From positions 1,387,001 through 1,451,000 of the forward strand of contig NZ_CP060495.1 in assembly GCF_014334095.1 (NCBI RefSeq): 64,000 nucleotides of DNA, written 5' to 3'. Position 1 is the first letter of the stretch; each line of letters opens with the position of its first letter. Both the position numbers and the translations under genes were made by a program. The notes under the pieces are model-generated. The model was not told the origin of the DNA. It worked only from the letters and a program-made list of their open reading frames with translations, and ran no database searches. Source of the DNA: Novosphingopyxis iocasae (GTDB taxonomy: Bacteria; Pseudomonadota; Alphaproteobacteria; Sphingomonadales; Sphingomonadaceae). This document shows positions 1 through 64,000 of the stretch, piece after piece.

Positions 1-115
1 GCCCAAGCTGAGTGGCTGCGCCTTTCCCCGGAAGTCCATGATCTTCTCCTCGAACCAAATAGGTTCGAAATACTAGAAAATCATTCCCTACATTGCATGC
101 GGCAAATGCACGCGA

Positions 116-1168
116 TCACTCGGAAGCGGTCTCGCTGTCATCGTCGATACCGGCATTTTCCAGCGTATCGACTTCATGCCCCAGCGTCTCGCGCGACCAG
201 AGATCGGCCACCAGCGTGTAGATCACCACCGTAATCGGCGCGGCGAGGACGATGCCGATGGTGCCAAACAGCGTGCCCATGGCGCCCAGCGCGAAGATCA
301 GCACCGCCGGCGGAATGGCCACCGCGTGCCGCTGCACGATCGGCGTGAGCACATTGCCCTCGATTTGCTGCGCGACGAGATAGACCAGCGCGGCCCAGAT
401 GATCTTGTGCGGATCGTCCGCGAAGGCGATCAGGATGCCCGGCACCGCGCCGATGAACGGCCCGATCAGCGGAATGAAGTTAGTGAGCGCGCTGATGAGG
501 CCAAGAGCGCCTGCCGACGGGATATCGACGATCAGCATGCCGATATAGACCAGCGATCCCACCGCCGTCATCGTGATCAGCTGCGCGGCAAGATATCGCC
601 GCAGCACTGCCCCGCTTTCGCGCAGCGCCTCCAACACGCGGCCCGAATGCTTTTTCGGGAACAGTTTCGAGGTACCACGCGCATAAAGGCCGGGGTCGAG
701 TGCCAGATAGATGCCGCCGACGATCACCAGCACCAGATTGGTGATCACGCCGATCGCACCGAAGGCGACGGTAAGAGCCTGACCGACATAGCTCTGGATG
801 TCGGGCGTGGAGGAAAGGATCGCCTTGCCGAAGGGCTGAGAGGCCAGCCACTGGCGCGCCATGTTGTAGGCGTCGGTCAGCCGCGAGCCCAGATTGTCGA
901 ACTGCGTACTGAGCGAGTGGCCGAACAGATAGCCGAAGCCGCTCAGCAGCGCGATGATGATGATCAGCGCAAGCAGAACGGAAAGGGTTTCCGGCACGCC
1001 GCGATGCTGCAAGGGATCGGAAAAGGCGCGGATTACCGCGGCCACAAGGATCGCCCCGGCAATTAGCATCAGCGTTGTCGTTACCTGCACCAGCAACATG
1101 GCAATGCCGACCAGCAGCAGTACAATCAGAGTGCTGCGGACGATATCGGCTTTGGTGAGATTGTTCAT
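116..1168 (-). CDS. AI-2E family transporter (PerM/UPF0118 type)
   Basis: This 350-residue protein is very hydrophobic, with about eight membrane segments in the usual AI-2E exporter/permease arrangement. There is an N-terminal pair near residues 12-35 and 60-85, a long soluble stretch (about 90-135), and a C-terminal bundle holding the family-typical stretches NFIPLIGPFIG (about 227-237) and EGNVLTPIVQ (about 272-281). The length matches the family. Members are inner-membrane permeases linked to autoinducer-2 export or Na+/H+ exchange, and the substrate cannot be read from sequence. The ATG at the 5' end has no competing upstream start. It stands alone, downstream of a tRNA gene on the same strand. 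The family call is firm; the substrate is unknown. Confidence 0.85.
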   Translation of the reverse strand: MNNLTKADIVRSTLIVLLLVGIAMLLVQVTTTLMLIAGAILVAAVIRAFSDPLQHRGVPETLSVLLALIIIIALLSGFGYLFGHSLSTQFDNLGSRLTDAYNMARQWLASQPFGKAILSSTPDIQSYVGQALTVAFGAIGVITNLVLVIVGGIYLALDPGLYARGTSKLFPKKHSGRVLEALRESGAVLRRYLAAQLITMTAVGSLVYIGMLIVDIPSAGALGLISALTNFIPLIGPFIGAVPGILIAFADDPHKIIWAALVYLVAQQIEGNVLTPIVQRHAVAIPPAVLIFALGAMGTLFGTIGIVLAAPITVVIYTLVADLWSRETLGHEVDTLENAGIDDDSETASE

Positions 1169-1196
1169 TGCCGGCCCCTCGATACGCCTGCCGCTA

Positions 1197-1281
1197 TGGT
1201 GCCCCTGGCCGGAGTCGAACCGGCACTCCTTTCGGAACTCGATTTTGAGTCGAGCGCGTCTACCAATTCCACCACAGGGGC
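1197..1281 (-). tRNA. tRNA-Leu (anticodon CAA)
   Basis: On the minus strand the 7-bp acceptor stem GCCCCTG/CAGGGGC pairs perfectly. The anticodon stem CTCGA/TCGAG encloses loop CTCAAAA, giving anticodon CAA (decodes UUG). A long variable arm and the T-arm GGTTCGACTCC are present, as expected for a class II leucine tRNA. The discriminator A is followed by an encoded CCA (1197-1199 on this strand). Confidence 0.96.
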
Positions 1282-1364
1282 ACGGGCGGCGACAGGTCCA
1301 GCGCTTTAGGGACCGCGCGGGCGAAGGGCAATGATTTGCTTGTTATCGCAGATCAAAAGCCGCC

Positions 1365-2825
1365 CTACCCCTTCAGCATCCCCTTGATCGCCCGGGCCGT
1401 GGCCTTGCCATAAGGCGGTTTGAAGCCGCCCATTCCGGCCACATCCAGCTTCGACTGGCGATAGACCGCGCGGGCGTGGCTGAAGGTGCGGAAGCCGTCG
1501 ACCCCATGATAATTGCCCATGCCGGACGGGCCGATGCCGCCGAAAGGCAGATCCTCCATCGCGTTGTGGAACAGCACGTCGTTCACGGTGACGCCGCCGG
1601 ACATGGTATGGCCAAGCACCTGCGCTTCCTCCGCCTCGTCGCTGCCGAAATAATAGAGGCCGAGCGGGCGATCGTGCGCGTTCACATAATCGATCGCCTC
1701 ATCGATCCGGTGATAGGTCTTCACCGGAAGAATCGGCCCGAAAATCTCCTCCTGCATCACCGCCATATCGTCGGTGACGTTGCGCAGAAGAGTGAGCGGC
1801 ATCTTGTTGCCGTTGGAATTGAAGAAATCCTCGCCCGCCGGGTTCACCTCGATCAGCTCCGCGCCCTTCTTACGCGCGTCATTGAGATAGCCTGCGAGCC
1901 GCTCCGCATTGCGGCCATTGATCACCGACGTGTAATCGTCATTAGCGAGCAGCTTGGGATATAGCGCAGCCACGCTTTCGGTCAGATCGTCGATGAAGCC
2001 GCTCTCCTGCTCCTGCGGCACCATGACGTAATCGGGCGCCAGGCAAATCTGCCCGGCGTTCATCATCTTGCCGAGCGCGATTCGCTCCGCCGCCTTTTTG
2101 CGGTCCGCCGAACGGCCGACGATGGTGGGCGATTTTCCGCCCAGCTCCAGCGTCACCGGCACCAGATTGTCCGCCGCCGCGCGCATGACATGGCGGCCCA
2201 CCCCGGTCGCGCCGGTAAAGATCATGTGATCGAACGGCAGCGCGGTGAAAGCCTTGCCGACCTCCGGCCCGCCGGTGACCACGGCCAGCTCTTCCTCGTG
2301 GAAATATTTCTGGGCCAGCTCAGCCATCAGGCGGGAGGTGAGCGGGGTAAATTCGGACGGCTTCACCAGCGCCCGGTTGCCCGCGGACAGCACGCCCGCC
2401 AGCGGCACGAACACCATGCCGACGGGGAAATTCCAGGGCGCGACCACCCCGACCACGCCCTTGGGCATCATATCCACCCGCGCCTGCCCGCCAAGCAGGC
2501 CGAGCGGGAACATCGGGCTGCGCTTTTCACCGCGCGCCCAATGGCGGAAATGCTTCTTGGCATGCTTCAGCGCGTTCACCGACGGGCCGATATCGGTGAG
2601 CAGCGTCTGTTCCTTGCTGCGATGGCCGAAATCTTCCGATATCGTCTCGGCAAACCAGTCCGCATTTTCGGTCAGCAGGAAGATCGCGCGATTGAGCCGG
2701 TTCTCCCGCGCGTCTAGATCTTCGGGCATCGCAGCGGTGAAGGCGGCGCGCTGCCGCTCCAGCAGCGCGCGCATTTCGGCATCGCTGTGGCTCGGCGTCT
2801 GGGCGTCTTCCTCGGTCATCGGCAT
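1365..2825 (-). CDS. Aldehyde dehydrogenase, coniferyl-aldehyde-dehydrogenase-like
   Basis: A 486-residue NAD(P)-dependent aldehyde dehydrogenase that oxidises an aldehyde to its acid in the cytoplasm. Visible family motifs are the PWNFP substrate/cofactor motif, the catalytic glutamate in LELGGKSP, the nucleophilic cysteine in NAGQICLAPDY, and the EEIFGPILP motif near the C terminus. The C-terminal DLPFGGIGPSGMGNYHG signature resembles the class 3/coniferyl aldehyde dehydrogenase subgroup, so an aromatic or long-chain aldehyde substrate is plausible but unproven. The reading frame stays open far upstream. I chose the ATG at 2825 because AGGAGAG lies just before it and the family N terminus begins there; a second ATG is two codons on. 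It is divergent from the thiolase gene. Confidence 0.9.
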   Translation of the reverse strand: MPMTEEDAQTPSHSDAEMRALLERQRAAFTAAMPEDLDARENRLNRAIFLLTENADWFAETISEDFGHRSKEQTLLTDIGPSVNALKHAKKHFRHWARGEKRSPMFPLGLLGGQARVDMMPKGVVGVVAPWNFPVGMVFVPLAGVLSAGNRALVKPSEFTPLTSRLMAELAQKYFHEEELAVVTGGPEVGKAFTALPFDHMIFTGATGVGRHVMRAAADNLVPVTLELGGKSPTIVGRSADRKKAAERIALGKMMNAGQICLAPDYVMVPQEQESGFIDDLTESVAALYPKLLANDDYTSVINGRNAERLAGYLNDARKKGAELIEVNPAGEDFFNSNGNKMPLTLLRNVTDDMAVMQEEIFGPILPVKTYHRIDEAIDYVNAHDRPLGLYYFGSDEAEEAQVLGHTMSGGVTVNDVLFHNAMEDLPFGGIGPSGMGNYHGVDGFRTFSHARAVYRQSKLDVAGMGGFKPPYGKATARAIKGMLKG

Positions 2826-2978
2826 GGCTCTCTCCTGATGGGTTTCGCCAAAGCCTAACCCACGAAGCGCTCCCACGGAAACATTACCGGCATGTGCGCG
2901 CACTAAGGACCGAATTGCGCGCTCGGCCATTGCCATTATATCACCTTCGAAACCAACGCGAACGAGAGGCCTTTTCCT

Positions 2979-4169
2979 ATGTCCAGCACCGATCCCGTCG
3001 TCATCCTGTCCTATGCCCGCACGCCGATGGGCGCGATGCAGGGCGCGCTGTCCGATGTCAGCGCGACCGAGCTGGGCGCGACCGCGGTGAAGGGCGCAGT
3101 GGAACGTGCCGGGATCGACGGCGGCGACGTGGACCGCATATATATGGGCTGCGTGCTGCCCGCAGGCCTCGGCCAGGCGCCCGCGCGTCAGGCCGGGATC
3201 AAGGCCGGCCTGCCCAAGAGCGTGCAGGCGACCACCGTCAACAAGGTCTGCGGCTCCGGCATGCAGACGGTGATCATGGGCGCCGAAGCGATCCAGGTCG
3301 GCTCGGTCGGCACCGTGATCGCGGGCGGCATGGAGAGCATGACGAACGCCCCCTATCTTCTGAAGAAGCATCGTTCGGGCGCGCGCATCGGCCATGACAC
3401 CGCCTATGACCATATGTTCCTCGATGGTCTGGAAGACGCCTATGAGGAAGGCCGCGCGATGGGCACCTTCGCGCAGGAAATGGCGGACAAATATCAGCTG
3501 ACCCGCGAATCGATGGACGAGTTCTCGATCGAATCGCTGCGCCGCGCCAACGCCGCCATTGAAAGCGGTGCGTTCGAGAAGGAGATCGTGCCGGTCACCT
3601 TCACCAATCGCGGCGGCGAGCAGACGGTGGACACCGATGAAGGCCCCAGCAAGGGCCGCCCGGACAAGATCCCCAGCCTGCGCCCCGCCTTCGCCAAGGA
3701 CGGCACCATCACCGCGGCAACCAGCAGCTCGATCAGCGACGGCGCGGCGGCAATCGTCCTGTCCAGCGAAAGCAAAGCCAAGGAAAAGGGCCTGAAGCCG
3801 GTCGCCCGCATCGTCGCCCATGCCGCGCATGCGCAGGAGCCGGCCGAATTCACCATCGCCCCCGTGGGCGCCATTCAGAAGGTGCTGGATCAGGCCGGCT
3901 GGAGTGTCGACGATGTCGATCTTTGGGAAGTGAACGAAGCCTTTGCCTGCGTCACCATGTTCGCGATGCAGGACATCGGCATTTCCCATGACAAGATCAA
4001 CGTAAACGGTGGCGGCACCGCGCTCGGCCATCCTATCGGCTGCTCGGGCACGCGCATCATCACCACGTTACTCGGCGCGCTCGAAACGCAGGGCAAGAAG
4101 CGCGGTATCGCCAGCCTGTGCATCGGCGGCGGCGAAGCCACGGCGGTGGCGGTCGAGCTGATCGACTAA
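2979..4169 (+). CDS. Acetyl-CoA acetyltransferase (thiolase)
   Basis: A 396-residue thiolase that interconverts two acetyl-CoA and acetoacetyl-CoA plus CoA, used in polyhydroxybutyrate synthesis, ketone-body use or beta-oxidation. The acyl-accepting Cys91 sits in NKVCGSGMQ. The catalytic histidine is in GGTALGHPIGCSGTR and the second catalytic cysteine in the C-terminal SLCIGGGEA motif. The length is standard. GAGAGG lies upstream of the chosen ATG. No phaB or CoA-transferase gene is adjacent, so biosynthetic and degradative roles cannot be separated. A hairpin terminator follows the stop. Confidence 0.93.
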   Translation: MSSTDPVVILSYARTPMGAMQGALSDVSATELGATAVKGAVERAGIDGGDVDRIYMGCVLPAGLGQAPARQAGIKAGLPKSVQATTVNKVCGSGMQTVIMGAEAIQVGSVGTVIAGGMESMTNAPYLLKKHRSGARIGHDTAYDHMFLDGLEDAYEEGRAMGTFAQEMADKYQLTRESMDEFSIESLRRANAAIESGAFEKEIVPVTFTNRGGEQTVDTDEGPSKGRPDKIPSLRPAFAKDGTITAATSSSISDGAAAIVLSSESKAKEKGLKPVARIVAHAAHAQEPAEFTIAPVGAIQKVLDQAGWSVDDVDLWEVNEAFACVTMFAMQDIGISHDKINVNGGGTALGHPIGCSGTRIITTLLGALETQGKKRGIASLCIGGGEATAVAVELID

Positions 4170-4193
4170 GCCTTATCGGCTTTGGAAATGCGA

Positions 4194-4230
4194 AAGGGCG
4201 GCGGACCATCGGTCCCGCCGCCCTTTTTCT
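4194..4230. terminator. Bidirectional intrinsic terminator
   Basis: The GC-rich inverted repeat GGGCGGCGGACC / GGTCCCGCCGCCC (one bulged base) is flanked by AAA on the left and TTTTT on the right. It lies between the converging thiolase and SH3-protein genes and can serve both strands. Confidence 0.85.
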
Positions 4231-4273
4231 TGCGCCTCTCCAGAAGGATTATCGAGACGCGGACGACGCGGTC

Positions 4274-4768
4274 TTACTTCTCGTCCGGGATCAGTTCTTC
4301 CTCGCCCCAGATATCGCCTGCCTGGATCCAGCCGGTCTGCCCTGCCACATCGAACAGGCACCAGCCGTCCGCGCAATCGCTGATCCGGCCGACCACCCCC
4401 GGCTCGGCGCGCCAGGTGATACGGGAATTGGCCGCCGGGCTGCTGCGCATCGCGCGGATTGCCCCGGTGACGATGGCGGTGCGGTCCGCGCTCAGAAGGC
4501 GGCTGTGCATCCAGCCTTGGTCCCCATCCGGGTCCTCCACCTTGCGCCAGCCCTCCATCCGGTCGATCACTTTCACCGGCAGATATTTGCGCTTGTAGAG
4601 CCATTTGATCGGAAATTCGGTGGACGGCCCCGCCCGCATCCGCGCCTCGTCGACATCGATCGACGCCCAATAGGGCGTCTGCGGATCGCTTTGCGCGCGC
4701 AGCGGCTGCGCGGCGGGCACGAGCGAGGCGGCTAGCGCCACGGCGATGAAGGCGGATCGAAACTGCAT
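4274..4768 (-). CDS. Exported SH3-domain protein
   Basis: A 164-residue protein with a Sec-type signal peptide (FRSAFIAVALAASLVPAAQ, cleavage around the AQPLRAQ stretch). Two bacterial SH3-like segments follow. The first has RAGPSTEFPIKW and the second has AEPGVVGRISDC..GWCLF, both typical of SH3 type 3/4 repeats that bind peptidoglycan or peptides in the periplasm. The open frame extends upstream, but only the ATG at 4768 gives a proper signal peptide. The gene is monocistronic and divergent from the dehydrogenase gene. Its exact ligand is unknown. Confidence 0.8.
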   Translation of the reverse strand: MQFRSAFIAVALAASLVPAAQPLRAQSDPQTPYWASIDVDEARMRAGPSTEFPIKWLYKRKYLPVKVIDRMEGWRKVEDPDGDQGWMHSRLLSADRTAIVTGAIRAMRSSPAANSRITWRAEPGVVGRISDCADGWCLFDVAGQTGWIQAGDIWGEEELIPDEK

Positions 4769-4889
4769 GACGCGGACGGTAACTCCCTGACTGCCCAGCC
4801 TCATAGCGGCCCGCCCCGCCGCCCGGCAAGGCCGCGTCCGATCCTTGGCGCGCTTGCCTGATCCAGGCCGGGGCAGTAGCGAATGAAAC

Positions 4890-5888
4890 ATGACCGATCA
4901 TCCGCGCATCGCCAGGCCCCGCGTCATCGTGACCGCCAAATTGCTGGACAGTGTCGAGGCCCGCATGGCCGAACTGTTCGACGTCAGCTTCAATGCAGAC
5001 GATCACCAGATGAGCCGGGAAGAACTGGCCGCCGCCATGGCGGACTGCGACGTGCTCGTCCCCACCGTGACCGACCGGATCGATGCCGATCTGATTGCCG
5101 CGGCGCCGGAGCGGCTGAAGCTGATCGCCAATTTCGGCGCGGGCGTGGATCACATCGACCTGAAAGCCGCGCAGGACAAACGCATTGCCGTCACCAATAC
5201 ACCGGGCGTTTTCACCGAAGACACGGCGGACATGACGCTGGCGCTGATCTTGTCCGTCCCCCGGCGGCTGGCCGAGGGCGAGAAGCTGGTGCGTTCCGGG
5301 CAATGGAAGGGTTGGCGGCCAAGCGGCATGCTGGGCCACCGCGTGGGCGGCAAGACGCTGGGCATCATCGGCTTCGGCCGGATCGGCGAAGCGGTGGCAC
5401 GGCGCGCGCGCGCATTCGATCTCAAGATCCTTTACAACAAGCGCCGCCGCCTGCCGCCGATGCTGGAAGAAGAGCTGGGCGTCACGTTCGAACCCGATCT
5501 GGACCGATTGGTCGCACGCAGCGACATCGTCTCGCTCCACGCGCCGCTGACCGAGGCGACCCGCGGGCTGATCAACGCGGACCGCATACGCGCAATGAAG
5601 CCGAACGCCTATCTCATCAACACCTCGCGGGGCGAGATGGTGGACGAAGGCGCGCTGATCGAGGCGCTGGAAGAGGGCCGCATCGGCGGCGCGGGGCTGG
5701 ACGTCTACACCCACGAACCCGCGGTGGACGAGCGCTTGCTGGCGCTCGACAATGTCGTATTGCTCCCGCACCTTGGCAGCGCGACGTTTGAGGGGCGCGA
5801 GGCTTCGGGCGAACGCGTGATCGCAAATATCCGCATCTGGGCAGACGGCCACCGGCCTCCGGACCAGGTGTTGACCGGGCTGAGCTGA
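4890..5888 (+). CDS. D-2-hydroxyacid dehydrogenase (glyoxylate/hydroxypyruvate reductase type)
   Basis: A 332-residue NAD(P)-dependent dehydrogenase of the D-isomer-specific 2-hydroxyacid family. The Rossmann motif GIIGFGRIG (about 153-161) binds the cofactor. The substrate-binding arginine is in NTSRGEMVDE, the glutamate of the charge relay follows in HEPAVDE, and the catalytic histidine is in LLPHLGSAT. The first catalytic-domain motif ANFGAGVDHID is also intact. The overall pattern fits glyoxylate/hydroxypyruvate reductases better than formate dehydrogenases. The start ATG directly follows a 121-base gap upstream. Substrate choice is inferred only at subfamily level. Confidence 0.9.
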   Translation: MTDHPRIARPRVIVTAKLLDSVEARMAELFDVSFNADDHQMSREELAAAMADCDVLVPTVTDRIDADLIAAAPERLKLIANFGAGVDHIDLKAAQDKRIAVTNTPGVFTEDTADMTLALILSVPRRLAEGEKLVRSGQWKGWRPSGMLGHRVGGKTLGIIGFGRIGEAVARRARAFDLKILYNKRRRLPPMLEEELGVTFEPDLDRLVARSDIVSLHAPLTEATRGLINADRIRAMKPNAYLINTSRGEMVDEGALIEALEEGRIGGAGLDVYTHEPAVDERLLALDNVVLLPHLGSATFEGREASGERVIANIRIWADGHRPPDQVLTGLS

Positions 5889-5913
5889 GAGCGCCCCCAA
5901 GCCTACCCGAATT

Positions 5914-6022
5914 CCGTAGCCCTGAGCCTGTCGGAGTCGCAGACGGCCCCTTGGGCCAACGGCGTTTCTCAGCTTAGCGCTGCCGCCGACAAACGTGCTT
6001 CGACACGCTCAGCACTTACGGG
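5914..6022. repeat. Long imperfect inverted repeat (REP/BIME-like)
   Basis: The left arm (about 5914-5937) begins CCGTAGCCCTGAGCCTGTCG. The right arm (about 5997-6022) reads CTTCGACACGCTCAGCAC followed by TTACGGG and is its imperfect reverse complement. The spacer holds a further small hairpin (GGCCC CTTG GGGCC-like). It lies in the 255-base gap between the dehydrogenase and amt genes. Elements with this CTTCGACACGCTCAGCAC core recur between genes in sphingomonad genomes, from memory. Confidence 0.75.
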
Positions 6023-6143
6023 TTTTGGGCGAGGTGCAATGGACAGAGAATGAGCCCCTCGCCTGGCCTGCGAACGATTAACCAAATCGCAGCGCCTCGC
6101 ACGCTAGACCGGCAGGCGAATATTCTCGTCCAAAGGCCGGTCC

Positions 6144-7412
6144 ATGCGCGCTCTCAAGCTGATCCCCCTCGCCGCCGCCCTGCTGTCCGCGCCCGCCGCG
6201 GCGCAGGGGCCGGAGGTGCTGACCGATACCGGCAACACCGCCTGGGTGCTGTCCGCAACGCTGTTCGCGCTGACTACCATCATCCCTGGTTTCGCGCTGT
6301 TCTACGCGGGCCGCGTTGCGCCGCGGAACCGGCTTTCGATGCCGCTGCAGACGGGTGCGGTGCTGGCGGTGGTTTCGACCTTGTGGATCCTGATCGGCTA
6401 TTCGATCGCCTTCTCGGCAAACGGCGGCAACTGGATAGGGTCTGCGGCTAATATCATGCTGGCGGACACGCTGGCCGTGCGCGATGGGCAGTCGATCGGC
6501 GAGATCGTGTTTGCGCTGTTCCAGATGCTGCCCGCCGTGCTGGCGCCGGTGATCCTGCTGGGCACGGTGGCGGAGCGTGCGCGCTTCGGTTGGGTGGTGC
6601 CGTTTGCGGGTCTCTGGTCGCTGATCGTCTACGCGCCGATCGCGCGCTGGGTGATGGGCGGCGGCTGGCTGCAGGACATGGGCGTGATCGATTATGCGGG
6701 CGGCCTCACCGTCCATCTGACCGCAGGCGTCGCGGGGCTGGTTACCGCGCTGATGATCGGGCGGCGCAAGCTGGCCGAGGAGCCGCGCGAAGGATCGTCG
6801 GCCCTGGTCGCGTTCGGCGGGCTCGGCCTCGTCTGGATCGGATGGCTGGGCCTTGTCGGCGGTTCCGATTTCGCCGCGACCGACCTCGGCGCGGGCAGCG
6901 CGATCATCAACACGCATCTTAGTGCATCGGTCGCCGCGCTCGTCTGGGCCGCGCTGGACCGGCGCGCTTTGGGCCGCGTCACTCCATCCGGCTTCGCCAT
7001 GGGTGCCATCGCGGGCCTCGTCGCCGCAAGCCCTGCCGCCGGATCGATCGGCCCGCTGGGCGCGCTGATCCTGGGCCTTGCCGTCGCGCCCGCCAGCCGC
7101 TTCATGCTGGCGCTGGTGCGAAGCAAGCTGGGGATCGACGATGCGATGGGCGTGTTCGCCGCCCACGGCATCGGCGCAATTGTGGGCGTGATCCTCACCG
7201 CCGTCCTCTCCGCTTCCGCCTTCGACGGCGTGGGCTATGCCGAGGGTGCAGGGATCGGATCGCAGCTCGTCATCCAGCTGGTCGCCATCGGCGCGGTCAC
7301 GATCTGGACCGCCTTCGCCACGCTGATCCTGGGCTATGCCGTCTCGGCCGCGCTGCCGATGCGCGTCAGCAGCGAGGAGGAGGCCCGCGGCCTCGACCCC
7401 GCCGCTGCGTGA
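6144..7412 (+). CDS. amt: Ammonium transporter (Amt family)
   Basis: A 422-residue inner-membrane channel for ammonium/ammonia. An N-terminal cleavable signal (ending SAPAAAQ) precedes eleven predicted helices, the usual Amt topology. Both pore histidines are recognisable: the first in GGLTVHLTAGVAGL and the second in FAAHGIGAIVG. The motif GTVAERARFG is characteristic of the family. No glnB/glnK gene is adjacent, which is unusual since Amt and its PII regulator often form an operon. The start ATG was chosen because it gives the signal peptide; its ribosome binding site is weak. Confidence 0.93.
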   Translation: MRALKLIPLAAALLSAPAAAQGPEVLTDTGNTAWVLSATLFALTTIIPGFALFYAGRVAPRNRLSMPLQTGAVLAVVSTLWILIGYSIAFSANGGNWIGSAANIMLADTLAVRDGQSIGEIVFALFQMLPAVLAPVILLGTVAERARFGWVVPFAGLWSLIVYAPIARWVMGGGWLQDMGVIDYAGGLTVHLTAGVAGLVTALMIGRRKLAEEPREGSSALVAFGGLGLVWIGWLGLVGGSDFAATDLGAGSAIINTHLSASVAALVWAALDRRALGRVTPSGFAMGAIAGLVAASPAAGSIGPLGALILGLAVAPASRFMLALVRSKLGIDDAMGVFAAHGIGAIVGVILTAVLSASAFDGVGYAEGAGIGSQLVIQLVAIGAVTIWTAFATLILGYAVSAALPMRVSSEEEARGLDPAAA

Positions 7413-7421
7413 ACTCCGACT

Positions 7422-8825
7422 TCAATCCCCCGTCAGGATACGATCGACCAGTTCCTTCACCGTGGGCACGAAGCCGTTGGAATAGAAAGGATCGGTCTTG
7501 AAATTATAGGCCGCATGCCCTGCGAACATCAGGTTCTCGTGCGGATCGGCCCCGTGCGCGATGTTCTGCAGCGATTTCTGAATGCAGAAGGACCGCGGAT
7601 CGGCGAGCCGCCCGGTCGAATAATTGTCGTGGTCCTTCCAGCTGGAAAAGGCGCAATGCGACAGGCAGCCCATGCAGTCGGCCTGATCCTTGCGGATCAT
7701 CGCGCGCTCTTCGGGCGTCACGAAGACGAGCGTATTGTCCGGCGTCTTAAGTGCAGTGGTGAAGCCCTGGCCATCCCATTCGCGCGCGCGCAGCAGATCG
7801 CCCGCGGCGACCCAGAAGTTCTTGCCCTTCACGCCTACGTCGAGCTGATGGGTATGCTCGCCGGCCTTCTCCGTGCTGAACGGGATCTGCCGCTCCGAAC
7901 GGCCCTGCAGCGATCGCAGGAACGGGTTCTTCACCGCGCTGGAATAGAAACCGGTGGGGCTGAACTTGTGGAGGAGCACGTCGCCCTCCTCGATCTTGGT
8001 CAGCTCGTCCTTCCAGATATCGGGGATCGGGCTTTCCTTCGTCAGCAGCGGGCGCGTGCCGTACTGGAAGGCGATCTTGCCCAGATCGTCATTGTCGATC
8101 CAGTCGTTCCAGTCGCGCAGGAACCAGACGCCGCCGGCCATCACGATCGGGATATCGTCCGAAATCCCTTCCTTGCGCATCATCTCGCGCAGCTGCTTCA
8201 CGCGCGGGAACGGATCCTCGGGCTTGGTCGGGTCCTCGGCATTGGAGAGACCGTTATGGCCGCCCGCGAGCCAGGGGTCTTCATAGACCACCGCACCCAG
8301 AAGCTCCGGCACCTTGTGATAGGCGCGCTTCCACAGCGCGCGAAAGGCGCGGCCGGAACTGACGATGGGCAGATAATAGACGCCATATTGCTTGGCGATC
8401 TCGCTCAGCCGGTACGGCATCCCTGCGCCGCAAGTGACGCCCGCCACCTTGCCCTTGGTGCGTTCCAGCACGCCGTGGAGCACCGCTTCCGCGCCGCCCA
8501 TTTCCCACAGGACGTTGATGTTGATCGCGCCCTTGCCGCCCGCAATCTCGTGCGCGCGCTCGACCTGCGCGACGGCGCCCTCGATCGCGTAATCGATCAG
8601 CTCCTGATGGCGATCGGTCCGAGTGCGGCCTTCATAGACCTGGGGGATGACATTGCCGTCCTCATCATAGCTATCGGCGTTCACCGCGGACACAGTGCCG
8701 ATGCCGCCGGCCGCCGCCCAGGCGCCGGAGGAGGCATGGTTGGTGGCCGAGACGCCCTTGCCGCCTTCGATCAGCGGCCAGACTTCGCGCCCGGCATATT
8801 GAATGGGTTTCAGACCCTTGAACAC
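7422..8825 (-). CDS. Nitronate-monooxygenase-like flavin oxidoreductase with Cys-rich tail
   Basis: A 467-residue protein related to the 2-nitropropane dioxygenase/nitronate monooxygenase TIM-barrel family, which binds FMN. Family features are the glycine-rich GGIGTVSAVN segment near residue 40, the TCGAGMPY segment, and IVMAGGVWFLRDW in the phosphate-binding region. It is longer than typical members (about 320-360). The extra C-terminal part carries DCMGCLSHC (CxxCxxxC) and a later SFC, which could bind a metal or Fe-S cluster. That arrangement is not part of the classical enzyme. The substrate is unknown. It converges with amt, only nine bases apart. Confidence 0.82.
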   Translation of the reverse strand: MFKGLKPIQYAGREVWPLIEGGKGVSATNHASSGAWAAAGGIGTVSAVNADSYDEDGNVIPQVYEGRTRTDRHQELIDYAIEGAVAQVERAHEIAGGKGAININVLWEMGGAEAVLHGVLERTKGKVAGVTCGAGMPYRLSEIAKQYGVYYLPIVSSGRAFRALWKRAYHKVPELLGAVVYEDPWLAGGHNGLSNAEDPTKPEDPFPRVKQLREMMRKEGISDDIPIVMAGGVWFLRDWNDWIDNDDLGKIAFQYGTRPLLTKESPIPDIWKDELTKIEEGDVLLHKFSPTGFYSSAVKNPFLRSLQGRSERQIPFSTEKAGEHTHQLDVGVKGKNFWVAAGDLLRAREWDGQGFTTALKTPDNTLVFVTPEERAMIRKDQADCMGCLSHCAFSSWKDHDNYSTGRLADPRSFCIQKSLQNIAHGADPHENLMFAGHAAYNFKTDPFYSNGFVPTVKELVDRILTGD

Positions 8826-8997
8826 TGTACTTAGCTCTCCCGTCGGCGGGCCCCATTGCCCGATCCCTCATCGAACATGGGCTGCCATACTCAAAACGCA
8901 AATTTCGCGCCGGGCTAGGGCAATCGCGCGGCGATGTCCCGCAAAAAGAGAAACGACCCGCCCGGCCCCAGGGACGCAGCTGCCGTGCCGCTATTCT

Positions 8998-10143
8998 TCA
9001 ATAGCCCTGCGCGAAGTCCGGCCGCCCCATCGCCGATGCGTAGAGCAGGCGATAGCGCGCTACCATCCGGTCCTCATTATACTGCGCTTGCGCCTTGGCC
9101 CGGTTCGCCTCCCCCACGCTGGCGCGTTTCTTGGGATCGGCGGCGAGCGTCGCGATCGCCTGCGCCAACGCGGCCTCATCGCCCGGCGGGGTGATGAAGG
9201 GGGCGTTCGCCGCACTCACCATATCCGCAATATCGCCCACCGCGGGTGCGGCTACGGGCAGGCCCGCGGCCATCGCCTCCACCACCGAGATCGGAAACTG
9301 CTCGCTATCCGAAGACAGCGCGAAGATATCGAACAACCCGGCGAAGCGGTGCGGCCGATCGAGAAAGCCGGGCATCAACAGGCGGTCCGTCATGTTCAGC
9401 GAAGCCGCCTCGGCCGCGATCCGGTCCTTGTCCGGCCCCTCCCCCACGATGACGAGCCTGATGCCGTCCCCGGCGGCGCCGACCGCGCGCACCAGCCGAT
9501 CGAGCCGCTTCACGGGCCGGAGGCCTGCAATCGTGCCCACGGTCACCGCGCCGCGCGCGGGCTTGAAACCGGGGATTGCGCCGCGCTGCGGCTTCTTTTC
9601 ATACAGATCGGTATCGATGCCGTTGGCGATTCGGTGGATCTTGTCCGCACTCTGGTGCCAGGCGGACTGCGCGACCTGTTCCAGCCGTACCGAGGGCACA
9701 ACCAGTGCCTTGGCCCGCGTCAGCGCCAGCGCGCGGAACCAGTTGCGCTTTCGACTGAGCCGCTCCGCCTCGTCCGCGTTGAACCCGTCTTCATGATGCA
9801 CCAGCGGCGGCAGGCCCATGGAGGAACCGAGCAGCGTGTTCGCCATCACGGCGTCCATCGATCCCCAATTATAGCTGAGCACCAGATCGAAGCGCTTCAT
9901 ATAGGCGCCGATCCGCCGATAGCGGCCGAGCCCGGGCTTGCCCGCCAGCGAAGGCGCATCGTCCGGAAAGTCCACCTGAATGGCGGGATCGATCGCCTTG
10001 CGCGCGCCGAATTCGCCATTGGCAGCCAGCACGACATGGTGCGCGTCTGCACCGAAGCGATTCATCAGCCGCGCGGTGCGCGCTTCCTTGCCGCCAAGAT
10101 CGAAGCTGCCATGGCAATGGAGCAGCCGGATGGGACGGCTCAT
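8998..10143 (-). CDS. Glycosyltransferase, GT4-like
   Basis: A 381-residue retaining-type glycosyltransferase with two Rossmann domains. The C-terminal half carries the GT4 hallmark E-x7-E (SEQFPISVVEAMAAGLPV) and a donor-binding GTIAGLRPVKRLD segment. An early HCHGSFDLGGKE segment matches the acceptor-side loop. The donor is probably a nucleotide sugar and the acceptor is unknown. The frame is open far upstream, but the ATG at 10143 overlaps the stop of the hydrolase gene as ATGA, implying coupled translation. The two genes probably form an operon. Confidence 0.85.
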   Translation of the reverse strand: MSRPIRLLHCHGSFDLGGKEARTARLMNRFGADAHHVVLAANGEFGARKAIDPAIQVDFPDDAPSLAGKPGLGRYRRIGAYMKRFDLVLSYNWGSMDAVMANTLLGSSMGLPPLVHHEDGFNADEAERLSRKRNWFRALALTRAKALVVPSVRLEQVAQSAWHQSADKIHRIANGIDTDLYEKKPQRGAIPGFKPARGAVTVGTIAGLRPVKRLDRLVRAVGAAGDGIRLVIVGEGPDKDRIAAEAASLNMTDRLLMPGFLDRPHRFAGLFDIFALSSDSEQFPISVVEAMAAGLPVAAPAVGDIADMVSAANAPFITPPGDEAALAQAIATLAADPKKRASVGEANRAKAQAQYNEDRMVARYRLLYASAMGRPDFAQGY

Positions 10144-11024
10144 GAAGCGGCGCTCTCCGCCGAGATACGCGCCAGGAAGCCGTCGATCGCGCGGCGCACC
10201 GGCGGCTCGTCTAGCGTCGGCGCGTGGCCGATGCCGGGCACGGTTTCCAGCCGCGCGTCGTGCAGCATGTCCAGCATCCGCTCCCCCACCGCGGGCGACA
10301 GGATATCGCTGTTTTCGCCGCGGACGATCAGCACGGGAATGTCCACCATCGCCTTCAGCGCGGGCCAGAGATCGACGCCGGTGGCGCTGCCCGGCACCTC
10401 GAACGGTTCGGCGATGCGCGTGTCGTAATCCTGCACCACGCGGCCCTTGGCGTTCAGCTTGTGCGTGCGCTTGGCAAATCGGATCCAGTCGGCCAGCTGC
10501 CAGGCGGGGTAGATTTCCCCGTTCAGTTCTTCCTGCGCGCGGGCGGCATGAGCCCAGCTGTCGAAGCTGCGCCCCTCGCCCACATAGCCCTGGATGCGCG
10601 CCAGCCCCTCGGGCGCGATTTCGGGGCCGACATCGTTCAGCACCACGCCCTCCACGCGCTTGGGCCAGGTGGAGGCGAGCAGCATCGATACGATCCCGCC
10701 CAGCGAAGTGCCGATGGCGGCGAAGCGCGTGACGTGCAGTTCCTCCAGCAGCGCCTCGATATCCTGCATGTAGCTGAGCGGCATGTAGGTCATCACGTCC
10801 TTGGCATAGGCGCTCTCGCCCCGCCCGCGATATTCGGGGCAGATCACCCGGCAGCCCGGCGCGAGATGCGCGGCCAGATCCTCGAAATCGCGCGCGTTGC
10901 GGGTAAGGCCCGGCAGGCAGATCACCGGCGGCAAAGCGCTGTTGGCGCCATAATCCCGATAGTGGAGCCGAAGCCCGTCGCGCGACCACCAGTAGCCGTC
11001 CGAATATGCGGCCATGCTTGCCAT
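10140..11024 (-). CDS. Alpha/beta-fold hydrolase
   Basis: A 294-residue serine hydrolase. The nucleophile elbow is GTSLGG (G-x-S-x-G), the acid is probably the aspartate in ENSDILS, and the catalytic histidine is in GIGHAPTLDEP. The oxyanion-side motif LPGLTRNARDF is also typical. It is cytosolic, without a signal peptide, and resembles esterases/haloalkane-dehalogenase-like hydrolases of unknown substrate. ATG codons at 11024 and 11015 are both possible starts. It is translationally coupled (ATGA) to the downstream glycosyltransferase gene. Confidence 0.85.
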   Translation of the reverse strand: MASMAAYSDGYWWSRDGLRLHYRDYGANSALPPVICLPGLTRNARDFEDLAAHLAPGCRVICPEYRGRGESAYAKDVMTYMPLSYMQDIEALLEELHVTRFAAIGTSLGGIVSMLLASTWPKRVEGVVLNDVGPEIAPEGLARIQGYVGEGRSFDSWAHAARAQEELNGEIYPAWQLADWIRFAKRTHKLNAKGRVVQDYDTRIAEPFEVPGSATGVDLWPALKAMVDIPVLIVRGENSDILSPAVGERMLDMLHDARLETVPGIGHAPTLDEPPVRRAIDGFLARISAESAAS

Positions 11025-11053
11025 TCTCCCCGGCCATGCCCAGTTCGCAGGGC

Positions 11054-12439
11054 ATGGATGTGATTGAACCGAAACCCGCTCCCTATAGGCCCGACGTTCA
11101 AATCGCCAGTCTTGGCGATGCGATCGGCGATCCGGTGACGGCGGCCGACTTTCCCGAAACCGTCTTGCGCTTTCGCAACGATCGCTGGGCCCCTGCGGTG
11201 GGGCTGGAAAGCCTGTCGGACGAAGACTGGGTGCGCCATTTCGGGCGGTTCGAGCCGCTGCCGGACAATCTGCCTCAGCCGCTGGCGCTGCGCTATCACG
11301 GGCACCAGTTCCGCGTGTACAATCCGGAAATCGGCGACGGGCGCGGCTTCCTCTTCGCGCAGCTGCGCGACGGCGAAGGGCGGCTGCTGGACCTCGCCAC
11401 CAAGGGATCAGGCACTACGCCCTACAGCCGCCGCGGCGATGGTCGGCTGACGCTGAAGGGCGGCGTGCGCGAGATCATGGCGACGGAAATGCTGGAGGCG
11501 CTGGGCGTGGAGACGTCCAAGACCTTCTCGCTGATCGAGACGGGCGAACAGCTCCACCGCGGGGACGAGCCCTCGCCCACCCGCTCCGCCGTGCTCGTGC
11601 GGCTGGGGCACAGCCATATCCGCATCGGCACCTTCCAGCGCGCGGCGTTCGAGCGGAACGAGGATTTCGTTGCCAAACTGACGCGCTACTGCCTCGACCA
11701 ATATTACGGCGCGCCGGATGTAGACGATCCCGGTGCCGCGCTGCTCGAACGCGCGGTCGACGCCTGTGCGCGGCAGGCGGCGGGTATGACCGTGGCGGGC
11801 TTCGTCCACGGCGTGCTGAACAGCGACAATATCAACATCACCGGCGAAAGCTTCGATTACGGCCCCTGGCGCTTCACCCCGAAATGGACGCCGGGCTTCA
11901 CCGCCGCCTATTTCGATGAAGGCGGGCTCTATGCCTTCGGGCGGCAGGCCGAGGCGATCCACTGGAACCTGGCGCAGCTGGCAGGATGCCTGACGCTCAT
12001 CGGCGAATCGGACCCGCTGAAGGCCGCGTTCGATCGCTTCCCGGACCGCTACCGGGAGCATTTCGTCTCCCAGTTCCTGTGGCGGCTCGGCTTCGCCCCG
12101 CGCGGGAGCGAGGAAGACCTGCACCTCGTCGCCGCAGCCGAAAAGGCGCTGACCGAAAGCGGCGTTTTGATCGACCGGTTCTTCTTCGACTGGATGGGCC
12201 GCCCGCAGTGGGTCGATCCGGCCTATGCTGGCGAAGCCTTCGCCCATTTCCGCACCCGCGCCTCCGCCTATGAACCGGCCCGCGCTCGCACCCACGCCTA
12301 CTGGTCCGGCGAGCCCTGCTCGATGCATATCGAGGAGGTGGAGGCGATCTGGGCACGCATCGCCGAGGACGACGACTGGGCCCCGCTCACCGCCAAGGTC
12401 GCTGCGATCCGCGCGATGGGCGCGGCTTACCGGGACTAG
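11054..12439 (+). CDS. selO: SelO family protein adenylyltransferase (YdiU/UPF0061)
   Basis: A 461-residue pseudokinase-fold enzyme that transfers AMP from ATP to protein hydroxyls. The ATP-binding stretch KGSGTTPYSRRGDGR and the catalytic/metal stretch HGVLNSDNINITG followed by DYGPW are both intact. The SelO signature LRYHGHQFRVYNPEIGDGRG is present near the N terminus. The frame starts at 11006, but ATGs at 11006 and 11036 would overlap or abut the divergent hydrolase start. I prefer the ATG at 11054, which begins a family-like N terminus (EPKPAPYRPD). It is slightly shorter than the E. coli protein. It converges with mscL six bases downstream. Confidence 0.9.
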   Translation: MDVIEPKPAPYRPDVQIASLGDAIGDPVTAADFPETVLRFRNDRWAPAVGLESLSDEDWVRHFGRFEPLPDNLPQPLALRYHGHQFRVYNPEIGDGRGFLFAQLRDGEGRLLDLATKGSGTTPYSRRGDGRLTLKGGVREIMATEMLEALGVETSKTFSLIETGEQLHRGDEPSPTRSAVLVRLGHSHIRIGTFQRAAFERNEDFVAKLTRYCLDQYYGAPDVDDPGAALLERAVDACARQAAGMTVAGFVHGVLNSDNINITGESFDYGPWRFTPKWTPGFTAAYFDEGGLYAFGRQAEAIHWNLAQLAGCLTLIGESDPLKAAFDRFPDRYREHFVSQFLWRLGFAPRGSEEDLHLVAAAEKALTESGVLIDRFFFDWMGRPQWVDPAYAGEAFAHFRTRASAYEPARARTHAYWSGEPCSMHIEEVEAIWARIAEDDDWAPLTAKVAAIRAMGAAYRD

Positions 12440-12445
12440 GTCAGG

Positions 12446-12907
12446 TCAGGCCGGGGGCGTATCGGCCGCGTTGCGCTTCTTCAGCTCGTCGCGGATTTCC
12501 TTCAGCAGCTGCACCTCGCTCGGGCCCGGCGTGGCCGTTGCCTCGTCCTTCTTCTCGAACTCGGACATGATCTTGTTGGCGCTGCGCATCAGCAGGAAGA
12601 TGATGAAGGCCAGGATCAGGAAGTTGATCGTTACCGTGACGAACTGGCCGTATCCCAGCAGCGGTACGCCCGCTTCCTTCAGCTCGGCATAGTTGGTGAG
12701 CGAACCCTTATACCCCTCTGGCACCGGGCCAAGCTGGATGAAATAGCGGGAGAAGTCGAAGCCGCCGAAGATCGCGCCGACCACCGGCATGATGACGTCC
12801 TCGGTCAATGACGTGGTGATCTTGCCGAACGCGGCGCCGATGATGACGGCCACCGCCAGATCGAGCACATTGCCGCGCAGGACGAATTTCTTGAACTCGG
12901 CGAACAT
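12446..12907 (-). CDS. mscL: Large-conductance mechanosensitive channel MscL
   Basis: A 153-residue inner-membrane channel that opens under hypo-osmotic tension. The N-terminal amphipathic helix and first pore helix (EFKKFVLRGNVLDLAVAV, then IIGAAFGKI) match the family closely. The second helix is FVTVTINFLILAFIIFLLM (about 89-107). The C-terminal bundle EVQLLKEIRDELKKR is present. The length and periplasmic loop are typical. Confidence 0.96.
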   Translation of the reverse strand: MFAEFKKFVLRGNVLDLAVAVIIGAAFGKITTSLTEDVIMPVVGAIFGGFDFSRYFIQLGPVPEGYKGSLTNYAELKEAGVPLLGYGQFVTVTINFLILAFIIFLLMRSANKIMSEFEKKDEATATPGPSEVQLLKEIRDELKKRNAADTPPA

Positions 12908-13035
12908 TCGGGTCTCCCTGCTGAAATCCTGTCATATGTTTATGCCGCCCCGGCCGCCGCTTGTCGATTGGCGGTGGCGGGCCATGGGTCTTTGCGATTA
13001 GATGGGCCCAACGCATTTCCACGAAAGGACGATCC

Positions 13036-13641
13036 ATGCGACCTGCCCTTCCGAAATTTTTACCCAAGCTGCTGATCGCCGCGCTTGCCGCGAGCCTGCT
13101 CAGCGCCTGCGGCATCAACAGCGTGCCGACCGCCGAAGAGAACGCCAAGGCGCGCTGGGCCGATGTGGAGGCCGCCTATCAGCGCCGCGCCGACCTCATC
13201 CCCAATCTCGCCAACACCGCCGAGCGCTATGCCGAGCAGGAGCGCAACGTGCTGACCGAGGTGACCGAGGCCCGCGCGCGCGCCACATCGGTGCAGGTGA
13301 ACGCCGACGATCTGGACAATCCGCAGGCGCTGCAGAATTTCGCGCAGGCGCAAGGGCAGCTCGGCCAGTCCCTCGGCCGCCTGCTGGCGAGCTTCGAGGC
13401 TTATCCGGACCTCAAGTCCAACCAGAACTTCCTGGCTCTGCAAAACGAGCTGGAGCGCACCGAAAACCGCATCAATATCGCCCGGCGCGACTACAACGAA
13501 GCGGTGCGCGAGTATAACACGACCATCCGCACCTTCCCGGACATCATCGGCGCGAAGATCATCCACGGCGCCGAGCCGCTCGTGCCCTTCGAGGCCGACG
13601 CCGGCGCGGAAAAGGCCCCGGAAGTCTTCGGCAAGAGCTGA
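13036..13641 (+). CDS. LemA family lipoprotein
   Basis: A 201-residue LemA protein. The N terminus is a lipoprotein signal with lipobox LLSAC, so the mature protein should be anchored by a cysteine at about residue 24. A coiled-coil helical bundle follows, with the family segments RRADLIPNLANTAERYAEQE and ARRDYNEAVREYNTTIRTFP. LemA proteins often sit with TPM-domain membrane proteins, as here. Their biochemical role is not settled. The ATG at 13036 is preferred to upstream codons because it gives the signal peptide and has GAAAGGA before it. The stop overlaps the next start by one base (TGATG). Confidence 0.9.
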   Translation: MRPALPKFLPKLLIAALAASLLSACGINSVPTAEENAKARWADVEAAYQRRADLIPNLANTAERYAEQERNVLTEVTEARARATSVQVNADDLDNPQALQNFAQAQGQLGQSLGRLLASFEAYPDLKSNQNFLALQNELERTENRINIARRDYNEAVREYNTTIRTFPDIIGAKIIHGAEPLVPFEADAGAEKAPEVFGKS

Positions 13642-14531
13642 TGGGTGAAGCAAACAGCAACCCTTCCCCCCGGGTGGGGGAAGGACACCTCTTCGCCGCA
13701 GCACAGGGGCTGGCGGCGCGGTTCCTGCTCCTTTTCGCGCTGTTCTTCGCCGCCCTCACCCCCGCTGCGGCACAGGACTTTCCCAAGCTCACCGGCCGCG
13801 TGGTCGATCAGGCGGGGATTCTCGACGATGCCGACGAGGTGTCGCTGACACAGCAACTCGCCGCGCTCGAGCTGCGTACCGGGCGTCAGGTCGTGGTCGC
13901 CACCGTGCCCAGCCTGCAAGGCTATCCGATCGAAGATTTCGGCTATCAGCTTGGCCGCACCTGGGGCATCGGCAGCAAAGAGAATAATGACGGCGTCCTT
14001 CTGCTCGTCGCGCCGGAGGAGCGGCAGGTGAGCATCGAAGTCGGCTACGGCCTGGAACCGGTGCTGACCGATACGCTCGCCAGCACCATCGTGCAGGGCG
14101 TCATCATCCCCAGATTCCGCGATGGCGACTATTCGGGCGGCATCCAGGCCGGCGTCAAAGCCATCGCCAGCCAGCTCGAACTGCCGCCCGAGGAAGCGCG
14201 CAAGCGCGTGGCCGCAGCCGATGCGCAGGCGCGTAAGCGTCAGGAAGGCGGCTTCCCCTGGGCGGGCCTGATCTGGCTGGGCTTCTTCGCCTTCATGTTC
14301 ATCGGTCCGCTGATTGCAGGCGGGCGCGGACGCCGTTCGCGCTATCGCCGCGGCGCGGGGATGAGCGATGTGATCCTGTGGGGCATACTCAGCGGCATGG
14401 GCGATAGCGGACGGCATGGCGGCGGCGGCTTCGGCGGCGGAGGCTTCGGCGGCGGTGGGGGCCTTGGCGGCGGCGGCTTCTCCGGCGGCGGCGGCAGCTT
14501 CGGCGGCGGCGGCGCATCGGGGGGCTGGTGA
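13641..14531 (+). CDS. TPM-domain protein with Gly-rich C terminus (YgcG-like)
   Basis: A 296-residue protein with an N-terminal hydrophobic signal (LAARFLLLFALFFAALTPAAAQ). A periplasmic TPM domain (about 48-170) carries VVDQAGILDDADEV and KENNDGVLLLVAPEERQVSIE. One membrane helix lies near residue 205. The C terminus is an extreme glycine-rich tail with serine and phenylalanine. This is the usual YgcG architecture. Start choice is uncertain: the ATG overlaps the lemA stop, but the first ten codons contain a perfect hairpin (13662-13684). A GTG at 13674 is an alternative start. Confidence 0.85.
   Translation: MGEANSNPSPRVGEGHLFAAAQGLAARFLLLFALFFAALTPAAAQDFPKLTGRVVDQAGILDDADEVSLTQQLAALELRTGRQVVVATVPSLQGYPIEDFGYQLGRTWGIGSKENNDGVLLLVAPEERQVSIEVGYGLEPVLTDTLASTIVQGVIIPRFRDGDYSGGIQAGVKAIASQLELPPEEARKRVAAADAQARKRQEGGFPWAGLIWLGFFAFMFIGPLIAGGRGRRSRYRRGAGMSDVILWGILSGMGDSGRHGGGGFGGGGFGGGGGLGGGGFSGGGGSFGGGGASGGW
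13662..13684. repeat. Short perfect hairpin in the 5' end of a coding region
   Basis: CCTTCCCCC and GGGGGAAGG form a 9-bp stem around a CGGGT loop. It falls within the first codons of the TPM gene, just after the lemA stop. Such hairpins are normally intergenic. It may limit read-through from lemA or reduce translation of the next gene, or it may mean that the true start lies at 13674 or later. Confidence 0.6.
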
Positions 14532-15214
14532 TGGCCAGAACCATTCAGCTCTCCGCCGAGGACCATCGTAGGATCAGCGATGCCGTGTCGAACGCCGAAC
14601 GGCACAGCGACGGCGAGATCGTGACCATCGTCAGCGAACTGTCCGATCATTATCAGGACATTTCCAGCCGCTGGGCGGCGGCGATGGCTCTCCTGTTCCT
14701 CATCGCTCTTCCCATCGCGCCCGGTTTCTGGCGCGGCGCGATGGAGCTGGTCAGCAGCGGCTGGTCCCAGGATTACAGCCCGGCAGCCCTCCTCACCGCG
14801 ATCGCGGCGACGGCGGTGTTCCTCTATTTCGTCGCCACGCTGATGCTGGAGAATATGAACCTGCGGCTGTTCCTCACGCCCCCTAATGTGAAGGAAGACC
14901 GCGTCCGTGCGCGCGCCGTGCAATTGTTCCGCGTGGGCACCGAAAGCCGCACCGACGGGCGCACCGGCATCCTCCTCTATCTTTCGACCATGGAGCACCG
15001 CGCCGAGATCGTCGCGGACAGCGCCATTGCCGAAAAGGTGGAGCCCGCCCGATGGGCCGAGGCGATGGCCGCGCTGATCGACCAGGTGAAGGAGGATCGC
15101 CCCGCCGAGGGCATGATCGCCGCAGTGGAGCAGGTCGGCGCGATCCTGGCCGAACATTTCCCCAAGAGCGAAGGCAATCCCAATGAATTGCCGGACCGCC
15201 TGATCGAATTATGA
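14531..15214 (+). CDS. TPM-domain integral membrane protein
   Basis: A 227-residue protein with a short N-terminal cytosolic part containing a split TPM segment (AERHSDGEIVTIVSELSDHY). Two membrane helices (about 45-63 and 80-100) follow, then a second conserved TPM part with ARAVQLFRVGTESRTDGRTGILLYLS. It resembles the second TPM protein commonly encoded after LemA/YgcG genes. The ATG at 14531 touches the preceding stop; a GTG one codon earlier is also possible. The next gene overlaps by ATGA. The role is unknown, presumably in the envelope with its operon partners. Confidence 0.8.
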   Translation: MARTIQLSAEDHRRISDAVSNAERHSDGEIVTIVSELSDHYQDISSRWAAAMALLFLIALPIAPGFWRGAMELVSSGWSQDYSPAALLTAIAATAVFLYFVATLMLENMNLRLFLTPPNVKEDRVRARAVQLFRVGTESRTDGRTGILLYLSTMEHRAEIVADSAIAEKVEPARWAEAMAALIDQVKEDRPAEGMIAAVEQVGAILAEHFPKSEGNPNELPDRLIEL

Positions 15215-15759
15215 GCGCTGCCCCCATGAACGAACAGATGATGGAAGAGCCCGAAAGCACGCAGTGGGAGGGGGACTATATCGTCGTGCGCCAGCGCGGC
15301 ACGTGGGAATATGTCGGCCGCCCGCGCGGCATCCGCGCCGCCGTCATCCTGGCGGTGGACGAGGGCGAGATCTTGCTGGTCGAGCAGTTTCGCGTGCCGC
15401 TCGGCAAGCCCTGTCTGGAACTGCCCGCCGGGCTCGTCGGCGATGAGGATTCGGGCGACGAGGACGTGCTGGAAGCCGCCGCGCGCGAGCTGGAGGAAGA
15501 AACCGGATATCGCGCGGAGGAAATGGAGTCGCTCGGCGAGTTCTTCTCCTCACCCGGCATGATGAGCGAGAGCTTCACGCTGGTGCGCGCCCACGGGCTC
15601 ACCCAGATCGGCGAAGGCGGCGGCGTCGGGTCCGAAGACATTACCGTCCATCGCGTACCGCTCGGCCGAGTCGAGGATTTCGTGGCCGCCGCCCGCGCGC
15701 GCGGCGTCGCCATCGACGTGCGCGTGATGAGCCTGCTGATGGCCGACTGGATCGATTGA
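15211..15759 (+). CDS. NUDIX hydrolase (ADP-ribose pyrophosphatase-like)
   Basis: A 182-residue hydrolase of nucleoside-diphosphate derivatives. The NUDIX box runs from GLVGDEDSGDED to ARELEEETGY, with the REx2EE metal-binding core intact and a short insertion in the first loop. The following SPGMMSESFTLVRA resembles the ADP-ribose-specific SPG motif, so ADP-ribose pyrophosphatase is the likeliest activity. It is cytosolic. The ATG overlaps the previous stop (ATGA), so it is the last gene of the lemA operon. Confidence 0.85.
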   Translation: MSAAPMNEQMMEEPESTQWEGDYIVVRQRGTWEYVGRPRGIRAAVILAVDEGEILLVEQFRVPLGKPCLELPAGLVGDEDSGDEDVLEAAARELEEETGYRAEEMESLGEFFSSPGMMSESFTLVRAHGLTQIGEGGGVGSEDITVHRVPLGRVEDFVAAARARGVAIDVRVMSLLMADWID

Positions 15760-15864
15760 ACCTAAGGTCGGCCATCGCGCGCTGTGATTACGCCCATCCG
15801 CATGTTCAGCTTAGATCAAAGAAGCCTGAACAATACTGCCCTGAACTTTCACAGGGAGACCGAC

Positions 15865-16533
15865 ATGCGAACCTGGCTCATCGGCACCGCCGCGCTCATC
15901 GCCACCGGAACCGGCCTGGCGCTCGCACCGTCCGCCGCCACATCCGCTTCCGCCCAGACGCGAGGAGCAGCGGTGGACTGGGACATCGGTCCCGTCATCG
16001 ATGGCCGAAACTATTCGGTAAACCTGCCGCGCCATCCCGAGCGCACCGCGCGTGGCTGGTCGATCGATTTTCCCGATCCTCGCCAGCCCGGCGAGCTTCA
16101 TTATGTGACTACGCGCTCCCGCCCTCTGGTAGGCGCGCGCCACATCATCGTACGATACCGGATCGACGCCGCGCCCGGCGCGCGCTTCATCGCGCAGGAA
16201 ACGCCGTCTGAAACAGCCACGGTCTCGCTATATTTTCAGCGTCGCGGCGACAATTGGCGTGCGAAGGGACCTTACCAGTTCTTCCGCTGGTACGCCCCTC
16301 CCGCCACTGTTCAGCCGCTTGCTCCGGGCGTTCACGAAATGCGGGTCGCACTGGATGGAGCCTGGGGCTCGGTTTACGGCAAAAGCGGCGCGCAATATCC
16401 GCAAATGTTCGAAAGCGCCCTGGCCGACATCGACAATATTGGGCTGGTATTCGGCTCGGCGAGCGGTCGTGGTCATGGAGTATATGCAACCGGGCCAGCG
16501 CGCTTCACGCTTCTCGACTTCCGCGTGGAATAG
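15865..16533 (+). CDS. Secreted protein of unknown function
   Basis: I do not recognise the family of this 222-residue protein. It begins with a clear signal peptide (TWLIGTAALIATGTGLALAPSAA, cleavage near SASAQT). The mature part is rich in aromatic residues and beta-prone segments such as ARHIIVRYRID and TVSLYFQRRGDNW, with a C-terminal PARFTLLDFRVE. A single globular beta-sandwich, possibly carbohydrate-binding, is plausible but is only a guess. The open frame extends to 15784, but AGGGAGA before 15865 and the signal peptide fix the start. It is monocistronic, with repeated CTGAAC elements upstream. Confidence 0.7.
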   Translation: MRTWLIGTAALIATGTGLALAPSAATSASAQTRGAAVDWDIGPVIDGRNYSVNLPRHPERTARGWSIDFPDPRQPGELHYVTTRSRPLVGARHIIVRYRIDAAPGARFIAQETPSETATVSLYFQRRGDNWRAKGPYQFFRWYAPPATVQPLAPGVHEMRVALDGAWGSVYGKSGAQYPQMFESALADIDNIGLVFGSASGRGHGVYATGPARFTLLDFRVE

Positions 16534-16567
16534 CGCGGGTTTCACAAGCACGGCGCGGGCATGATAG

Positions 16568-16852
16568 CTATTTCCCGCCGCGCCGCTTGCTGCGGCCGCT
16601 GGTCATCGGATCGGGCTTTTTGGGCGGCTTCCAGCCCTCGGGCGGGGAAACGCTCTGGCGGCTGGTGCCCAAGCCCATGGCGCCCGGCTTCTGCCGCGTG
16701 ATGCCGCTGGTATCAGCCTTTGCGACGTCCTCGCCATCGGCGCCGCCGCGCAGCAGATTGATCCGGTCGCGCAGGCGCGCGGCCCGCTCGAAATCGTCAT
16801 CCGCAGCGGCGCGGCGCATTTCGTCACGCAATTGTTCGATCGTTTCGGTCAT
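16568..16852 (-). CDS. Small UvrB/UvrC-motif protein
   Basis: A 94-residue protein whose N-terminal half is a UVR-type helical hairpin (EQLRDEMRRAAADDDFERAA then RLRDRINLL). Such motifs mediate UvrB-UvrC contacts and also occur in Clp/McsA adaptor proteins. The C-terminal half is basic and disordered (SGRSKRRGGK). It is probably a small interaction adaptor and has no nuclease domain. The ATG at 16852 is chosen over an upstream non-ATG start. Confidence 0.75.
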   Translation of the reverse strand: MTETIEQLRDEMRRAAADDDFERAARLRDRINLLRGGADGEDVAKADTSGITRQKPGAMGLGTSRQSVSPPEGWKPPKKPDPMTSGRSKRRGGK

Positions 16853-16925
16853 GCACCCCCACAACGCATCGCGCGCCCGGACGCTGCATTCGTGATCGCA
16901 GAGTGCGGCGCAGGCCGCCGCGCGA

Positions 16926-17204
16926 TCAGCGGAAATTGTCGGCGTAGGCCTGGATTTTCAGCGTCTTGGTGGGCGTCTGCACGATATGCGCCTCGATGCC
17001 GTTCTTTTCGGCATAGGCCTTGGCCGCCTCGCAGCTGGGGAAGCGCAGCGTGAGCTGCTGCTTGGTATCGCCTGAACCAGCCCAGCCGGTAAGCGGATCG
17101 GGGCGCTTCGCCTCGGCCGGATCATATTCCAGAATCCAGCGGTCGGTAAGCGCGCGGCCGGAGGACATGGCGCTTTTGGGGCGCTGATAGATGCGGGCGG
17201 TCAT
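16926..17204 (-). CDS. NDUFS4-like complex I accessory subunit (ETC C1)
   Basis: A 92-residue homologue of the NDUFS4/18-kDa accessory subunit of respiratory NADH dehydrogenase, which alphaproteobacteria share with mitochondria. Typical segments are ARIYQRPKSAMSSG at the N terminus, WILEYDP, GWAGSGDTKQQLTLRFPS, and AYAEKNGIEAHI. It acts at the inner membrane with complex I, whose main operon is not in the window. The ATG at 17204 follows AGGGA; in-frame upstream codons would add an unrelated proline-rich leader. Confidence 0.9.
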   Translation of the reverse strand: MTARIYQRPKSAMSSGRALTDRWILEYDPAEAKRPDPLTGWAGSGDTKQQLTLRFPSCEAAKAYAEKNGIEAHIVQTPTKTLKIQAYADNFR

Positions 17205-17340
17205 GGTTTTTCCCTGCCCCCGGCGCGGCGCAAAATCAAGATGGATCGGGCGCGGCGGGTGCGAGTTCGGTGTTTGTTCTGGCAATGTAGGAGATCGGGC
17301 GGCAGGTTGGGGAGATGCAAAGCGCTCCGCCTCTCCCTAC

Positions 17341-17451
17341 GTCATTGCGAGCGAAGCGGGCCGCAGGCGACCGCAGGTCAACCAATCCAGGGCGTGCGCA
17401 GCGCTGCATCCGCCCTGGATTGCCGCGTCGCCTCCGGCTCTTCGCAATGAC
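17341..17451. repeat. Long inverted repeat starting GTCATTGCGAGCGAAGCG
   Basis: The left arm (17341-17393) starts GTCATTGCGAGCGAAGCG and ends AATCCAGGGC. The right arm (17412-17451) is its imperfect reverse complement, starting GCCCTGGATT and ending CTTCGCAATGAC. They flank an 18-base spacer. The element fills much of the 312-base gap between the complex I subunit gene and hrpB; I see no gene in the rest of that gap. The sequence resembles a dispersed intergenic element found widely in alphaproteobacteria (from memory), possibly a non-autonomous mobile or RNA-hairpin element. Confidence 0.8.
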
Positions 17452-17516
17452 GAATAGAATTAGGGCATTCCGGCGCCCCCACTTCCCCGCTCAGGACAGT
17501 GTGAAGCCGTGTGAAG

Positions 17517-19955
17517 CTAGCCCCCGCGCGCCTGAGCGCGCTTGGTCTTCAGGCTCGCCACCGCGCTGGCCGGGTCGTCCGGCCAATGGTGCTTGGGGTA
17601 ACGCCCGCGCATATCCTTGGCGACGTCCACCCAGCTGCCGCGCCAAAAGGCGGGCAGATCGCGCGTCGTCTGCACCGGGCGGCCCGCCGGGCTGGTCAGC
17701 GAGAGGACAAGCGGCACCGGCGGGCGGCCCACCACGGGATGCTCTGACAGTCCGTAGAAGGCCTGCACCCGCGCCTCCACGGTCGGCCCGGCCTCAGCGG
17801 CATAGTCAATGGCATGGGTGGTGCCGGCGGGCGTGGTGAACTCGGGCGGCGCGGCGGCAGCGATGCGCTGGCTCTCGTCCCAGCCGAGCAGCCCTTCAAG
17901 CGCGCCGTGCAGCGCGCCGCGGTCCAGCGCGTCGAAGCGGGTGACGCCGTCCAGCAGCGGCTCCAGCCACCGGTCCAGCGCCTCCAGCAGCGCAGGCTCG
18001 GTCAGCGCCTCCGATCCGGCGAAGGCGGCGCGGCGGCGCAGCGCCTCGGCCTTCGCGCCCCAGGGCAGCAGCCCGAGGCCATGGCTCCGCACCGCCTCCA
18101 GCAGCGCGGCGCGCACCGCCTGCGGATCGGGCGAATCGTCCTGCCCGCGCCTGAGCGCGATCGCGCCCAGCCGCTCCTCGCGCAGCGCCTCTATGCGGCC
18201 AGCCTTGGCATCGAAACGCACGGTGCGACGCGTCTCGATGCGGCCCACGAACAGCCGCCGCAACTCTTCCTCCTCCACCGGCGCGGCGGAGAGGATGCGC
18301 GCCCCGCCTGCCGCCCCCTGCACGTCGGCCACGGCCAGCCACGCGTGGCGGGCCAGCGGCGATGCGGGATCGAGCCGGAAGCCGCGACCTCCCGCTGCGA
18401 TCCACTCCACTCCGTCGCTGCCCCGCCGCCGCGCCACGCGGTCCGGGAAGGCCAGCGCCACCAGCGCGCCGATCGACAGCGCTTCGTCCTGCCCTGCCGG
18501 CACCAGCGCCGCCCATCGCTTGGCGAGCCCGCGCGCCGCCTCCGCCTTACGCCCGCGTTCGCCGCGCCAGCGCTGCAGCCGCGCCTCCAGGTCCTCGCCG
18601 CGACCGCCCAGTCCGCGCTCCTGGCACAACACCGCGACGCGCGAGCCCTCCTCCGCCTGGCCATGCGCCCCTGCGATGACGAGCATGTGCGCCAGATGCG
18701 GCGGCATCGGCAGCGCAGCCAGCGTCTCGCCATGCGCGGTGATGTGGCCGGTGTCGTCCAGCGCATCGATGGCCTGCAAGGCCTTGCGCGCCTGGGCGAG
18801 CGCGGCGGCGGGCGGCGGGTCGAGCCAGCGCAGCGCAGCCGGGTCGGCCTCGCCCCACTTGGCGCAGTCGAGCACCAGCGGCGATAGGTCGCTCTCCAGG
18901 ATCTCGGGCGGGTCGTACGGGATCAGACCGCCGGTCGCCGCCTCCTCCCACAGCCGGTACGCCGTGCCCGGCGCCTGCCGCGCCGCGCGGCCTGCGCGCT
19001 GGATCGCGCCTGCCCGGCTCACCCGCTCGGTCACCAGCCGCGGCGTGCCCGCCGCCTGGTCGAACCGGGGCCGCCGCGCGAGGCCGCTGTCGACCACGAT
19101 GCGCACGCCATCGATGGTGAGGCTGGTCTCCGCGATGCTGGTGGCGAGGATCACCTTGCGCCGCCCCTCCGGATCGGGCCGGATCGCCGCGCGCTGCTCC
19201 GCCGGATCGAGCGAGCCGTGGAGCGGCAGCACGCGGACGCTGGAAGGCATGCGCTCGGCCAACCGATCCGCCGTCCGATCGATTTCGCCCACGCCCGGCA
19301 GGAAGGCGAGCAGGTCGCCCTCGCGCTCGGCCAGCGCGCGCAGCACGGCGCCCGCCATCTCGTCCTCGATGCGCCGTTCGGCGCGGCGGCCGATATGGAT
19401 CAGCTCCAGCGGATGGCTGCGCCCCTCGCTCTCGATCACCGGGCAGCCATGCATCAGCGCGGAGAAGCGCGCCCCGTCCAGCGTGGCCGACATGGCAAGG
19501 AGGCGCAGGTCCGGCCGGAACGCCCCCTGGGCTTCGAGTGCGAGCGCAAGGCCGAAGTCGCTGTCGAGGCTGCGCTCGTGCACCTCGTCGAACAGCACGG
19601 CGGCGATGCCGGTCAGCTCCGGATCGGCGATGATGCGATTGCGGAAGATACCCTCGGTCAGCACCAGAATGCGCGTGCTCGCGGAGCGCTTCGTGTCCAT
19701 GCGGGTGGCGTATCCAATGGTGTGCCCCACCGGCTCCCCGGCCAGCTCCGCCATGCGTTCCGCCGCCGCGCGCGCCGCCAGCCGCCGCGGGCTGAGCAGC
19801 CAGATCTCGCCGTCGCACCATTCCTCACCGAGCAAGGCGGGCGCTGCCATCGTCGTCTTGCCGGCCCCCGGCGGCGCGACCAGCACGGCATTGGTGCCCG
19901 CGCGCAGCGCCGCCTTCAGATCGGGCAGCACCGCCTCGATCGGCAGCGCGCTCAC
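17517..19955 (-). CDS. hrpB: ATP-dependent helicase HrpB
   Basis: An 812-residue DEAH-type RNA helicase-like protein. Motif I is GAGKTT (near residue 30), motif II is DEVH (a DEAH variant), motif III is SAT, and motif VI is QRAGRAARQ. The HrpB-specific C-terminal domain ends with RGRYPKHHWPDDP. The length is typical for HrpB. The start is a GTG at 19955, overlapping the MATE stop as GTGA; no in-frame ATG fits better, and the protein begins ALPIEAVLPDLKAAL. The two genes are probably cotranscribed. The biological role of HrpB in most bacteria is undefined. Confidence 0.92.
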   Translation of the reverse strand: MSALPIEAVLPDLKAALRAGTNAVLVAPPGAGKTTMAAPALLGEEWCDGEIWLLSPRRLAARAAAERMAELAGEPVGHTIGYATRMDTKRSASTRILVLTEGIFRNRIIADPELTGIAAVLFDEVHERSLDSDFGLALALEAQGAFRPDLRLLAMSATLDGARFSALMHGCPVIESEGRSHPLELIHIGRRAERRIEDEMAGAVLRALAEREGDLLAFLPGVGEIDRTADRLAERMPSSVRVLPLHGSLDPAEQRAAIRPDPEGRRKVILATSIAETSLTIDGVRIVVDSGLARRPRFDQAAGTPRLVTERVSRAGAIQRAGRAARQAPGTAYRLWEEAATGGLIPYDPPEILESDLSPLVLDCAKWGEADPAALRWLDPPPAAALAQARKALQAIDALDDTGHITAHGETLAALPMPPHLAHMLVIAGAHGQAEEGSRVAVLCQERGLGGRGEDLEARLQRWRGERGRKAEAARGLAKRWAALVPAGQDEALSIGALVALAFPDRVARRRGSDGVEWIAAGGRGFRLDPASPLARHAWLAVADVQGAAGGARILSAAPVEEEELRRLFVGRIETRRTVRFDAKAGRIEALREERLGAIALRRGQDDSPDPQAVRAALLEAVRSHGLGLLPWGAKAEALRRRAAFAGSEALTEPALLEALDRWLEPLLDGVTRFDALDRGALHGALEGLLGWDESQRIAAAAPPEFTTPAGTTHAIDYAAEAGPTVEARVQAFYGLSEHPVVGRPPVPLVLSLTSPAGRPVQTTRDLPAFWRGSWVDVAKDMRGRYPKHHWPDDPASAVASLKTKRAQARGG

Positions 19956-21346
19956 GCCTCGCTCGTCGTCAGGCCGAGCCTTTCGCGCAGGAACCAGCGT
20001 CCGCACATCAGCACCGCTGTCGCCGCGAGCCCGCCCGCGAGGCCTAGCCACACCCCGACCCCGTCGAGGCCTGCATGGAACGCCAGGAACCAGCCCAGCG
20101 CGAAGCCGATCGCCCAGTATCCCAGCGCTGCGAAGACCATCGGCACCCGCGTGTCCTGGATGCCGCGCAGCAGCCCTGCCCCCACCGCCTGCAGCGAATC
20201 CACCAGCTGGAACAGGGCGGCCACGCCAAGGAAGGCGACCGCGAGCCGGTACACCTCGGCATCTTCTGGCGTCACCGGCTGCACGAACAGCCCGACCAGC
20301 GGACCGGGGATCAGCCACATCAGCGCCGAGGAGAAAGCCGCCGAAGCAAGGCCCAGTGCCAGCGCCACCTTGCCGACGCGCGAAAGGCCGGCAGGATCGC
20401 GCCGCCCGTGGAAGATGCCCGCGCGCACCGTCGCCGCTTGCCCGATCGACAGCGGCACCATGAAGGCGAGCGCGGCGATCTGGATGGCGACGCTATGAGC
20501 GGCGAGCGAGGCGCGGCCGATCAGGCCCATGAGGAACACCGCGGCGGAGAACACGGTCACTTCCATCGCATAGGTGCAGGCGATCGGCAGGCCCACGGCG
20601 AAGATGGCGCGAAAGCGCGGCCAGTCGGGCCGCCAGAAGTTGCCGAACAGGCGATAACGGCGGAAGCGGCGTACACCGGTCACCACGAGCGCGCCGCCGA
20701 GGCCGAGGACGAGCTGCGACAGTGCGTTCGCGATCGCCGCGCCCTCTAGGCCGAGTTCGGGCAGGCCCAGATGACCGAACACCAGCGCCCAGCAAGCAAC
20801 CGCGTTGAAGATCAGCCCCACCGCCATGATGTAGACGCCCCACATCGGGCGCTCCAGCGCCGTGACATAGTAGCGCAGGATCAGGCCGACGAGCCAGGGG
20901 AACAGCCCCCACATCGCGATACGCACGAACGGCGCGGCGGCGGCGGAAAGATCGGCGGTCTGGCCGAGGGCGAGGAAGATGGCCTCCGCATTCCAAAGGA
21001 TCGCCCAGACGGGCACGCAGATGGCGGCGGAAGCCCAGATCGCCTGACGCACCGTGCGGCGCACATCGCGCACACTGTTCGCGCGCCGTCCATATTCCGC
21101 CGCGATCAGCGGAGAGGCGGCGGTGACCAGCCCCATGCAGAACACGCCGAACACCCAATAGAGGTTCACGCCGAGCGCCGCCGCGGCCAGCGCATCGACG
21201 TCGTAACGTCCGAGGATGACCACATCGGTGGTGTTGATCGCCGCCTGCGCCAGATTGCCGATAACGAGCGGCAGCGCCAGGCGCAGCGTCATGAGGCCTT
21301 CGCGCCGGAACGATCCGGCGGGGCGGGTGGCAGCGATGTCGTTCAT
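19952..21346 (-). CDS. MATE family efflux transporter
   Basis: A 464-residue multidrug/toxin extrusion protein with twelve hydrophobic helices in two six-helix halves. It exports cationic compounds using a Na+ or H+ gradient. The N terminus LALPLVIGNLAQAAINTTDVVILGR matches NorM-type members, and the repeated half begins near IFAVGLPIACTYAMEV. It lies ten bases downstream of the prenyl synthase start and is coupled to hrpB downstream. The substrate is not predictable. Confidence 0.9.
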   Translation of the reverse strand: MNDIAATRPAGSFRREGLMTLRLALPLVIGNLAQAAINTTDVVILGRYDVDALAAAALGVNLYWVFGVFCMGLVTAASPLIAAEYGRRANSVRDVRRTVRQAIWASAAICVPVWAILWNAEAIFLALGQTADLSAAAAPFVRIAMWGLFPWLVGLILRYYVTALERPMWGVYIMAVGLIFNAVACWALVFGHLGLPELGLEGAAIANALSQLVLGLGGALVVTGVRRFRRYRLFGNFWRPDWPRFRAIFAVGLPIACTYAMEVTVFSAAVFLMGLIGRASLAAHSVAIQIAALAFMVPLSIGQAATVRAGIFHGRRDPAGLSRVGKVALALGLASAAFSSALMWLIPGPLVGLFVQPVTPEDAEVYRLAVAFLGVAALFQLVDSLQAVGAGLLRGIQDTRVPMVFAALGYWAIGFALGWFLAFHAGLDGVGVWLGLAGGLAATAVLMCGRWFLRERLGLTTSEA

Positions 21347-21355
21347 GTCCGGCGC

Positions 21356-22369
21356 CTAATAGGCGCGGCTGATCGCGAACTCCACCGCCTCGGTGAGCGC
21401 CGATTTGGCCGGCCCTGCCGGGAACGCCGCGATGGCATCGATCGCGCGCTGGCCGTAATGGCGCGCCCGGTCGATGCTGTCCGAAATGGCATCGTGCCGT
21501 TCGATCAGCCGGGTTGCGTGCGCCAGATCCTCATCGGACACGCGCCGTCCGGCCATCGCCTCACGCCAGAACGCCTGCTCTTCCGCGTCACCGCGCGCAA
21601 AGGCGAGGATGACAGGAAGCGTGATCTTTCCGTCGCGGAAATCATCGCCGACACCCTTGCCCATTGTTGCGCTGTCCGAGGCGTAATCGATCGCGTCGTC
21701 GACCAGCTGAAAGGCGACGCCGAGATTGCGGCCGTAGCGATCCAGCGCCTCTTCCACGGCGTTGTCGCGCTCGGCGACCACCGCGGCGATGCGGCAAGCG
21801 GCGGCGAACAGCGCCGCCGTCTTCGCGCCGATGATATCGAGATAATGCTCCTCACTCGTCGCCAGCTGGCGCTGCGCAGTAAGCTGATCCACCTCGCCCT
21901 CGGCGATGACGGCAGAGGCATTGCTGAGGATCTTGAGTACTTTCAGCGAGCCATCCTCGACCATCAGTTCGAAACTGCGCGAAAACAGGAAGTCGCCCAC
22001 CAAAACGGCTGCCGGGTTGCCGAAAATGAGGTTCGCGGCGGTCTTGCCCCGGCGCATGTCCGACCCGTCAACGACGTCGTCGTGCAGCAACGTCGCGGTG
22101 TGGATGAACTCCACCGACGCGGCAAGCTTGTGATGCCGGTCCCCCGGATAATCGAGCAGCGCCGCGCAGGCGAGCGTCAGCATGGGACGCAGCCGCTTGC
22201 CGCCGCCCGCGATCAGGTGGCCGGCCAGTTCAGGTATCAATGGAATGTCCGATTGCATGCGATCCAGGATCACGCTGTTCACGCGATTCATGTCGCTGGC
22301 GACAAGCGCCATCATCGGTTCCAGGGAGGCCGCACGGCCCGGTTTCAGCAGATGAACGTTCGCGGCCAT
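21356..22369 (-). CDS. ispB: Polyprenyl diphosphate synthase (octaprenyl/long-chain)
   Basis: A 337-residue trans-prenyltransferase that extends allylic diphosphates with isopentenyl diphosphate, probably to make the ubiquinone side chain. Both aspartate-rich motifs are present: the first in LLHDDVVDGSDMRRG and the second in QLVDDAIDYASD. GGGKRLRP binds diphosphate. Small residues before the first motif (HTATL) favour a long product; the chain length is inferred. I chose the ATG at 22369; the frame also has a TTG at 22408. Confidence 0.9.
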   Translation of the reverse strand: MAANVHLLKPGRAASLEPMMALVASDMNRVNSVILDRMQSDIPLIPELAGHLIAGGGKRLRPMLTLACAALLDYPGDRHHKLAASVEFIHTATLLHDDVVDGSDMRRGKTAANLIFGNPAAVLVGDFLFSRSFELMVEDGSLKVLKILSNASAVIAEGEVDQLTAQRQLATSEEHYLDIIGAKTAALFAAACRIAAVVAERDNAVEEALDRYGRNLGVAFQLVDDAIDYASDSATMGKGVGDDFRDGKITLPVILAFARGDAEEQAFWREAMAGRRVSDEDLAHATRLIERHDAISDSIDRARHYGQRAIDAIAAFPAGPAKSALTEAVEFAISRAY

Positions 22370-22454
22370 GTCAGGACGGGATTTGGCAAGTTGCGCGCAC
22401 TTGCGCAAGAGGGCGCGCGCCTTTCCGGAACCGCACCGGCAATGTCCGCGTCGT

Positions 22455-22787
22455 TCAAGCTATATGCAGGAGGCTTTCGCCTGCCTTCAGTTTCTCCAGC
22501 ATGTCCGAAAGCCGGGTCGCCATGTCCTGCAGCGTGACCGCCGCGATCCGCTCGCTCGCCGGTTCGCGCGAACGCAGCATCTGGGCGATTGCGAGCTGCA
22601 TCTGTGTGATGTGATCGATCTTCTGCAAGCTCTTCATGTGCCGCCGAAGGGTTTCCGGATCGCTGCCCAAATCATAGGCCAGATTGCCGAGCAGCCGGGT
22701 GATGTTCACCAGCTCCTCCGCCAGCACGATATCGAGCAGCGCATCTTCGGAGCTAGGTTCTGCCCTAATGGGTTCCATATAGCTCAT
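22455..22787 (-). CDS. Small helical chemotaxis protein with DxxxQ motif (CheT/CheZ-like candidate)
   Basis: A 110-residue all-helical protein encoded as the last che gene, with its ATG overlapping the stop of the upstream cheB2 gene (ATGA). Residues 58-62 read DHITQ, giving the D-x-x-x-Q spacing of the CheZ active site (DLTGQ), on a long helix SLQKIDHITQMQLAIAQML. CheT of Sinorhizobium meliloti is, to my knowledge, a similarly small product of the end of the che operon with a DxxxQ motif that promotes CheY dephosphorylation. I infer a comparable signal-termination role. The overall sequence similarity is too low for me to be sure. Leucine-rich flanks could dimerise as a four-helix bundle. 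Confidence 0.6.
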   Translation of the reverse strand: MSYMEPIRAEPSSEDALLDIVLAEELVNITRLLGNLAYDLGSDPETLRRHMKSLQKIDHITQMQLAIAQMLRSREPASERIAAVTLQDMATRLSDMLEKLKAGESLLHIA

Positions 22788-23785
22788 TTGGATAGCAGTC
22801 CGATCAGCGTTTTGGTCAGGTCCGCGGGCTTGACTTCCTGCGATGCAAAGCCGCGTTCCAGCGTGTATCCGCCGCCCGCATTGGCCGAGATGCAATGTCC
22901 GCGCACGCCCGAGATCGCGTTCGCGCCGCCTTTGGCGTCATCGCTGTCGGACAGCAACAGACCCACGGTATCGACCGTGGCAGCCTTGGCGGCTGACGCA
23001 AAGAGCAGCGAAATGGACGGGCGCTCGCCAGCCACGGGATCGCGCGGCAGCAGTTTCAACTGCCCATCGGGCCAAGCTGAAACGACCATGTGGGCCTCTC
23101 CCTGCGGTGCAAAATAGATCGTTCCTTTTTCAATCGGCATATCGGCATCGGCAACCAGGACACGCGGCGCGATCTGGCTGTCGAGCTTCTCCGCCATGCC
23201 CTGCACCATCCCCGGCTCCAGATGCTGTACGACCAGCATGGGCGGGCAGTCTTCGGGCATCTGCTCGAACAGGTTGAATAGCGACTGCGTGCCCGATGCA
23301 TCGGCACCGACAACCGTCAGGCGGCCGTTCCAGTTGATGGGTGCGGATTTGCCCGTGCTTTTCGCACCGCCCACGGTGGGCAGCCGTGCGTTCTTCGCAG
23401 TGCCGATGATCTTGCCCAGTTTGGCGATGATCGCATCCAACTCCTTGGGGGCGGCAACCTTGGGCTTGGGCAGACAGGCGACCGCACCGAGGCGCAGGGC
23501 CTCGATCGATTCGGATGCGCCATCGGTCGTGCGGGTGGAGAACATGATCACCGGCATCGGCTTGTTCTCCATGATCTCCTTCAGATATTCGAGGCCGCTC
23601 ATTCCGGGCATCTCGATATCGAGCGTCATCACTTCCGGCTTGAGCGACTGAACCATCTCACGGGCTTCGGCAGCGCCGTCCGCCAGCCCGACAATCTCCA
23701 CGCCCGGCACACGCTCCAGCGCGCCGCACAAAAGCGCGCGCATGGTAAGCGAGTCGTCGACGACAAGGACTTTGGTGCGGGCCAT
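22784..23785 (-). CDS. CheB-like protein with degenerate methylesterase active site
   Basis: A 333-residue protein with the CheB layout: an N-terminal receiver (Asp56 in TLDIEMPGMSG and lysine in CLPKPK) and a C-terminal methylesterase-like domain from about residue 155. Where CheB has the catalytic serine in GASTGG, this protein reads GADASG (residues 160-165), placing Asp162 at the nucleophile position. His188 in VVQHLEPGM is kept. The GMGxDG loop is replaced by SDSDDA, keeping an aspartate at about 283. Methylesterase activity is therefore unlikely. A phosphorylation-dependent scaffold or sink is more plausible. A second, intact CheB lies four genes upstream in the same operon. The stop overlaps the next gene's start. 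Confidence 0.85.
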   Translation of the reverse strand: MARTKVLVVDDSLTMRALLCGALERVPGVEIVGLADGAAEAREMVQSLKPEVMTLDIEMPGMSGLEYLKEIMENKPMPVIMFSTRTTDGASESIEALRLGAVACLPKPKVAAPKELDAIIAKLGKIIGTAKNARLPTVGGAKSTGKSAPINWNGRLTVVGADASGTQSLFNLFEQMPEDCPPMLVVQHLEPGMVQGMAEKLDSQIAPRVLVADADMPIEKGTIYFAPQGEAHMVVSAWPDGQLKLLPRDPVAGERPSISLLFASAAKAATVDTVGLLLSDSDDAKGGANAISGVRGHCISANAGGGYTLERGFASQEVKPADLTKTLIGLLSK

Positions 23786-23790
23786 GAAAC

Positions 23791-24240
23791 TTACTCCGGA
23801 TGGGATGCCGCACCGTGCGGCAATTGCTCGACGAGACGCTCGAGCGACAATACGAGGATCAGACGTTCGTCGATGTTGACGAGACCTTCGAGGAACCTGG
23901 CGGCGATGGTGTCGCCCATGTTGGGCAATGGCTGCAGACCATCCTCGCTAACGGTAACGATGTCGTTAACCGCATCGACGATGATGCCCTGCAGCTGCTC
24001 GCCGATCTGGACGACGATGATCACATGGCGCGCGGTGGTATCGGTCGTGCCCCAGTTCAGCCGATGGCGCAGGTCCAGCACCGGCAGTACGACGCCGCGA
24101 AGATTTACCACGCCGCGGACATATTCCGGAACGTTGGGAAGCGGCGTTGCGGGCGACCATGCGCGGATTTCCCGAATGGCCATGATATCGATACCGAGCA
24201 CCTGATCGCTCAGCTGAAAGGTGATAAGTTGGCGGCTCAT
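23791..24240 (-). CDS. cheW: Chemotaxis coupling protein CheW
   Basis: A 149-residue CheW adaptor linking receptors to CheA. The fold is two beta-barrel subdomains; typical segments are ITFQLSDQVLGIDIMAIREI, NVPEYVRGVVNLRGVVLPVLDLR and GIIVDAVNDIVTV. The ATG at 24240 is chosen because in-frame upstream residues are not family-like, and GAGGA lies a little upstream. It sits between cheY and the degenerate cheB. Confidence 0.95.
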   Translation of the reverse strand: MSRQLITFQLSDQVLGIDIMAIREIRAWSPATPLPNVPEYVRGVVNLRGVVLPVLDLRHRLNWGTTDTTARHVIIVVQIGEQLQGIIVDAVNDIVTVSEDGLQPLPNMGDTIAARFLEGLVNIDERLILVLSLERLVEQLPHGAASHPE

Positions 24241-24263
24241 TTTAGATGTCCTCTTCAATCGGC

Positions 24264-24626
24264 TCAATGCATCACGCGGCGAAGCGCGGAGGCCAGCTTT
24301 TCGGGATCGAACGGCTTGACGATCCAGCCGGTGGCACCGGCATTGCGCGCGCGCTGTTTCTTCTCGTCGGAGCTTTCGGTGGTCAGCACCAGAATGGGCA
24401 TTTCCCGCTCGCCTTCGCCGCGCACGCGCTCGATCAGCCCGAAACCGTCTAGGCGCGGCATGTTGATATCGGTGATCATGACGTCCGGCTTAATGCTGCC
24501 CAGCTTTTCCAGAGCGTCGATGCCATCTTCGGCTTCGATCACATGATAGCCGAGATCGTCAAGCGCAGCGCGCAGCAGCATGCGCATGCTGGGCGAATCA
24601 TCGACGGTTAGAATGGACTTCTGCAC
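24264..24626 (-). CDS. cheY: Chemotaxis response regulator CheY
   Basis: A 120-residue single receiver domain. The acidic pocket DD (residues 9-10) and phospho-acceptor Asp53 in ITDINMPRLDG are present, with the signalling Thr near 83 in VLTTESS and the conserved lysine in WIVKPFD. It would be phosphorylated by CheA and act on the flagellar switch. Note that the FliM in this window lacks a recognisable CheY-docking peptide. It lies between cheD and cheW. Confidence 0.95.
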   Translation of the reverse strand: MQKSILTVDDSPSMRMLLRAALDDLGYHVIEAEDGIDALEKLGSIKPDVMITDINMPRLDGFGLIERVRGEGEREMPILVLTTESSDEKKQRARNAGATGWIVKPFDPEKLASALRRVMH

Positions 24627-24650
24627 GGGCTAGCTCCTTGACGGCATTCA

Positions 24651-25202
24651 TCAGAAAAGTTCGACATCGCCGATGGAAACCGGCTTTGCGGGTGGAGTGG
24701 GGACTTGCGCTGCAACGCGAGAAAGCTGGACATCCTCAACCTTGCGACATCGCGCGAGGCCCAGAGCAGCGCGGAACTGGACGCGCCTCGCCGCACTGCC
24801 GCCCACATCTTCGCCCACCAGCGGAATACCTTCGGCCTTCAAAAAAGCGCGGGCGAAGGCGATATTGTCCCCGCCGATATCGCTGTAATGCGCGTTCATC
24901 GTGGCACCGCCGAAAATCCGGGCCTTCATACGGCTGCGCATGGCGCCATGGGCCATCATTTCGTTGATCAGCATTTCCATGGCATGCACACCATAACGCT
25001 GCATCGACGCCGCGTTTTCGACCTTGCCGTGTGCCAGCAGATAATGGTTGATCCCGCCCACCCGCGCGAACGGATCGTAAAGACAGGCCGCGACGCAGCT
25101 TCCCAGCAACGTCGTGAGCACGATTTCGGGATCGCGGGAAACGCGGGTTTCTCCCTGCGATACGTTCACGGACCGAAAGGATGTTTCAGCGCCGCTCGTC
25201 AT
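24651..25202 (-). CDS. cheD: Chemoreceptor glutamine deamidase CheD
   Basis: A 183-residue CheD that deamidates receptor glutamines. The catalytic cysteine lies in TTLLGSCVAACLYD and the histidine in GGINHYLLA, with the threonine of the triad just ahead. FGGATM and GRRV-like ARRVQF segments are also as in the family. I set the start at the ATG 25202, which overlaps the cheB stop (ATGA); an ATG three codons upstream is equally open. It has a longer C-terminal tail than the minimal enzyme. Confidence 0.93.
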   Translation of the reverse strand: MTSGAETSFRSVNVSQGETRVSRDPEIVLTTLLGSCVAACLYDPFARVGGINHYLLAHGKVENAASMQRYGVHAMEMLINEMMAHGAMRSRMKARIFGGATMNAHYSDIGGDNIAFARAFLKAEGIPLVGEDVGGSAARRVQFRAALGLARCRKVEDVQLSRVAAQVPTPPAKPVSIGDVELF

Positions 25203-26212
25203 GCCGAACATTCCTTCATCAGCTGCGCTGCAATTCTATTCAGCGAAAGCTGCATGGTGACGGCCCCCATGCGATGGGCCTCAGCGGGCATGCCGTAGAC
25301 CACCGAGGTGGCCTGATCCTGGCCGACCGTGGCCGACCCGGCATCGCGCATCGCCTTTAGCCCAACGGCGCCATCCGCGCCCATTCCGGTGAGAATGGCG
25401 CCCGTCGCGGCGGCACCGGCGTGGCGCGCCACGGAAGAGAACAATCGGTCGACCGACGGGCGGTGACCGCTCACCCGGTCTCCCTGCACCAGACGGCAAT
25501 GGAAACGCCCCGGCACGCCGGCGATCTCCAGATGATTTTCGCCGCCGGGCGCCAGATAAACCTTGCCGGTCGTCAATGGTGACCCGGCCCTGGCTTCTTC
25601 CACCTTGGGCTTGGACAGCCGATCCAGCCGGGCGGCGAAGCTTGCCGTGAACGTGGCGGGCATGTGCTGCACGATCATCGTCGGCGGGCAATTTTCGGGG
25701 AAGCCGCGCAGCAGCTCGATCAGCGCCTCGACGCCGCCCGTGGAAGCCCCGATCGCGATCAACGCGTCGGACCGCGGACGGAACGTGTCGCCCACCTGCG
25801 CGGGTTTCTGGACGCTGCTTGCAAGCCGCCGTGAAGAGGCCGCAGCCTTCACCGTATCGGCCAGGCTGGTGCTGCCGGTGTCGCTCAGGATTGCCTTGTC
25901 GACACAGTCGAATGCGCCCAGCTCCAGAGCTGCCAGGGTGGCGTCCGCACCGCGCGAAGTGAGCGTGGACAGCATCACCACCGGCATCGGCCGCAGCCGC
26001 ATCAGTCGCTCCAGAAAGTTGATGCCGTCCATGCCCGGCATTTCCACGTCGAGCGTAATCACATCCGGATCCAGACTCTTGATGATCTGGCGGGCGGACG
26101 TAACGTCGCAGGCCGTACCGACCACCTCGATCTCCGGGTCCTGCTGCAGCGTATGCGAGACCAGGCTGCGCATGACAAAGGAGTCGTCGATAACGACTGC
26201 ACGTACGGTCAT
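25199..26212 (-). CDS. cheB: Protein-glutamate methylesterase CheB
   Basis: A 337-residue methylesterase/deamidase that resets receptors after activation. Receiver Asp55 is in TLDVEMPGMDG. The catalytic triad is intact: Ser157 in GASTGG, His183 in VQHMP and the aspartate in LTGMGADG. The receiver lysine is followed by Ala rather than the usual Pro. The ATG overlaps the cheR stop and its own stop overlaps the cheD start, so the three are translationally coupled. Confidence 0.95.
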   Translation of the reverse strand: MTVRAVVIDDSFVMRSLVSHTLQQDPEIEVVGTACDVTSARQIIKSLDPDVITLDVEMPGMDGINFLERLMRLRPMPVVMLSTLTSRGADATLAALELGAFDCVDKAILSDTGSTSLADTVKAAASSRRLASSVQKPAQVGDTFRPRSDALIAIGASTGGVEALIELLRGFPENCPPTMIVQHMPATFTASFAARLDRLSKPKVEEARAGSPLTTGKVYLAPGGENHLEIAGVPGRFHCRLVQGDRVSGHRPSVDRLFSSVARHAGAAATGAILTGMGADGAVGLKAMRDAGSATVGQDQATSVVYGMPAEAHRMGAVTMQLSLNRIAAQLMKECSA

Positions 26213-27075
26213 GGCGCAATTTTCCGATAAGTGGTGTTGCCGACGCATTCGAAGCGACTGGCCACGATCTCGTCGAGCCGTTCGGAATGCCCGATATAGA
26301 GCGTTCCCCCCTGCTCCAGCTGATCCGCCATGCGGGCCTGCAGCCGTGCCTTGGTGGGACCATCGAAGTAGATCATCACATTGCGGCAGCAGATCACATC
26401 GAACTTGCTGCGCATCGGCCATTCGCCAAGCAGATTGAGCGGAAGGAAGGAAATCGGCGCGCGCAGCGCGGGATCGACCTGCATGGAATCCCCCGCTTTT
26501 TGCAGCCAGCTTTTGGCCAGCGGCTCGGGGACGGGTTTGACTGTTTCGTGCGGATAGATTCCGGCGCGCGCGACATCGAGCACGCTGGCCGAAAGATCGG
26601 TGGCCAGCATCCGCAGGTCCAGTTGCAGGATACGCTCCGCCTCGGCGCGCTGCGCGCCCAGCATCGCCATCATCCAGGTATAGGGCTCTTCCCCGCTGGA
26701 ACAGGCAGCCGACCACAGGCGAACGCGTTTGCCCGCCCGCAACCGTTCAAGTAGCGTGGGCCACACTTCCGCTGAGAAATGTTCGAAATGGTGCTTCTCA
26801 CGGAAGAAACTGGTGTGGTTCGTCGTGAGCATATCGATCGCACGGTCGCGCTCGGTTTCATCACGTTCAATCAGCTTCAGATAGTCTGAGACCGACTGAA
26901 GACCGTTCGCCCGCACTCGCGGCGCAAGGCGTCCGTAGACCATCTGCGCCTTGCTGTCGGGCAGCAGAATGCCCGCGATCTTATAGGCGAGCTTGGAGAT
27001 CGCACGATGATCCTCCAGGCTGAACTTGAACTCCCGCCGTCTGCTATCCGTGCTGATGGCAGCGAGCGCGTTCAC
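26209..27075 (-). CDS. cheR: Chemotaxis protein methyltransferase CheR
   Basis: A 288-residue SAM-dependent methyltransferase that methylates receptor glutamates. The N-terminal helical domain (about 15-75) is followed by the SAM-binding fold with LWSAACSSGEEPYTWMM and FDVICCRNVMIYFD. The protein ends in the typical GHSERLDEI..F..V segment. The ATG overlaps the cheA stop by four bases. The two nearby receptors end in an xWxxF peptide that could tether it. Confidence 0.95.
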   Translation of the reverse strand: MNALAAISTDSRRREFKFSLEDHRAISKLAYKIAGILLPDSKAQMVYGRLAPRVRANGLQSVSDYLKLIERDETERDRAIDMLTTNHTSFFREKHHFEHFSAEVWPTLLERLRAGKRVRLWSAACSSGEEPYTWMMAMLGAQRAEAERILQLDLRMLATDLSASVLDVARAGIYPHETVKPVPEPLAKSWLQKAGDSMQVDPALRAPISFLPLNLLGEWPMRSKFDVICCRNVMIYFDGPTKARLQARMADQLEQGGTLYIGHSERLDEIVASRFECVGNTTYRKIAP

Positions 27076-29369
27076 GCGGCCAGTTCCATGGGCACGGCCC
27101 CGGGGCGGCGGGCCGTCAAGGTGTCGATATCCAGGATCAGGGCCACGCGGCCATCGCCCAGGATCGTCGCGCCGGCCAGCCCGTCGATGGCGCGGTAGTT
27201 CGCCTCAAGGCTCTTCACGACAACCTGGCGCTGATCCTGGATGGAATCGACCATCAGGGCGGCAGGGCCGTGATCGCCGTCAACCACAATCAGCACGCCG
27301 CTGCGCGGATCGGTTTCGCCATCGGGAATGCCCAGCTGGCGGGCCACACGCAGCAGCGGAACATGCTGTCCGCGTACGTCCAGCAGCGCGGCGTCCAGAC
27401 CGATGCCGTTCACGGCACGCTCTTCCGGGCGCAGGCTCTCGACGATATGAGTTAGCGGGATCACGAATGTCTGTGCGCCGACCTTCACGATCATGCCGTC
27501 AAGCACGGCGAGCGTGAGCGGAAGGCTGAGCGAGAAGCTGGATCCGGTACCCTCGTTGGACTGGATGCCGATGCGGCCGCCCAGCGCCTGAATGTTCCGG
27601 CGCACGACGTCCATGCCGACACCGCGTCCCGAAATGTTGGACACGGTCTCGGCGGTCGAGAAGCCCGGTGCGAAGATCAGATTGTCGATCTCCTCATTGC
27701 TCAGTGCCGCATCCGGCGCGACGATACCGCGTTCGACAGCGCGCTGCCGCACCCGATCGCGGTTGATACCGGCGCCGTCGTCCGCGACGGTGATGACGAT
27801 CCGGCCGGACTGGTGCGCGGCCGAAAGCCGAACGACACCTTCAGCCGACTTGCCGGCGGCGACGCGCTTTTCCGGGCTTTCCAGGCCGTGGTCCACGGCG
27901 TTGCGGATCAGGTGGGTTAGCGGTTCGCCGATACGCTCGACAACCGTCTTGTCGACTTCCGTCATCTCGCCCTCGATCTCGAGGCGCACGCGCTTGCCGG
28001 TCTCGCCCTCCAGTTCGCGGATGATCCGTGGCACGCGGCTGAACACCGTCTGCATGGGCTGGGCGCGCAGCGCCATCGTCGATTCCTGAAGCTCGCGCGT
28101 CAGATGATCGAGATCGCTGAGTTCGCCGATGCCGTTCAGATCATAATCGCTGAGGCGCTGGGTCAGCATGGCCTGCGTGATCACAAGCTCGCCGACCAGA
28201 TTGACCAGCCTGTCGAGCCGGTCGAAGTCCACACGAATGGTCTGCGAAGCCGCCACCTTGGGTGCGCTGGGAGCAGGAGCAGCCGCCGCGCTCGGCGCCG
28301 CAGCGGCGGCGGGCGCTGGCGCTTGGCTTGGCGCAGGTGCCGAGGTGGGCGCGGGAACGGGAGCGGGCGGAACCGCCTGCAACGCCGGTGCGGGCTGCAC
28401 CGGTGCCGGGGCGGCCACCGGGGCCGCTACGGGTGCCGGAGCGGGCGCCGGAGCATCTTGTGCGGCAGGAGGGAGAGCCACGTCCGCCTCGGGCGCTGCA
28501 GCATCGTCCGAAATCTCACCGATCCGCTGGAGTTCCAGCCCATAGCCATCGGTGAAATCGAACACGCCCACGATCTCGTCTTCCGAAAGAGCACCGGGAA
28601 TGTTCAGGTGCCAGGCAAGATAGGAGCATTCGGCATCCATCGCGTCCAGCGACGGAAGGGCGGACAGATCGACTGCGTGCAGTTTCGCACCCAGGCGCTC
28701 CAGCTCGCGCAGCAACAAAAGCGGTTCGCCGCCATTGTCGAATGCGTTCGGCGCGGGGCGCATCGAAAGTCGCCAGTCCGCCTCTCCCGCAACCTCGGCT
28801 GTCGACGCATCGTTCAGCTCAGCCGTTATCGGCTCGATCGGCGCTTCGTCGGAGGCGGCTTCTTCCGGTGCGGACGCGGGGCCGCCCAGCATCGCCATCA
28901 AATCATCGAAATCATCATCAGCAGCGGGCGCTTCCTGGGCCACTTCGGCTTGAGCGGCCTCAGGCTCGGCAGGAGCCTCGGCTGCCGCCGCGTTGACATC
29001 CGCCGCCTGCTTGAGGCGTTCGAGCATCGGCCCGTCGGCAGGTGCCTCCTGGCCATCCCGTGCCGCAGCGACATGATCCGACAATAAATCGAACGCCGCG
29101 AGGACAGTATCGAGTACGGACTGGTCCAGGGACAGCGTGCCGTTGCGCAGATAGTCCAGCAGGGTCTCATATTCGTGGGTGAACGCCTGCAGACGCTCAT
29201 GCCCGAAGGCCCCTGCCCCGCCCTTGATCGAATGCACGGCCCTGAACACGGTGTTGATCGTTTCAACATCGTAGCTGTCGGGACGAATTTCGGCGAACGC
29301 CGTTTCCATCTCGTTCAGTCCTTCTTCGCATTCCTGGAAGAAGATGGCCTGGATTTCCTCGATATTCAC
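27072..29369 (-). CDS. cheA: Chemotaxis histidine kinase CheA
   Basis: A 765-residue hybrid-free CheA. The Hpt domain has the phosphorylated His46 in AVHSIKGGAGAFG. An Ala/Pro-rich linker (about 300-375) follows a possible P2-like domain (about 200-290). The dimerisation domain, then the ATPase with N box NAVDHGLE, G1 DDGAGINRD, F box APGFSTA and G2 GRGVGMDVV, are all intact, followed by the CheW-like regulatory domain. The start overlaps the STAS gene stop (ATGA) and the stop overlaps cheR, so it is translationally coupled to both neighbours. Confidence 0.96.
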   Translation of the reverse strand: MNIEEIQAIFFQECEEGLNEMETAFAEIRPDSYDVETINTVFRAVHSIKGGAGAFGHERLQAFTHEYETLLDYLRNGTLSLDQSVLDTVLAAFDLLSDHVAAARDGQEAPADGPMLERLKQAADVNAAAAEAPAEPEAAQAEVAQEAPAADDDFDDLMAMLGGPASAPEEAASDEAPIEPITAELNDASTAEVAGEADWRLSMRPAPNAFDNGGEPLLLLRELERLGAKLHAVDLSALPSLDAMDAECSYLAWHLNIPGALSEDEIVGVFDFTDGYGLELQRIGEISDDAAAPEADVALPPAAQDAPAPAPAPVAAPVAAPAPVQPAPALQAVPPAPVPAPTSAPAPSQAPAPAAAAAPSAAAAPAPSAPKVAASQTIRVDFDRLDRLVNLVGELVITQAMLTQRLSDYDLNGIGELSDLDHLTRELQESTMALRAQPMQTVFSRVPRIIRELEGETGKRVRLEIEGEMTEVDKTVVERIGEPLTHLIRNAVDHGLESPEKRVAAGKSAEGVVRLSAAHQSGRIVITVADDGAGINRDRVRQRAVERGIVAPDAALSNEEIDNLIFAPGFSTAETVSNISGRGVGMDVVRRNIQALGGRIGIQSNEGTGSSFSLSLPLTLAVLDGMIVKVGAQTFVIPLTHIVESLRPEERAVNGIGLDAALLDVRGQHVPLLRVARQLGIPDGETDPRSGVLIVVDGDHGPAALMVDSIQDQRQVVVKSLEANYRAIDGLAGATILGDGRVALILDIDTLTARRPGAVPMELAA

Positions 29370-29650
29370 GCGCTCGCCTCTTCTTCAGCAGGTTCTAGCA
29401 AGACGTCCAGACCGGAAAGTTTGACCATGTTCACCATCGCATCGCTTGGCTGATCGATGCGAAATTCCACCCGCGCATCTCCAGCCGCCTTGCGCGCGGC
29501 AAGCAGGACCTGCAGGCCCGCCAGACCGATCTGCTCTACCTGATCGGCCAAAAGTATGACCGGCTGGGCATTTCCGATGGCCTGCCTCAAGCTGCAGCGT
29601 AGCAAACCTGATGCGGCGCTGTTCAATGTGGCTGGGAGCGGTTGGTTCAT
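29366..29650 (-). CDS. STAS-domain protein in the che operon
   Basis: A 94-residue STAS fold (strand-helix pattern with QPVILLADQVEQIGLAGLQV). STAS proteins are anti-anti-sigma factors or partner-binding modules. The segment QIGLAGLQVL aligns with the usual IDSSGLGVL, but the phosphorylatable serine is replaced by Leu/Ala, so classical SpoIIAA-type phospho-control is unlikely. It directly precedes cheA and overlaps its start by four bases. A small STAS protein in this position occurs in other alphaproteobacterial che operons, to my knowledge. It may be a CheA or receptor accessory. Confidence 0.8.
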   Translation of the reverse strand: MNQPLPATLNSAASGLLRCSLRQAIGNAQPVILLADQVEQIGLAGLQVLLAARKAAGDARVEFRIDQPSDAMVNMVKLSGLDVLLEPAEEEASA

Positions 29651-29689
29651 GGTACTGTCCCTTGGGAGACTACATGGAAAAATCGGCGA

Positions 29690-31102
29690 TCAGAACTCGG
29701 ACCAGTCGTCGTCGGCCAGGGCCGTGTTACCGGCGACCCGGGCCGTTACGGCCGGCTGGGCCATCTGACGGGCCGCACGCGCCTGCAACTGGTGCACAGG
29801 AGATGCGGCAGGGCTGCGCTGAGCAGAGCCAGAAACCCGGAACTGCGAAACCTGACGGGCAAGCACATCTGCCTCTTCGGCCAGGCTGCGGGCAGCTGCC
29901 GTCGCTTCTTCCACCATGGCTGCGTTCTGCTGCGTCACGCCGTCCATTTCGGACACGGCGGTGTTCACCTGCTGCAAACCATTGGCCTGCTGTTCTGCGG
30001 AGGTCGAGATCGAGGAGACGAGGGTGCTGACCTCCTTGATCCGGTTGATGATACGTTCCAGCGATGCACCGGTCTCGCTAACCAGTTGCACGCCTGCATC
30101 CACCTGCCCCGTGGACGCCGTGATCTTCGACTTCACATCCTTGGCTGCATCCGCAGAGCGCTGCGCCAAGGCCCGAACCTCGGATGCGACCACGGCAAAG
30201 CCCTTGCCCGCATCGCCGGCACGCGCCGCTTCAACGCCGGCGTTCAATGCGAGCAGGTTGGTTTGGAAGGCGATACCGTCGATTACCGAAATGATCTCGC
30301 TGATTTCCGCGGAAGAGCGCTCGATCCCGTTCATGGCCTCTACGGCGCGCTGCACGACGTCGCCGGACTGTTCGGCCTCCGAGCGCGTTTCGATAACCAC
30401 CTGATTGGCCCGGGTGGCATCCTGCGCCGCCTCGCGGACCGTGGAAGTGATCTGATCCATGGCGGCGGCCGTCTCCTCCAGGCTGGCGGCCTGCTGTTCG
30501 GTGCGCTGGGACAGATCGTCCGATGCCTGACGGATATCGGCGGAACCGTTGTTGATGCTGCTGGCAGCGTCGATGACCGCGGATATGACTTCGGTAAGCG
30601 ACTGCAGCGCCTCGTTGTAATAGTTCCGCAGCTGATCATAGCCTTCAGGAAACGGCGTTTCGATGCGGTAAGTCAGGTCGCTGTCGGACAGCTTGCGCAG
30701 ACCGTCGCTGAGAGCGTCGACAACCTGCTCCTGAGCCTCATTGGATGTCTGAATCTTTTCGCCATTCAGACGGAAGACATTCATCGCCCGAGTCATGCGA
30801 CCGACGCAGTCCTGATGCTCTTGATGAGCGATCGGACTTGAGAGATCACCGGCGGCAAGGGATTCCATGCGTTCCACGGTCTCGACGTAAGGATCGCAGA
30901 TCGCTTTTTTGGATACTAAGACCACGATCGCTTGCGCAATGACTGCAAGAAACGCGATGCCCAGCATCACTTCTCCTGAGATCCAGCCGAATTCGATGCC
31001 GAATGCGGTTGCCGCGACGAAAGCCGTAATCGCGGTATGCACCCAGAATAGTGCGTTGAATTTTGTCCGGATGGGTGCTGTTTCTTTAAACCAGCGCAGC
31101 AT
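29690..31102 (-). CDS. Methyl-accepting chemotaxis protein without periplasmic sensor (1)
   Basis: A 470-residue receptor. Two membrane helices (about 17-38 and 45-65) are joined by only a few residues, so there is no periplasmic ligand domain. A HAMP-like region (about 68-120) and a second HAMP-like part (about 135-180) lead to the signalling domain, with the hairpin tip GIAFQTNLLALNAGVEAARAG. The C terminus ends DDWSEF, an xWxxF-type pentapeptide like the NWETF CheR tether. It may sense cytoplasmic or membrane-energy cues. It is about 40 bases upstream of the STAS gene, and nearly identical in its signalling domain to its upstream neighbour. Confidence 0.93.
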   Translation of the reverse strand: MLRWFKETAPIRTKFNALFWVHTAITAFVAATAFGIEFGWISGEVMLGIAFLAVIAQAIVVLVSKKAICDPYVETVERMESLAAGDLSSPIAHQEHQDCVGRMTRAMNVFRLNGEKIQTSNEAQEQVVDALSDGLRKLSDSDLTYRIETPFPEGYDQLRNYYNEALQSLTEVISAVIDAASSINNGSADIRQASDDLSQRTEQQAASLEETAAAMDQITSTVREAAQDATRANQVVIETRSEAEQSGDVVQRAVEAMNGIERSSAEISEIISVIDGIAFQTNLLALNAGVEAARAGDAGKGFAVVASEVRALAQRSADAAKDVKSKITASTGQVDAGVQLVSETGASLERIINRIKEVSTLVSSISTSAEQQANGLQQVNTAVSEMDGVTQQNAAMVEEATAAARSLAEEADVLARQVSQFRVSGSAQRSPAASPVHQLQARAARQMAQPAVTARVAGNTALADDDWSEF

Positions 31103-31201
31103 GGTATTATCCCTCTATTGCCGTGCTCCCGCAAATTTGATGTTTGCGACAACTTTCCCCCCACATCGGAGACCTCGATATGACCGACGCGTAAACAAAC
31201 C

Positions 31202-31227
31202 GTTTACGTTACATTTTATGTACGATG
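31202..31227 (-). promoter_or_regulatory. Inverted repeat upstream of the first receptor gene (weak operator candidate)
   Basis: Just upstream of the receptor start (31102) the 7-bp arms CGTAAAC and GTTTACG (31190-31208) surround a 5-base spacer. This 255-base gap (31103-31357) is otherwise AT-rich. A weak TAAA with a 14-base gap to GTCGGTCA overlaps it on the minus strand. Function is a guess. Confidence 0.25.
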
Positions 31228-31357
31228 TGATACTAATTAGGCATTGCTGGGGGGTAATTCAGTCTTCCTTCGATCCTTCCGTTCGAAGCATTAACCCTCA
31301 TTTGCGTTCTCTGGTTATAGGGCACACAGGCGAAGGACTGTGGGTCATTTTGGGCGG

Positions 31358-32764
31358 TTAGAATTCGGACCAGTCGTCCTGCGCCAAAGCAGTGTTCCCG
31401 ACGACACGCGCCGTCAGCGCCGGCTTTGCCATCTGGCGGGCGGCCCGATCCTGAAGCGCATGCACCGGAGACGGCGCGCTGCGTTCTGGCTTCGTTTCGA
31501 TCTGGAACCCTGCAACCTGGCGGGCAAGCGAGTCCGCTTCCTCTGCCAGACTTCTGGCCGCTGCGGTGGCTTGCTCGACCATGGCGGCGTTCTGCTGCGT
31601 CACGCCGTCCATTTCAGAAACGGCGGTATTGACCTGCTGAAGGCCGTTGGCTTGCTGCTCAGCCGATGTCGAGATCGAAGAAACCAGATCGCTGACCTCC
31701 TTGATCCGGCCGATAATCCGCTCAAGCGAGGCACCCGTCTCGCTGACAAGCGCCACTCCGGAATCGACCTGCTCGGTGGAAGCGGTGATTTTCGATTTCA
31801 CATCCTTCGCAGCGTCTGCCGAGCGCTGCGCCAAGGCGCGCACTTCGGATGCCACCACGGCAAAGCCCTTGCCCGCGTCGCCAGCGCGTGCTGCCTCAAC
31901 CCCTGCGTTCAGAGCCAGTAGGTTGGTCTGAAAGGCAATCCCGTCGATCACCGAAATGATGTCGTTGATTTCGGCGGAGGCGCGTTCAATTCCGTTCATC
32001 GCTTCGACCGCACGATGCACGATATGGCCCGATTCTTCGGCTTCGGTCCATGTGGCACCCACCACCTCATTGGCGCGTTTGGCGTCTTGAGCGGATTCGC
32101 GTACGGTCGAGGTGATCTGATCCATCGCCGCGGCGGTTTCCTCAAGGCTCGCAGCCTGTTGCTCCGTGCGCTGCGAAAGATCGTCCGAAGCGTGCCGGAT
32201 ATCAGCGGCGCCATTATTGATGTTGGCGGCCGATCCAACCACGGCCGAGATGACTTCGGACATCGAAATCAAAGCCTGATTGAAGTTGGTGCGCAGTTCT
32301 TCATAAACGCCAGGGAACGCGTCTTCGATGCGGTAGCTGAGGTTGCCGTCGGCCAGCTTGTGCAAACCGTCGCTGAGCACGCTGACAACCTGCTCAATCT
32401 CGGTAGCGTCTTGTACTTTCTCGGCATTGGCGCGGAAGACGTCCATGGCCTGGGTCAAGCGTCCCACACAGTCGGCATGCTGCGTGTGCAAGACCGGACT
32501 GGCGAGATCACCGTCGGCAAGCCCCTCCATACGCACGACCGTCTCCACAAACGGATCGCAGATCAGTTTCTTCGCGACCAGGACCACGGCGATATGAGCG
32601 ATCAAACTTCCGATCGCGACGCCGAACGCAGCAACCGGCGAAATCCAGGCCTGCATGGAAGCGAAAACAGCACCGGCGACTATCGCAGCCAAGACGCCGT
32701 GGATACAAAGAAGGACAGTAAACTTCCTCCTGATCGGCGCTTTTTCTTTAAACCAGCTTATCAT
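31358..32764 (-). CDS. Methyl-accepting chemotaxis protein without periplasmic sensor (2)
   Basis: A 468-residue receptor and tandem paralogue of the next gene downstream. It has the same layout: two closely spaced membrane helices near residues 15-65, HAMP-like linkers, and a signalling domain with GIAFQTNLLALNAGVEAARAG. It also ends DDWSEF. The two proteins differ mostly in the membrane and HAMP regions while their signalling domains are almost identical, which suggests duplication and possibly different inputs. The start at 32764 follows GGGGGAA; a codon four residues earlier is less likely. Confidence 0.93.
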   Translation of the reverse strand: MISWFKEKAPIRRKFTVLLCIHGVLAAIVAGAVFASMQAWISPVAAFGVAIGSLIAHIAVVLVAKKLICDPFVETVVRMEGLADGDLASPVLHTQHADCVGRLTQAMDVFRANAEKVQDATEIEQVVSVLSDGLHKLADGNLSYRIEDAFPGVYEELRTNFNQALISMSEVISAVVGSAANINNGAADIRHASDDLSQRTEQQAASLEETAAAMDQITSTVRESAQDAKRANEVVGATWTEAEESGHIVHRAVEAMNGIERASAEINDIISVIDGIAFQTNLLALNAGVEAARAGDAGKGFAVVASEVRALAQRSADAAKDVKSKITASTEQVDSGVALVSETGASLERIIGRIKEVSDLVSSISTSAEQQANGLQQVNTAVSEMDGVTQQNAAMVEQATAAARSLAEEADSLARQVAGFQIETKPERSAPSPVHALQDRAARQMAKPALTARVVGNTALAQDDWSEF

Positions 32765-32887
32765 CAATTCCCCCACTCAACTCTCGGCAATGGCTAGAAT
32801 TTCTTGCAAAGCCAATGCACGGAACTGGAGTACTGGATAGGACAAGGTGGTAAATAGCAGGTAAACGACGAAGTAATTCCTGAAGGA

Positions 32888-33811
32888 TTACTTTGAGCGT
32901 ATGCTGGAAGACGAAAGCCCTTCGGCGACTTCTTCACTAATCGCACGCCCGCTGCTGGCCTGGGTCAAGAGCGTAATCGACATGCGCCGGTTGCGCGGGT
33001 CCGCTGCGTCGCCTGCGTTGTAGGGCTGCCGGTCCGACACACCCTCGATCTTGTCGAAACGGTCCTCCTTCAGTCCGCCGGAAAGCAGGCCCTGCCGGGT
33101 TGCTTCGGCACGTGCCGCGGAGAGTAGCCAATTGTTCATTGTCTTGCCCGATGCATAAGGCAGACTGTCCGTATGGCCGCGCACGGCGATGGCGTTCGGT
33201 AGGTCACGGATCGCGCCCGCCACTTCTTGCAATAGCTTGGCAGCGCGGGGAACCAGCCGATTGCTCGAAAGCTGGAACATGGCAAAGTCCGCGGCATCGA
33301 CAACCTCGATCCGTAGCCCCTCCGTCGTCCGGATGAACTTGATGTTTTCGGACAGGTTGCGCAGCTCTGCCTTTTCCTGGAGCCGCTTGCGGATTTCCTT
33401 CTCGATCGCGTCGAAGCGTTTCTGCTCCTCCTTGCGCAAGGCAAGGTCCGCGCCGTCGCGGCTTCCGGTGGCATCCTTGGGGATGGTCAACGTGCGGGTT
33501 CCGGTCTGGCCCGGCGCATGGGGATAATCATCGCGCGAAACGACGGATTCGCCGCCGAACAAACCATTGGAGCCGGCGCTGCCCTGTTTCATTTCCACCA
33601 GCGTGGGTGCGAAGTAGTCCGCGATGGCCTTGCGCTGGTCCTCATCCGTCGCGCCAAGCAGCCACATCAGCAGGAAGAACGCCATCATCGCCGTCACGAA
33701 GTCGGCATAGGCCACCTTCCACGCGCCGCCATGATGGCCGCCATGGCCATCCTCGATGATTTTCTTGATGATGATGGGGCGCAGATTGTCCCCTTTGGGA
33801 GCGCTAGCCAT
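32888..33811 (-). CDS. motB: Flagellar motor stator protein MotB
   Basis: A 307-residue stator subunit. The N-terminal helix AYADFVTAMMAFFLLMWLL carries the proton-accepting Asp37. A plug/linker and coiled region follow, then the OmpA-like peptidoglycan-binding domain with VRGHTDSLPYA and NWLLSAARAEATRQ and NRRMSITLL. It works with MotA to convert proton flow into torque. It lies directly after motA. Confidence 0.95.
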   Translation of the reverse strand: MASAPKGDNLRPIIIKKIIEDGHGGHHGGAWKVAYADFVTAMMAFFLLMWLLGATDEDQRKAIADYFAPTLVEMKQGSAGSNGLFGGESVVSRDDYPHAPGQTGTRTLTIPKDATGSRDGADLALRKEEQKRFDAIEKEIRKRLQEKAELRNLSENIKFIRTTEGLRIEVVDAADFAMFQLSSNRLVPRAAKLLQEVAGAIRDLPNAIAVRGHTDSLPYASGKTMNNWLLSAARAEATRQGLLSGGLKEDRFDKIEGVSDRQPYNAGDAADPRNRRMSITLLTQASSGRAISEEVAEGLSSSSIRSK

Positions 33812-33815
33812 GGCC

Positions 33816-34679
33816 TCAGCGCGCCCTCAGGCCGTCGAACACATCGGCGAAGCTGGGCTGGTTGGCGTGGTTCAGGCCCGAACGTGCGGCCTCGATCACC
33901 AGCGGCTGCGGATGGCCGTGCAAGGTGGCAACGATGATCTGCTTGGCGGTCTCGTAGATTTTGTGATCTTCCTCGATGATCGCTTTCACCCGGTTCGCGA
34001 TCGGGCCGACGATGCCGTAAGCCAGAAGCACGCCGAGAAAGGTGCCGACCAGCGCCGAGCCGATCATCTCGCCCAGAACTTCCGGCGGCTGATCGATCGC
34101 ACCCATCGTCTTCACGACGCCGAGCACGGCGGCAACGATGCCGAGCGCGGGCAACGCGTCGGCCAGCCACTGCAGATTGTTCGCAGGGCCCATCGCTTCA
34201 TGATGATGCGATTTCAGATGCTGATCGACCACATCCTCGACCGAATGAGGATCGAGGTCGCCCGAAGACACCACCACGAGGCGCAGGCTATCGCAAATCA
34301 GCGCCACCAATGTCTTGTCCGCAAGCAAACGCGGGAACTCAGCAAAAACTGCGCTATTCTGGGGATCTTCGACATGCGGCTCCAGGGCCACCGGCCCTTC
34401 GGAACGCATCATCTTCGTCAGCTTTCCGCACAGGAAGATGCAATCCAGATAATCCTGCCGCTTGTATTTCGGCCCCTTGAAGACCTTGGCGAAGCCGCCG
34501 CCGAGCGCTTTCAGGTCCGGCCCGCTATTGCCGATCACGATTGCGGCCACCGCCGCCCCGCCGATCACCATCATTTCGATGGGGAGCGCATGAAGCACGG
34601 CGCCGATATCACCACCGGAAATGATGAACCCTCCGAACACCATAACCAGAAGAATGACGAGACCGATTGCAACCATCAT
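33816..34679 (-). CDS. motA: Flagellar motor stator protein MotA
   Basis: A 287-residue proton-channel subunit with four membrane helices (two near the N terminus; two near 175-200 and 205-225). The conserved segment PALGIVAAVLGVVKTMGAID and GTFLGVLLAYGIVGPIA are present. The cytoplasmic loop carries charged residues for contact with FliG. Two consecutive ATGs begin the protein. It starts the motA-motB-receptor-che array. Confidence 0.95.
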   Translation of the reverse strand: MMVAIGLVILLVMVFGGFIISGGDIGAVLHALPIEMMVIGGAAVAAIVIGNSGPDLKALGGGFAKVFKGPKYKRQDYLDCIFLCGKLTKMMRSEGPVALEPHVEDPQNSAVFAEFPRLLADKTLVALICDSLRLVVVSSGDLDPHSVEDVVDQHLKSHHHEAMGPANNLQWLADALPALGIVAAVLGVVKTMGAIDQPPEVLGEMIGSALVGTFLGVLLAYGIVGPIANRVKAIIEEDHKIYETAKQIIVATLHGHPQPLVIEAARSGLNHANQPSFADVFDGLRAR

Positions 34680-34813
34680 GACGGATAAATCCCTGTAGAT
34701 CGCCGGGAACGGATGATCCGTCCGGCAGTGATCGGCTGAACGGCAGCCGGGTCGACTAGGTTAACGGCCACCGCGTCCTTCCATTAAGGCTGTTTTCAGA
34801 CCGCGGGCGGCGA

Positions 34814-35662
34814 TTAGCGGAGATAATCCATCAGCGATCTCTGCTCGATTTTCGCATACACCGCTTGTGCCGCCTCCAGCGAAACCTGGAGCGCCTGGAG
34901 ACGGGTGATCGCTTCGCTGACATCGACCTCCTCAATCTCCTTGCGGCGACTGGCGAGAACGATGCGGCTTTCCGAATATTGCTCGCGCGCGCTGTTGAGA
35001 CGGCCCTTCACGACGCCCTGCTCGGTCAGCATCTGGGTCATGTGATCGATGACCTTGTCGACCGGGCGTAGCATGCCTTCGCGTTCCGGCTGCGTGCCGG
35101 TGCGCATCGCATCGATCGCATCCTGAAACAGCTGTTCGATCGATGTCGTACCGCCGCTTCCGTCCGGAATGTTTTCCGCGATACGGGCATAGGTCGGGGA
35201 AGCGACGACATTGCGGGTCCCGCCGATCGGAACTTCAATCGCGATCGTCCCGAACAACTTGCCCCCGAACGGATCGCCCTGGTCGAGGATATCCCGGAAG
35301 TTGGCCCGGATGCCTTCCAGCTCGATCGCAATGCCCTCCCGGTCCACGGCGCTGACCGAATCATTGTTCGAAAGCACGATCAGTTCTTTTGCGCGCGTAA
35401 GGCCCGCTGCGATCTCGTTCATGCTCGATTCCGCCTGAACGGCGCGGGTTTCGGCACGTCCAATATTGGCCGTGGACGCCGCCTCGTCTGTCTGCTGTCG
35501 CGCGATGAGCGAGAGTTCCAGCCAGCCCTGCGGATCGTCCGAAGGAAGCACCAGCCGCTTGCCGCTGGAAATAGCCTCCTGCTGCTCGGCGATCGCCTTG
35601 CCCAGATTGAGCTGGGCCTGCACCGCGTCCCGCGGACGATTGCGATTGATGGACTGGACCAT
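34814..35662 (-). CDS. flgL: Hook-filament junction protein FlgL
   Basis: A 282-residue flagellin-like junction protein (HAP3). The N terminus has flagellin-type helices (QAQLNLGKAIAEQQEAISSG and LPSDDPQGW). The C terminus ends in helices like LQVSLEAAQAVYAKIEQRSLMDYLR. It is shorter than the E. coli protein (about 317). It is the last gene of the flgB operon, 36 bases after flgK. It assembles between FlgK and the filament. Confidence 0.88.
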   Translation of the reverse strand: MVQSINRNRPRDAVQAQLNLGKAIAEQQEAISSGKRLVLPSDDPQGWLELSLIARQQTDEAASTANIGRAETRAVQAESSMNEIAAGLTRAKELIVLSNNDSVSAVDREGIAIELEGIRANFRDILDQGDPFGGKLFGTIAIEVPIGGTRNVVASPTYARIAENIPDGSGGTTSIEQLFQDAIDAMRTGTQPEREGMLRPVDKVIDHMTQMLTEQGVVKGRLNSAREQYSESRIVLASRRKEIEEVDVSEAITRLQALQVSLEAAQAVYAKIEQRSLMDYLR

Positions 35663-35698
35663 AAGCTTGGTTCCTTATGCGCGCGAAAGACGCGCCGG

Positions 35699-37030
35699 TC
35701 AGAAGATAGACAGGATCGACTGGGTGGTTTCTCGCGCGACCTGGATGACTCGGCTGGCGGCATCATAAGACTGCTGCAATCGGATGAGATCGGCAGTCTC
35801 GCGGTCCAGGTCGACGCGCGCCACATCATCGCGGCGGCTGCGCGAGTTGCGGTCCAGCGCGGTGGCGGCGGCCTGCTCGTTCTGTGCGGCGAGCACCAGA
35901 TTGGAATGCCCCGCGATCAGCTGGTTCCAGTTCTGTTCGATACCACCGCTGGTTCGCAGACCAGCCAGCGCCACGAGATTGCCGTTGGGCTTGCCGGTGC
36001 TGTCCGCCACCGCGAGTTCTTCCGGCTTCGTGGCGATCAGCTGGATCCCGGCCGCGCCGCCCCCGGTGGTCACGAGCTGCTTTCCGGCCGCTCCTGCATC
36101 CGTCACCCCTCCGGCATGCCAGCTGTTCACCTGCGTCGCAAAATCCTCGGCCAGCTGGTCGAGTTGGGCCAGTTCGGTCGTCACGGCGCTGCGCGTGCGG
36201 CTGAGGCCGGCCAACATGCCATTGGCCGGAACCTTGCCCTCTTGCCCGTTTACATCGATGCGGAAGCTGCCATCGGGCCGATCGACCATGGTGAGCTTGG
36301 CCGATGTGGCGATGCCGGCGATTTCCATATCGGCATAGCTGACGGTGGCGATGCCATTATCGCCGAGTGAGATTTTCACATCCAGCCGCTCGCTCAGAAC
36401 GGCGAGCACGGAGTCGCGATTGTCGAGCAGGCCGGCATGGGCCTGCGTGCCGGGCTGCGTGCGCCGCAAATCCAGATTGATGCTCGCCAGCGCCTCAAGG
36501 CTCTGCGTCATGCCGTTGACTTCGGACAAAGCGCGCGAGCCGATCTGATCCTTGGTCAGGTTCATGGTATCGGCAGTGCGGCGGAAGGTTTCGGCGGTGC
36601 TGTTGATCTCGTTGATGAAGGTGACGCGAAGCGCACTGTCGAAGGGAACCGCGGAAAGCTCCTGCGCGCGGGTGTAGAATTCGGTCAGCCGCTTGCCGAC
36701 ATGTTCGCCGGCATTGTCGAGCCCGGACTCGATGGCGCCGAGCCAGCTGGTTGCGGTTTCGGCGCGCACCAGCGCAGCGCCGCTCATGCGGACGGAGGCT
36801 TCCAGAAATTCGTCACCCGAGCGGGCAATTTCGCCGACCGCTACGCCGTTCAGCCCGCTCTGCACGGAGTAGAGCGGGTTCAGCGATCCGGTGATGGTGG
36901 CGTCGCCCAGGCGTACGGCGCGGCGGACGTAGTCGCCGTTTTCCGAATTGGCGATGTTCTGGGACACGGTGTCGAGCGCCGCAGTATAACCGCGCAGCGC
37001 AGACCGGCCGATGGAAAAAAGCCCGCTCAT
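35699..37030 (-). CDS. flgK: Hook-filament junction protein FlgK
   Basis: A 443-residue HAP1 protein. The N terminus has the rod/hook family motif LDTVSQNIANSENGDYVRR and the C terminus ends in a helix (DLIRLQQSYDAASRVIQVARE). It is shorter than the 547-residue E. coli protein, consistent with a reduced middle domain. The ATG overlaps the flgJ stop (ATGA). Confidence 0.92.
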   Translation of the reverse strand: MSGLFSIGRSALRGYTAALDTVSQNIANSENGDYVRRAVRLGDATITGSLNPLYSVQSGLNGVAVGEIARSGDEFLEASVRMSGAALVRAETATSWLGAIESGLDNAGEHVGKRLTEFYTRAQELSAVPFDSALRVTFINEINSTAETFRRTADTMNLTKDQIGSRALSEVNGMTQSLEALASINLDLRRTQPGTQAHAGLLDNRDSVLAVLSERLDVKISLGDNGIATVSYADMEIAGIATSAKLTMVDRPDGSFRIDVNGQEGKVPANGMLAGLSRTRSAVTTELAQLDQLAEDFATQVNSWHAGGVTDAGAAGKQLVTTGGGAAGIQLIATKPEELAVADSTGKPNGNLVALAGLRTSGGIEQNWNQLIAGHSNLVLAAQNEQAAATALDRNSRSRRDDVARVDLDRETADLIRLQQSYDAASRVIQVARETTQSILSIF

Positions 37031-37323
37031 ATCTTACCCTCGAACTGCTTCAGCAGAAGATCCGCGATGCCGAAGTCACCGGCCATGGAATCGGCCAGTT
37101 TGGAGTCCTGCATGTCGCGAAATTGCTCTGTTGCCTGATTGCCGAACAGATCATCGGCGAGCCCGGCGCTGCGCATCGAACCCAGCATCTGACGCAGGAA
37201 TACCGACTCGAACGCCTTCGCGGCGGCTTCCAGCTCCTCATGCTTGCCAGACTTGGCGGGGGCGGAGGGGCTGGTGCCGGAAACGGCGCTGATCAGGGCA
37301 GTCGAGGCGGTGATATCGGTCAC
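37027..37323 (-). CDS. flgJ: Rod-binding protein FlgJ, N-terminal domain only
   Basis: A 98-residue rod-capping protein corresponding to only the N-terminal domain of E. coli FlgJ (AAKAFESVFLRQMLGSMRSAG). The C-terminal muramidase domain is absent. A separate lytic transglycosylase gene at about 45.8 kb probably supplies that activity. It overlaps both flgI and flgK by four bases. Confidence 0.88.
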   Translation of the reverse strand: MTDITASTALISAVSGTSPSAPAKSGKHEELEAAAKAFESVFLRQMLGSMRSAGLADDLFGNQATEQFRDMQDSKLADSMAGDFGIADLLLKQFEGKI

Positions 37324-38432
37324 AGAATTACAAGCTCCGCTTTCAGCGCGCCGGCCTGTTTCAGCGCATCGAGGATGGCCAGAAGATCGCTGGGAGAGGC
37401 GCCGATCGCGTTGATCGACTGAACGATCTCGGAGAGCGAAGCCCCGCGGGTGATAAAGGCACTCGCCGGTTCTTCGCTGATGGCAATGTCGCTGCGCGGT
37501 TCTACCGCGGTACGGCCGCGGCTGAACGGTTCGGGCTGCACGACGACCGGGCTTTCCTGCACACGGACCGTGAGCGAGCCGTGGCTGACCGCGGCCGGGC
37601 TGATCCGCACCGCGCCGTTGATGACGACGGTGCCGGTGCGCGCGTTCACGATGACGCGGGCGGGCGCTTCGGCGGGCGTTACTTCCATATTCTCGATCGC
37701 GCCCATCAGCATGACCCGCGACTGAGGATCGAGCGGCGCGCGGATCGCAATGGAAACGGCATCGCTGGCGGTTGCCAGATCCTCACCGACCTGACCGTTG
37801 ATGGCATCTGCAACGCGCAGCGCGGTGGTAAGATCGGCCTCGGCAAGGTTGAAGGTCAGGAACGGGCTCTGCTCGAACCCGGTCGCCACCGCACGCTCGA
37901 CCGATGCACCGCCGGCGATGCGGCCTACGGACGGAATGTTCACCGTGGTGGTCGAGCCGTCGCGTCCCTCCACGCCCAGGCCGCCAACCGCGAGATTACC
38001 TTGCGCCATGGCGTAGATCTGTCCGTCGGCGCCTAAGAGCGGCATCATGATGAGCGTGCCGCCGCGCAGAGACTTTGCCTTGCCGATCGCCGACACGGTC
38101 ACATCAATGCGCTGGCCAGGCTTGGCCATCGCCGGAAGATCGGCGGTGACCATGACGGCAGCGGCGTTCTTGGTGGCCGGATTGATGCCCGGTGGCAGCG
38201 TCAAGCCGAAGCGCGTGGTGACGCCCTTCATGGCGACAGTGGCATATTCCAGGCTGTCATCACCTGTGCCGGCCAGGCCGACCACGATTCCGTAGCCGGT
38301 CAGCTGGTTTGAGCGCAGACCCTGGAAGCTGCCGAGATCCTTGATCCGGTCCGCCGATGCCGGAGCGGCCGCCAGAAGCGCAGCCGAAAGAATCAGGCCG
38401 ATGCGGGCGATGAGGTTTGCAAAACGGTTCAT
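37320..38432 (-). CDS. flgI: Flagellar P-ring protein FlgI
   Basis: A 370-residue P-ring subunit with a cleavable signal peptide (LILSAALLAAAPASA). Family segments are GIVVGLAGTGDD, LPPGINPATKNAAAVMVTADLP and GTLIMMPLLGADGQIYAMAQG, near full length. It forms the ring around the rod in the peptidoglycan layer. It overlaps flgH by one base. Confidence 0.96.
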   Translation of the reverse strand: MNRFANLIARIGLILSAALLAAAPASADRIKDLGSFQGLRSNQLTGYGIVVGLAGTGDDSLEYATVAMKGVTTRFGLTLPPGINPATKNAAAVMVTADLPAMAKPGQRIDVTVSAIGKAKSLRGGTLIMMPLLGADGQIYAMAQGNLAVGGLGVEGRDGSTTTVNIPSVGRIAGGASVERAVATGFEQSPFLTFNLAEADLTTALRVADAINGQVGEDLATASDAVSIAIRAPLDPQSRVMLMGAIENMEVTPAEAPARVIVNARTGTVVINGAVRISPAAVSHGSLTVRVQESPVVVQPEPFSRGRTAVEPRSDIAISEEPASAFITRGASLSEIVQSINAIGASPSDLLAILDALKQAGALKAELVIL

Positions 38433-39100
38433 CAGAACGGGCTCACAATGTTGAAGAAGCGCTGCAGCCAGCCCTGCTTGCTGGCTTGGGCGATTTCGCC
38501 CTTGCCGCTATAATCGATATGGGCCTGCGCAACGCGGGTGGAGGGCACGACATTTTCCGGGCCGATATCGGCCATGCGAACCAGGCCGCTGAAGCGGACA
38601 AATTCGTCGCCGCGGTTCAGACGGATCAGCTTCTCGCCGCGCACCAGCATGGTGCCGTTGGGAAAGATTTCCGCCACGGTCACGCTGATCTGTCCGGTCA
38701 GCGCGTTGCTCTGCTGCGCGCTACCACCGCCCTTGAATTTGGTGCCCCCGGAAACGCTGACATCACTCGGATCGAACAAAGCGAACGGGCCGGTGGCGGG
38801 CGGCGTGATGCCGAAACTGCCATTGCGATCCACATTCGCGCTGTTGGTTTTCACCGCCTGGGTGCGTTCGACCAGCGCGATTGTGAGAAGATCCCCGATC
38901 CGAGCGGCGCGCGCGCCGCTGGTGAGCGCGGCATAGCCGTTCGCTGCCTGAAAGATGGAGCCGTTCGACGCGGCGACCGGCTGCGGCACCGGCGGGGGTG
39001 CAAGCGTGGCGGCATAGGCCGGATCGGGCCGTGCCTGCTGACTGGCGAAACAGGCCGAGAGTAGCGGCGCAGCGGCGAAAAGGACGAGCATGTTCTTCAT
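38432..39100 (-). CDS. flgH: Flagellar L-ring lipoprotein FlgH
   Basis: A 222-residue outer-membrane ring lipoprotein. The signal ends in the lipobox LLSAC (cysteine at about residue 17). Conserved parts are GDLLTIALVERTQA, GQISVTVAEIFPNGTMLVRGEK and FVRFSGLVRMADIGPENVVPST. The reading frame also offers GTG 39118 and ATG 39109. I prefer the ATG at 39100 because it gives a normal lipoprotein signal length and has AAGGTG nine bases upstream. Confidence 0.93.
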   Translation of the reverse strand: MKNMLVLFAAAPLLSACFASQQARPDPAYAATLAPPPVPQPVAASNGSIFQAANGYAALTSGARAARIGDLLTIALVERTQAVKTNSANVDRNGSFGITPPATGPFALFDPSDVSVSGGTKFKGGGSAQQSNALTGQISVTVAEIFPNGTMLVRGEKLIRLNRGDEFVRFSGLVRMADIGPENVVPSTRVAQAHIDYSGKGEIAQASKQGWLQRFFNIVSPF

Positions 39101-39114
39101 TTTCGTCATCACCT

Positions 39115-39903
39115 TCACAGCTGCTGATTGGCGAACTGGAGCATTTCGTCCGTCGCCTTGATCATCTTGGAGTTCACTTCGTACGCCCTTTGGGTTTCGA
39201 TCATGTCAACAAGCTCCTCGACAATGTTGACGTTCGATCCCTCGAGCATGCCCTGGCGCAGAACGCCCCGCCCTTCCTCGCCTGCCGCGCCCGTAATCGG
39301 CGCGCCGCTGGCTGCGGTTTCCTTCAGAAGATTGTTGCCGATCGATTCGAGACCGGCCGAATTGATGAAATTGCTGATCTCGATCCGACCCAGTTCGCTG
39401 GGCTCAGCCTGCCCGGCAAGCGTCGCGGAAACCGTGCCGTCTGCGCCGATGGTGATCGCGGTGGCGCCCTGCGGCACCTGGATCTGTGGCTGCAGCGGCA
39501 GACCTTCCGAGGTCACCATCGCGCCCTCAGCGGTGATGCTGAAATCGCCCGCGCGGGTATAAGCGGTGGAACCGTCGGGCATCTGCACCTGGAAATAGCC
39601 CGACCCCTGGATCGCGATGTCCATCGAATTGCCGGTGGTCTGAAGCGACCCTTGCGTATCGATGCGCGCGGTTCCCGCGACCGCCACACCCGTGCCGAGC
39701 GACAGGCCGGTGGCGAACTTGTTCTGCTGGTCCGCCGCCGCGCCCTTCTGGACGACCTGCTGATAAGCCAGCGTCTCGAACTGCGCGCGGTCCCGCTTGA
39801 AGCCGGTGGTGTTCACGTTCGCCAGGTTGTTGGCGATCACGCGCATCTTGGTGTTCTGTGCGTCGAGCCCGGTGCGGGCGACCTGCAAGGCTGAATTGCT
39901 CAT
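39115..39903 (-). CDS. flgG: Distal rod protein FlgG
   Basis: A 262-residue rod protein, the standard length. The N-terminal ANNLANVNTTGFKRDRAQF motif and the C-terminal LEGSNVNIVEELVDMIETQRAYEVNSKMI are intact. GYFQVQMPDGSTAYTR and PQGATAITI mark FlgG rather than FlgF. It lies after flgF and before flgH in the flgB operon. Confidence 0.96.
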   Translation of the reverse strand: MSNSALQVARTGLDAQNTKMRVIANNLANVNTTGFKRDRAQFETLAYQQVVQKGAAADQQNKFATGLSLGTGVAVAGTARIDTQGSLQTTGNSMDIAIQGSGYFQVQMPDGSTAYTRAGDFSITAEGAMVTSEGLPLQPQIQVPQGATAITIGADGTVSATLAGQAEPSELGRIEISNFINSAGLESIGNNLLKETAASGAPITGAAGEEGRGVLRQGMLEGSNVNIVEELVDMIETQRAYEVNSKMIKATDEMLQFANQQL

Positions 39904-39955
39904 TTACTCAGTCTCCGTTCGCGCCGCTTATCGCGGCGAATAATCGTGCCGCGGA

Positions 39956-40699
39956 TCAGCGCGGCAGCTGCATGACGCTGGCGCCGCCATCGTCCATTTC
40001 CTTGGCGCTCTGCATCAGCTTGACCTGCGCTTCGTAAGCGCGGCTCGTTTCGATCATATCGACCAGAGCCTGGGTCATGTTGACGTTCGATCCTTCCAGC
40101 GCGCCGCTTTGCAGCCTTGCATCAGGATCAGACGGCAGAGCGCCGCCGTTCTTAACCCGGAAGAGGGTATCCTCCGCTTTAACCACCTCGCTGCCTTTCG
40201 GATTGACGAGGCGCAGGCGATCGATCTGCTGCGGCTGGTTGGGATCGCCCCCCTTGGGCACCACCCATACGCCGCCGTCTTCGGCGATCTGGATGCTGTC
40301 GGCGGGCGGCACGATCAGCGGGCCGCCCTCCCCCAGCACCGGGAAGCCATCGCCCGTCGTGAGCAGGCCGGTCTCGTTCATCATCAGATCGCCGCGGCGG
40401 GTGTAACCTTCATCCCCATTGGGTGCCTGCACGGCGAGCATGGTCTGCCCGTTCATTGCGATGTCGAGCGGGCGGCCGGTCTGTTCCACTGCGCCGGGGT
40501 TGAGATCGGCCGTCAGCACATATTCGTTCGGGCTCGCCCGGCTTTGCAGGCCCTCCCCATGGAGATATTGCGCCTGGGCGCTCACGATCTCGGCGCGAAA
40601 GCCGGTCGTGTCCGCGTTCGCCATGTTATGCGCGATCGCGGTCTGGCGATTCATCACCCCCTGCATGGCGCGAAGGCTGAGATGGATCATCCGGTCCAT
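39956..40699 (-). CDS. flgF: Proximal rod protein FlgF
   Basis: A 247-residue rod subunit. The N-terminal QTAIAHNMANADTTGFRAEI segment and the C-terminal LEGSNVNMTQALVDMIETSRAYEAQVKLM follow the family. ADSIQIAEDGGVWVV is a typical FlgF inner segment. It sits between flgE and flgG. Confidence 0.94.
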   Translation of the reverse strand: MDRMIHLSLRAMQGVMNRQTAIAHNMANADTTGFRAEIVSAQAQYLHGEGLQSRASPNEYVLTADLNPGAVEQTGRPLDIAMNGQTMLAVQAPNGDEGYTRRGDLMMNETGLLTTGDGFPVLGEGGPLIVPPADSIQIAEDGGVWVVPKGGDPNQPQQIDRLRLVNPKGSEVVKAEDTLFRVKNGGALPSDPDARLQSGALEGSNVNMTQALVDMIETSRAYEAQVKLMQSAKEMDDGGASVMQLPR

Positions 40700-40741
40700 G
40701 GGTTTACTCCTACAAAACCAGCTACTTAACCGTCAGGCCGA

Positions 40742-41572
40742 TCAGACCTGCAGGTTGACGATCGTCTGCGTCATGTTGTTGGCCGTCTCGATCGCCTGCG
40801 CGTTCGCCTGGAAGTTGCGCTGTGCGGCGATGAGCGAGACGAGCTCTTCGGTGATGTCGATGTTCGCCGTCTCAAGCGAACCGGAGCGCACCGTGCCGAG
40901 CGGACCGGTGCCGGCCTGCGATAGCTTTGCAGTTCCGGAAAGTCCGGTCGCTTGCCAATGTGCATCGCCCACTGGGCGCAGGTTCTCAACCGCGTCGAAG
41001 CTCGCCATCGCGAGCGCACCCAATGGCTGCTGGTTGCCGTTCGAGTAGGTGGCCGTGATCACACCATTGCTACCGACCGCAATATTGGCCAGCACCGCGT
41101 TGGCATCATTGGGGTCGGTGTCCGGCAGGACGAGATTGACCATGTCGGCGCTGTCGCTGGACGTGATGATGCCATCAGCATCCACGGGCAGCAGCTGCAC
41201 GATGTTACCTGTGGAATCGACCACCTCACGTTGGTTGTTCACGCTGAACGACCCATTTCGAGTGTAGGTGATCGCTCCGCTCGTGGCGGGGCTTTTGACG
41301 GTGAAGAACCCGTCACCGGCGACAGCCAAATCCAGCGTGCGATCGGTCGATTCCAGGGTGCCCTGGGTAAACTGCTGGGTAATACCCTGCAGCTGCACGC
41401 CCTGACCGGCAATCATCTTCGTGGTCTGCGTCGGCGATGCGGCGAACAGGTCACCGAACTGCGCGCGGCTCTTCTTGAAACCAGTCGAGCTGCTGTTGGC
41501 GATATTGTTCGAGACCACCGAAAGATCGGACTGTGCCGCTTTCAGGCCGCTGAGCGAGGTAAGGAAGGACAT
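40742..41572 (-). CDS. flgE: Flagellar hook protein FlgE (short form)
   Basis: A 276-residue hook protein. The N-terminal VVSNNIANSSSTGFKKSRAQF and C-terminal SLETANIDITEELVSLIAAQRNFQANAQ segments are unambiguous for FlgE. It is far shorter than the 402-residue E. coli protein, so most of the surface domains D1/D2 must be reduced. The rest retains the core GDGFFTVKSP and YTRNGSFSVN signatures. It polymerises as the hook. Confidence 0.93.
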   Translation of the reverse strand: MSFLTSLSGLKAAQSDLSVVSNNIANSSSTGFKKSRAQFGDLFAASPTQTTKMIAGQGVQLQGITQQFTQGTLESTDRTLDLAVAGDGFFTVKSPATSGAITYTRNGSFSVNNQREVVDSTGNIVQLLPVDADGIITSSDSADMVNLVLPDTDPNDANAVLANIAVGSNGVITATYSNGNQQPLGALAMASFDAVENLRPVGDAHWQATGLSGTAKLSQAGTGPLGTVRSGSLETANIDITEELVSLIAAQRNFQANAQAIETANNMTQTIVNLQV

Positions 41573-41623
41573 GAGAGCTATTCTCCTTGGGGGTATTTCT
41601 GTTTGGAAAAGTTTTCGATCGCG

Positions 41624-42274
41624 TCAGCCTACGCCGCGGACGTCGGCGACATCGATTTGACCGGCGGGGGTTTTCAAAATTGCGCCTGATCCGCTTTTCG
41701 AGACGCCGACTGCCGACACGGGCAGCCAAGTTGATGTTGAAGACGGGATGGCACCGGATACCCGCACCTTCAGATTGCCGCGGTTCAGAGGCTGGCCGTT
41801 CTCGTCCACGCTCTTGAAAGCGAAAGGCACAGGGCCGGCCTCGAGAGAACCGCTCGTGCTGGAATCCACCACGCGGCCATCGGCGTCCACCAGCTCGATC
41901 GTGAGACGATCGGCGCTGCCGGGAAGCACGACCTCGCCGCGATACAGGCCGTTTGCATCCATCGCTGCAACATCGCCTTTGGCGAGCACATTCTTGCCGA
42001 TGAACTGCGACGCCTCGGACAGCCGCGACGTGGAGAACGCCTCGGAAATATTTTTCAACGATTGATTCATCTCGGCGATGCCCGCAACACTGGAAAACTG
42101 CGCCATTTGCGCGACCATCTGCTGGTTATCGACCGGCTTGAACGGATCCTGGAATTTGATCTGCGCGGTCATCAGCTTCAGGAAGCTGCTTTGATCGAGC
42201 GTGCCGCCGCCGGTGGCGTTCATCGGCTGCGCCCGCGTCAGGCTGGCGGGGAGCGTGTTATCGATCGTACTCAT
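41624..42274 (-). CDS. flgD: Hook capping protein FlgD
   Basis: A 216-residue cap needed for hook assembly. The N-terminal FLKLMTAQIKFQDPFKPVDNQQM is diagnostic. The C-terminal Ig-like part includes GEVVLPGSADRLTIELVD and is followed by a short tail. The ATG at 42274 overlaps the flgC stop (ATGA), so upstream in-frame codons are ignored. Confidence 0.94.
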   Translation of the reverse strand: MSTIDNTLPASLTRAQPMNATGGGTLDQSSFLKLMTAQIKFQDPFKPVDNQQMVAQMAQFSSVAGIAEMNQSLKNISEAFSTSRLSEASQFIGKNVLAKGDVAAMDANGLYRGEVVLPGSADRLTIELVDADGRVVDSSTSGSLEAGPVPFAFKSVDENGQPLNRGNLKVRVSGAIPSSTSTWLPVSAVGVSKSGSGAILKTPAGQIDVADVRGVG

Positions 42275-42675
42275 TGGCCCATCTTCACGGTATCGAGGAT
42301 CAGCGACTTGGCGGTCTGCATCACCTGCACATTGTTCTGATACTGACGGGCGGTCTCGATCATATCGATCAACTCGGCCGCCTCGTCGACGCCGGCGTCC
42401 CACACATTGCCGTCGGCATCGGCCAGCGGATTGGTGGGATCGTGCCGCATGCGCGGTTCGGTGTTGGACTTCACCACCTTCTCGACATCCACCGTGGCGA
42501 TGCCGTCTCCGCCGGTTGCCGTGCGAAACACCGGCTTGATCGCACGGTAAGCTTCCTCGGCGCTCTTATAGACGGTGCGCGCATTGGCGAGGTTGGACGC
42601 GGTGGTGTTCATGCGCGTCAGCTGCGCGGACATCGCGCGGCCGGATATGTCGAAGATATTCATCGGTCCGGGCAT
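42271..42675 (-). CDS. flgC: Proximal rod protein FlgC
   Basis: A 134-residue rod subunit. The N terminus has TTASNLANARTVYKSAEEAYRA and the C terminus AAELIDMIETARQYQNNVQVMQTAKSL. The standard size fits. GAGGAGAAT precedes the ATG by about eight bases; an ATG four codons later is an alternative. It is coupled to flgD. Confidence 0.95.
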   Translation of the reverse strand: MPGPMNIFDISGRAMSAQLTRMNTTASNLANARTVYKSAEEAYRAIKPVFRTATGGDGIATVDVEKVVKSNTEPRMRHDPTNPLADADGNVWDAGVDEAAELIDMIETARQYQNNVQVMQTAKSLILDTVKMGQ

Positions 42676-42678
42676 GGG

Positions 42679-43029
42679 TTATTCTCCTCGGATCGCGCGG
42701 GTGAGCGTGTTCACGCGCGCCTCTAGGAAAGAGAGCGTGGTCGAATAGCCGACCGCGTTCTCGGCGAAGAGCGTCTGTTCGGTGGAAAGCTCGACCGTGT
42801 TGCCGTCGAGCGAGGTCTGCAGCGGGACGCGGTAGCCGGCATTGCCTTCCATCGCCTGCGTGGCATCCGATCCGCTTTTGCGGACCTGGCTCATCGCCTT
42901 CTCGAAATCGAGGTCGCGGGCCTTGTAGCCGGGCGTGGCGGCGTTCGCGATATTGGAAGCCAGCATCGACAGCCGCTGCGATCGCAGCTGAAGCGCGTCC
43001 CCGTGAATGCCGAAAATTTTGTCTGCCAT
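42679..43029 (-). CDS. flgB: Proximal rod protein FlgB
   Basis: A 116-residue rod subunit with MLASNIANAATPGYKARDLDF near the N terminus and SFLEARVNTLTRAIRGE at the C terminus. It is the first gene of the large flgBCDEFGHIJKL operon, three bases before flgC. A sigma54-type promoter lies 76-92 bases upstream of the start. Confidence 0.95.
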   Translation of the reverse strand: MADKIFGIHGDALQLRSQRLSMLASNIANAATPGYKARDLDFEKAMSQVRKSGSDATQAMEGNAGYRVPLQTSLDGNTVELSTEQTLFAENAVGYSTTLSFLEARVNTLTRAIRGE

Positions 43030-43104
43030 AATATCATTTCCTGCTTAATCCCGCTCGCCATCTGCCGTTGACGACCTGTGGCGATCGGACTGCCGAGCAT
43101 GACT

Positions 43105-43121
43105 AAGCAAAGGGCGTGCCA
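43105..43121 (-). promoter_or_regulatory. Sigma54 promoter for the flgB operon
   Basis: On the minus strand the sequence TGGCACGCCCTTTGCTT matches the -24/-12 consensus TGGCAC-N5-TTGC perfectly, with the GG and GC exactly ten bases apart. The predicted transcription start is near 43095, 66 bases before the flgB ATG. Confidence 0.85.
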
Positions 43122-43161
43122 AACACGCGCCTGAGCGGCTTTGATCTGTTTTCGAGCGGTT

Positions 43162-43176
43162 TGGGGGGGCCATTGC
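43162..43176 (+). promoter_or_regulatory. Weaker sigma54-like promoter for the stator-like pair
   Basis: TGGGGGGGCCATTGC has TGG and TTGC with exact -24/-12 spacing but lacks the CAC of the consensus. It would start transcription near 43188, 50 bases before the gene. It faces away from the flgB promoter. Confidence 0.45.
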
Positions 43177-43178
43177 CA

Positions 43179-43220
43179 TCCGGGCGGCAGCATTTTGCCG
43201 CCCGGCAAGTTTTTGCCGGG
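43179..43220. promoter_or_regulatory. Tandem palindromes, candidate FlbD (ftr-like) enhancer sites
   Basis: Two perfect inverted repeats sit side by side: CCGGGCGGCA with TGCCGCCCGG, and CCCGGCAA with TTGCCGGG at 43201-43220, sharing their border. GGCAA/TTGCC cores with GC flanks resemble the Caulobacter ftr sites bound by FlbD, as I recall them. The position, about 85-125 bases upstream of the flgB transcription start, suits a sigma54 enhancer. Alternatively they are RNA hairpins in the leader of the divergent gene. Confidence 0.55.
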
Positions 43221-43237
43221 TGAGTGAGGACCGCAAT

Positions 43238-43951
43238 ATGATGTCGATCCAATGGGCCCGCTTCCTGGATCCGGGCGCGCTTCTGCTGGTCGGCCTCGGC
43301 TGCCTGCTGGTCGCGCTGGTGCAGAACGGCATTCGCGGCATCATGATTGGTTTTGCGACATCGCTATCGCTTCACCGAACCGCGGACGCGGGCGAACAGG
43401 CGCGGCTTTCCAGCGTTATCGTGGAAGACATCGTCCGCCGCCGCGGGGTGAGCTGCGCCGACAGGCCGGCTTTGGCCTGCGCCTATACCGCCAAGCTCGC
43501 CAGTGAGATGTCCGATGCGCCGGACTTCGCGGCGTTCGCCCATATCGTCACGCAGGACAGCGCCACGCGCAACGCGGCGCGCGCGGTCGCGGTTCAGATG
43601 TGGGAGGATATCGCCGATGCGGCGCCCGCGCTCGGCATGCTCGGCACCGTCATCGGCCTGGTCGAGATGTTCGGGCGCATGGAGAGCGTCGAGGGCCTTG
43701 GCACTGCGATGGCACTATGCCTGCTTACCAGCCTGTACGGCCTTGCCTTTGCGCATCTGATCGCCGGACCGATCGCGCGCCGCCTCCAAATGCTGGGCGG
43801 GCGCGAGGCGGCCTGGCAGACCGAAATCAGCGATCGCATGCTTGCGCTGGCCCGCGCCGAATATCCCGATCGCGCGCCGCGGCGGCCTGTGGTGCCAATC
43901 CTGGGCGATCCGCCCGATACGCTCCAGCCAAAGGAAGCGGCCACTCCATGA
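43238..43951 (+). CDS. MotA/TolQ/ExbB-like proton-channel family protein
   Basis: A 237-residue membrane protein of the MotA/TolQ/ExbB superfamily. The first helix is GALLLVGLGCLLVALVQNGI. Two later helices carry DAAPALGMLGTVIGLVEMF and TAMALCLLTSLYGLAFAHLIAGPIA, the signature of the superfamily's ion-channel helices. It differs from the canonical MotA at 34 kb. Two ATGs (43238 and 43241) follow TGAGGA. The next gene overlaps by ATGA and encodes a MotB-like partner, so they form a second stator-like pair located at the flagellar promoter region. Its function is not known to me. Confidence 0.8.
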   Translation: MMSIQWARFLDPGALLLVGLGCLLVALVQNGIRGIMIGFATSLSLHRTADAGEQARLSSVIVEDIVRRRGVSCADRPALACAYTAKLASEMSDAPDFAAFAHIVTQDSATRNAARAVAVQMWEDIADAAPALGMLGTVIGLVEMFGRMESVEGLGTAMALCLLTSLYGLAFAHLIAGPIARRLQMLGGREAAWQTEISDRMLALARAEYPDRAPRRPVVPILGDPPDTLQPKEAATP

Positions 43952-44391
43952 CATCGAAACGCTCCATGGTCGGATTTATTGACCTGTCGCTGATCCTGCT
44001 CGGTTCCGTCGCGCTGATCGGCGAACTGCACCAGCGCGAACTCGTCGACCATCCTCTGGTGAGCAGGCGCGAGGATATGGAACGCGGCAACAGCGTGACC
44101 GTCGCTATCGGCCGCCTGTTCGAACCGGGCGAGGCACGCCTTTCGGTACAGGGCGACAGCTGGGTGCGGAACATGGCGCGCACCGCCGGCGGGCAGCGCG
44201 TTTCCGTTCGGGTTGCAATCGACGATCGTCACGGCAATGCACGTCTCGACGGCTGGGAACAGGCCGCCGCGCGGACCGCCGCGATCATGTACGCGCTCGA
44301 ACGCGGCGGCGTACCGTCCGATCATATTGATCCGACCGTCCCGCCTCATGCTGGCGGTGCAGAAGGAATCACCGTCACGATTAGCGGCTGA
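43948..44391 (+). CDS. Small MotB/ExbD-like partner with OmpA-like tail
   Basis: A 147-residue protein, about half the length of MotB. One N-terminal helix (VGFIDLSLILLGSVALIGEL) bears an aspartate at residue 12 in the position expected for a proton-carrying residue. A short linker leads to an OmpA-like C terminus (EPGEARLSVQGDSWVRNMA, then AARTAAIMYALERGGVPSDHI). It lacks the standard peptidoglycan-binding NX2LSX2R-type motif. The ATG overlaps the stop of its MotA-like partner. I infer a proton-driven stator or energiser complex with an unknown target. Confidence 0.75.
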   Translation: MTSKRSMVGFIDLSLILLGSVALIGELHQRELVDHPLVSRREDMERGNSVTVAIGRLFEPGEARLSVQGDSWVRNMARTAGGQRVSVRVAIDDRHGNARLDGWEQAAARTAAIMYALERGGVPSDHIDPTVPPHAGGAEGITVTISG

Positions 44392-44396
44392 AATTT

Positions 44397-44413
44397 TGGC
44401 ATGCCCCTTGCTT
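44397..44413 (+). promoter_or_regulatory. Sigma54 promoter for flgA
   Basis: TGGCATGCCCCTTGCTT matches TGGCA[C/T]-N5-TTGC with exact spacing. The predicted start is near 44423, 32 bases before the flgA ATG. Confidence 0.75.
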
Positions 44414-44454
44414 TGGAATGACCGACAGTCTTTTCGATCCGAGGATTCGAACCC

Positions 44455-44979
44455 ATGCGCCCTGCCCTTCTTCCGACCGCAATCGCCGCCGCCGCTGCAA
44501 TAGCCATTGCACCGGCCGCAGCCGCCGGCTTCCAGAATCTGACCGATCTCGACGTGGCGGTGGCCGCCCATATGGGCGCCGAAATTGGTGAGCCGGGCGG
44601 TGCACGCGCGCCGGTCGACCGCCGTCTGAAGCTGAAAGCCTGCCCGGAGGCACCTGCCGTATCCGGCCCCGTACTCGGCGCCGCGATCGTCCGCTGCGAG
44701 CCTGTCGGCTGGTCGATCCGGGTACCGCTGAAGCTCGACGCAGCGACGCGCAGCTCCGCAGCATCGCCTGCCGTAAGGGTGAAGGAAGAAGACGCCGTCA
44801 GCCGCGGCCAGGCCGTCCGGCTCACCGTAGAGGGCGCCGGCTTCGCTATTTCCCGCACCATGATAGCAGACAAGAACGGCAAGATCGGCGACATGATCTC
44901 GGTCCGCGCGGACCGGATGGCCAAGCCCATTCTGGCGCGTGTCGTCGATATCGGCGAGGTGTCGGTTCCGGGCAGCTGA
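44455..44979 (+). CDS. flgA: Flagellar basal-body P-ring formation chaperone FlgA
   Basis: A 174-residue periplasmic chaperone for FlgI. A cleavable signal (ALLPTAIAAAAAIAIAPAAAAG) is followed by a short N-terminal part and the C-terminal SAF/FlgA domain with VSRGQAVRLTVEGAGFAIS and GDMISVRA...KPILARVVDIGEVSV. It is shorter than the E. coli protein and lacks much of its N-terminal region. It is separated from flgM by a promoter region. Confidence 0.85.
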   Translation: MRPALLPTAIAAAAAIAIAPAAAAGFQNLTDLDVAVAAHMGAEIGEPGGARAPVDRRLKLKACPEAPAVSGPVLGAAIVRCEPVGWSIRVPLKLDAATRSSAASPAVRVKEEDAVSRGQAVRLTVEGAGFAISRTMIADKNGKIGDMISVRADRMAKPILARVVDIGEVSVPGS

Positions 44980-45021
44980 GCCCCGCTTCCGCGAGCGCCG
45001 AATTTTTTTTAAAGTTTTTCT

Positions 45022-45047
45022 TAAAGTCCAACCTCAGCTGCCGTTAC
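45022..45047 (+). promoter_or_regulatory. Sigma28-like promoter for flgM
   Basis: TAAAGTCC is followed by GCCGTTAC, with 14 bases between TAAA and the -10 element. This resembles TAAA-N15-GCCGATAA of FliA, with six of eight -10 positions matching, but the spacer is one base shorter. It lies 29 bases before the flgM ATG. Confidence 0.6.
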
Positions 45048-45075
45048 CGGTACCGAGACACTGAAAGAGGTTATC

Positions 45076-45354
45076 ATGAAACTCGATCGTACCACCGGCT
45101 ACAGCCCCGTTTCCACGGCGGCATTGCGAGGCGGCAGTGCCAAGGCGGTTTCTTCCATCGGCGCGGGCCGCCCCGCCAGCAACGAGACTTCGGTGCGTCA
45201 ATCCGACGCAGCGACGATCGCCAGCGAAGGCGCGCCCGTCGATCAGGCCAAGATCGCCGAAATCCGCGCCGCCATCGCGGAGGGAAGCTACATCGTCGAT
45301 CCGCAAAAGCTTGCGCAGAAAATGATCGCGCTCGACCTCTATAGCGAAGGCTGA
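45076..45354 (+). CDS. flgM: Anti-sigma28 factor FlgM
   Basis: A 92-residue protein with a disordered, polar N terminus and a C-terminal sigma-binding region (PVDQAKIAEIRAAIAEGSY and DPQKLAQKMIALD), as in FlgM. It binds FliA until the hook is complete, then is exported through the flagellum. AAAGAGG lies before the ATG. A FliA gene is present 3 kb downstream. Confidence 0.88.
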   Translation: MKLDRTTGYSPVSTAALRGGSAKAVSSIGAGRPASNETSVRQSDAATIASEGAPVDQAKIAEIRAAIAEGSYIVDPQKLAQKMIALDLYSEG

Positions 45355-45362
45355 CGCGGCAT

Positions 45363-45656
45363 ATGCCGATCCTTTCGATCCAGACCGCGCAAGAACGTCT
45401 GATCGCCGCGCTCGACGCCGGTGACGCGCAGGACATCATGACCGCCACGGGCGAACTTTCCACGCTGATCGATGAATTGCGTGATCTGCCGGCGATCTAT
45501 GCCGACAACGACACGCGCGAAGCGTTTGAGCGGATCGACAAGCTATCCCACGCCGCTGCCTTGCGGCTGCGCATGCTGACCGATCATACGCGTCAGAAGC
45601 TTGAGCTGCTCGGCCACGAAGATCGGCGCTTGCGCTACGGCCCCCGCGCCGCCTGA
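45363..45656 (+). CDS. FlgN-like flagellar export chaperone (putative)
   Basis: A 97-residue helical protein directly after flgM. The long amphipathic helices (AQERLIAALDAGDAQDIMTATGEL, then LSHAAALRLRMLTDHTRQK) and the position next to flgM suggest the FlgN chaperone for FlgK/FlgL, although sequence conservation is weak. A terminator follows the stop, so it ends the flgM unit. Confidence 0.55.
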   Translation: MPILSIQTAQERLIAALDAGDAQDIMTATGELSTLIDELRDLPAIYADNDTREAFERIDKLSHAAALRLRMLTDHTRQKLELLGHEDRRLRYGPRAA

Positions 45657-45680
45657 CCGACAGTTTTATCACGAATATCG

Positions 45681-45703
45681 GGGCCGCCTTGCGCGGCCTT
45701 TTG
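45681..45703 (+). terminator. Intrinsic terminator after the flgM unit
   Basis: GGCCGC and GCGGCC form a 6-bp stem over CTTGC and are followed by TTTT. It lies 25 bases after the FlgN-like gene and before the sigma54 promoter of the transglycosylase gene. Confidence 0.75.
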
Positions 45704-45770
45704 TCGTGATGGGCCACATATCCGTTCAGATAGTTAATCAGGACCGTTGAGCGGAATCATTTCACTGAAT

Positions 45771-45787
45771 TGGCACAACTCTTGCTG
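45771..45787 (+). promoter_or_regulatory. Sigma54 promoter for the lytic transglycosylase-flhA-fliA unit
   Basis: TGGCACAACTCTTGCTG is a perfect match to TGGCAC-N5-TTGC. The start near 45797 gives an 18-base leader containing AGGAGA before the ATG at 45815. Confidence 0.85.
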
Positions 45788-45814
45788 ATCTTCCACCGAA
45801 ACAGGAGACGGCAA

Positions 45815-46612
45815 ATGCCATCGGAAATCAGCAACTACGCGAGAATGGGGGGTGACCGCATCACCCGTGCCATCGCGCAGTCGGCGCGCAAAACCGGTGT
45901 CGATTTCGACTATCTGATGGGTCAGGCCCGCATCGAAAGCGGCATGAACCCAAACGCTAAGGCACCCACCAGCTCGGCCACCGGCCTCTATCAGTTCATC
46001 AGCCAGAGCTGGCTGGCCGTGGTCGATCAGCATGGCGCGAACCATGGGCTCGACTGGGCGGCTAACGCCATCGGCAAGGATTCACGCGGCCGCTACACCG
46101 TGTCCGATCCCGGCATGCGCCAGGCGATCCTCGATCTGCGCAAGAACCCGGAAGTCGCCGCTGCGATGGCCGGGGAGTTCGCGTCCGACAACAAGGATTA
46201 CCTCGAAAGCCGGCTGGGCCGGGAGATGGCGCCCGTCGATCTCTACCTCGCCCACTTCCTGGGTGCGGGCGGGGCGGCGAAGTTTCTTTCCGCCCACGCA
46301 TCGAACCCGGATGCAGCCGCCGCGCCCCATTTCGGCAAGGCGGCAAGCGCCAACCGCAACATCTTCTACGCCTCGGGCGGGCGCATGCGCAGCTTCGACG
46401 AAATCCGCAGCCGCTTCGCCGCCAAGCTGGGTGACGGCGCGAATATGCCGATGGGCGGCAACAATGCGCCGGGCGGCAACGACATGCCGTACGTCCAGCC
46501 TGCCGACTATCTTCGCCTCGCCAGTCAGCGCCAGGCACCTTCCGGAACCGACCTCAACCGTAACGACAATGCGCGCCTTGCCTACATGCTGCTCGCATCG
46601 ATGGGAGCCTGA
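45815..46612 (+). CDS. Flagellum-associated lytic transglycosylase (SLT)
   Basis: A 265-residue peptidoglycan-cleaving SLT enzyme. The catalytic glutamate is Glu41 in QARIESGMNP, followed by SSATGLYQFISQSW, the GLYQ motif of the family. It lies in a flagellar operon ahead of flhA and probably opens the cell wall for the rod, replacing the missing FlgJ domain. No Sec signal peptide is seen with this start, so export may be by the flagellar apparatus. AGGAGA precedes the ATG; in-frame upstream codons fall inside the promoter. Confidence 0.87.
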   Translation: MPSEISNYARMGGDRITRAIAQSARKTGVDFDYLMGQARIESGMNPNAKAPTSSATGLYQFISQSWLAVVDQHGANHGLDWAANAIGKDSRGRYTVSDPGMRQAILDLRKNPEVAAAMAGEFASDNKDYLESRLGREMAPVDLYLAHFLGAGGAAKFLSAHASNPDAAAAPHFGKAASANRNIFYASGGRMRSFDEIRSRFAAKLGDGANMPMGGNNAPGGNDMPYVQPADYLRLASQRQAPSGTDLNRNDNARLAYMLLASMGA

Positions 46613-46620
46613 TCGCTCGT

Positions 46621-48756
46621 ATGAACGCCCAATCCACCAAGCCCGGCAATGGCTTTCTCGCTCTGCTCGATATCCGCTCGGCGCTGTTGCCGCTGGCGAC
46701 GCTCCTGCTCGTCGTGTTCCTGGTCCTGCCGGTACCCGCCTTCGTGCTGGACGTCGGCTTCATCACCAACATCATGATCTCGCTCGCAGTTCTGATGGTG
46801 GCGCTGAACGCCACCAAGCCGCTCGATTTCTCCAGCTTCCCGACGGTCCTTCTGTTCGCGACGCTGCTGCGCCTTGGCCTCAACGTCGCCTCGACGCGCG
46901 TCGTGCTGGTGTCCGGCAATGAGGGTGGTGACGCCGCGGGCCATGTGATCGAAGCCTTCGGTTCGATGCTGATCGGCGGCGACTATGTCGTCGGCCTGTT
47001 CGTGTTTGCGATCCTGATGATCATCAACATGGTCGTCATCACCAAGGGTGCGGGCCGCGTGTCGGAAGTCAGCGCTCGCTTCACCCTGGACGCCCTGCCC
47101 GGCAAGCAGATGGCGATCGACGCCGATCTGGGCGCCGGCCTCATCACGCCGGAAGAAGCCAAGCAGCGCCGCGTGGACGTTGCCACTGAAGCCGATTTCT
47201 ACGGATCGATGGACGGTGCCAGCAAGTTCGTGAAGGGCGATGCCATTGCCGGCGTGCTGATCCTCGTGATCAACATCGTCGGCGGTATCGTGCTGGGCGT
47301 TACCAGCCATGACATGGCGCTCGGCGATGCGGCGTCCACCTACACCATGCTCGCCATCGGCGACGCGCTGGTGGCGCAGGTGCCAGCCCTGCTGCTGTCG
47401 ATTGCGGCGGCGGCCATCGTCACCCGCGTTTCCTCGCCCTTCGATCTTGGCGGCCAGATTTCCTCTCAGTTCGGATCGCACAAGGCCTGGATTCCCGTGG
47501 CGGCAATCCTGACGATCCTGGGCGTCCTGCCCGGCATGCCGCATATGATCATCCTGCCGGCAGCCGGCGTTGCCGCCTACTTCGCCTATCGCTTCTCGCG
47601 CCCTGCGCCGGAAGAGGAAGAGGTCGAAGACGCGCCCCCGCCCAATCCCAATCTCATCAACTGGAGCGATGTTTCCGACGAAGCGATGCTCGGTATCGAA
47701 GTCGGCTACGCGCTCACCGCGCTGGTGGATGAGCGCAAGGATGCGCCGTTGATGAAGCGCGTGACCGGCATCCGCAAGCAGCTGTCCAAAGAGCTCGGCT
47801 TCGTAATCCCGCTGGTGCGGATCAAGGACGATCTGACGCTCGATCCCAACGCCTATCGCATCACAATCGGCGGCACGGTAATCGGCGAAGACGTGATCTG
47901 GCCCGAGGATATGCTGGCCATCGACAGCGGCGATATCGACGAGGAGATCGAAGGCCGCGTCTGCAAGGACCCTACCTTCGGCATGGATGCCCGCTGGATC
48001 TCGCCCGACAAACGGCCCGAGGCGATCGTGTCTGGATACACTGTGGTCGACGCTTCCACCGTACTCGCCACACATCTCAACCACATGATCCGTCTCAACG
48101 CCGCGCAGCTGTTCGGCATGGACGAGACCAAGATGCTGCTAGACAACTTGAAGGAGCGCGCGCCGGAGCTCGTCGAAGGGCTCACCCCCAAGGCGCTGTC
48201 GCTCTTCGCGGTATCCGCGGTCTGCCGCGCGCTGCTGATCGAAGGCGTTCCGCTGAAGGACTTCCGCCGCCTCTGCTCGGCCATGGTCGAGGCCACCGGC
48301 GATGGCTGCACCGATATCCCGACGGTGGTGGAGCGCGTGCGCCAGCGTATCGGTTCCATCATCATCCAGTCGCTCGTTCCCGTCAGCATGCCGCTGCCGG
48401 TGGTCACGCTCGACCCGGAGCTGGAAGGTCTTATCGGCCAGTCGATCAAGGTGGCGGGCGATGCCAGCTTCCCGATCGAGCCGGGCCTCGGCCAGCGCAT
48501 CCTTGCCGCCATCGAGGAATCGAGCGAACGGCTGATGCTGCGCCAACAGAGCTTTGCGCTGGTCACCTCGCCCGCCGCCCGCAAGGCGTTGTCGGACCTG
48601 CTCCGTCCGCGCTTCCCCGACACCCCCGTGCTTTCCTTCCGCGAATTGCCCGACGACAAACCGGTCGAGGTGATCGCCACGGTCGGCGGGCAGCAGGAGG
48701 CAGTGCCGGCACCCGCACCCGCCCCGCAAGCCAAGCACAGCTTCACACAGCTTTAA
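46621..48756 (+). CDS. flhA: Flagellar export gate protein FlhA
   Basis: A 711-residue export-gate protein with about eight membrane helices in the first 330 residues and a large cytoplasmic C-terminal domain. The family stretch ATLLRLGLNVASTRVVLV and the FHIPEP-like cytoplasmic region GAGRVSEVSARFTLDALPGKQMAID are present. It lies 8 bases after the transglycosylase gene. It receives FliI/FliH and substrates at the base of the flagellum. Confidence 0.96.
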   Translation: MNAQSTKPGNGFLALLDIRSALLPLATLLLVVFLVLPVPAFVLDVGFITNIMISLAVLMVALNATKPLDFSSFPTVLLFATLLRLGLNVASTRVVLVSGNEGGDAAGHVIEAFGSMLIGGDYVVGLFVFAILMIINMVVITKGAGRVSEVSARFTLDALPGKQMAIDADLGAGLITPEEAKQRRVDVATEADFYGSMDGASKFVKGDAIAGVLILVINIVGGIVLGVTSHDMALGDAASTYTMLAIGDALVAQVPALLLSIAAAAIVTRVSSPFDLGGQISSQFGSHKAWIPVAAILTILGVLPGMPHMIILPAAGVAAYFAYRFSRPAPEEEEVEDAPPPNPNLINWSDVSDEAMLGIEVGYALTALVDERKDAPLMKRVTGIRKQLSKELGFVIPLVRIKDDLTLDPNAYRITIGGTVIGEDVIWPEDMLAIDSGDIDEEIEGRVCKDPTFGMDARWISPDKRPEAIVSGYTVVDASTVLATHLNHMIRLNAAQLFGMDETKMLLDNLKERAPELVEGLTPKALSLFAVSAVCRALLIEGVPLKDFRRLCSAMVEATGDGCTDIPTVVERVRQRIGSIIIQSLVPVSMPLPVVTLDPELEGLIGQSIKVAGDASFPIEPGLGQRILAAIEESSERLMLRQQSFALVTSPAARKALSDLLRPRFPDTPVLSFRELPDDKPVEVIATVGGQQEAVPAPAPAPQAKHSFTQL

Positions 48757-48771
48757 CAGGAGGCCGTGACG

Positions 48772-49500
48772 ATGACTTTTCAGCCCCAGCACAGCCTTAC
48801 CTACGGTCGCACGCCGTCCCGGCAAAAACCGCAGCAGCTGGTCGAGGATCACATTCCGCTGGTGCGCAAGATCGCCTGGCATGTCTCAGGCCGTGCGCCA
48901 TCCAGTATCGAGGTGGAGGACCTGATCCAGATCGGCCTGATCGCCCTTATCGAAGCGGCGCGGCGCTATGAAGATCAGGGCCACCAGTTTTCCACCTATG
49001 CCGGCACGCGCATTCGAGGGGCGATGATGGATCATCTGCGCGCCCAGTCCAATCTCTGCCGATCCGCCCTGCAATTCCGGCGCGATCTGCGCCGGGCGCA
49101 GGAAAAGCTGATGGGACAGCTGGGGCGCGAGCCGGGCGAAAGCGAACTGGCCGCCGAAATGGGCTTGGGCGCATCAGAATTTCTGGCCCGCTTCGATCAG
49201 GCGGCCGACGTCCAGATGGAATCGATGGACGAGGTATATTCCGAACACAGCGTCTGGTTCGCCTCCGAGGAGGATGGCGCGGATGTGGCGCTGGAACGCG
49301 ATCAGCTGCAGCAGCTCGTCCAGGCCGGGATCGGTACGCTCAGCGAGCGTGAACAAATGGTTTTGCAATTGTTCTTCGTCGAAGAACTGAACCTCGAAGA
49401 AATCGGCGCCGTCCTAGGCGTAACTGCCGCGCGCGTATGTCAGATCAAGAAAGCCGCGCTCGATACCATGCGCAAGCGACTGGCGGCTCAGATGGGCTGA
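48772..49500 (+). CDS. fliA: Flagellar sigma factor FliA (sigma28)
   Basis: A 242-residue sigma70-family factor with region 2 (IPLVRKIAWHVSG and DLIQIGLIALIEAARRYE, then STYAGTRIRGAMMDHLR), region 3 and region 4 (LSEREQMVLQLFF..EIGAVLGVTAARVCQIK). It fits FliA for late flagellar genes, controlled by FlgM. The ATG at 48772 is chosen because AGGAGG lies at the right distance; a GTG at 48766 is too close to it. It follows flhA by 15 bases. Confidence 0.93.
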   Translation: MTFQPQHSLTYGRTPSRQKPQQLVEDHIPLVRKIAWHVSGRAPSSIEVEDLIQIGLIALIEAARRYEDQGHQFSTYAGTRIRGAMMDHLRAQSNLCRSALQFRRDLRRAQEKLMGQLGREPGESELAAEMGLGASEFLARFDQAADVQMESMDEVYSEHSVWFASEEDGADVALERDQLQQLVQAGIGTLSEREQMVLQLFFVEELNLEEIGAVLGVTAARVCQIKKAALDTMRKRLAAQMG

Positions 49501-49546
49501 ACGGGCACGCTCTTTTTATCGAATGAGCGTCTTTAAAGACATCATC

Positions 49547-49584
49547 AAAAAGCCCCCGCCGGATCGACCGGCGGGGGCTTTTTT
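49547..49584. terminator. Bidirectional terminator between fliA and the first flagellin gene
   Basis: GCCCCCGCCGG and CCGGCGGGGGC form an 11-bp stem over ATCGA with AAAAA on the left and TTTTTT on the right. It serves the plus-strand fliA unit and the minus-strand flagellin. Confidence 0.92.
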
Positions 49585-49617
49585 GTAAAATTTGAGAGGA
49601 TCGAGACCGTCTTGCGC

Positions 49618-50466
49618 TTAACGCAGCAAGCTGAGGACGCCCTGCTGGCTCTGGTTGGCCTGTGCGAGCATCGCGGTGGATGCCTGGTTCAGGATCTGGA
49701 ACTTCGCCATTGCGGTCGATTCCTGCGAGAAATCCGCGTCCTGGATACGGCTGCGGCTTTCGGACAGGTTGGTAATGCGGTCGTCCAGGCTGCTGACGGT
49801 AGCCTGCAGGCGATTCTGCGAGGCACCAAGACCGGCCTGTGCGGTGGTCACCGTGCTGAGGGCGGCATCGAGCGAACTCAGCGCGGCGGTAGCGCCAACA
49901 TCAGTGCTGATGTCGATGGCGGCCACGGTCGTGGTACCATCGGTAAGCTGCGACGTACGAACATCTGCAATGCTGACGGTAACCTGCTGGTTCGCATTTG
50001 CACCGGTCTGGATGGCGACCGACTTCGCCGCACCAGCGGTAACTCCATCGCCCTTCAGAAGATCGACGCCGTTGAACGTCGTATTGTCGGTAATGCTGGT
50101 GATCTGATCCTTGAGCGCGGCAACCTCCTTCTGCAGGTTGGCACGGTCAGCCGTGCCCAGCGTGCCGTTGGCAGACTGCACTGCTAGCTCGCGCATACGC
50201 TGCAGCGAGTTGGTGATCTGGTTCATGCCGCCCTCGGCGGTCTGAACGAGCGAAATACCGTCATTCGCATTGCGCTTGGCCATATTGAGGCCGCGCACTT
50301 CCGAAGTCATTTTAGTGGCAATGGCAAGGCCGGCGGCATCGTCGCTGGCGGTGTTGATACGCTGCCCGGTCGACAGGCGTTCCATCGTCTTGCTGAGGCC
50401 CATTTCGGCTCGTGTTGATGCCGTGGTGGCGCGCATCGCCGAAACATTGGTTCCGATAACAGTCAT
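49618..50466 (-). CDS. fliC: Flagellin (1)
   Basis: A 282-residue filament protein. The conserved N-terminal coil ([22 protein letters not shown] and [19 protein letters not shown]) and the C-terminal coil ([23 protein letters not shown] and [13 protein letters not shown]) are both complete. There is only a small variable centre, so surface domains D2/D3 are absent. It is one of three tandem flagellin genes, closest to the second one. The start region carries a palindrome and weak sigma28-like element. Confidence 0.97.
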
Positions 50467-50527
50467 GTTCGTTCCTTTTCCCGTTGCGGCGACAAGTCTA
50501 GCAGTATTCGCCTCATGTTATTTGACG

Positions 50528-50537
50528 GGACATGTCC
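50528..50537. promoter_or_regulatory. Palindrome GGACATGTCC upstream of flagellin 1
   Basis: A perfect 10-base palindrome, nearly extended to ACGGGACATGTCCGT, lies 62 bases upstream of the flagellin start. A weak TAAA-N14-CCCGTCAA element overlaps it on the minus strand. A repressor or activator could bind here; this is speculative. Confidence 0.35.
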
Positions 50538-50608
50538 GTTATTTTTAAGCTCTTTTATTGATTAGATGAGGTTTTCTTATGGTTAATAAAAGACTAACTA
50601 TTATATAC

Positions 50609-50646
50609 CAAAAAAAAGGCGCCCGCCGGACAGACCGACGGACGCC
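50609..50646 (-). terminator. Terminator of the second flagellin gene
   Basis: On the minus strand GGCGTCCGTCGG and CCGGCGGGCGCC form a stem with two G-T wobbles, followed by eight T. It lies downstream of the second flagellin stop. Confidence 0.8.
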
Positions 50647-50701
50647 AGTATCGTCTCCGGAGCGGATCGATCCCGAAGGACCGACCCGCCACCCCGAAGG
50701 A

Positions 50702-51601
50702 TCAGCGCAGCAGGCTGAGAACCCCCTGCTGGCTTTGGTTGGCCTGCGCCAGCATCGCAGTGGATGCCTGGTTCAGGATCTGGAATTTCGCCATTGCGGT
50801 CGACTCGGTCGAGAAGTCGGCATCCTGGATGCGGCTGCGGCTTTCCGACAGGTTCGTGACGCGGTCGTCCAGGCTGCTGACGGTTGCCTGCAGGCGGTTC
50901 TGCGAGGCACCGAGATCGGCCTGTCCGGTGGTCACCGTGCTCAGCGCGGCATCGAGAATGCCCAGGGCCGCGGTAGCACCTGCACCGTAGGAGATATCGA
51001 TGTTGGAAACGATGGCGTCGACATCGGTCGTTCCATCGGCTGCCTTAAACGTCTCCTGGGTGGTACCGTCAGCCTGGAACTGCTTGAGCGAGGTGGTCTG
51101 AACATCAGCGATGTTGATCGTGACCTGCTGGCCCGCACCCGCACCGGTCTGGATCGCGACCGACTTCGCACCGCCGGCACCATCGCCCTTCAGGAGGCTA
51201 ACGCCGTTGAAGGTCGTGTTGTCGGCGACGCTGGTGATCTGATCCTTCAGCGCGGCAACTTCCTTCTGAAGGTTCGCGCGGTCCGCATCGCCGAGCGTGC
51301 CGTTGGCTGACTGAACCGCCAGCTCACGCATACGCTGCAGCGAGTTGGTGATCTGATTCATGCCGCCTTCGGCCGTCTGGGCCAGAGAGATACCGTCGTT
51401 CGCATTGCGCTTGGCCATATTGAGGCCGCGCACTTCCGAAGTCATCTTGGTGGCGATAGCGAGGCCGGCAGCGTCGTCGCTGGCGGAGTTGATGCGCTGG
51501 CCGGTCGACAGACGTTCCATCGTCTTGCTGAGGCCCATTTCGGCCCGCGTGGACGCCGTGGTGGCGCGCATCGCGGAAACATTGGTTCCGATAACAGTCA
51601 T
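50702..51601 (-). CDS. fliC: Flagellin (2)
   Basis: A 299-residue flagellin, closest to the first copy, with identical coil ends ([22 protein letters not shown] and [12 protein letters not shown]). The variable centre (about 185-220) includes a short insert [20 protein letters not shown]. Its promoter region has the best sigma28-like element among the flagellin genes. The tandem copies probably arose by duplication. Confidence 0.97.
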
Positions 51602-51707
51602 GTTTGTTCCTTTTTCCCTTGGTGGGGCGACCGGTTAGGGACGCCTCGGAAACTGTAACGGTCGTGAAATCTGAAACTTAAGCCGAAATATTATTTTTTT
51701 TCAAAAG

Positions 51708-51736
51708 TATATCGGATATAGTTAAGACGTTTTAAT
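51708..51736 (-). promoter_or_regulatory. Sigma28-like promoter and TTAA motif pair of flagellin 2
   Basis: On the minus strand TAAA is followed after 14 bases by TCCGATAT (six of eight FliA -10 positions). The -10 area is the inverted repeat TATATC-G-GATATA (51708-51720). A TTAA-N6-TTAAC pair, resembling a CtrA half-site pair, overlaps the -35 region. The start codon is about 107 bases downstream. Confidence 0.55.
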
Positions 51737-51853
51737 AGGCGTCAACCGAACCGAATAACAATTCTCTACTGCCTCGAACGCCTGCCCGGCTTCCGGACAG
51801 ACGTATCGAGACTGTGAAGGGCGGATACCAGCCCGCCCTTTTGATCAGTGTCC

Positions 51854-52741
51854 TTACCCGCGCAGGAGGCTCAGGACGCCCTGCTGGCTCTGGTTGGCCT
51901 GCGCCAGCATCGCGGTCGATGCTTCATTCAGGATCTTGTACTTGGCGAGCTGCGTAGATTCCTGCGAGAAGTCGGCATCCTGGATGCGGCTGCGCGCTTC
52001 GGAAAGGTTGGTCACGCGGTCGGTGAGGCTGCTGACCGTGGCTTGCAGGCGGTTCTGTGAAGCACCCAGATCAGCCTGTGCGGTAGTCACCGACTTCAGG
52101 GCATCGTCCAAAATGGACAGCGCGTTTTGCGCACCGAGCGTGGTGTCGATATTGACCTGATCGACCGTGGCATCGACCGCGGTATCCGCGCCGGCTGCGT
52201 CCTTCTGCTTCGATTTGGTCGTTCCGTCGGCCTCATAGGAGCCGAGCGTGGCTGCCTGCACGTCGGAGAGCGTGATCACTACATTCTGACCAACCTGCGC
52301 GCCGGTCTGGATGTTGATCGCGCCACCCTTCAGCAGATCGACGTCGTTGAACTTCGTGTTGGCTGTGATGTCGCCGATCTGGCTGATCAGGGCGGACACT
52401 TCCTTCTGCAGGTTGACGCGATCGTCATTGCCCAGCGTTCCGTTGGCCGACTGCACGGCCAGTTCCCGCATACGCTGCAGCATGTTCGTGATCTGGTTCA
52501 TGCCGCCTTCGGCGGTCTGCGCCAGGGAGATGCCGTCATTGGAGTTGCGGATCGCCATGGTAAGGCCGCGCACTTCCGAAGTCATCTTGGTGGAGATGGC
52601 GAGGCCTGCTGCGTCGTCGCTAGCGGTGTTGATGCGCTGGCCGGTCGACAGGCGTTCCATCGCCTTGCTGAGGCCCATTTCGGCGCGGTTCGAAGCAGTG
52701 GCGGCGCGCATTGCGGAGATGTTGGTTCCGATGACGGTCAT
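51854..52741 (-). CDS. fliC: Flagellin (3)
   Basis: A 295-residue flagellin, the most divergent of the three: [34 protein letters not shown], and a different C-terminal coil (EESTQ-like [18 protein letters not shown]) with an extra glycine at the C terminus. The start ATG at 52741 was set by alignment to the other copies. It could form a distinct part of the filament. A GC-rich hairpin follows the stop without a clear T run. Confidence 0.95.
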
Positions 52742-53049
52742 GATAAATTCCTTTACGTTGTTCCCAGACCGGTCTGTTTGTTCGCCGGTTCGAAATGGGT
52801 AACGGTCAGGTTCCGGGGCCATTAAACAAAAAAATCGACCGGCCCCGCGCCGCCAATTTTCCGGCTTTATATATAGGGCGCCAAATTTTTGACGTTTCCG
52901 CCGGGCGGCTGACGGCCCGCTGACGCAAATCCCCCTCCCCCTTTGTTCACCCCACGCAAATCCGCGCTTTTCGCGTTTGGCACGCCGCTTGCATTATCGT
53001 TTGCGTGGGAATGCGGTGGGTAGGCCGCGAAAGATTGGGGAATACAAGA
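52742..53049. other. 308-base divergent regulatory region between flagellin 3 and flbD
   Basis: This gap holds no gene. It contains a sigma54 element for flbD at its right end (52978-52994), an AT-rich TTTATATATA tract (about 52865-52875) and a GC-rich CCGCCGGGCGGC stretch. I could not find a convincing sigma28 or sigma54 element for the flagellin on the left. Confidence 0.6.
52978..52994 (+). promoter_or_regulatory. Sigma54 promoter for flbD and the fliE operon
   Basis: TGGCACGCCGCTTGCAT matches TGGCAC-N5-TTGCA perfectly. The predicted start is near 53004, giving a 46-base leader. Autoregulation by FlbD is likely but unproven. Confidence 0.85.
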
Positions 53050-54360
53050 ATGTTCGTTTCGAAGACCGCCATCAGCGACGGTGCCGCCAGCAAGCTGCCG
53101 ACGCTTTCGACATATCTGAATGCCGTTCTGATCGAGACCGTTGCGATCGATACGAAAGACGGTTCACCGCGCACGCGCCCCATCCGCATCCTGACCGGGG
53201 ACGAGATGGCGCTTGCCTGTCACCGTGACATCATCGTCGATTTCCGCGACGGCGCGCCCGAGCTGGTGCCCGCCGCGAATGGCCAGCCGATGCACATCGC
53301 CTTCGGCCCAGCAGATATGAAGCTGGGCCACGCGCTTATCGCGGAAGCCGTCCGCAATGGCGGCCCTGCCATCGGTGAGCATGCGAGCGCCCGCCTGATG
53401 CGCTATGCCGCGCGCGTTGCCGCCAGCGGAGCCGCCGTCCTGATCCAGGGCGATACCGGCGTCGGCAAGGAAGGCATGGCCCGTTTCGTCCACTCGCAGT
53501 CGCCGCGCGCGGAAGGTCCGTTCATCGCAGTGAACTGCGCAGCGCTGCCCGCGACCATGGTCGAGGCGATGCTCTTCGGCCACAAGCGCGGCGCGTTCAC
53601 TGGCGCCAGCGGCGAAAGCGAGGGCCTGTTCCGTGCAGCCGACGGCGGCACGCTGTTCCTTGACGAGATTACCGAACTTCCTCTCGAACTGCAGGCGAAG
53701 CTGCTGCGCGCGCTGCAGGAAGGCGAAGTGCTTCCCGTGGGTGAGACAACCGCGGTCAAGGTCGATATCCGCATCGTCGCCGCCGCCAACCGCAATTTCC
53801 AAGCGGAGGTGGCCGAGGGCCGCTTCCGCGAAGACCTTTACTGGCGTCTCAACGTCATGCCGATCGAGATCGCCCCGCTCGCCGAGCGCCGCCAGGACGT
53901 GTGCGCCATCGCCGCGACCATGCTGCTCGCCATGCAGAAGGATGGCGCGGACTTCGCCTGGATCGAGGCCGATGCGCTTGAGGCGCTGATGGCGCACGCC
54001 TTCCCCGGCAATGTCCGCGAACTTTGCAACATGCTGCAGCGCGCCCTCGTCCTGCGCGAAGGCGATGCGATCTGCGCCGCCGATCTCAATCTTACCCCCG
54101 CCCCCGTCTTCACCCCCGCAGCCGCTACCATCAAGGCTGCGCCCACCACCCCCCGCGCCGACCCCACCCCGGCGATCAACCCCGTGCTGCGCGGCCGCGA
54201 CCTTCAGAGCCGCGCCCGCCTGGCCGAATTCGAAGCCATCACCGCTACCCTGGAAGAAACCAGCGGCAACCGCCGCCGCGCCGCGGAACTGCTCGGCATC
54301 TCCGAGCGCACGCTGCGCTATCGTCTCGCCGATATGCGCGAGCTGGCTGAAGCCGCCTGA
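53050..54360 (+). CDS. flbD: Sigma54-dependent flagellar activator FlbD-like
   Basis: A 436-residue NtrC-family activator. The first 95 residues do not look like a normal receiver. The AAA+ domain has GDTGVGKE (Walker A, about 134-141), the sigma54-contacting GAFTGA (about 181-186), and GGTLFLDEI. A Fis-type helix-turn-helix follows near 400-430 (NRRRAAELLGISERTLRYRL). Family members activate middle flagellar genes. The ATG at 53050 lies 46 bases after the predicted sigma54 start; the upstream in-frame GTG would sit at that start. The next gene, fliE, begins 14 bases later. Confidence 0.93.
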   Translation: MFVSKTAISDGAASKLPTLSTYLNAVLIETVAIDTKDGSPRTRPIRILTGDEMALACHRDIIVDFRDGAPELVPAANGQPMHIAFGPADMKLGHALIAEAVRNGGPAIGEHASARLMRYAARVAASGAAVLIQGDTGVGKEGMARFVHSQSPRAEGPFIAVNCAALPATMVEAMLFGHKRGAFTGASGESEGLFRAADGGTLFLDEITELPLELQAKLLRALQEGEVLPVGETTAVKVDIRIVAAANRNFQAEVAEGRFREDLYWRLNVMPIEIAPLAERRQDVCAIAATMLLAMQKDGADFAWIEADALEALMAHAFPGNVRELCNMLQRALVLREGDAICAADLNLTPAPVFTPAAATIKAAPTTPRADPTPAINPVLRGRDLQSRARLAEFEAITATLEETSGNRRRAAELLGISERTLRYRLADMRELAEAA

Positions 54361-54373
54361 GAGGGACTGACCG

Positions 54374-54724
54374 ATGCAACCGATGACCAACAGTTTGCTG
54401 GCGGCGCGCAACGCGATCCTTCAGCAGAACAAGACGCTCCAGAACGTCACCGAGACGTCCAAGCCGCTCGGCGGATCGCTGGTTGGAGACAAAGGGGGCG
54501 TAGAAACCCCCTTCTCCGCCACGATGCGCGATGCCTTGTCGCAGGTGAACGAGGCACAGACCGCCGCCTCCAACGCGGCGTCCGCTTATGATGCCGGTGA
54601 AACGACCGACATCGCCGCTGTGATGCTGGCAAAGCAGAAGGCGTCGGTCGGCTTCGAAGCCACCCTCCAGGTCCGCAACAAGCTGCTCTCGGCCTACGAG
54701 AACATCATGAACATGCCGGTGTGA
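54374..54724 (+). CDS. fliE: Flagellar hook-basal body protein FliE
   Basis: A 116-residue FliE linking the MS ring to the rod. The C-terminal segment ETTDIAAVMLAKQKASVGFEATLQVRNKLLSAYENIMNMPV is the diagnostic family part. It lies 13 bases after flbD and one base before fliF, in the same operon. Confidence 0.93.
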   Translation: MQPMTNSLLAARNAILQQNKTLQNVTETSKPLGGSLVGDKGGVETPFSATMRDALSQVNEAQTAASNAASAYDAGETTDIAAVMLAKQKASVGFEATLQVRNKLLSAYENIMNMPV

Positions 54725-54725
54725 T

Positions 54726-56450
54726 ATGAACGACATGACGATCTCCCAGCCGATCGACGGCAACGCCGGCGGCGCAGCAGCCCGCCCCACCCAGCGCCTG
54801 AAGCCGATCGGTTTCAGCTCCAGCAGCAATGGCGGCATGGGCGGCGGCTTCATGGACCGCGCGCGCGACTTCCTGTCGCAGCCGGCGGTGGCGAAATCGC
54901 TGCCGCTGCTCGGCTTCATCGCGGTGGCCGCCATGGCCGCTGCCGCCTGGCTCGCATTGCAATCCCCGCCCCAGCGCGATCTGTTCCGCGGCCTGCCGGA
55001 AAGCGACAAGGCCGCCGTGGCGCAGGCGCTCGACAGCAATTCGATCCCCTATCAGCTGGACAACAGCACCGGCGCATTGACCGTCAGCGAAGATGATTAT
55101 TACGCCGCCAAGATGCTGCTCGCCGCGCAGGGCCTGCCCAAGAGCGCGCCGGACGGAGACAGCATGATCAGCTCCATGCCGATGGGCGCCAGCCGCGCGG
55201 TAGAGACCGAAAAGCTGCGCGCCGCGCGCGAGGCCGATCTCGCCCGTTCGATCGAGGCGATCGATACGGTCGTCACGGCGCGCGTGCATCTGGCCGTCGA
55301 TCCGCCCAGCGTGTTCATCCGCGAGCGGAACGAGCCTGCCGCATCGGTGGTGCTGAACCTGCAACCCGGCACGACGCTAGGCAATGAACAGGTGCAGGCG
55401 ATCACGCACCTCGTCGCCAGTTCCGTCTCGGGCCTCAACGCGGACCGGGTTTCGGTGGTGGACCAGAACGGACGGCTTCTTTCCGAAACCGCTGAGAACG
55501 GTCCGCTGGGCGAAACCGGCAAACAGCTGGCGGTGCAGGAGCAGGTCGAGGACCGCTATCGTCGCAGCCTGACGGCATTGCTCACGCCGATCCTTGGCGC
55601 CAATAATTTCGCCGCGGAAGTTTCCGCAGATCTCGATTTCTCCGAGCGTCAGGCGACCAGCGAGACCTTCCCCAAGGATGAATCGGTCGTGCGCAGCGAA
55701 CAGCGCAGCTGGACCGCGCAGACTGACGGCGCCAACGGCACGCCCGGCGGCATCCCCGGCGCACTGTCCGATCAGCCGCCCGAAAACGGCACCGCGCAGG
55801 ACCAGATGGGTGATCCCGCCGTCCCCGCCGACATGCAAAAGCGTCAGGAGCAGGTGAACCGCAACTATGAGCTCGGCCGCCAGATCGCCGTCACCAAGGA
55901 TGCAAGCGGCGTGGTCAGCCGGGTTTCGGTGGCGGTGGCCATCGCCAACGGCCCCGACGGCAAGCCGCGTAGCCCCGCTGAGATCGCCGCGATCGAAAAG
56001 CTGGTAAAAGGCGCGATCGGCTTCAATGCCCAGCGCGGCGACCAGGTTGAGATCAGCTCGCGCGCTTTCCAGCCGATCGTCACCGAAGAAACGCCTTGGT
56101 ACGAGGCAAGCTGGGTGTCGCTTCTGGTGCGCAACGTCTCTGGTCTGCTGGTTGCCCTTGCTCTTATCTTCTTCATCGGCCGCCCCTTGCTGAAGCGCCG
56201 CAAGGAACTGAAGAACGCACCGGCGCTTCCGGCAGCAGAGGCCAGCGAAGCCCCTGCCCTCGCCCGCTCCGTGGATGAGGCGCGCAAAGACGAGCCGGTG
56301 ACGCTGGACATGATCACCGCAGCGCACAGCTATCAGGAACGCGCGCTGCTGATCCAGAATTTCGTCAAACAGAACCCCGAACACGCCACCCTGGTCGTCC
56401 GCGACCTGCTGAAATCGGCGAAGGCCCCCAAGGAAGCAGTAAATGGCTGA
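54726..56450 (+). CDS. fliF: Flagellar MS-ring protein FliF
   Basis: A 574-residue MS-ring protein with a first membrane helix at about 57-80 and a second near 460-480. The periplasmic ring-building domains contain EKLRAAREADLARSIEAIDTV and the ASVVLNLQPG segment. The C-terminal tail holds the FliG-binding region (PKEAVNG end). The length is typical. It overlaps fliG by eight bases. Confidence 0.95.
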   Translation: MNDMTISQPIDGNAGGAAARPTQRLKPIGFSSSSNGGMGGGFMDRARDFLSQPAVAKSLPLLGFIAVAAMAAAAWLALQSPPQRDLFRGLPESDKAAVAQALDSNSIPYQLDNSTGALTVSEDDYYAAKMLLAAQGLPKSAPDGDSMISSMPMGASRAVETEKLRAAREADLARSIEAIDTVVTARVHLAVDPPSVFIRERNEPAASVVLNLQPGTTLGNEQVQAITHLVASSVSGLNADRVSVVDQNGRLLSETAENGPLGETGKQLAVQEQVEDRYRRSLTALLTPILGANNFAAEVSADLDFSERQATSETFPKDESVVRSEQRSWTAQTDGANGTPGGIPGALSDQPPENGTAQDQMGDPAVPADMQKRQEQVNRNYELGRQIAVTKDASGVVSRVSVAVAIANGPDGKPRSPAEIAAIEKLVKGAIGFNAQRGDQVEISSRAFQPIVTEETPWYEASWVSLLVRNVSGLLVALALIFFIGRPLLKRRKELKNAPALPAAEASEAPALARSVDEARKDEPVTLDMITAAHSYQERALLIQNFVKQNPEHATLVVRDLLKSAKAPKEAVNG

Positions 56451-57513
56451 GGTAATGGAACCTGAAGCAGCGGCGATCGACGGCGCCGCCGAAGCGCTCG
56501 CAGCAGCGATGCCCGATCTGCCCAGCCTGGGCGATGAACAGGCCGCAGCAATCCTTCTCCTCCTCTTTTCCGAGGACGAAGCCTCGGGCATTCTTTCGCG
56601 GCTTGAGCCGAACGAAGTCGAGCAGCTCAGCAGCGTGATGTATTCGGTTGCCGATATCGGCGCGGACGAGATCAACACCGTGCTCGATCGCTTCGTCGAT
56701 CGTGCCCGCCACCGCACCACCATCGGCTATCGCTCGGACATTCAGATTCAGGCGATGCTGACCGCGGCTCTCGGTGAGCAGCGCGCCGAAGTGATGATCA
56801 GCCGGACCGCGCCGAAAAAACCCGCGCCGAACCTGGAAGCGCTCAAATGGATGGCACCCGAAGAGATCGCCGCGATGATCGAGGAGGAGCATCCGCAGAT
56901 CGCAGCGCTGGTGCTTTCTTTCCTGTCGACCGACAATGCCGCCGCCGTCCTCAGCCTTCTGCCCTCCGACATGCAGGACGATGTGGTTTATCGGCTCGCC
57001 ACGCTCGGCCAGGTGAGCAACGACGCGATCGAGACGATCGAGCACCTTCTCACCGCGTTCCACGCGCCCAAGGGCTCCGGCACCGTGGCCACCAAGGGCG
57101 ATCCGTCCGAAGTCGCAGCGATCATGAACCAGATCGGCAAGAAGAACAGCGCTCGGATGATCAAGGCGCTCGCCAAGCGCGACAAGAAGCTGGCCGGCAC
57201 GATCGAGGATGAAATGTTCACCTTCGCCGACCTCATCACGGTCGAGCCGAAGGATCTGGGAACCATTATGCGCAGCGTGGACAACACGCAGCTGGTCCCG
57301 GCGCTGAAGGGCGCGGACGAGAAACTGCGCGCCAAGATTCTGGGCTGCATGTCCAGCCGCGCCGCGCAGACTTTGGAAGACGAGATGAACGAGCGCGGCC
57401 CCATGCCGATGTCCGAAGTGATCGAAGCACAGAAGAGCGTCGTCGCGCAGGCGCGCCGGCTTGCCGATGCCGGCGATGTCGTGATCGGCGGAGGAGGCGA
57501 CGATTATGTCTAA
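56443..57513 (+). CDS. fliG: Flagellar motor switch protein FliG
   Basis: A 356-residue rotor component. The N-, middle and C-terminal domains are identifiable. The middle domain has the EHPQ motif in IEEEHPQIAALVLSFL, and the C-terminal torque helix is present (VEPKDLGTIMRSVDNTQL region). It interacts with FliF, FliM and MotA. It overlaps fliF and fliH by eight bases each. Confidence 0.96.
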   Translation: MAEVMEPEAAAIDGAAEALAAAMPDLPSLGDEQAAAILLLLFSEDEASGILSRLEPNEVEQLSSVMYSVADIGADEINTVLDRFVDRARHRTTIGYRSDIQIQAMLTAALGEQRAEVMISRTAPKKPAPNLEALKWMAPEEIAAMIEEEHPQIAALVLSFLSTDNAAAVLSLLPSDMQDDVVYRLATLGQVSNDAIETIEHLLTAFHAPKGSGTVATKGDPSEVAAIMNQIGKKNSARMIKALAKRDKKLAGTIEDEMFTFADLITVEPKDLGTIMRSVDNTQLVPALKGADEKLRAKILGCMSSRAAQTLEDEMNERGPMPMSEVIEAQKSVVAQARRLADAGDVVIGGGGDDYV

Positions 57514-58126
57514 TGGGTTCGCACAGCGCTCCTTCGCGCCGGAAGTTTCCACCTTTCGCCCTGTCTGGCAGACGCCTGCACAAGCGTTCCGGAGCGGCGC
57601 TGATAACGATGCAGCACCGAATGAGATTGACGAGCAGGCGGAAGCCGAGGCCTATTTTCGCGAGCAGCTGGACGACAGCTACCGCAGGGGCTTCGCCGAC
57701 GGCCAGGCCGCGATTGCCGAGGCGAATGAGGAACTGATTGCCGCGTCCGACCGGCTGGCGCAGTCCGCCGCCACGTTGCGCGCGCAGCCCAGCGATGCGC
57801 TATGCGAGACGCTGATGCGCACCATTCGCACGCTATTGGAGCGGACCGCAGGATTTGCCGAACCCAATCCGGAAACCCTGAAGCAGCATTGCGCCTCGCT
57901 GGCCGCACTCGCCAAGAAAGACTGCGCCGACGCCGTCCTGCACATCCATCCGCTGGACCGGATGCTGCTGGGCGAGGAAACGTTCGGCCTCGCGATCGAG
58001 GAAGACCCCTCGCTGGTGCGCGGCACGCTCAGCCTTTCGCACAGCGATGGCTGGATCGAACAGGGTACGCAGCCCGTACTCGACGAGCTGGAGGCGATGA
58101 TCGCCTCGCTGGGCAACGCATCATGA
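57506..58126 (+). CDS. fliH: Flagellar assembly protein FliH
   Basis: A 206-residue regulator of the FliI ATPase. The central coiled coil (EAEAYFREQLDDSYRRGFADG, then ANEELIAASDRLAQ) and the C-terminal domain (DCADAVLHIHPLDRMLL) fit the family, which is poorly conserved. GAGGAGG lies before the ATG. Its stop overlaps the fliI start (ATGA). Confidence 0.82.
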   Translation: MSNGFAQRSFAPEVSTFRPVWQTPAQAFRSGADNDAAPNEIDEQAEAEAYFREQLDDSYRRGFADGQAAIAEANEELIAASDRLAQSAATLRAQPSDALCETLMRTIRTLLERTAGFAEPNPETLKQHCASLAALAKKDCADAVLHIHPLDRMLLGEETFGLAIEEDPSLVRGTLSLSHSDGWIEQGTQPVLDELEAMIASLGNAS

Positions 58127-59469
58127 TTCCTGCACAGGAAAAAGGCCTTACCAGCCTCCTCGGCCGGATCGAGGCAATCGGCGCGGGTCCGCGCCGCATC
58201 GGCCGCTTGGTGGCGCATGATGCCGGGATGCTGGAGGTGACCGGCTTCAACCACCCGATCGGCTTCGGCGGCACCATCCACACTGCAGATGGCGGCACCA
58301 TGAAGGCGGAAATCGCCGGATTTCGCGGCAGCCGCGCGTTGATGGTCCCGCTGGAAAGCGACGGCGCGGTCAAGAACGGTGCCCGAGTGGAGCCGGACAT
58401 GCAATCCAGCCAGGCGCAGGTCGGCGATGGTCTGCTCGGCCGGGTCATCGGCCCGATGGGCGAACCGCTGGACGGCGGCGGCCCGATCGTCGCCAATGCG
58501 CTCTGGCCGCTTGCGGGCAAACGCTCCAACGTTCTCAATCGCGGACGCGTGACCAAACCGATTGACCTTGGCGTGCGGGCGATCAACGGACTGCTGACCG
58601 CCGGTTACGGGCAGCGCATCGCCATCGCGGCGGGCTCGGGCGTCGGCAAATCGGTGCTGATCGGCCAGATCATCGCACATGCCGATGTCGACGTGGCCGT
58701 AGTCGGCCTGATCGGCGAGCGTGGACGCGAGGTCAGCGATTTCGTCGAGACCAAGCTTAACGGCCCGATGCGAGGACGCACCGTTACCGTTGCCGTACCG
58801 GCCGATTATTCGCCTGTGCTGCGCCTGCGCGCCGCCGCCCGCGCCACCGCGATCGCCGAACATTTCCGCAGCCAGGGCAAGCGCGTCCTGCTGATCATCG
58901 ACAGCCTGACACGCATCGCGCATGCGCAGCGCGAAATCGGCCTGTCGATGGGCGAGCCGCCGACCATGAAAGGCTACCCCCCTTCCGCGCTCGCTCTCAT
59001 CCCCCGGCTGATCGAGCGGGCGGGCAATGACAACACGACCGGCGGTTCCATCACCGCGCTCTACACCGTCCTCGCCGATGGCGGCGACATGGAGGACCCG
59101 GTGGTCGACACCGCTCGCGCCATCGTGGACGGGCACATCATCCTGTCGCGCCTGTTGTCCGAACAGGGCATCTTCCCCGCGATCGACGTCGGCAAATCGC
59201 TCAGCCGCGTCGCCGCCGACATTATTTCGGACGAACACCGCGCAGCGCAGACCAATTTCCGCCGCCTCTGGTCCGCCTATGAGGAGAACCGCGACCTCCT
59301 TTTGATGGGCGCCTATCGGGAGGGAAGCGATCCCGCGATCGACGAGGCCGTCGCCCGCCATGACGAGCTGCTCGCTTTTGTCCGGCAAGGTGCCAAGGAA
59401 GCCGTGCCGATGGACGAAAGCGTCGGACAACTCCGCCAGCAATTCGGTTTTGAAAGCGCACATGCATGA
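58123..59469 (+). CDS. fliI: Flagellum-specific ATPase FliI
   Basis: A 448-residue F1-like hexameric ATPase of type III export. Walker A is AGSGVGKS (about 170-177), with Walker B (LLIIDSLTRIA) and the arginine-finger region (YPPSALALIPRLIERAG). The frame is open well upstream, but the ATG at 58123 overlaps the fliH stop. fliJ overlaps its end by four bases. Confidence 0.96.
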   Translation: MIPAQEKGLTSLLGRIEAIGAGPRRIGRLVAHDAGMLEVTGFNHPIGFGGTIHTADGGTMKAEIAGFRGSRALMVPLESDGAVKNGARVEPDMQSSQAQVGDGLLGRVIGPMGEPLDGGGPIVANALWPLAGKRSNVLNRGRVTKPIDLGVRAINGLLTAGYGQRIAIAAGSGVGKSVLIGQIIAHADVDVAVVGLIGERGREVSDFVETKLNGPMRGRTVTVAVPADYSPVLRLRAAARATAIAEHFRSQGKRVLLIIDSLTRIAHAQREIGLSMGEPPTMKGYPPSALALIPRLIERAGNDNTTGGSITALYTVLADGGDMEDPVVDTARAIVDGHIILSRLLSEQGIFPAIDVGKSLSRVAADIISDEHRAAQTNFRRLWSAYEENRDLLLMGAYREGSDPAIDEAVARHDELLAFVRQGAKEAVPMDESVGQLRQQFGFESAHA

Positions 59470-59897
59470 AGAAGATTCTGAAAAGCCGCCAACGCATTCT
59501 TGGGATGCGTGAGACGCAGCTACGCATCGCCAAGGGGGAAAGCGCCGCCGCGCGCGGTAGCGAGACCAATCTGGAGCAGCGCCGCGATCAGCTAAAGGCG
59601 CTCTCCGTCCACATGCACAAGGCCGGCAATGACTGCCGCGAGGGCCGCTCGCTCCATGCGCAGCTCGAGCTGGTCGAACGCCTGCAGCGCGCCGGGGACC
59701 AGATGGAAACCGCAATCGGCCAGGCCCGGCAACATACTGCCCGGATGGAGCGGCAACGGATTGCCGCTTATCAAAAGCGCGAGATGGCCGACCGTCTCGT
59801 TGGGCGGGCGAAAACCAGTGTGGAAGCCGAGACCGACCGTAAGCTCAGCGAACAACCCCGCGCTTTGCCGCGCCGCGTTATGGAGCGCAGTGCGTGA
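59466..59897 (+). CDS. fliJ: Flagellar export chaperone FliJ
   Basis: A 143-residue, highly charged coiled-coil protein (RDQLKALSVHMHKAGNDCRE and LVERLQRAGDQMETAIGQARQ) at the usual FliJ position after fliI. Sequence identity to FliJ is low, as is normal for the family. It is the ATPase/export partner of FliI. The ATG overlaps the fliI stop by four bases. Confidence 0.8.
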   Translation: MKKILKSRQRILGMRETQLRIAKGESAAARGSETNLEQRRDQLKALSVHMHKAGNDCREGRSLHAQLELVERLQRAGDQMETAIGQARQHTARMERQRIAAYQKREMADRLVGRAKTSVEAETDRKLSEQPRALPRRVMERSA

Positions 59898-59950
59898 GCG
59901 CTGGCCCCCTCACTCTTGCCGAACGCTCTGCATTCCGCGCTCAGCAAAAC

Positions 59951-59967
59951 TGGCACGCTATCTGCAT
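59951..59967 (+). promoter_or_regulatory. Sigma54 promoter at the 5' end of fliK
   Basis: TGGCACGCTATCTGCAT fits TGGCAC-N5-[T]TGCA with one mismatch (C for T). The predicted start, near 59977, is only two bases before the ATG at 59979, so transcripts from here would be leaderless or use a later start. Confidence 0.65.
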
Positions 59968-59978
59968 AGGTTAGATCG

Positions 59979-61544
59979 ATGATTGGCAATGCACTTCCCC
60001 TTCGCCTCCAGCTAGAGGCATCCACCGCGCCGCTCGCGGCAATCGGCCTCACTTCGGTGACCGCCGAAGGCCTGACATTCGAACTACCCCCGATGGAGCT
60101 AGGCACTGCAGAGCCAGAATTCGCAGATCTGCCTACCCGCGAAGAAGCCGATGGCGGCGCGAAGGACGATGATGATGGCGAGGACCGGTTAGGCATTCTT
60201 GGCTTGCCTCTACTCGTCGATATGCCCCACTATAGCGCGCCCGCCAGCGCGAGTGGCATCTCCATATTGGAAGCATCGCGCGCTGCTGCGCCCGTCGCAG
60301 CACCATCCCTGCCGCTCGCGGCGCAGTTCGTCGCCGGTCCGCAGGTATCTTCCCAGAGTGAGCAATCGCTGGCCAGAGATCAGGCCTCCAGCGCGCTAAC
60401 TGGCATTTCCCCAGTGCCCGGCGATCCGGCTTCCAAAGCACCAACTGGTGCCCCGCCGCTTCGCAGCGCTCCACAAAATACCTCTGAACCGGGCATGGGA
60501 GTCGTGAGCGATGACATACTTCCCGCTCTACAACGCACCACCCCACGCTTAGCCGACGTGCCCCTCGACAGAGTGGATCGGAAATTGACGTCTCGGCCCG
60601 TCGCATCCGGTGAGGCCGTGGCACGAAACGGCAGCGCCCTGCAACAAATGACGAAAAGCGCGGTGACGACGCCCGATCGGGCACCGGAGCAGGCCGCAAA
60701 TGCTGTGAAAGAAGTTGGTCAAGGCCAAGCATCGACGATTTCCGCAAAAACCGGTGGATCCGGAACACTTTCGACGGACGAGAAAAATTCTCAACGTCCA
60801 AAAATGGATCCGCGCGCTGGCAAGGCAGATGAAGCGACTGATACCGCCTTCTCCTCGCGAGAGGCTGCAGCCCGCCCGGTTCTTCAGAGCAACCAAGCCG
60901 ACGGGGCCGATGATCGCGCGCTTCCACGTCAAGCCGCGGACGTGCAGTCGAGTATTCAGCCGATGCAGAATTCTAGCGAAGCGGCGTCGCTGTTTCAGAC
61001 GGCAACGCAAGCCGTCTCCGCTACGCAGAACCAGGCGACAAATGCCTCCAACCCTATCTTCACCGCCCCGGCACCCGTTCCGTTCGATGCCCAGTTCGGC
61101 CAGCGCGTGAGCGCGGCGATCGGCGCGGCGATGAACGCCATGACGGTGCAGGACGGCACGTTGATGCTGCAGATCAGTCCGGAGCGTCTCGGCCGGATCG
61201 AAATCGCGATCGACCGGGCCAGCGAGCGGCTGCAGATCACGACTGAAAACGAGAGCGTTCGCGGTGCCATTGCGCAGGCGCATAGCCGGATCGAGCAGGA
61301 ACTGCGCGCCGCGGGTCAGCGCATCGGCACCATCGATGTGGCGACGCGCGATGCCTCGACGGGCACCGGCCAGGGCCAGAACCAAAATCAGCCGCAAGCC
61401 GGTAACGACCAGCAGCGCGGCCAGCAAAATGCTGCGCAGCAATCCTTCGGTCGTATGGGGATCGACGGCCGCCGCGGCGGGCCTGAGATCGATACTCCCA
61501 GCCGGCCTACCGGCCGTCCCTCTTCCAATATTCTTTACGCCTGA
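59979..61544 (+). CDS. fliK: Flagellar hook-length control protein FliK
   Basis: A 521-residue low-complexity protein rich in Ala, Ser, Pro, Gln and Asp, as expected for the FliK ruler. The C-terminal switch domain (about 375-470: AFNAMTVQDG-like NAMTVQDGTLMLQISPERLGRIEIAID) is the recognisable part. It has a Gln/Asn-rich tail. The ATG at 59979 is used, but a second in-frame ATG at 60093 would fit better with the sigma54 promoter directly before the first. Its place between fliJ and fliL is usual. Confidence 0.85.
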   Translation: MIGNALPLRLQLEASTAPLAAIGLTSVTAEGLTFELPPMELGTAEPEFADLPTREEADGGAKDDDDGEDRLGILGLPLLVDMPHYSAPASASGISILEASRAAAPVAAPSLPLAAQFVAGPQVSSQSEQSLARDQASSALTGISPVPGDPASKAPTGAPPLRSAPQNTSEPGMGVVSDDILPALQRTTPRLADVPLDRVDRKLTSRPVASGEAVARNGSALQQMTKSAVTTPDRAPEQAANAVKEVGQGQASTISAKTGGSGTLSTDEKNSQRPKMDPRAGKADEATDTAFSSREAAARPVLQSNQADGADDRALPRQAADVQSSIQPMQNSSEAASLFQTATQAVSATQNQATNASNPIFTAPAPVPFDAQFGQRVSAAIGAAMNAMTVQDGTLMLQISPERLGRIEIAIDRASERLQITTENESVRGAIAQAHSRIEQELRAAGQRIGTIDVATRDASTGTGQGQNQNQPQAGNDQQRGQQNAAQQSFGRMGIDGRRGGPEIDTPSRPTGRPSSNILYA

Positions 61545-61574
61545 CACCAGCGCGCAAACCCGGAGACCTGAACA

Positions 61575-62123
61575 ATGTCCGATGAGAAAAAGCCCAAGAA
61601 AAAGGGCAAGATGAAGAAGCTGCTGCTTCCGCTCGCCGCGATCGTCATCATCGGCGGCGCGGGCGGCGCGGGGGGCTATTTCTATGCAGACATGTTCGGT
61701 GAGCATGAGCAAAGCCATGTGGATCCCGATCTGCCCAAGCTCGTCCTGAAGGACGGCACGAAGGTCGATGGTCCCAAGGATGGCAAGGTCCACGACATCA
61801 GCATGTACAAGTCGACCTATTTTCCGATCGAGGAAAGCTTCACCACCAATTTGCGCGGCGGCTCCGGCTTTGCTCAGGCGCAGATGGCGGTTTCCACCTT
61901 CTACGACGAGAGCGTGGTCGAAGCGCTGACCGAGCATGACATTGCGGTGCGCAATGCCATCGTGATGCAGCTGGCCGATACCGATGCGCTGGAGCTGGAA
62001 ACGATTCAGGGCAAGGAGCAGCTTGCTGCGCGCCTGCGCGACAGCATCAACGATGTGCTGAAGCAGAAGACCGGCTTCGGCGGCATCGACGAGGTCTATT
62101 TCACCAAGCTGGTGCTGCAGTAA
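61575..62123 (+). CDS. fliL: Flagellar basal body-associated protein FliL
   Basis: A 182-residue inner-membrane protein associated with the stator. A short basic N terminus (KKPKKKGKMKK) leads to one membrane helix (about 16-38), then a periplasmic domain. The C-terminal LKQKTGFGGIDEVYFTKLVLQ is typical. GGAGA lies before the ATG. Confidence 0.92.
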   Translation: MSDEKKPKKKGKMKKLLLPLAAIVIIGGAGGAGGYFYADMFGEHEQSHVDPDLPKLVLKDGTKVDGPKDGKVHDISMYKSTYFPIEESFTTNLRGGSGFAQAQMAVSTFYDESVVEALTEHDIAVRNAIVMQLADTDALELETIQGKEQLAARLRDSINDVLKQKTGFGGIDEVYFTKLVLQ

Positions 62124-62127
62124 TTCC

Positions 62128-63066
62128 ATGACCGACGCCGCCGCCTCCGAAACTTCCGAAGAGAAGAGCGCCGCCATGCCCGCGAGCGCCGCGCACCACT
62201 TCCCGCGCCGCGACAGCAGCGAAGCGGATGTAATGCCGATCGCACGGCGCACCGCGAAACGCCTTGCCAGCGGCCTGCGCACGGCGCTGCAACCTTTGGC
62301 CAATGAGCGGCTCAACGTGACCCCCGATCAAGCGCGGCTGGAGATCCATCGCGACTGGCTTTCCGCGCAGGGCAGCTCGATGGGGCTCGCCTTTTACCAG
62401 TTGCCGCCGATGAAGGGCCGTATGGCGCTGCGTCTGCCGCACGATCTGATCGCGGCTCTGGTCGATGCGTTCTTCGGCGGGTCGATCGCGCGCGGCAAAT
62501 CCAAGAAAGCCGATTACAGCGCCACCGACCTGCGTCTGATGCACCGCATTGCCGGAGCCATCGCTCCGCAGCTTGGCGCGGCCTGGGCCGAGTTCGGTCC
62601 GTTCCGTTGTCTTTCGGCAGGACTGACGGACGATCCGGATGAAGCCAGGCTGGCCAAGCGCGATGAGGACGAACTGCTGATTCAGCCGTTCGAGCTTTCC
62701 TATCCCGGCAATGTCCGTTTCATCATCGACCTCGTCTACCCGGTCGACATGATCCAGTCGGCGCGTGAGGAACTGGCCGGTGCGCCGTCTGCCGAAACCA
62801 TGCCCGCCGACCCCATGTGGCGGCAGGACCTGGGCCGCGCGCTGAACGAGGTTTTCCTGCCTGTCCGCTCGGTCCTTGCCCGCCCGACCATGACCCTTCC
62901 GGAGCTAGCCAATCTGAAGCCCGGCGACATCATTCCCATACCCCCCGCGCGCAACCTGCCGCTGCTGATCGGGGATCGCACCTTCGCGCGCGGAAGCCTC
63001 GGCGAACAGAACGGTCTCGCCGCCTTCCGCATCGACACTATCGAGAAAGGATCATTCCATGAATGA
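62128..63066 (+). CDS. fliM: Flagellar motor switch protein FliM, lacking the usual CheY-docking peptide
   Basis: A 312-residue switch protein. The middle domain with ALVDAFFGGSI and the C-terminal SPOA domain (TLPELANLKPGDIIPI, followed by FARGSLGEQNGLAAFRI) are recognisable. The N terminus (EEKSAAMPASAAHHFPRRDS) lacks the LSQxEIDALL CheY-binding peptide of typical FliM. It lies between fliL and fliN and overlaps fliN by eight bases. Confidence 0.9.
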   Translation: MTDAAASETSEEKSAAMPASAAHHFPRRDSSEADVMPIARRTAKRLASGLRTALQPLANERLNVTPDQARLEIHRDWLSAQGSSMGLAFYQLPPMKGRMALRLPHDLIAALVDAFFGGSIARGKSKKADYSATDLRLMHRIAGAIAPQLGAAWAEFGPFRCLSAGLTDDPDEARLAKRDEDELLIQPFELSYPGNVRFIIDLVYPVDMIQSAREELAGAPSAETMPADPMWRQDLGRALNEVFLPVRSVLARPTMTLPELANLKPGDIIPIPPARNLPLLIGDRTFARGSLGEQNGLAAFRIDTIEKGSFHE

Positions 63067-63439
63067 CATGACAGAGGCAGCCGGCCTCGCCGATGCAGCC
63101 CGGCAGGGCGGCGGCAACGGGGCGGCAATTTCTTGCCGCGACGGTAACCATAGTTTTGCCGACGAAAGCGCGGAGCACTACCGCTTCCTTGCGGACATTC
63201 CGGTCCGACTCTCGGTGGAAGTCGGTGCGGTATCTTTAAAGCTCTGTGAAATCATGGACTTGGCCGAAGGATCGGTCGTCGAACTGGGTCGCCAGGCGAA
63301 CGAACTTCTCGATATCAACGTAAATGGCACGCTGGTTGCAAAGGGTGAGGTCGTAACCATCGACGGCCGTTTCGGCATCCGCGTCGCGGAAGTCGTTTCC
63401 AAGAATGTCGGAGGTGCGAAAGTTGAAAGGCGTGCCTAG
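63059..63439 (+). CDS. fliN: Flagellar motor switch protein FliN
   Basis: A 126-residue C-ring protein. The SPOA domain (about 40-118) carries IPVRLSVEVGAVSLKLCEIMDLAEGSVVELGRQ with the usual terminal GRFGIRVAEV. It forms the bottom of the C ring with FliM. It overlaps fliM and its TAG stop touches the fliO GTG. Confidence 0.95.
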   Translation: MNDMTEAAGLADAARQGGGNGAAISCRDGNHSFADESAEHYRFLADIPVRLSVEVGAVSLKLCEIMDLAEGSVVELGRQANELLDINVNGTLVAKGEVVTIDGRFGIRVAEVVSKNVGGAKVERRA

Positions 63440-63825
63440 TGACCTACTATATCCTCAAGCTGGTGATCATGCTGCCGCTGATGGCGGGCATGATCGTGGG
63501 GGCCTTGTGGTTATATCGTAAATATCAGCCGGGCCTGGCCCAAGGCGCACGCCAGCAGGATCTCCGGCTGGTCGAGACGCTCTCCATGGGCACGTCCGGC
63601 AAGCTCGCGGTCGTCGAATTCGGCGATCAGCGCATCCTGCTCTCGGCGACGCGCGGCAAGATCGAACCGATCACCGCCCGGGCCATGACCGACGAAGAGA
63701 AATCCGCCGCCGCATCGCATGCTCCCGCATATGGTGACGATGCAGGCGTATCCGGCGGCGAAAGCGGCTTCGCATCGATCATGAACAAAGCGCTCTCTTC
63801 GCGCTCCTCCTCCAAGCGGGCCTGA
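63439..63825 (+). CDS. fliO: Flagellar biosynthesis protein FliO
   Basis: A 128-residue membrane protein with one N-terminal helix (ILKLVIMLPLMAGMIVGALWLY) and a cytoplasmic part with LVETLSMGTSGKLAVVEFGDQRILLSA. Its position before fliP fits FliO, the assembly factor for FliP. The start is a GTG overlapping the fliN TAG by one base. Confidence 0.87.
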   Translation: MTYYILKLVIMLPLMAGMIVGALWLYRKYQPGLAQGARQQDLRLVETLSMGTSGKLAVVEFGDQRILLSATRGKIEPITARAMTDEEKSAAASHAPAYGDDAGVSGGESGFASIMNKALSSRSSSKRA

Positions 63826-63829
63826 TCCG

Positions 63830-64000
63830 ATGCCCGCATTTTTCCGCACATCGGCGCTGCGCGCCGCCATCAAACCGATCCTGGCCGCGTTGCTGCTGGC
63901 AATCCCCACGCAGCTGGCCGCACAGGCAGCGGTGCCCGCTCCCGCCGCCCCCGCCGCGCCCGCCGCGCAGGAGGCCCCGGCGCAGCAAACTGAACAGACC
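63830..64000 (+). CDS. fliP: Flagellar export gate protein FliP (5' part, cut by window edge)
   Basis: Only the first 57 codons are visible. An N-terminal signal peptide (AIKPILAALLLAIPTQLAAQ) is followed by an Ala/Pro-rich stretch (VPAPAAPAAPAAQ). The position directly after fliO and the cleavable signal indicate FliP, but the gate domain lies beyond the window. Five bases separate it from fliO. Confidence 0.7.
   Translation, partial: MPAFFRTSALRAAIKPILAALLLAIPTQLAAQAAVPAPAAPAAPAAQEAPAQQTEQT

Follow-up and report, generated by a model that had tools for sequence, protein, structure and literature searches.

Flagellar stators have been described as a uniform group, in which a four-helix A subunit is joined to a plugged, wall-anchored B subunit, and they are recognized by a square four-helix fold, a torque interface, a plug plus linker, and an OmpA-like domain (PMC12505986). 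Dual-stator bacteria carry an extra, full-size stator-type pair beside MotAB, such as MotCD or a second PomAB set, with shown roles in motility (PMC9039648, PMC11633141). ExbBD and TolQR combine a three-helix A subunit with a short B subunit bearing one Asp helix.

Here we describe two overlapping genes between flgB and flgA of Novosphingopyxis iocasae, found in the window (the whole 64-kb stretch of DNA analyzed; Table 1), which none of the papers listed by our literature searches describes. The pair resembles PomAB and TGI4-type stators (Vibrio; PDB 8BRD, 8ZYV) in its A fold, ion-path residues, flagellar locus, and B subunit, which joins a single Asp helix to an OmpA-like domain. In contrast to PomAB, its A subunit lacks TM1 and has Arg at the PomA Glu97 place, its B subunit lacks the plug and long linker, and it sits beside a complete motAB. 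Like MotCD, it is an additional stator-type pair, but one of reduced size and predicted role. We consider it about an even chance that the pair is a stator-derived (PomA-type), ion-driven accessory motor unit of the sphingomonad flagellum, which would act on the rotor beside MotAB.

Table 1 Coordinates of the gene pair, its control region, and related genes in the window
Feature	Position	Strand	Remarks
Canonical motB	32888..33811	-	
Canonical motA	33816..34679	-	Main stator; MotA1 equivalog over cut-off
flgB	42679..43029	-	Divergent neighbour
Sigma54 -24/-12 element	43106..43121	-	TGGCACGCCCTTTGCT, no mismatch; faces flgB
Palindrome CGGCA-N6-TGCCG	43185..43200		FlbD-like site (predicted)
Second palindrome CGGCA-N6-TGCCG	43203..43218		18 bp on; predicted site
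A subunit, 237 aa	ATG 43238..stop 43951	+	PomA-like three-helix channel protein without TM1; Pfam MotA_ExbB
B subunit, 147 aa	ATG 43948..stop 44391	+	MotB-like; single helix carrying Asp12, then a short linker and a small OmpA-like domain
Asp12 codon GAC	43981..43983	+	Presumed ion-binding residue; invariant in 45 relatives
Sigma54 -24/-12 element	44397..44412	+	One mismatch; faces flgA
flgA	44455..44979	+	Downstream neighbour
Sigma54 activator	53005..54360	+	Candidate FlbD-like regulator of the palindromes

Family and topology of the two subunits

The initial annotation had described a 237-residue MotA/TolQ/ExbB-type protein overlapping a 147-residue partner by ATGA, divergent from flgB and with a complete motA-motB elsewhere. 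Open reading frames and Pfam (MotA_ExbB, 60 bits, 2.3e-16) bear this out, the ATGA at 43948-43951 being common to the A-gene stop and the B-gene start; only its beginning at 43162 was set too early, taking in some 75 bp of non-coding sequence. We rejected the possibility that TM1 is restored by an overlooked upstream start: the sole further in-frame start is a GTG at 43220, no hydrophobic helix is encoded upstream of 43238, and relatives begin at about the same place.

The top NCBIfam model for the A subunit is PomA (alignment from PomA residue 25, 83 bits against an equivalog cut-off of 341), and PomA also heads its PDB sequence matches. Its AlphaFold2 model (mean pLDDT 91) matches PomA 8BRD with a Foldseek TM of 0.75 and superposes on PomA residues 21-229 (VIA Z 19.4, rmsd 2.8, 208 residues), well above ExbB (Z 12.9) and TolQ (Z about 11.7) in the same comparison, so the fold is that of PomA without TM1. 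This extra N-terminal helix is absent from the window's A subunit and from its relatives, leaving no four-helix square; the TM3 motif lies ~128-143 residues in among relatives with the trimmed start, versus ~150-152 in canonical ones. In the predicted model TM3 is a single unbroken helix (97-146), and the cytoplasmic part has the length of PomA's, superposes well, and consists of long merged helices with few separate short ones. Beyond these families, PHROGs gave a single weak match of unannotated function, and PADLOC found no match to Zorya models (ZorAB) up to E 0.1; the long cytoplasmic tail of ZorAB is absent from this 237-aa subunit.

Four MotA_ExbB loci are present in the genome: tolQ, exbB, motA, and the A gene of the pair. 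The tolQ gene (TolQ, 255 bits, over cut-off) is followed by tolR and a TolA-like gene, and a tonB-exbB-exbD-exbD cluster, named by reading the sequence, lies at another locus; the A protein of this cluster scores under the cut-offs of both TolQ and ExbB. The A subunit falls far below the cut-offs of both TolQ (12.3 bits, cut-off 221) and ExbB2 (16.5 bits, cut-off 135). By the profile check that the annotation had proposed for an ordinary TolQ/TolR or ExbB/ExbD pair, the two genes are thus distinct from Tol and Exb. The genome's own MotAB shares superfamily and flagellar cluster with the pair; it lies far from it in the tree and differs in having a 287-aa MotA with a MotA_N domain and four helices and a 307-aa MotB with a plug. 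Adjoining motB are two similar tandem genes (29690-31102 and 31358-32776) that appear chemoreceptor-like (methyl-accepting) on reading their translations.

Asp12 of the B subunit sits in its sole hydrophobic helix, as predicted from the letters, and the model shows one long helix followed by an OmpA-like domain. The small OmpA-like tail was also recognized correctly: taken singly the window's B subunit scores OmpA at 14 bits, under the Pfam cut-off, but the first alignment of B relatives matched OmpA in 9/9 (MotB_plug in 6/9), and the domain predicted for residues 45-147 can be superposed on H. pylori MotB with Z 12.7 and rmsd 2.4 over 103 residues. Arg99 and the Ala-Ala-Arg of the domain are invariant in 45 sequences and Asp101 is kept in 42/45; wall binding by the window's clade is a prediction from this domain. 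A PDB search with the window's B sequence by itself gave chance matches only, whereas the B family profile retrieved MotB and PomB structures (8.4e-10). Profile comparison gives MotB at 98.6% and ExbD/TolR at 0.8% over 14 columns. The partner had been placed near ExbD in size with an OmpA-like end; size and end stand, and by its profile the B subunit is MotB-type, its ExbD likeness being one of size only.

The Asp and the OmpA domain are 40-53 residues apart in B subunits of the pair (~47 in the window; 98 in Zymomonas), compared with 76-157 in canonical MotBs (n=8), a spacing that leaves no room for a plug plus a long linker. With TM1 missing from A and the plug and long linker from B, the unit is compact and probably lacks conventional gating. 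The pair has a MotA_ExbB domain with the PomA/MotA fold, an unbroken TM3, and an OmpA-like domain, and it lacks the square four-helix fold and the plug with long linker; we therefore do not class it simply as a stator (PMC12505986). The annotation was right that it is no textbook second stator. We think it improbable that the pair serves as a second stator in its own right, merely shortened and used with a different fuel or load like MotCD (Pseudomonas) or PomAB (Shewanella): a PomA-type A beside a MotA1-type main stator and the kept ion-path residues would suit this, but TM1, plug, and linker are missing, the anchor is eroded in one clade, and divergence is fast.

Ion path and candidate modes of action

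The A-subunit positions equal to PomA Thr158, Thr185, and Thr186 are retained in at least 44/48 sequences, as are the two conserved prolines; four sequences, the window's included, have Ser instead of Thr at the Thr186 position. These threonines match Na+-driven PomA, and similar ones occur in ExbB and TolQ. Residue conservation supports the ion drive proposed by the annotation, in which the choice of protons was an assumption.

The PomA charges that we take to be important for the rotor are Arg88, Lys89, Glu96, Glu97, and Glu99. Across the A subunits the Glu96 place is always acidic and the Glu97 place always Arg, while the places of the basic rotor residues Arg88 and Lys89 and of Glu99 vary; the surface towards the cytoplasm is thus conserved but different.

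We propose that the pair is an ion-driven rotary unit of PomA-type flagellar-stator descent, reduced in sphingomonads, and that it probably works like a flagellar stator. The assembly would be A5B2, two B subunits within a ring of five A subunits. Ions would pass between TM3/TM4 of A (Pro130, Thr137, Thr164, Ser165) and Asp12 of B, and their passage would turn the A ring, which would act on the rotor beside MotAB, presumably through FliG, as an auxiliary stator or modulator.

We place action on the rotor first, since the A subunit retains a cytoplasmic part like that of PomA with invariant residues in it, and an energizer of another flagellar step is the main rival. We judge the latter somewhat unlikely; it would make the pair an Exb/Tol-like unit of stator parts, in which ion flow powers basal-body assembly or an envelope step and the rotor is not turned. 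Such a unit might serve the P-ring, the rod, or the opening of the wall, perhaps together with FlgA or the lytic transglycosylase encoded nearby. A three-helix ring with a short axle as in Exb/Tol would suit such a unit, and so would its neighbours, which are the early assembly genes flgB and flgA, with flgM, flgN, and a lytic transglycosylase gene further along. The B subunit, however, carries an OmpA-like rather than an ExbD/TolR-type domain, no tonB, tolA, tolB, or pal lies beside the pair, and no TonB/TolA-like third gene was seen at the locus; the unbroken TM3 of the model and a cytoplasmic part as long as PomA's also speak against it.

Distribution, flagellar linkage, and selection

The genomes nearest to the window are sphingomonads. 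Searching the contigs of named genomes with the single A-subunit sequence gave no match, and an A-subunit profile was needed to recover the family, which comprises 47 sphingomonad loci in Sphingorhabdus, Novosphingopyxis, Blastomonas, Sphingobium, Parasphingorhabdus, Rhizorhabdus, Sphingosinicella, Sphingomonas, and Zymomonas. In the neighbourhood check suggested at the outset, 47/47 loci lie between flgB and flgA, or adjoin one of them where the contig ends. Outside the sphingomonads, complete matches have canonical length, and a full-size MotB often lies alongside. In other members of the order and in two of the family (L014-L034, L055-L057, L169, L170) a canonical-length PomA-type gene lies in a different flagellar cluster, some kb from flhA.

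We then sampled 120 genomes of the window's family, with FlgI as the marker of flagellated genomes. Strong profile matches occur in 57/120, two of which (G077 and G081), at first taken for carriers outside the flagellar locus, in fact carry a PomA of canonical length within a flagellar cluster of another kind. The remaining 55 carry the pair, all 5.0-6.6 kb from flgI in the flagellar cluster, which supports the flagellar link proposed earlier. The pair was found in 0/39 genomes without FlgI and is absent from 26 genomes with it (Fisher p 2e-14, genomes counted as independent). Included among the 55 is one genome (G020; L069:11542-12327) in which the B gene is missing and a degenerate A gene immediately precedes flgA, probably a loss in progress. 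A pseudogene reading for G108 and G120 was rejected, as the flagged stops did not interrupt the gene.

Reading frames and gene overlap are preserved across the family. Over seven close genome pairs, A has a dN/dS of 0.07-0.22 and B of 0.06-0.43, compared with 0.00-0.09 for flgC; by these estimates the pair is under purifying selection and is less constrained than flgC. Values well below 1, with nearly invariant ion-path residues, indicate that the pair is functional. Against its nearest relative the window's pair has 57% and 53% identity, versus 91% for MotA. It is highly improbable that the pair is the remnant of a second stator, in decay and with little remaining function: its fast divergence, the flagellated genomes lacking it, the B tail eroded in one clade, and the lone degenerate A gene might be read in this way, but frames, overlap, ion path, and the dN/dS of A are not those of a relic.

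A distant clade has kept both its A subunit and the DLxxILF helix that bears the Asp, and Pfam detects no OmpA domain in its B subunits (L058-L064, L171, L173), whose OmpA-like C-terminus is eroded and recognized by no Pfam model. The two kinds of B subunit are still linked by profile comparison (E 6e-5, probability 65%). In a tree built by a quick method, the clade of the pair (25 rows) has an SH-aLRT of 96 and the distant clade (7 rows) one of 99, and each is set apart from canonical PomA/MotA; they have in common their place, gene order, and missing TM1. Given the eroded domain, a function that needs wall anchoring by it cannot be general in the family. Erosion of the anchor with the ion path kept would suit the Exb/Tol-like unit. 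A further reading, rather unlikely in our estimate, is that a stator-descended motor has shifted back towards an Exb/Tol-like architecture, with a ring of three-helix subunits and a short axle that has no plug. Such a motor would power some flagellar process besides rotation or, in the clade without the OmpA tail, turn the rotor unanchored to the wall.

For the accessory motor we count PomA as best match in sequence and fold, the MotB profile of B, the kept Asp12 and ion path, the PomA-length cytoplasmic part, the linkage (55/55, with 0/39 lacking FlgI), and low dN/dS. Against it stand the missing TM1 and plug/linker, both stator-defining (PMC12505986), the anchor eroded in one clade, the non-conserved Arg88/Lys89 places, divergence much faster than that of MotA, the 26 flagellated genomes without the pair, and the lack of a sigma54 promoter facing it. 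By keeping the ion path while dropping TM1, plug, linker, and, in one clade, the wall anchor, the pair offers a natural test of what torque generation needs; widespread in sphingomonads, it may be a flagellar energizer put to a new use. The pair occupies the same location in Zymomonas mobilis, a genetically tractable species in which it can be tested. In strain ZM4, motB1/motA1 are ZMO0602/0603 and flgB is ZMO0614, in a table that leaves out the genes after flgB (PMC9797736).

Control region

The annotation had the pair share a sigma54/FlbD-like control region with flgB. This may hold for the palindromes, both of which lie between the flgB-facing sigma54 element and the pair, but the sigma54 promoter faces flgB only. 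No sigma54 element facing the pair was found in this region, so its promoter is probably of another kind. Membership of the pair in the flgB sigma54 unit was rejected, as that element points to flgB and flgA has its own.

The gapped palindrome pattern has 8 matches in the window against 1.1 expected, a number reached by 0/100 shuffles. At least one palindrome stands upstream of the A gene at 47/48 loci and two at 40/48, spaced 18-22 bp and ending 5-80 bp before the gene. In sequence they resemble sites of an FlbD-type activator, judged against the ftr sequence that we take to be the FlbD site. That they serve the pair alone was rejected: they are present upstream of flgB in 3/6 genomes without an intact pair (L069-L071), and so more likely serve flgB.

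In Caulobacter, FlbD represses class II and activates class III flagellar genes (PMC3096577). The pair's promoter may likewise be shut by the same FlbD-type protein. With palindromes close before its start and without its own sigma54 promoter, the pair would match an early gene that is switched off at a later stage, like the class II genes under FlbD (PMC3096577), a layout that favours the Exb/Tol-like assembly unit.

The sigma54 activator of Table 1 matches the FlbD model from residue 102 on, its N-terminal part having no match to the FlbD receiver region. More CGGCA-N-TGCCG palindromes occur at 59624-59638, 59751-59766, and 63123-63138, near sigma54 elements at 59951 and 63325, and are probably further sites of the same flagellar regulator.
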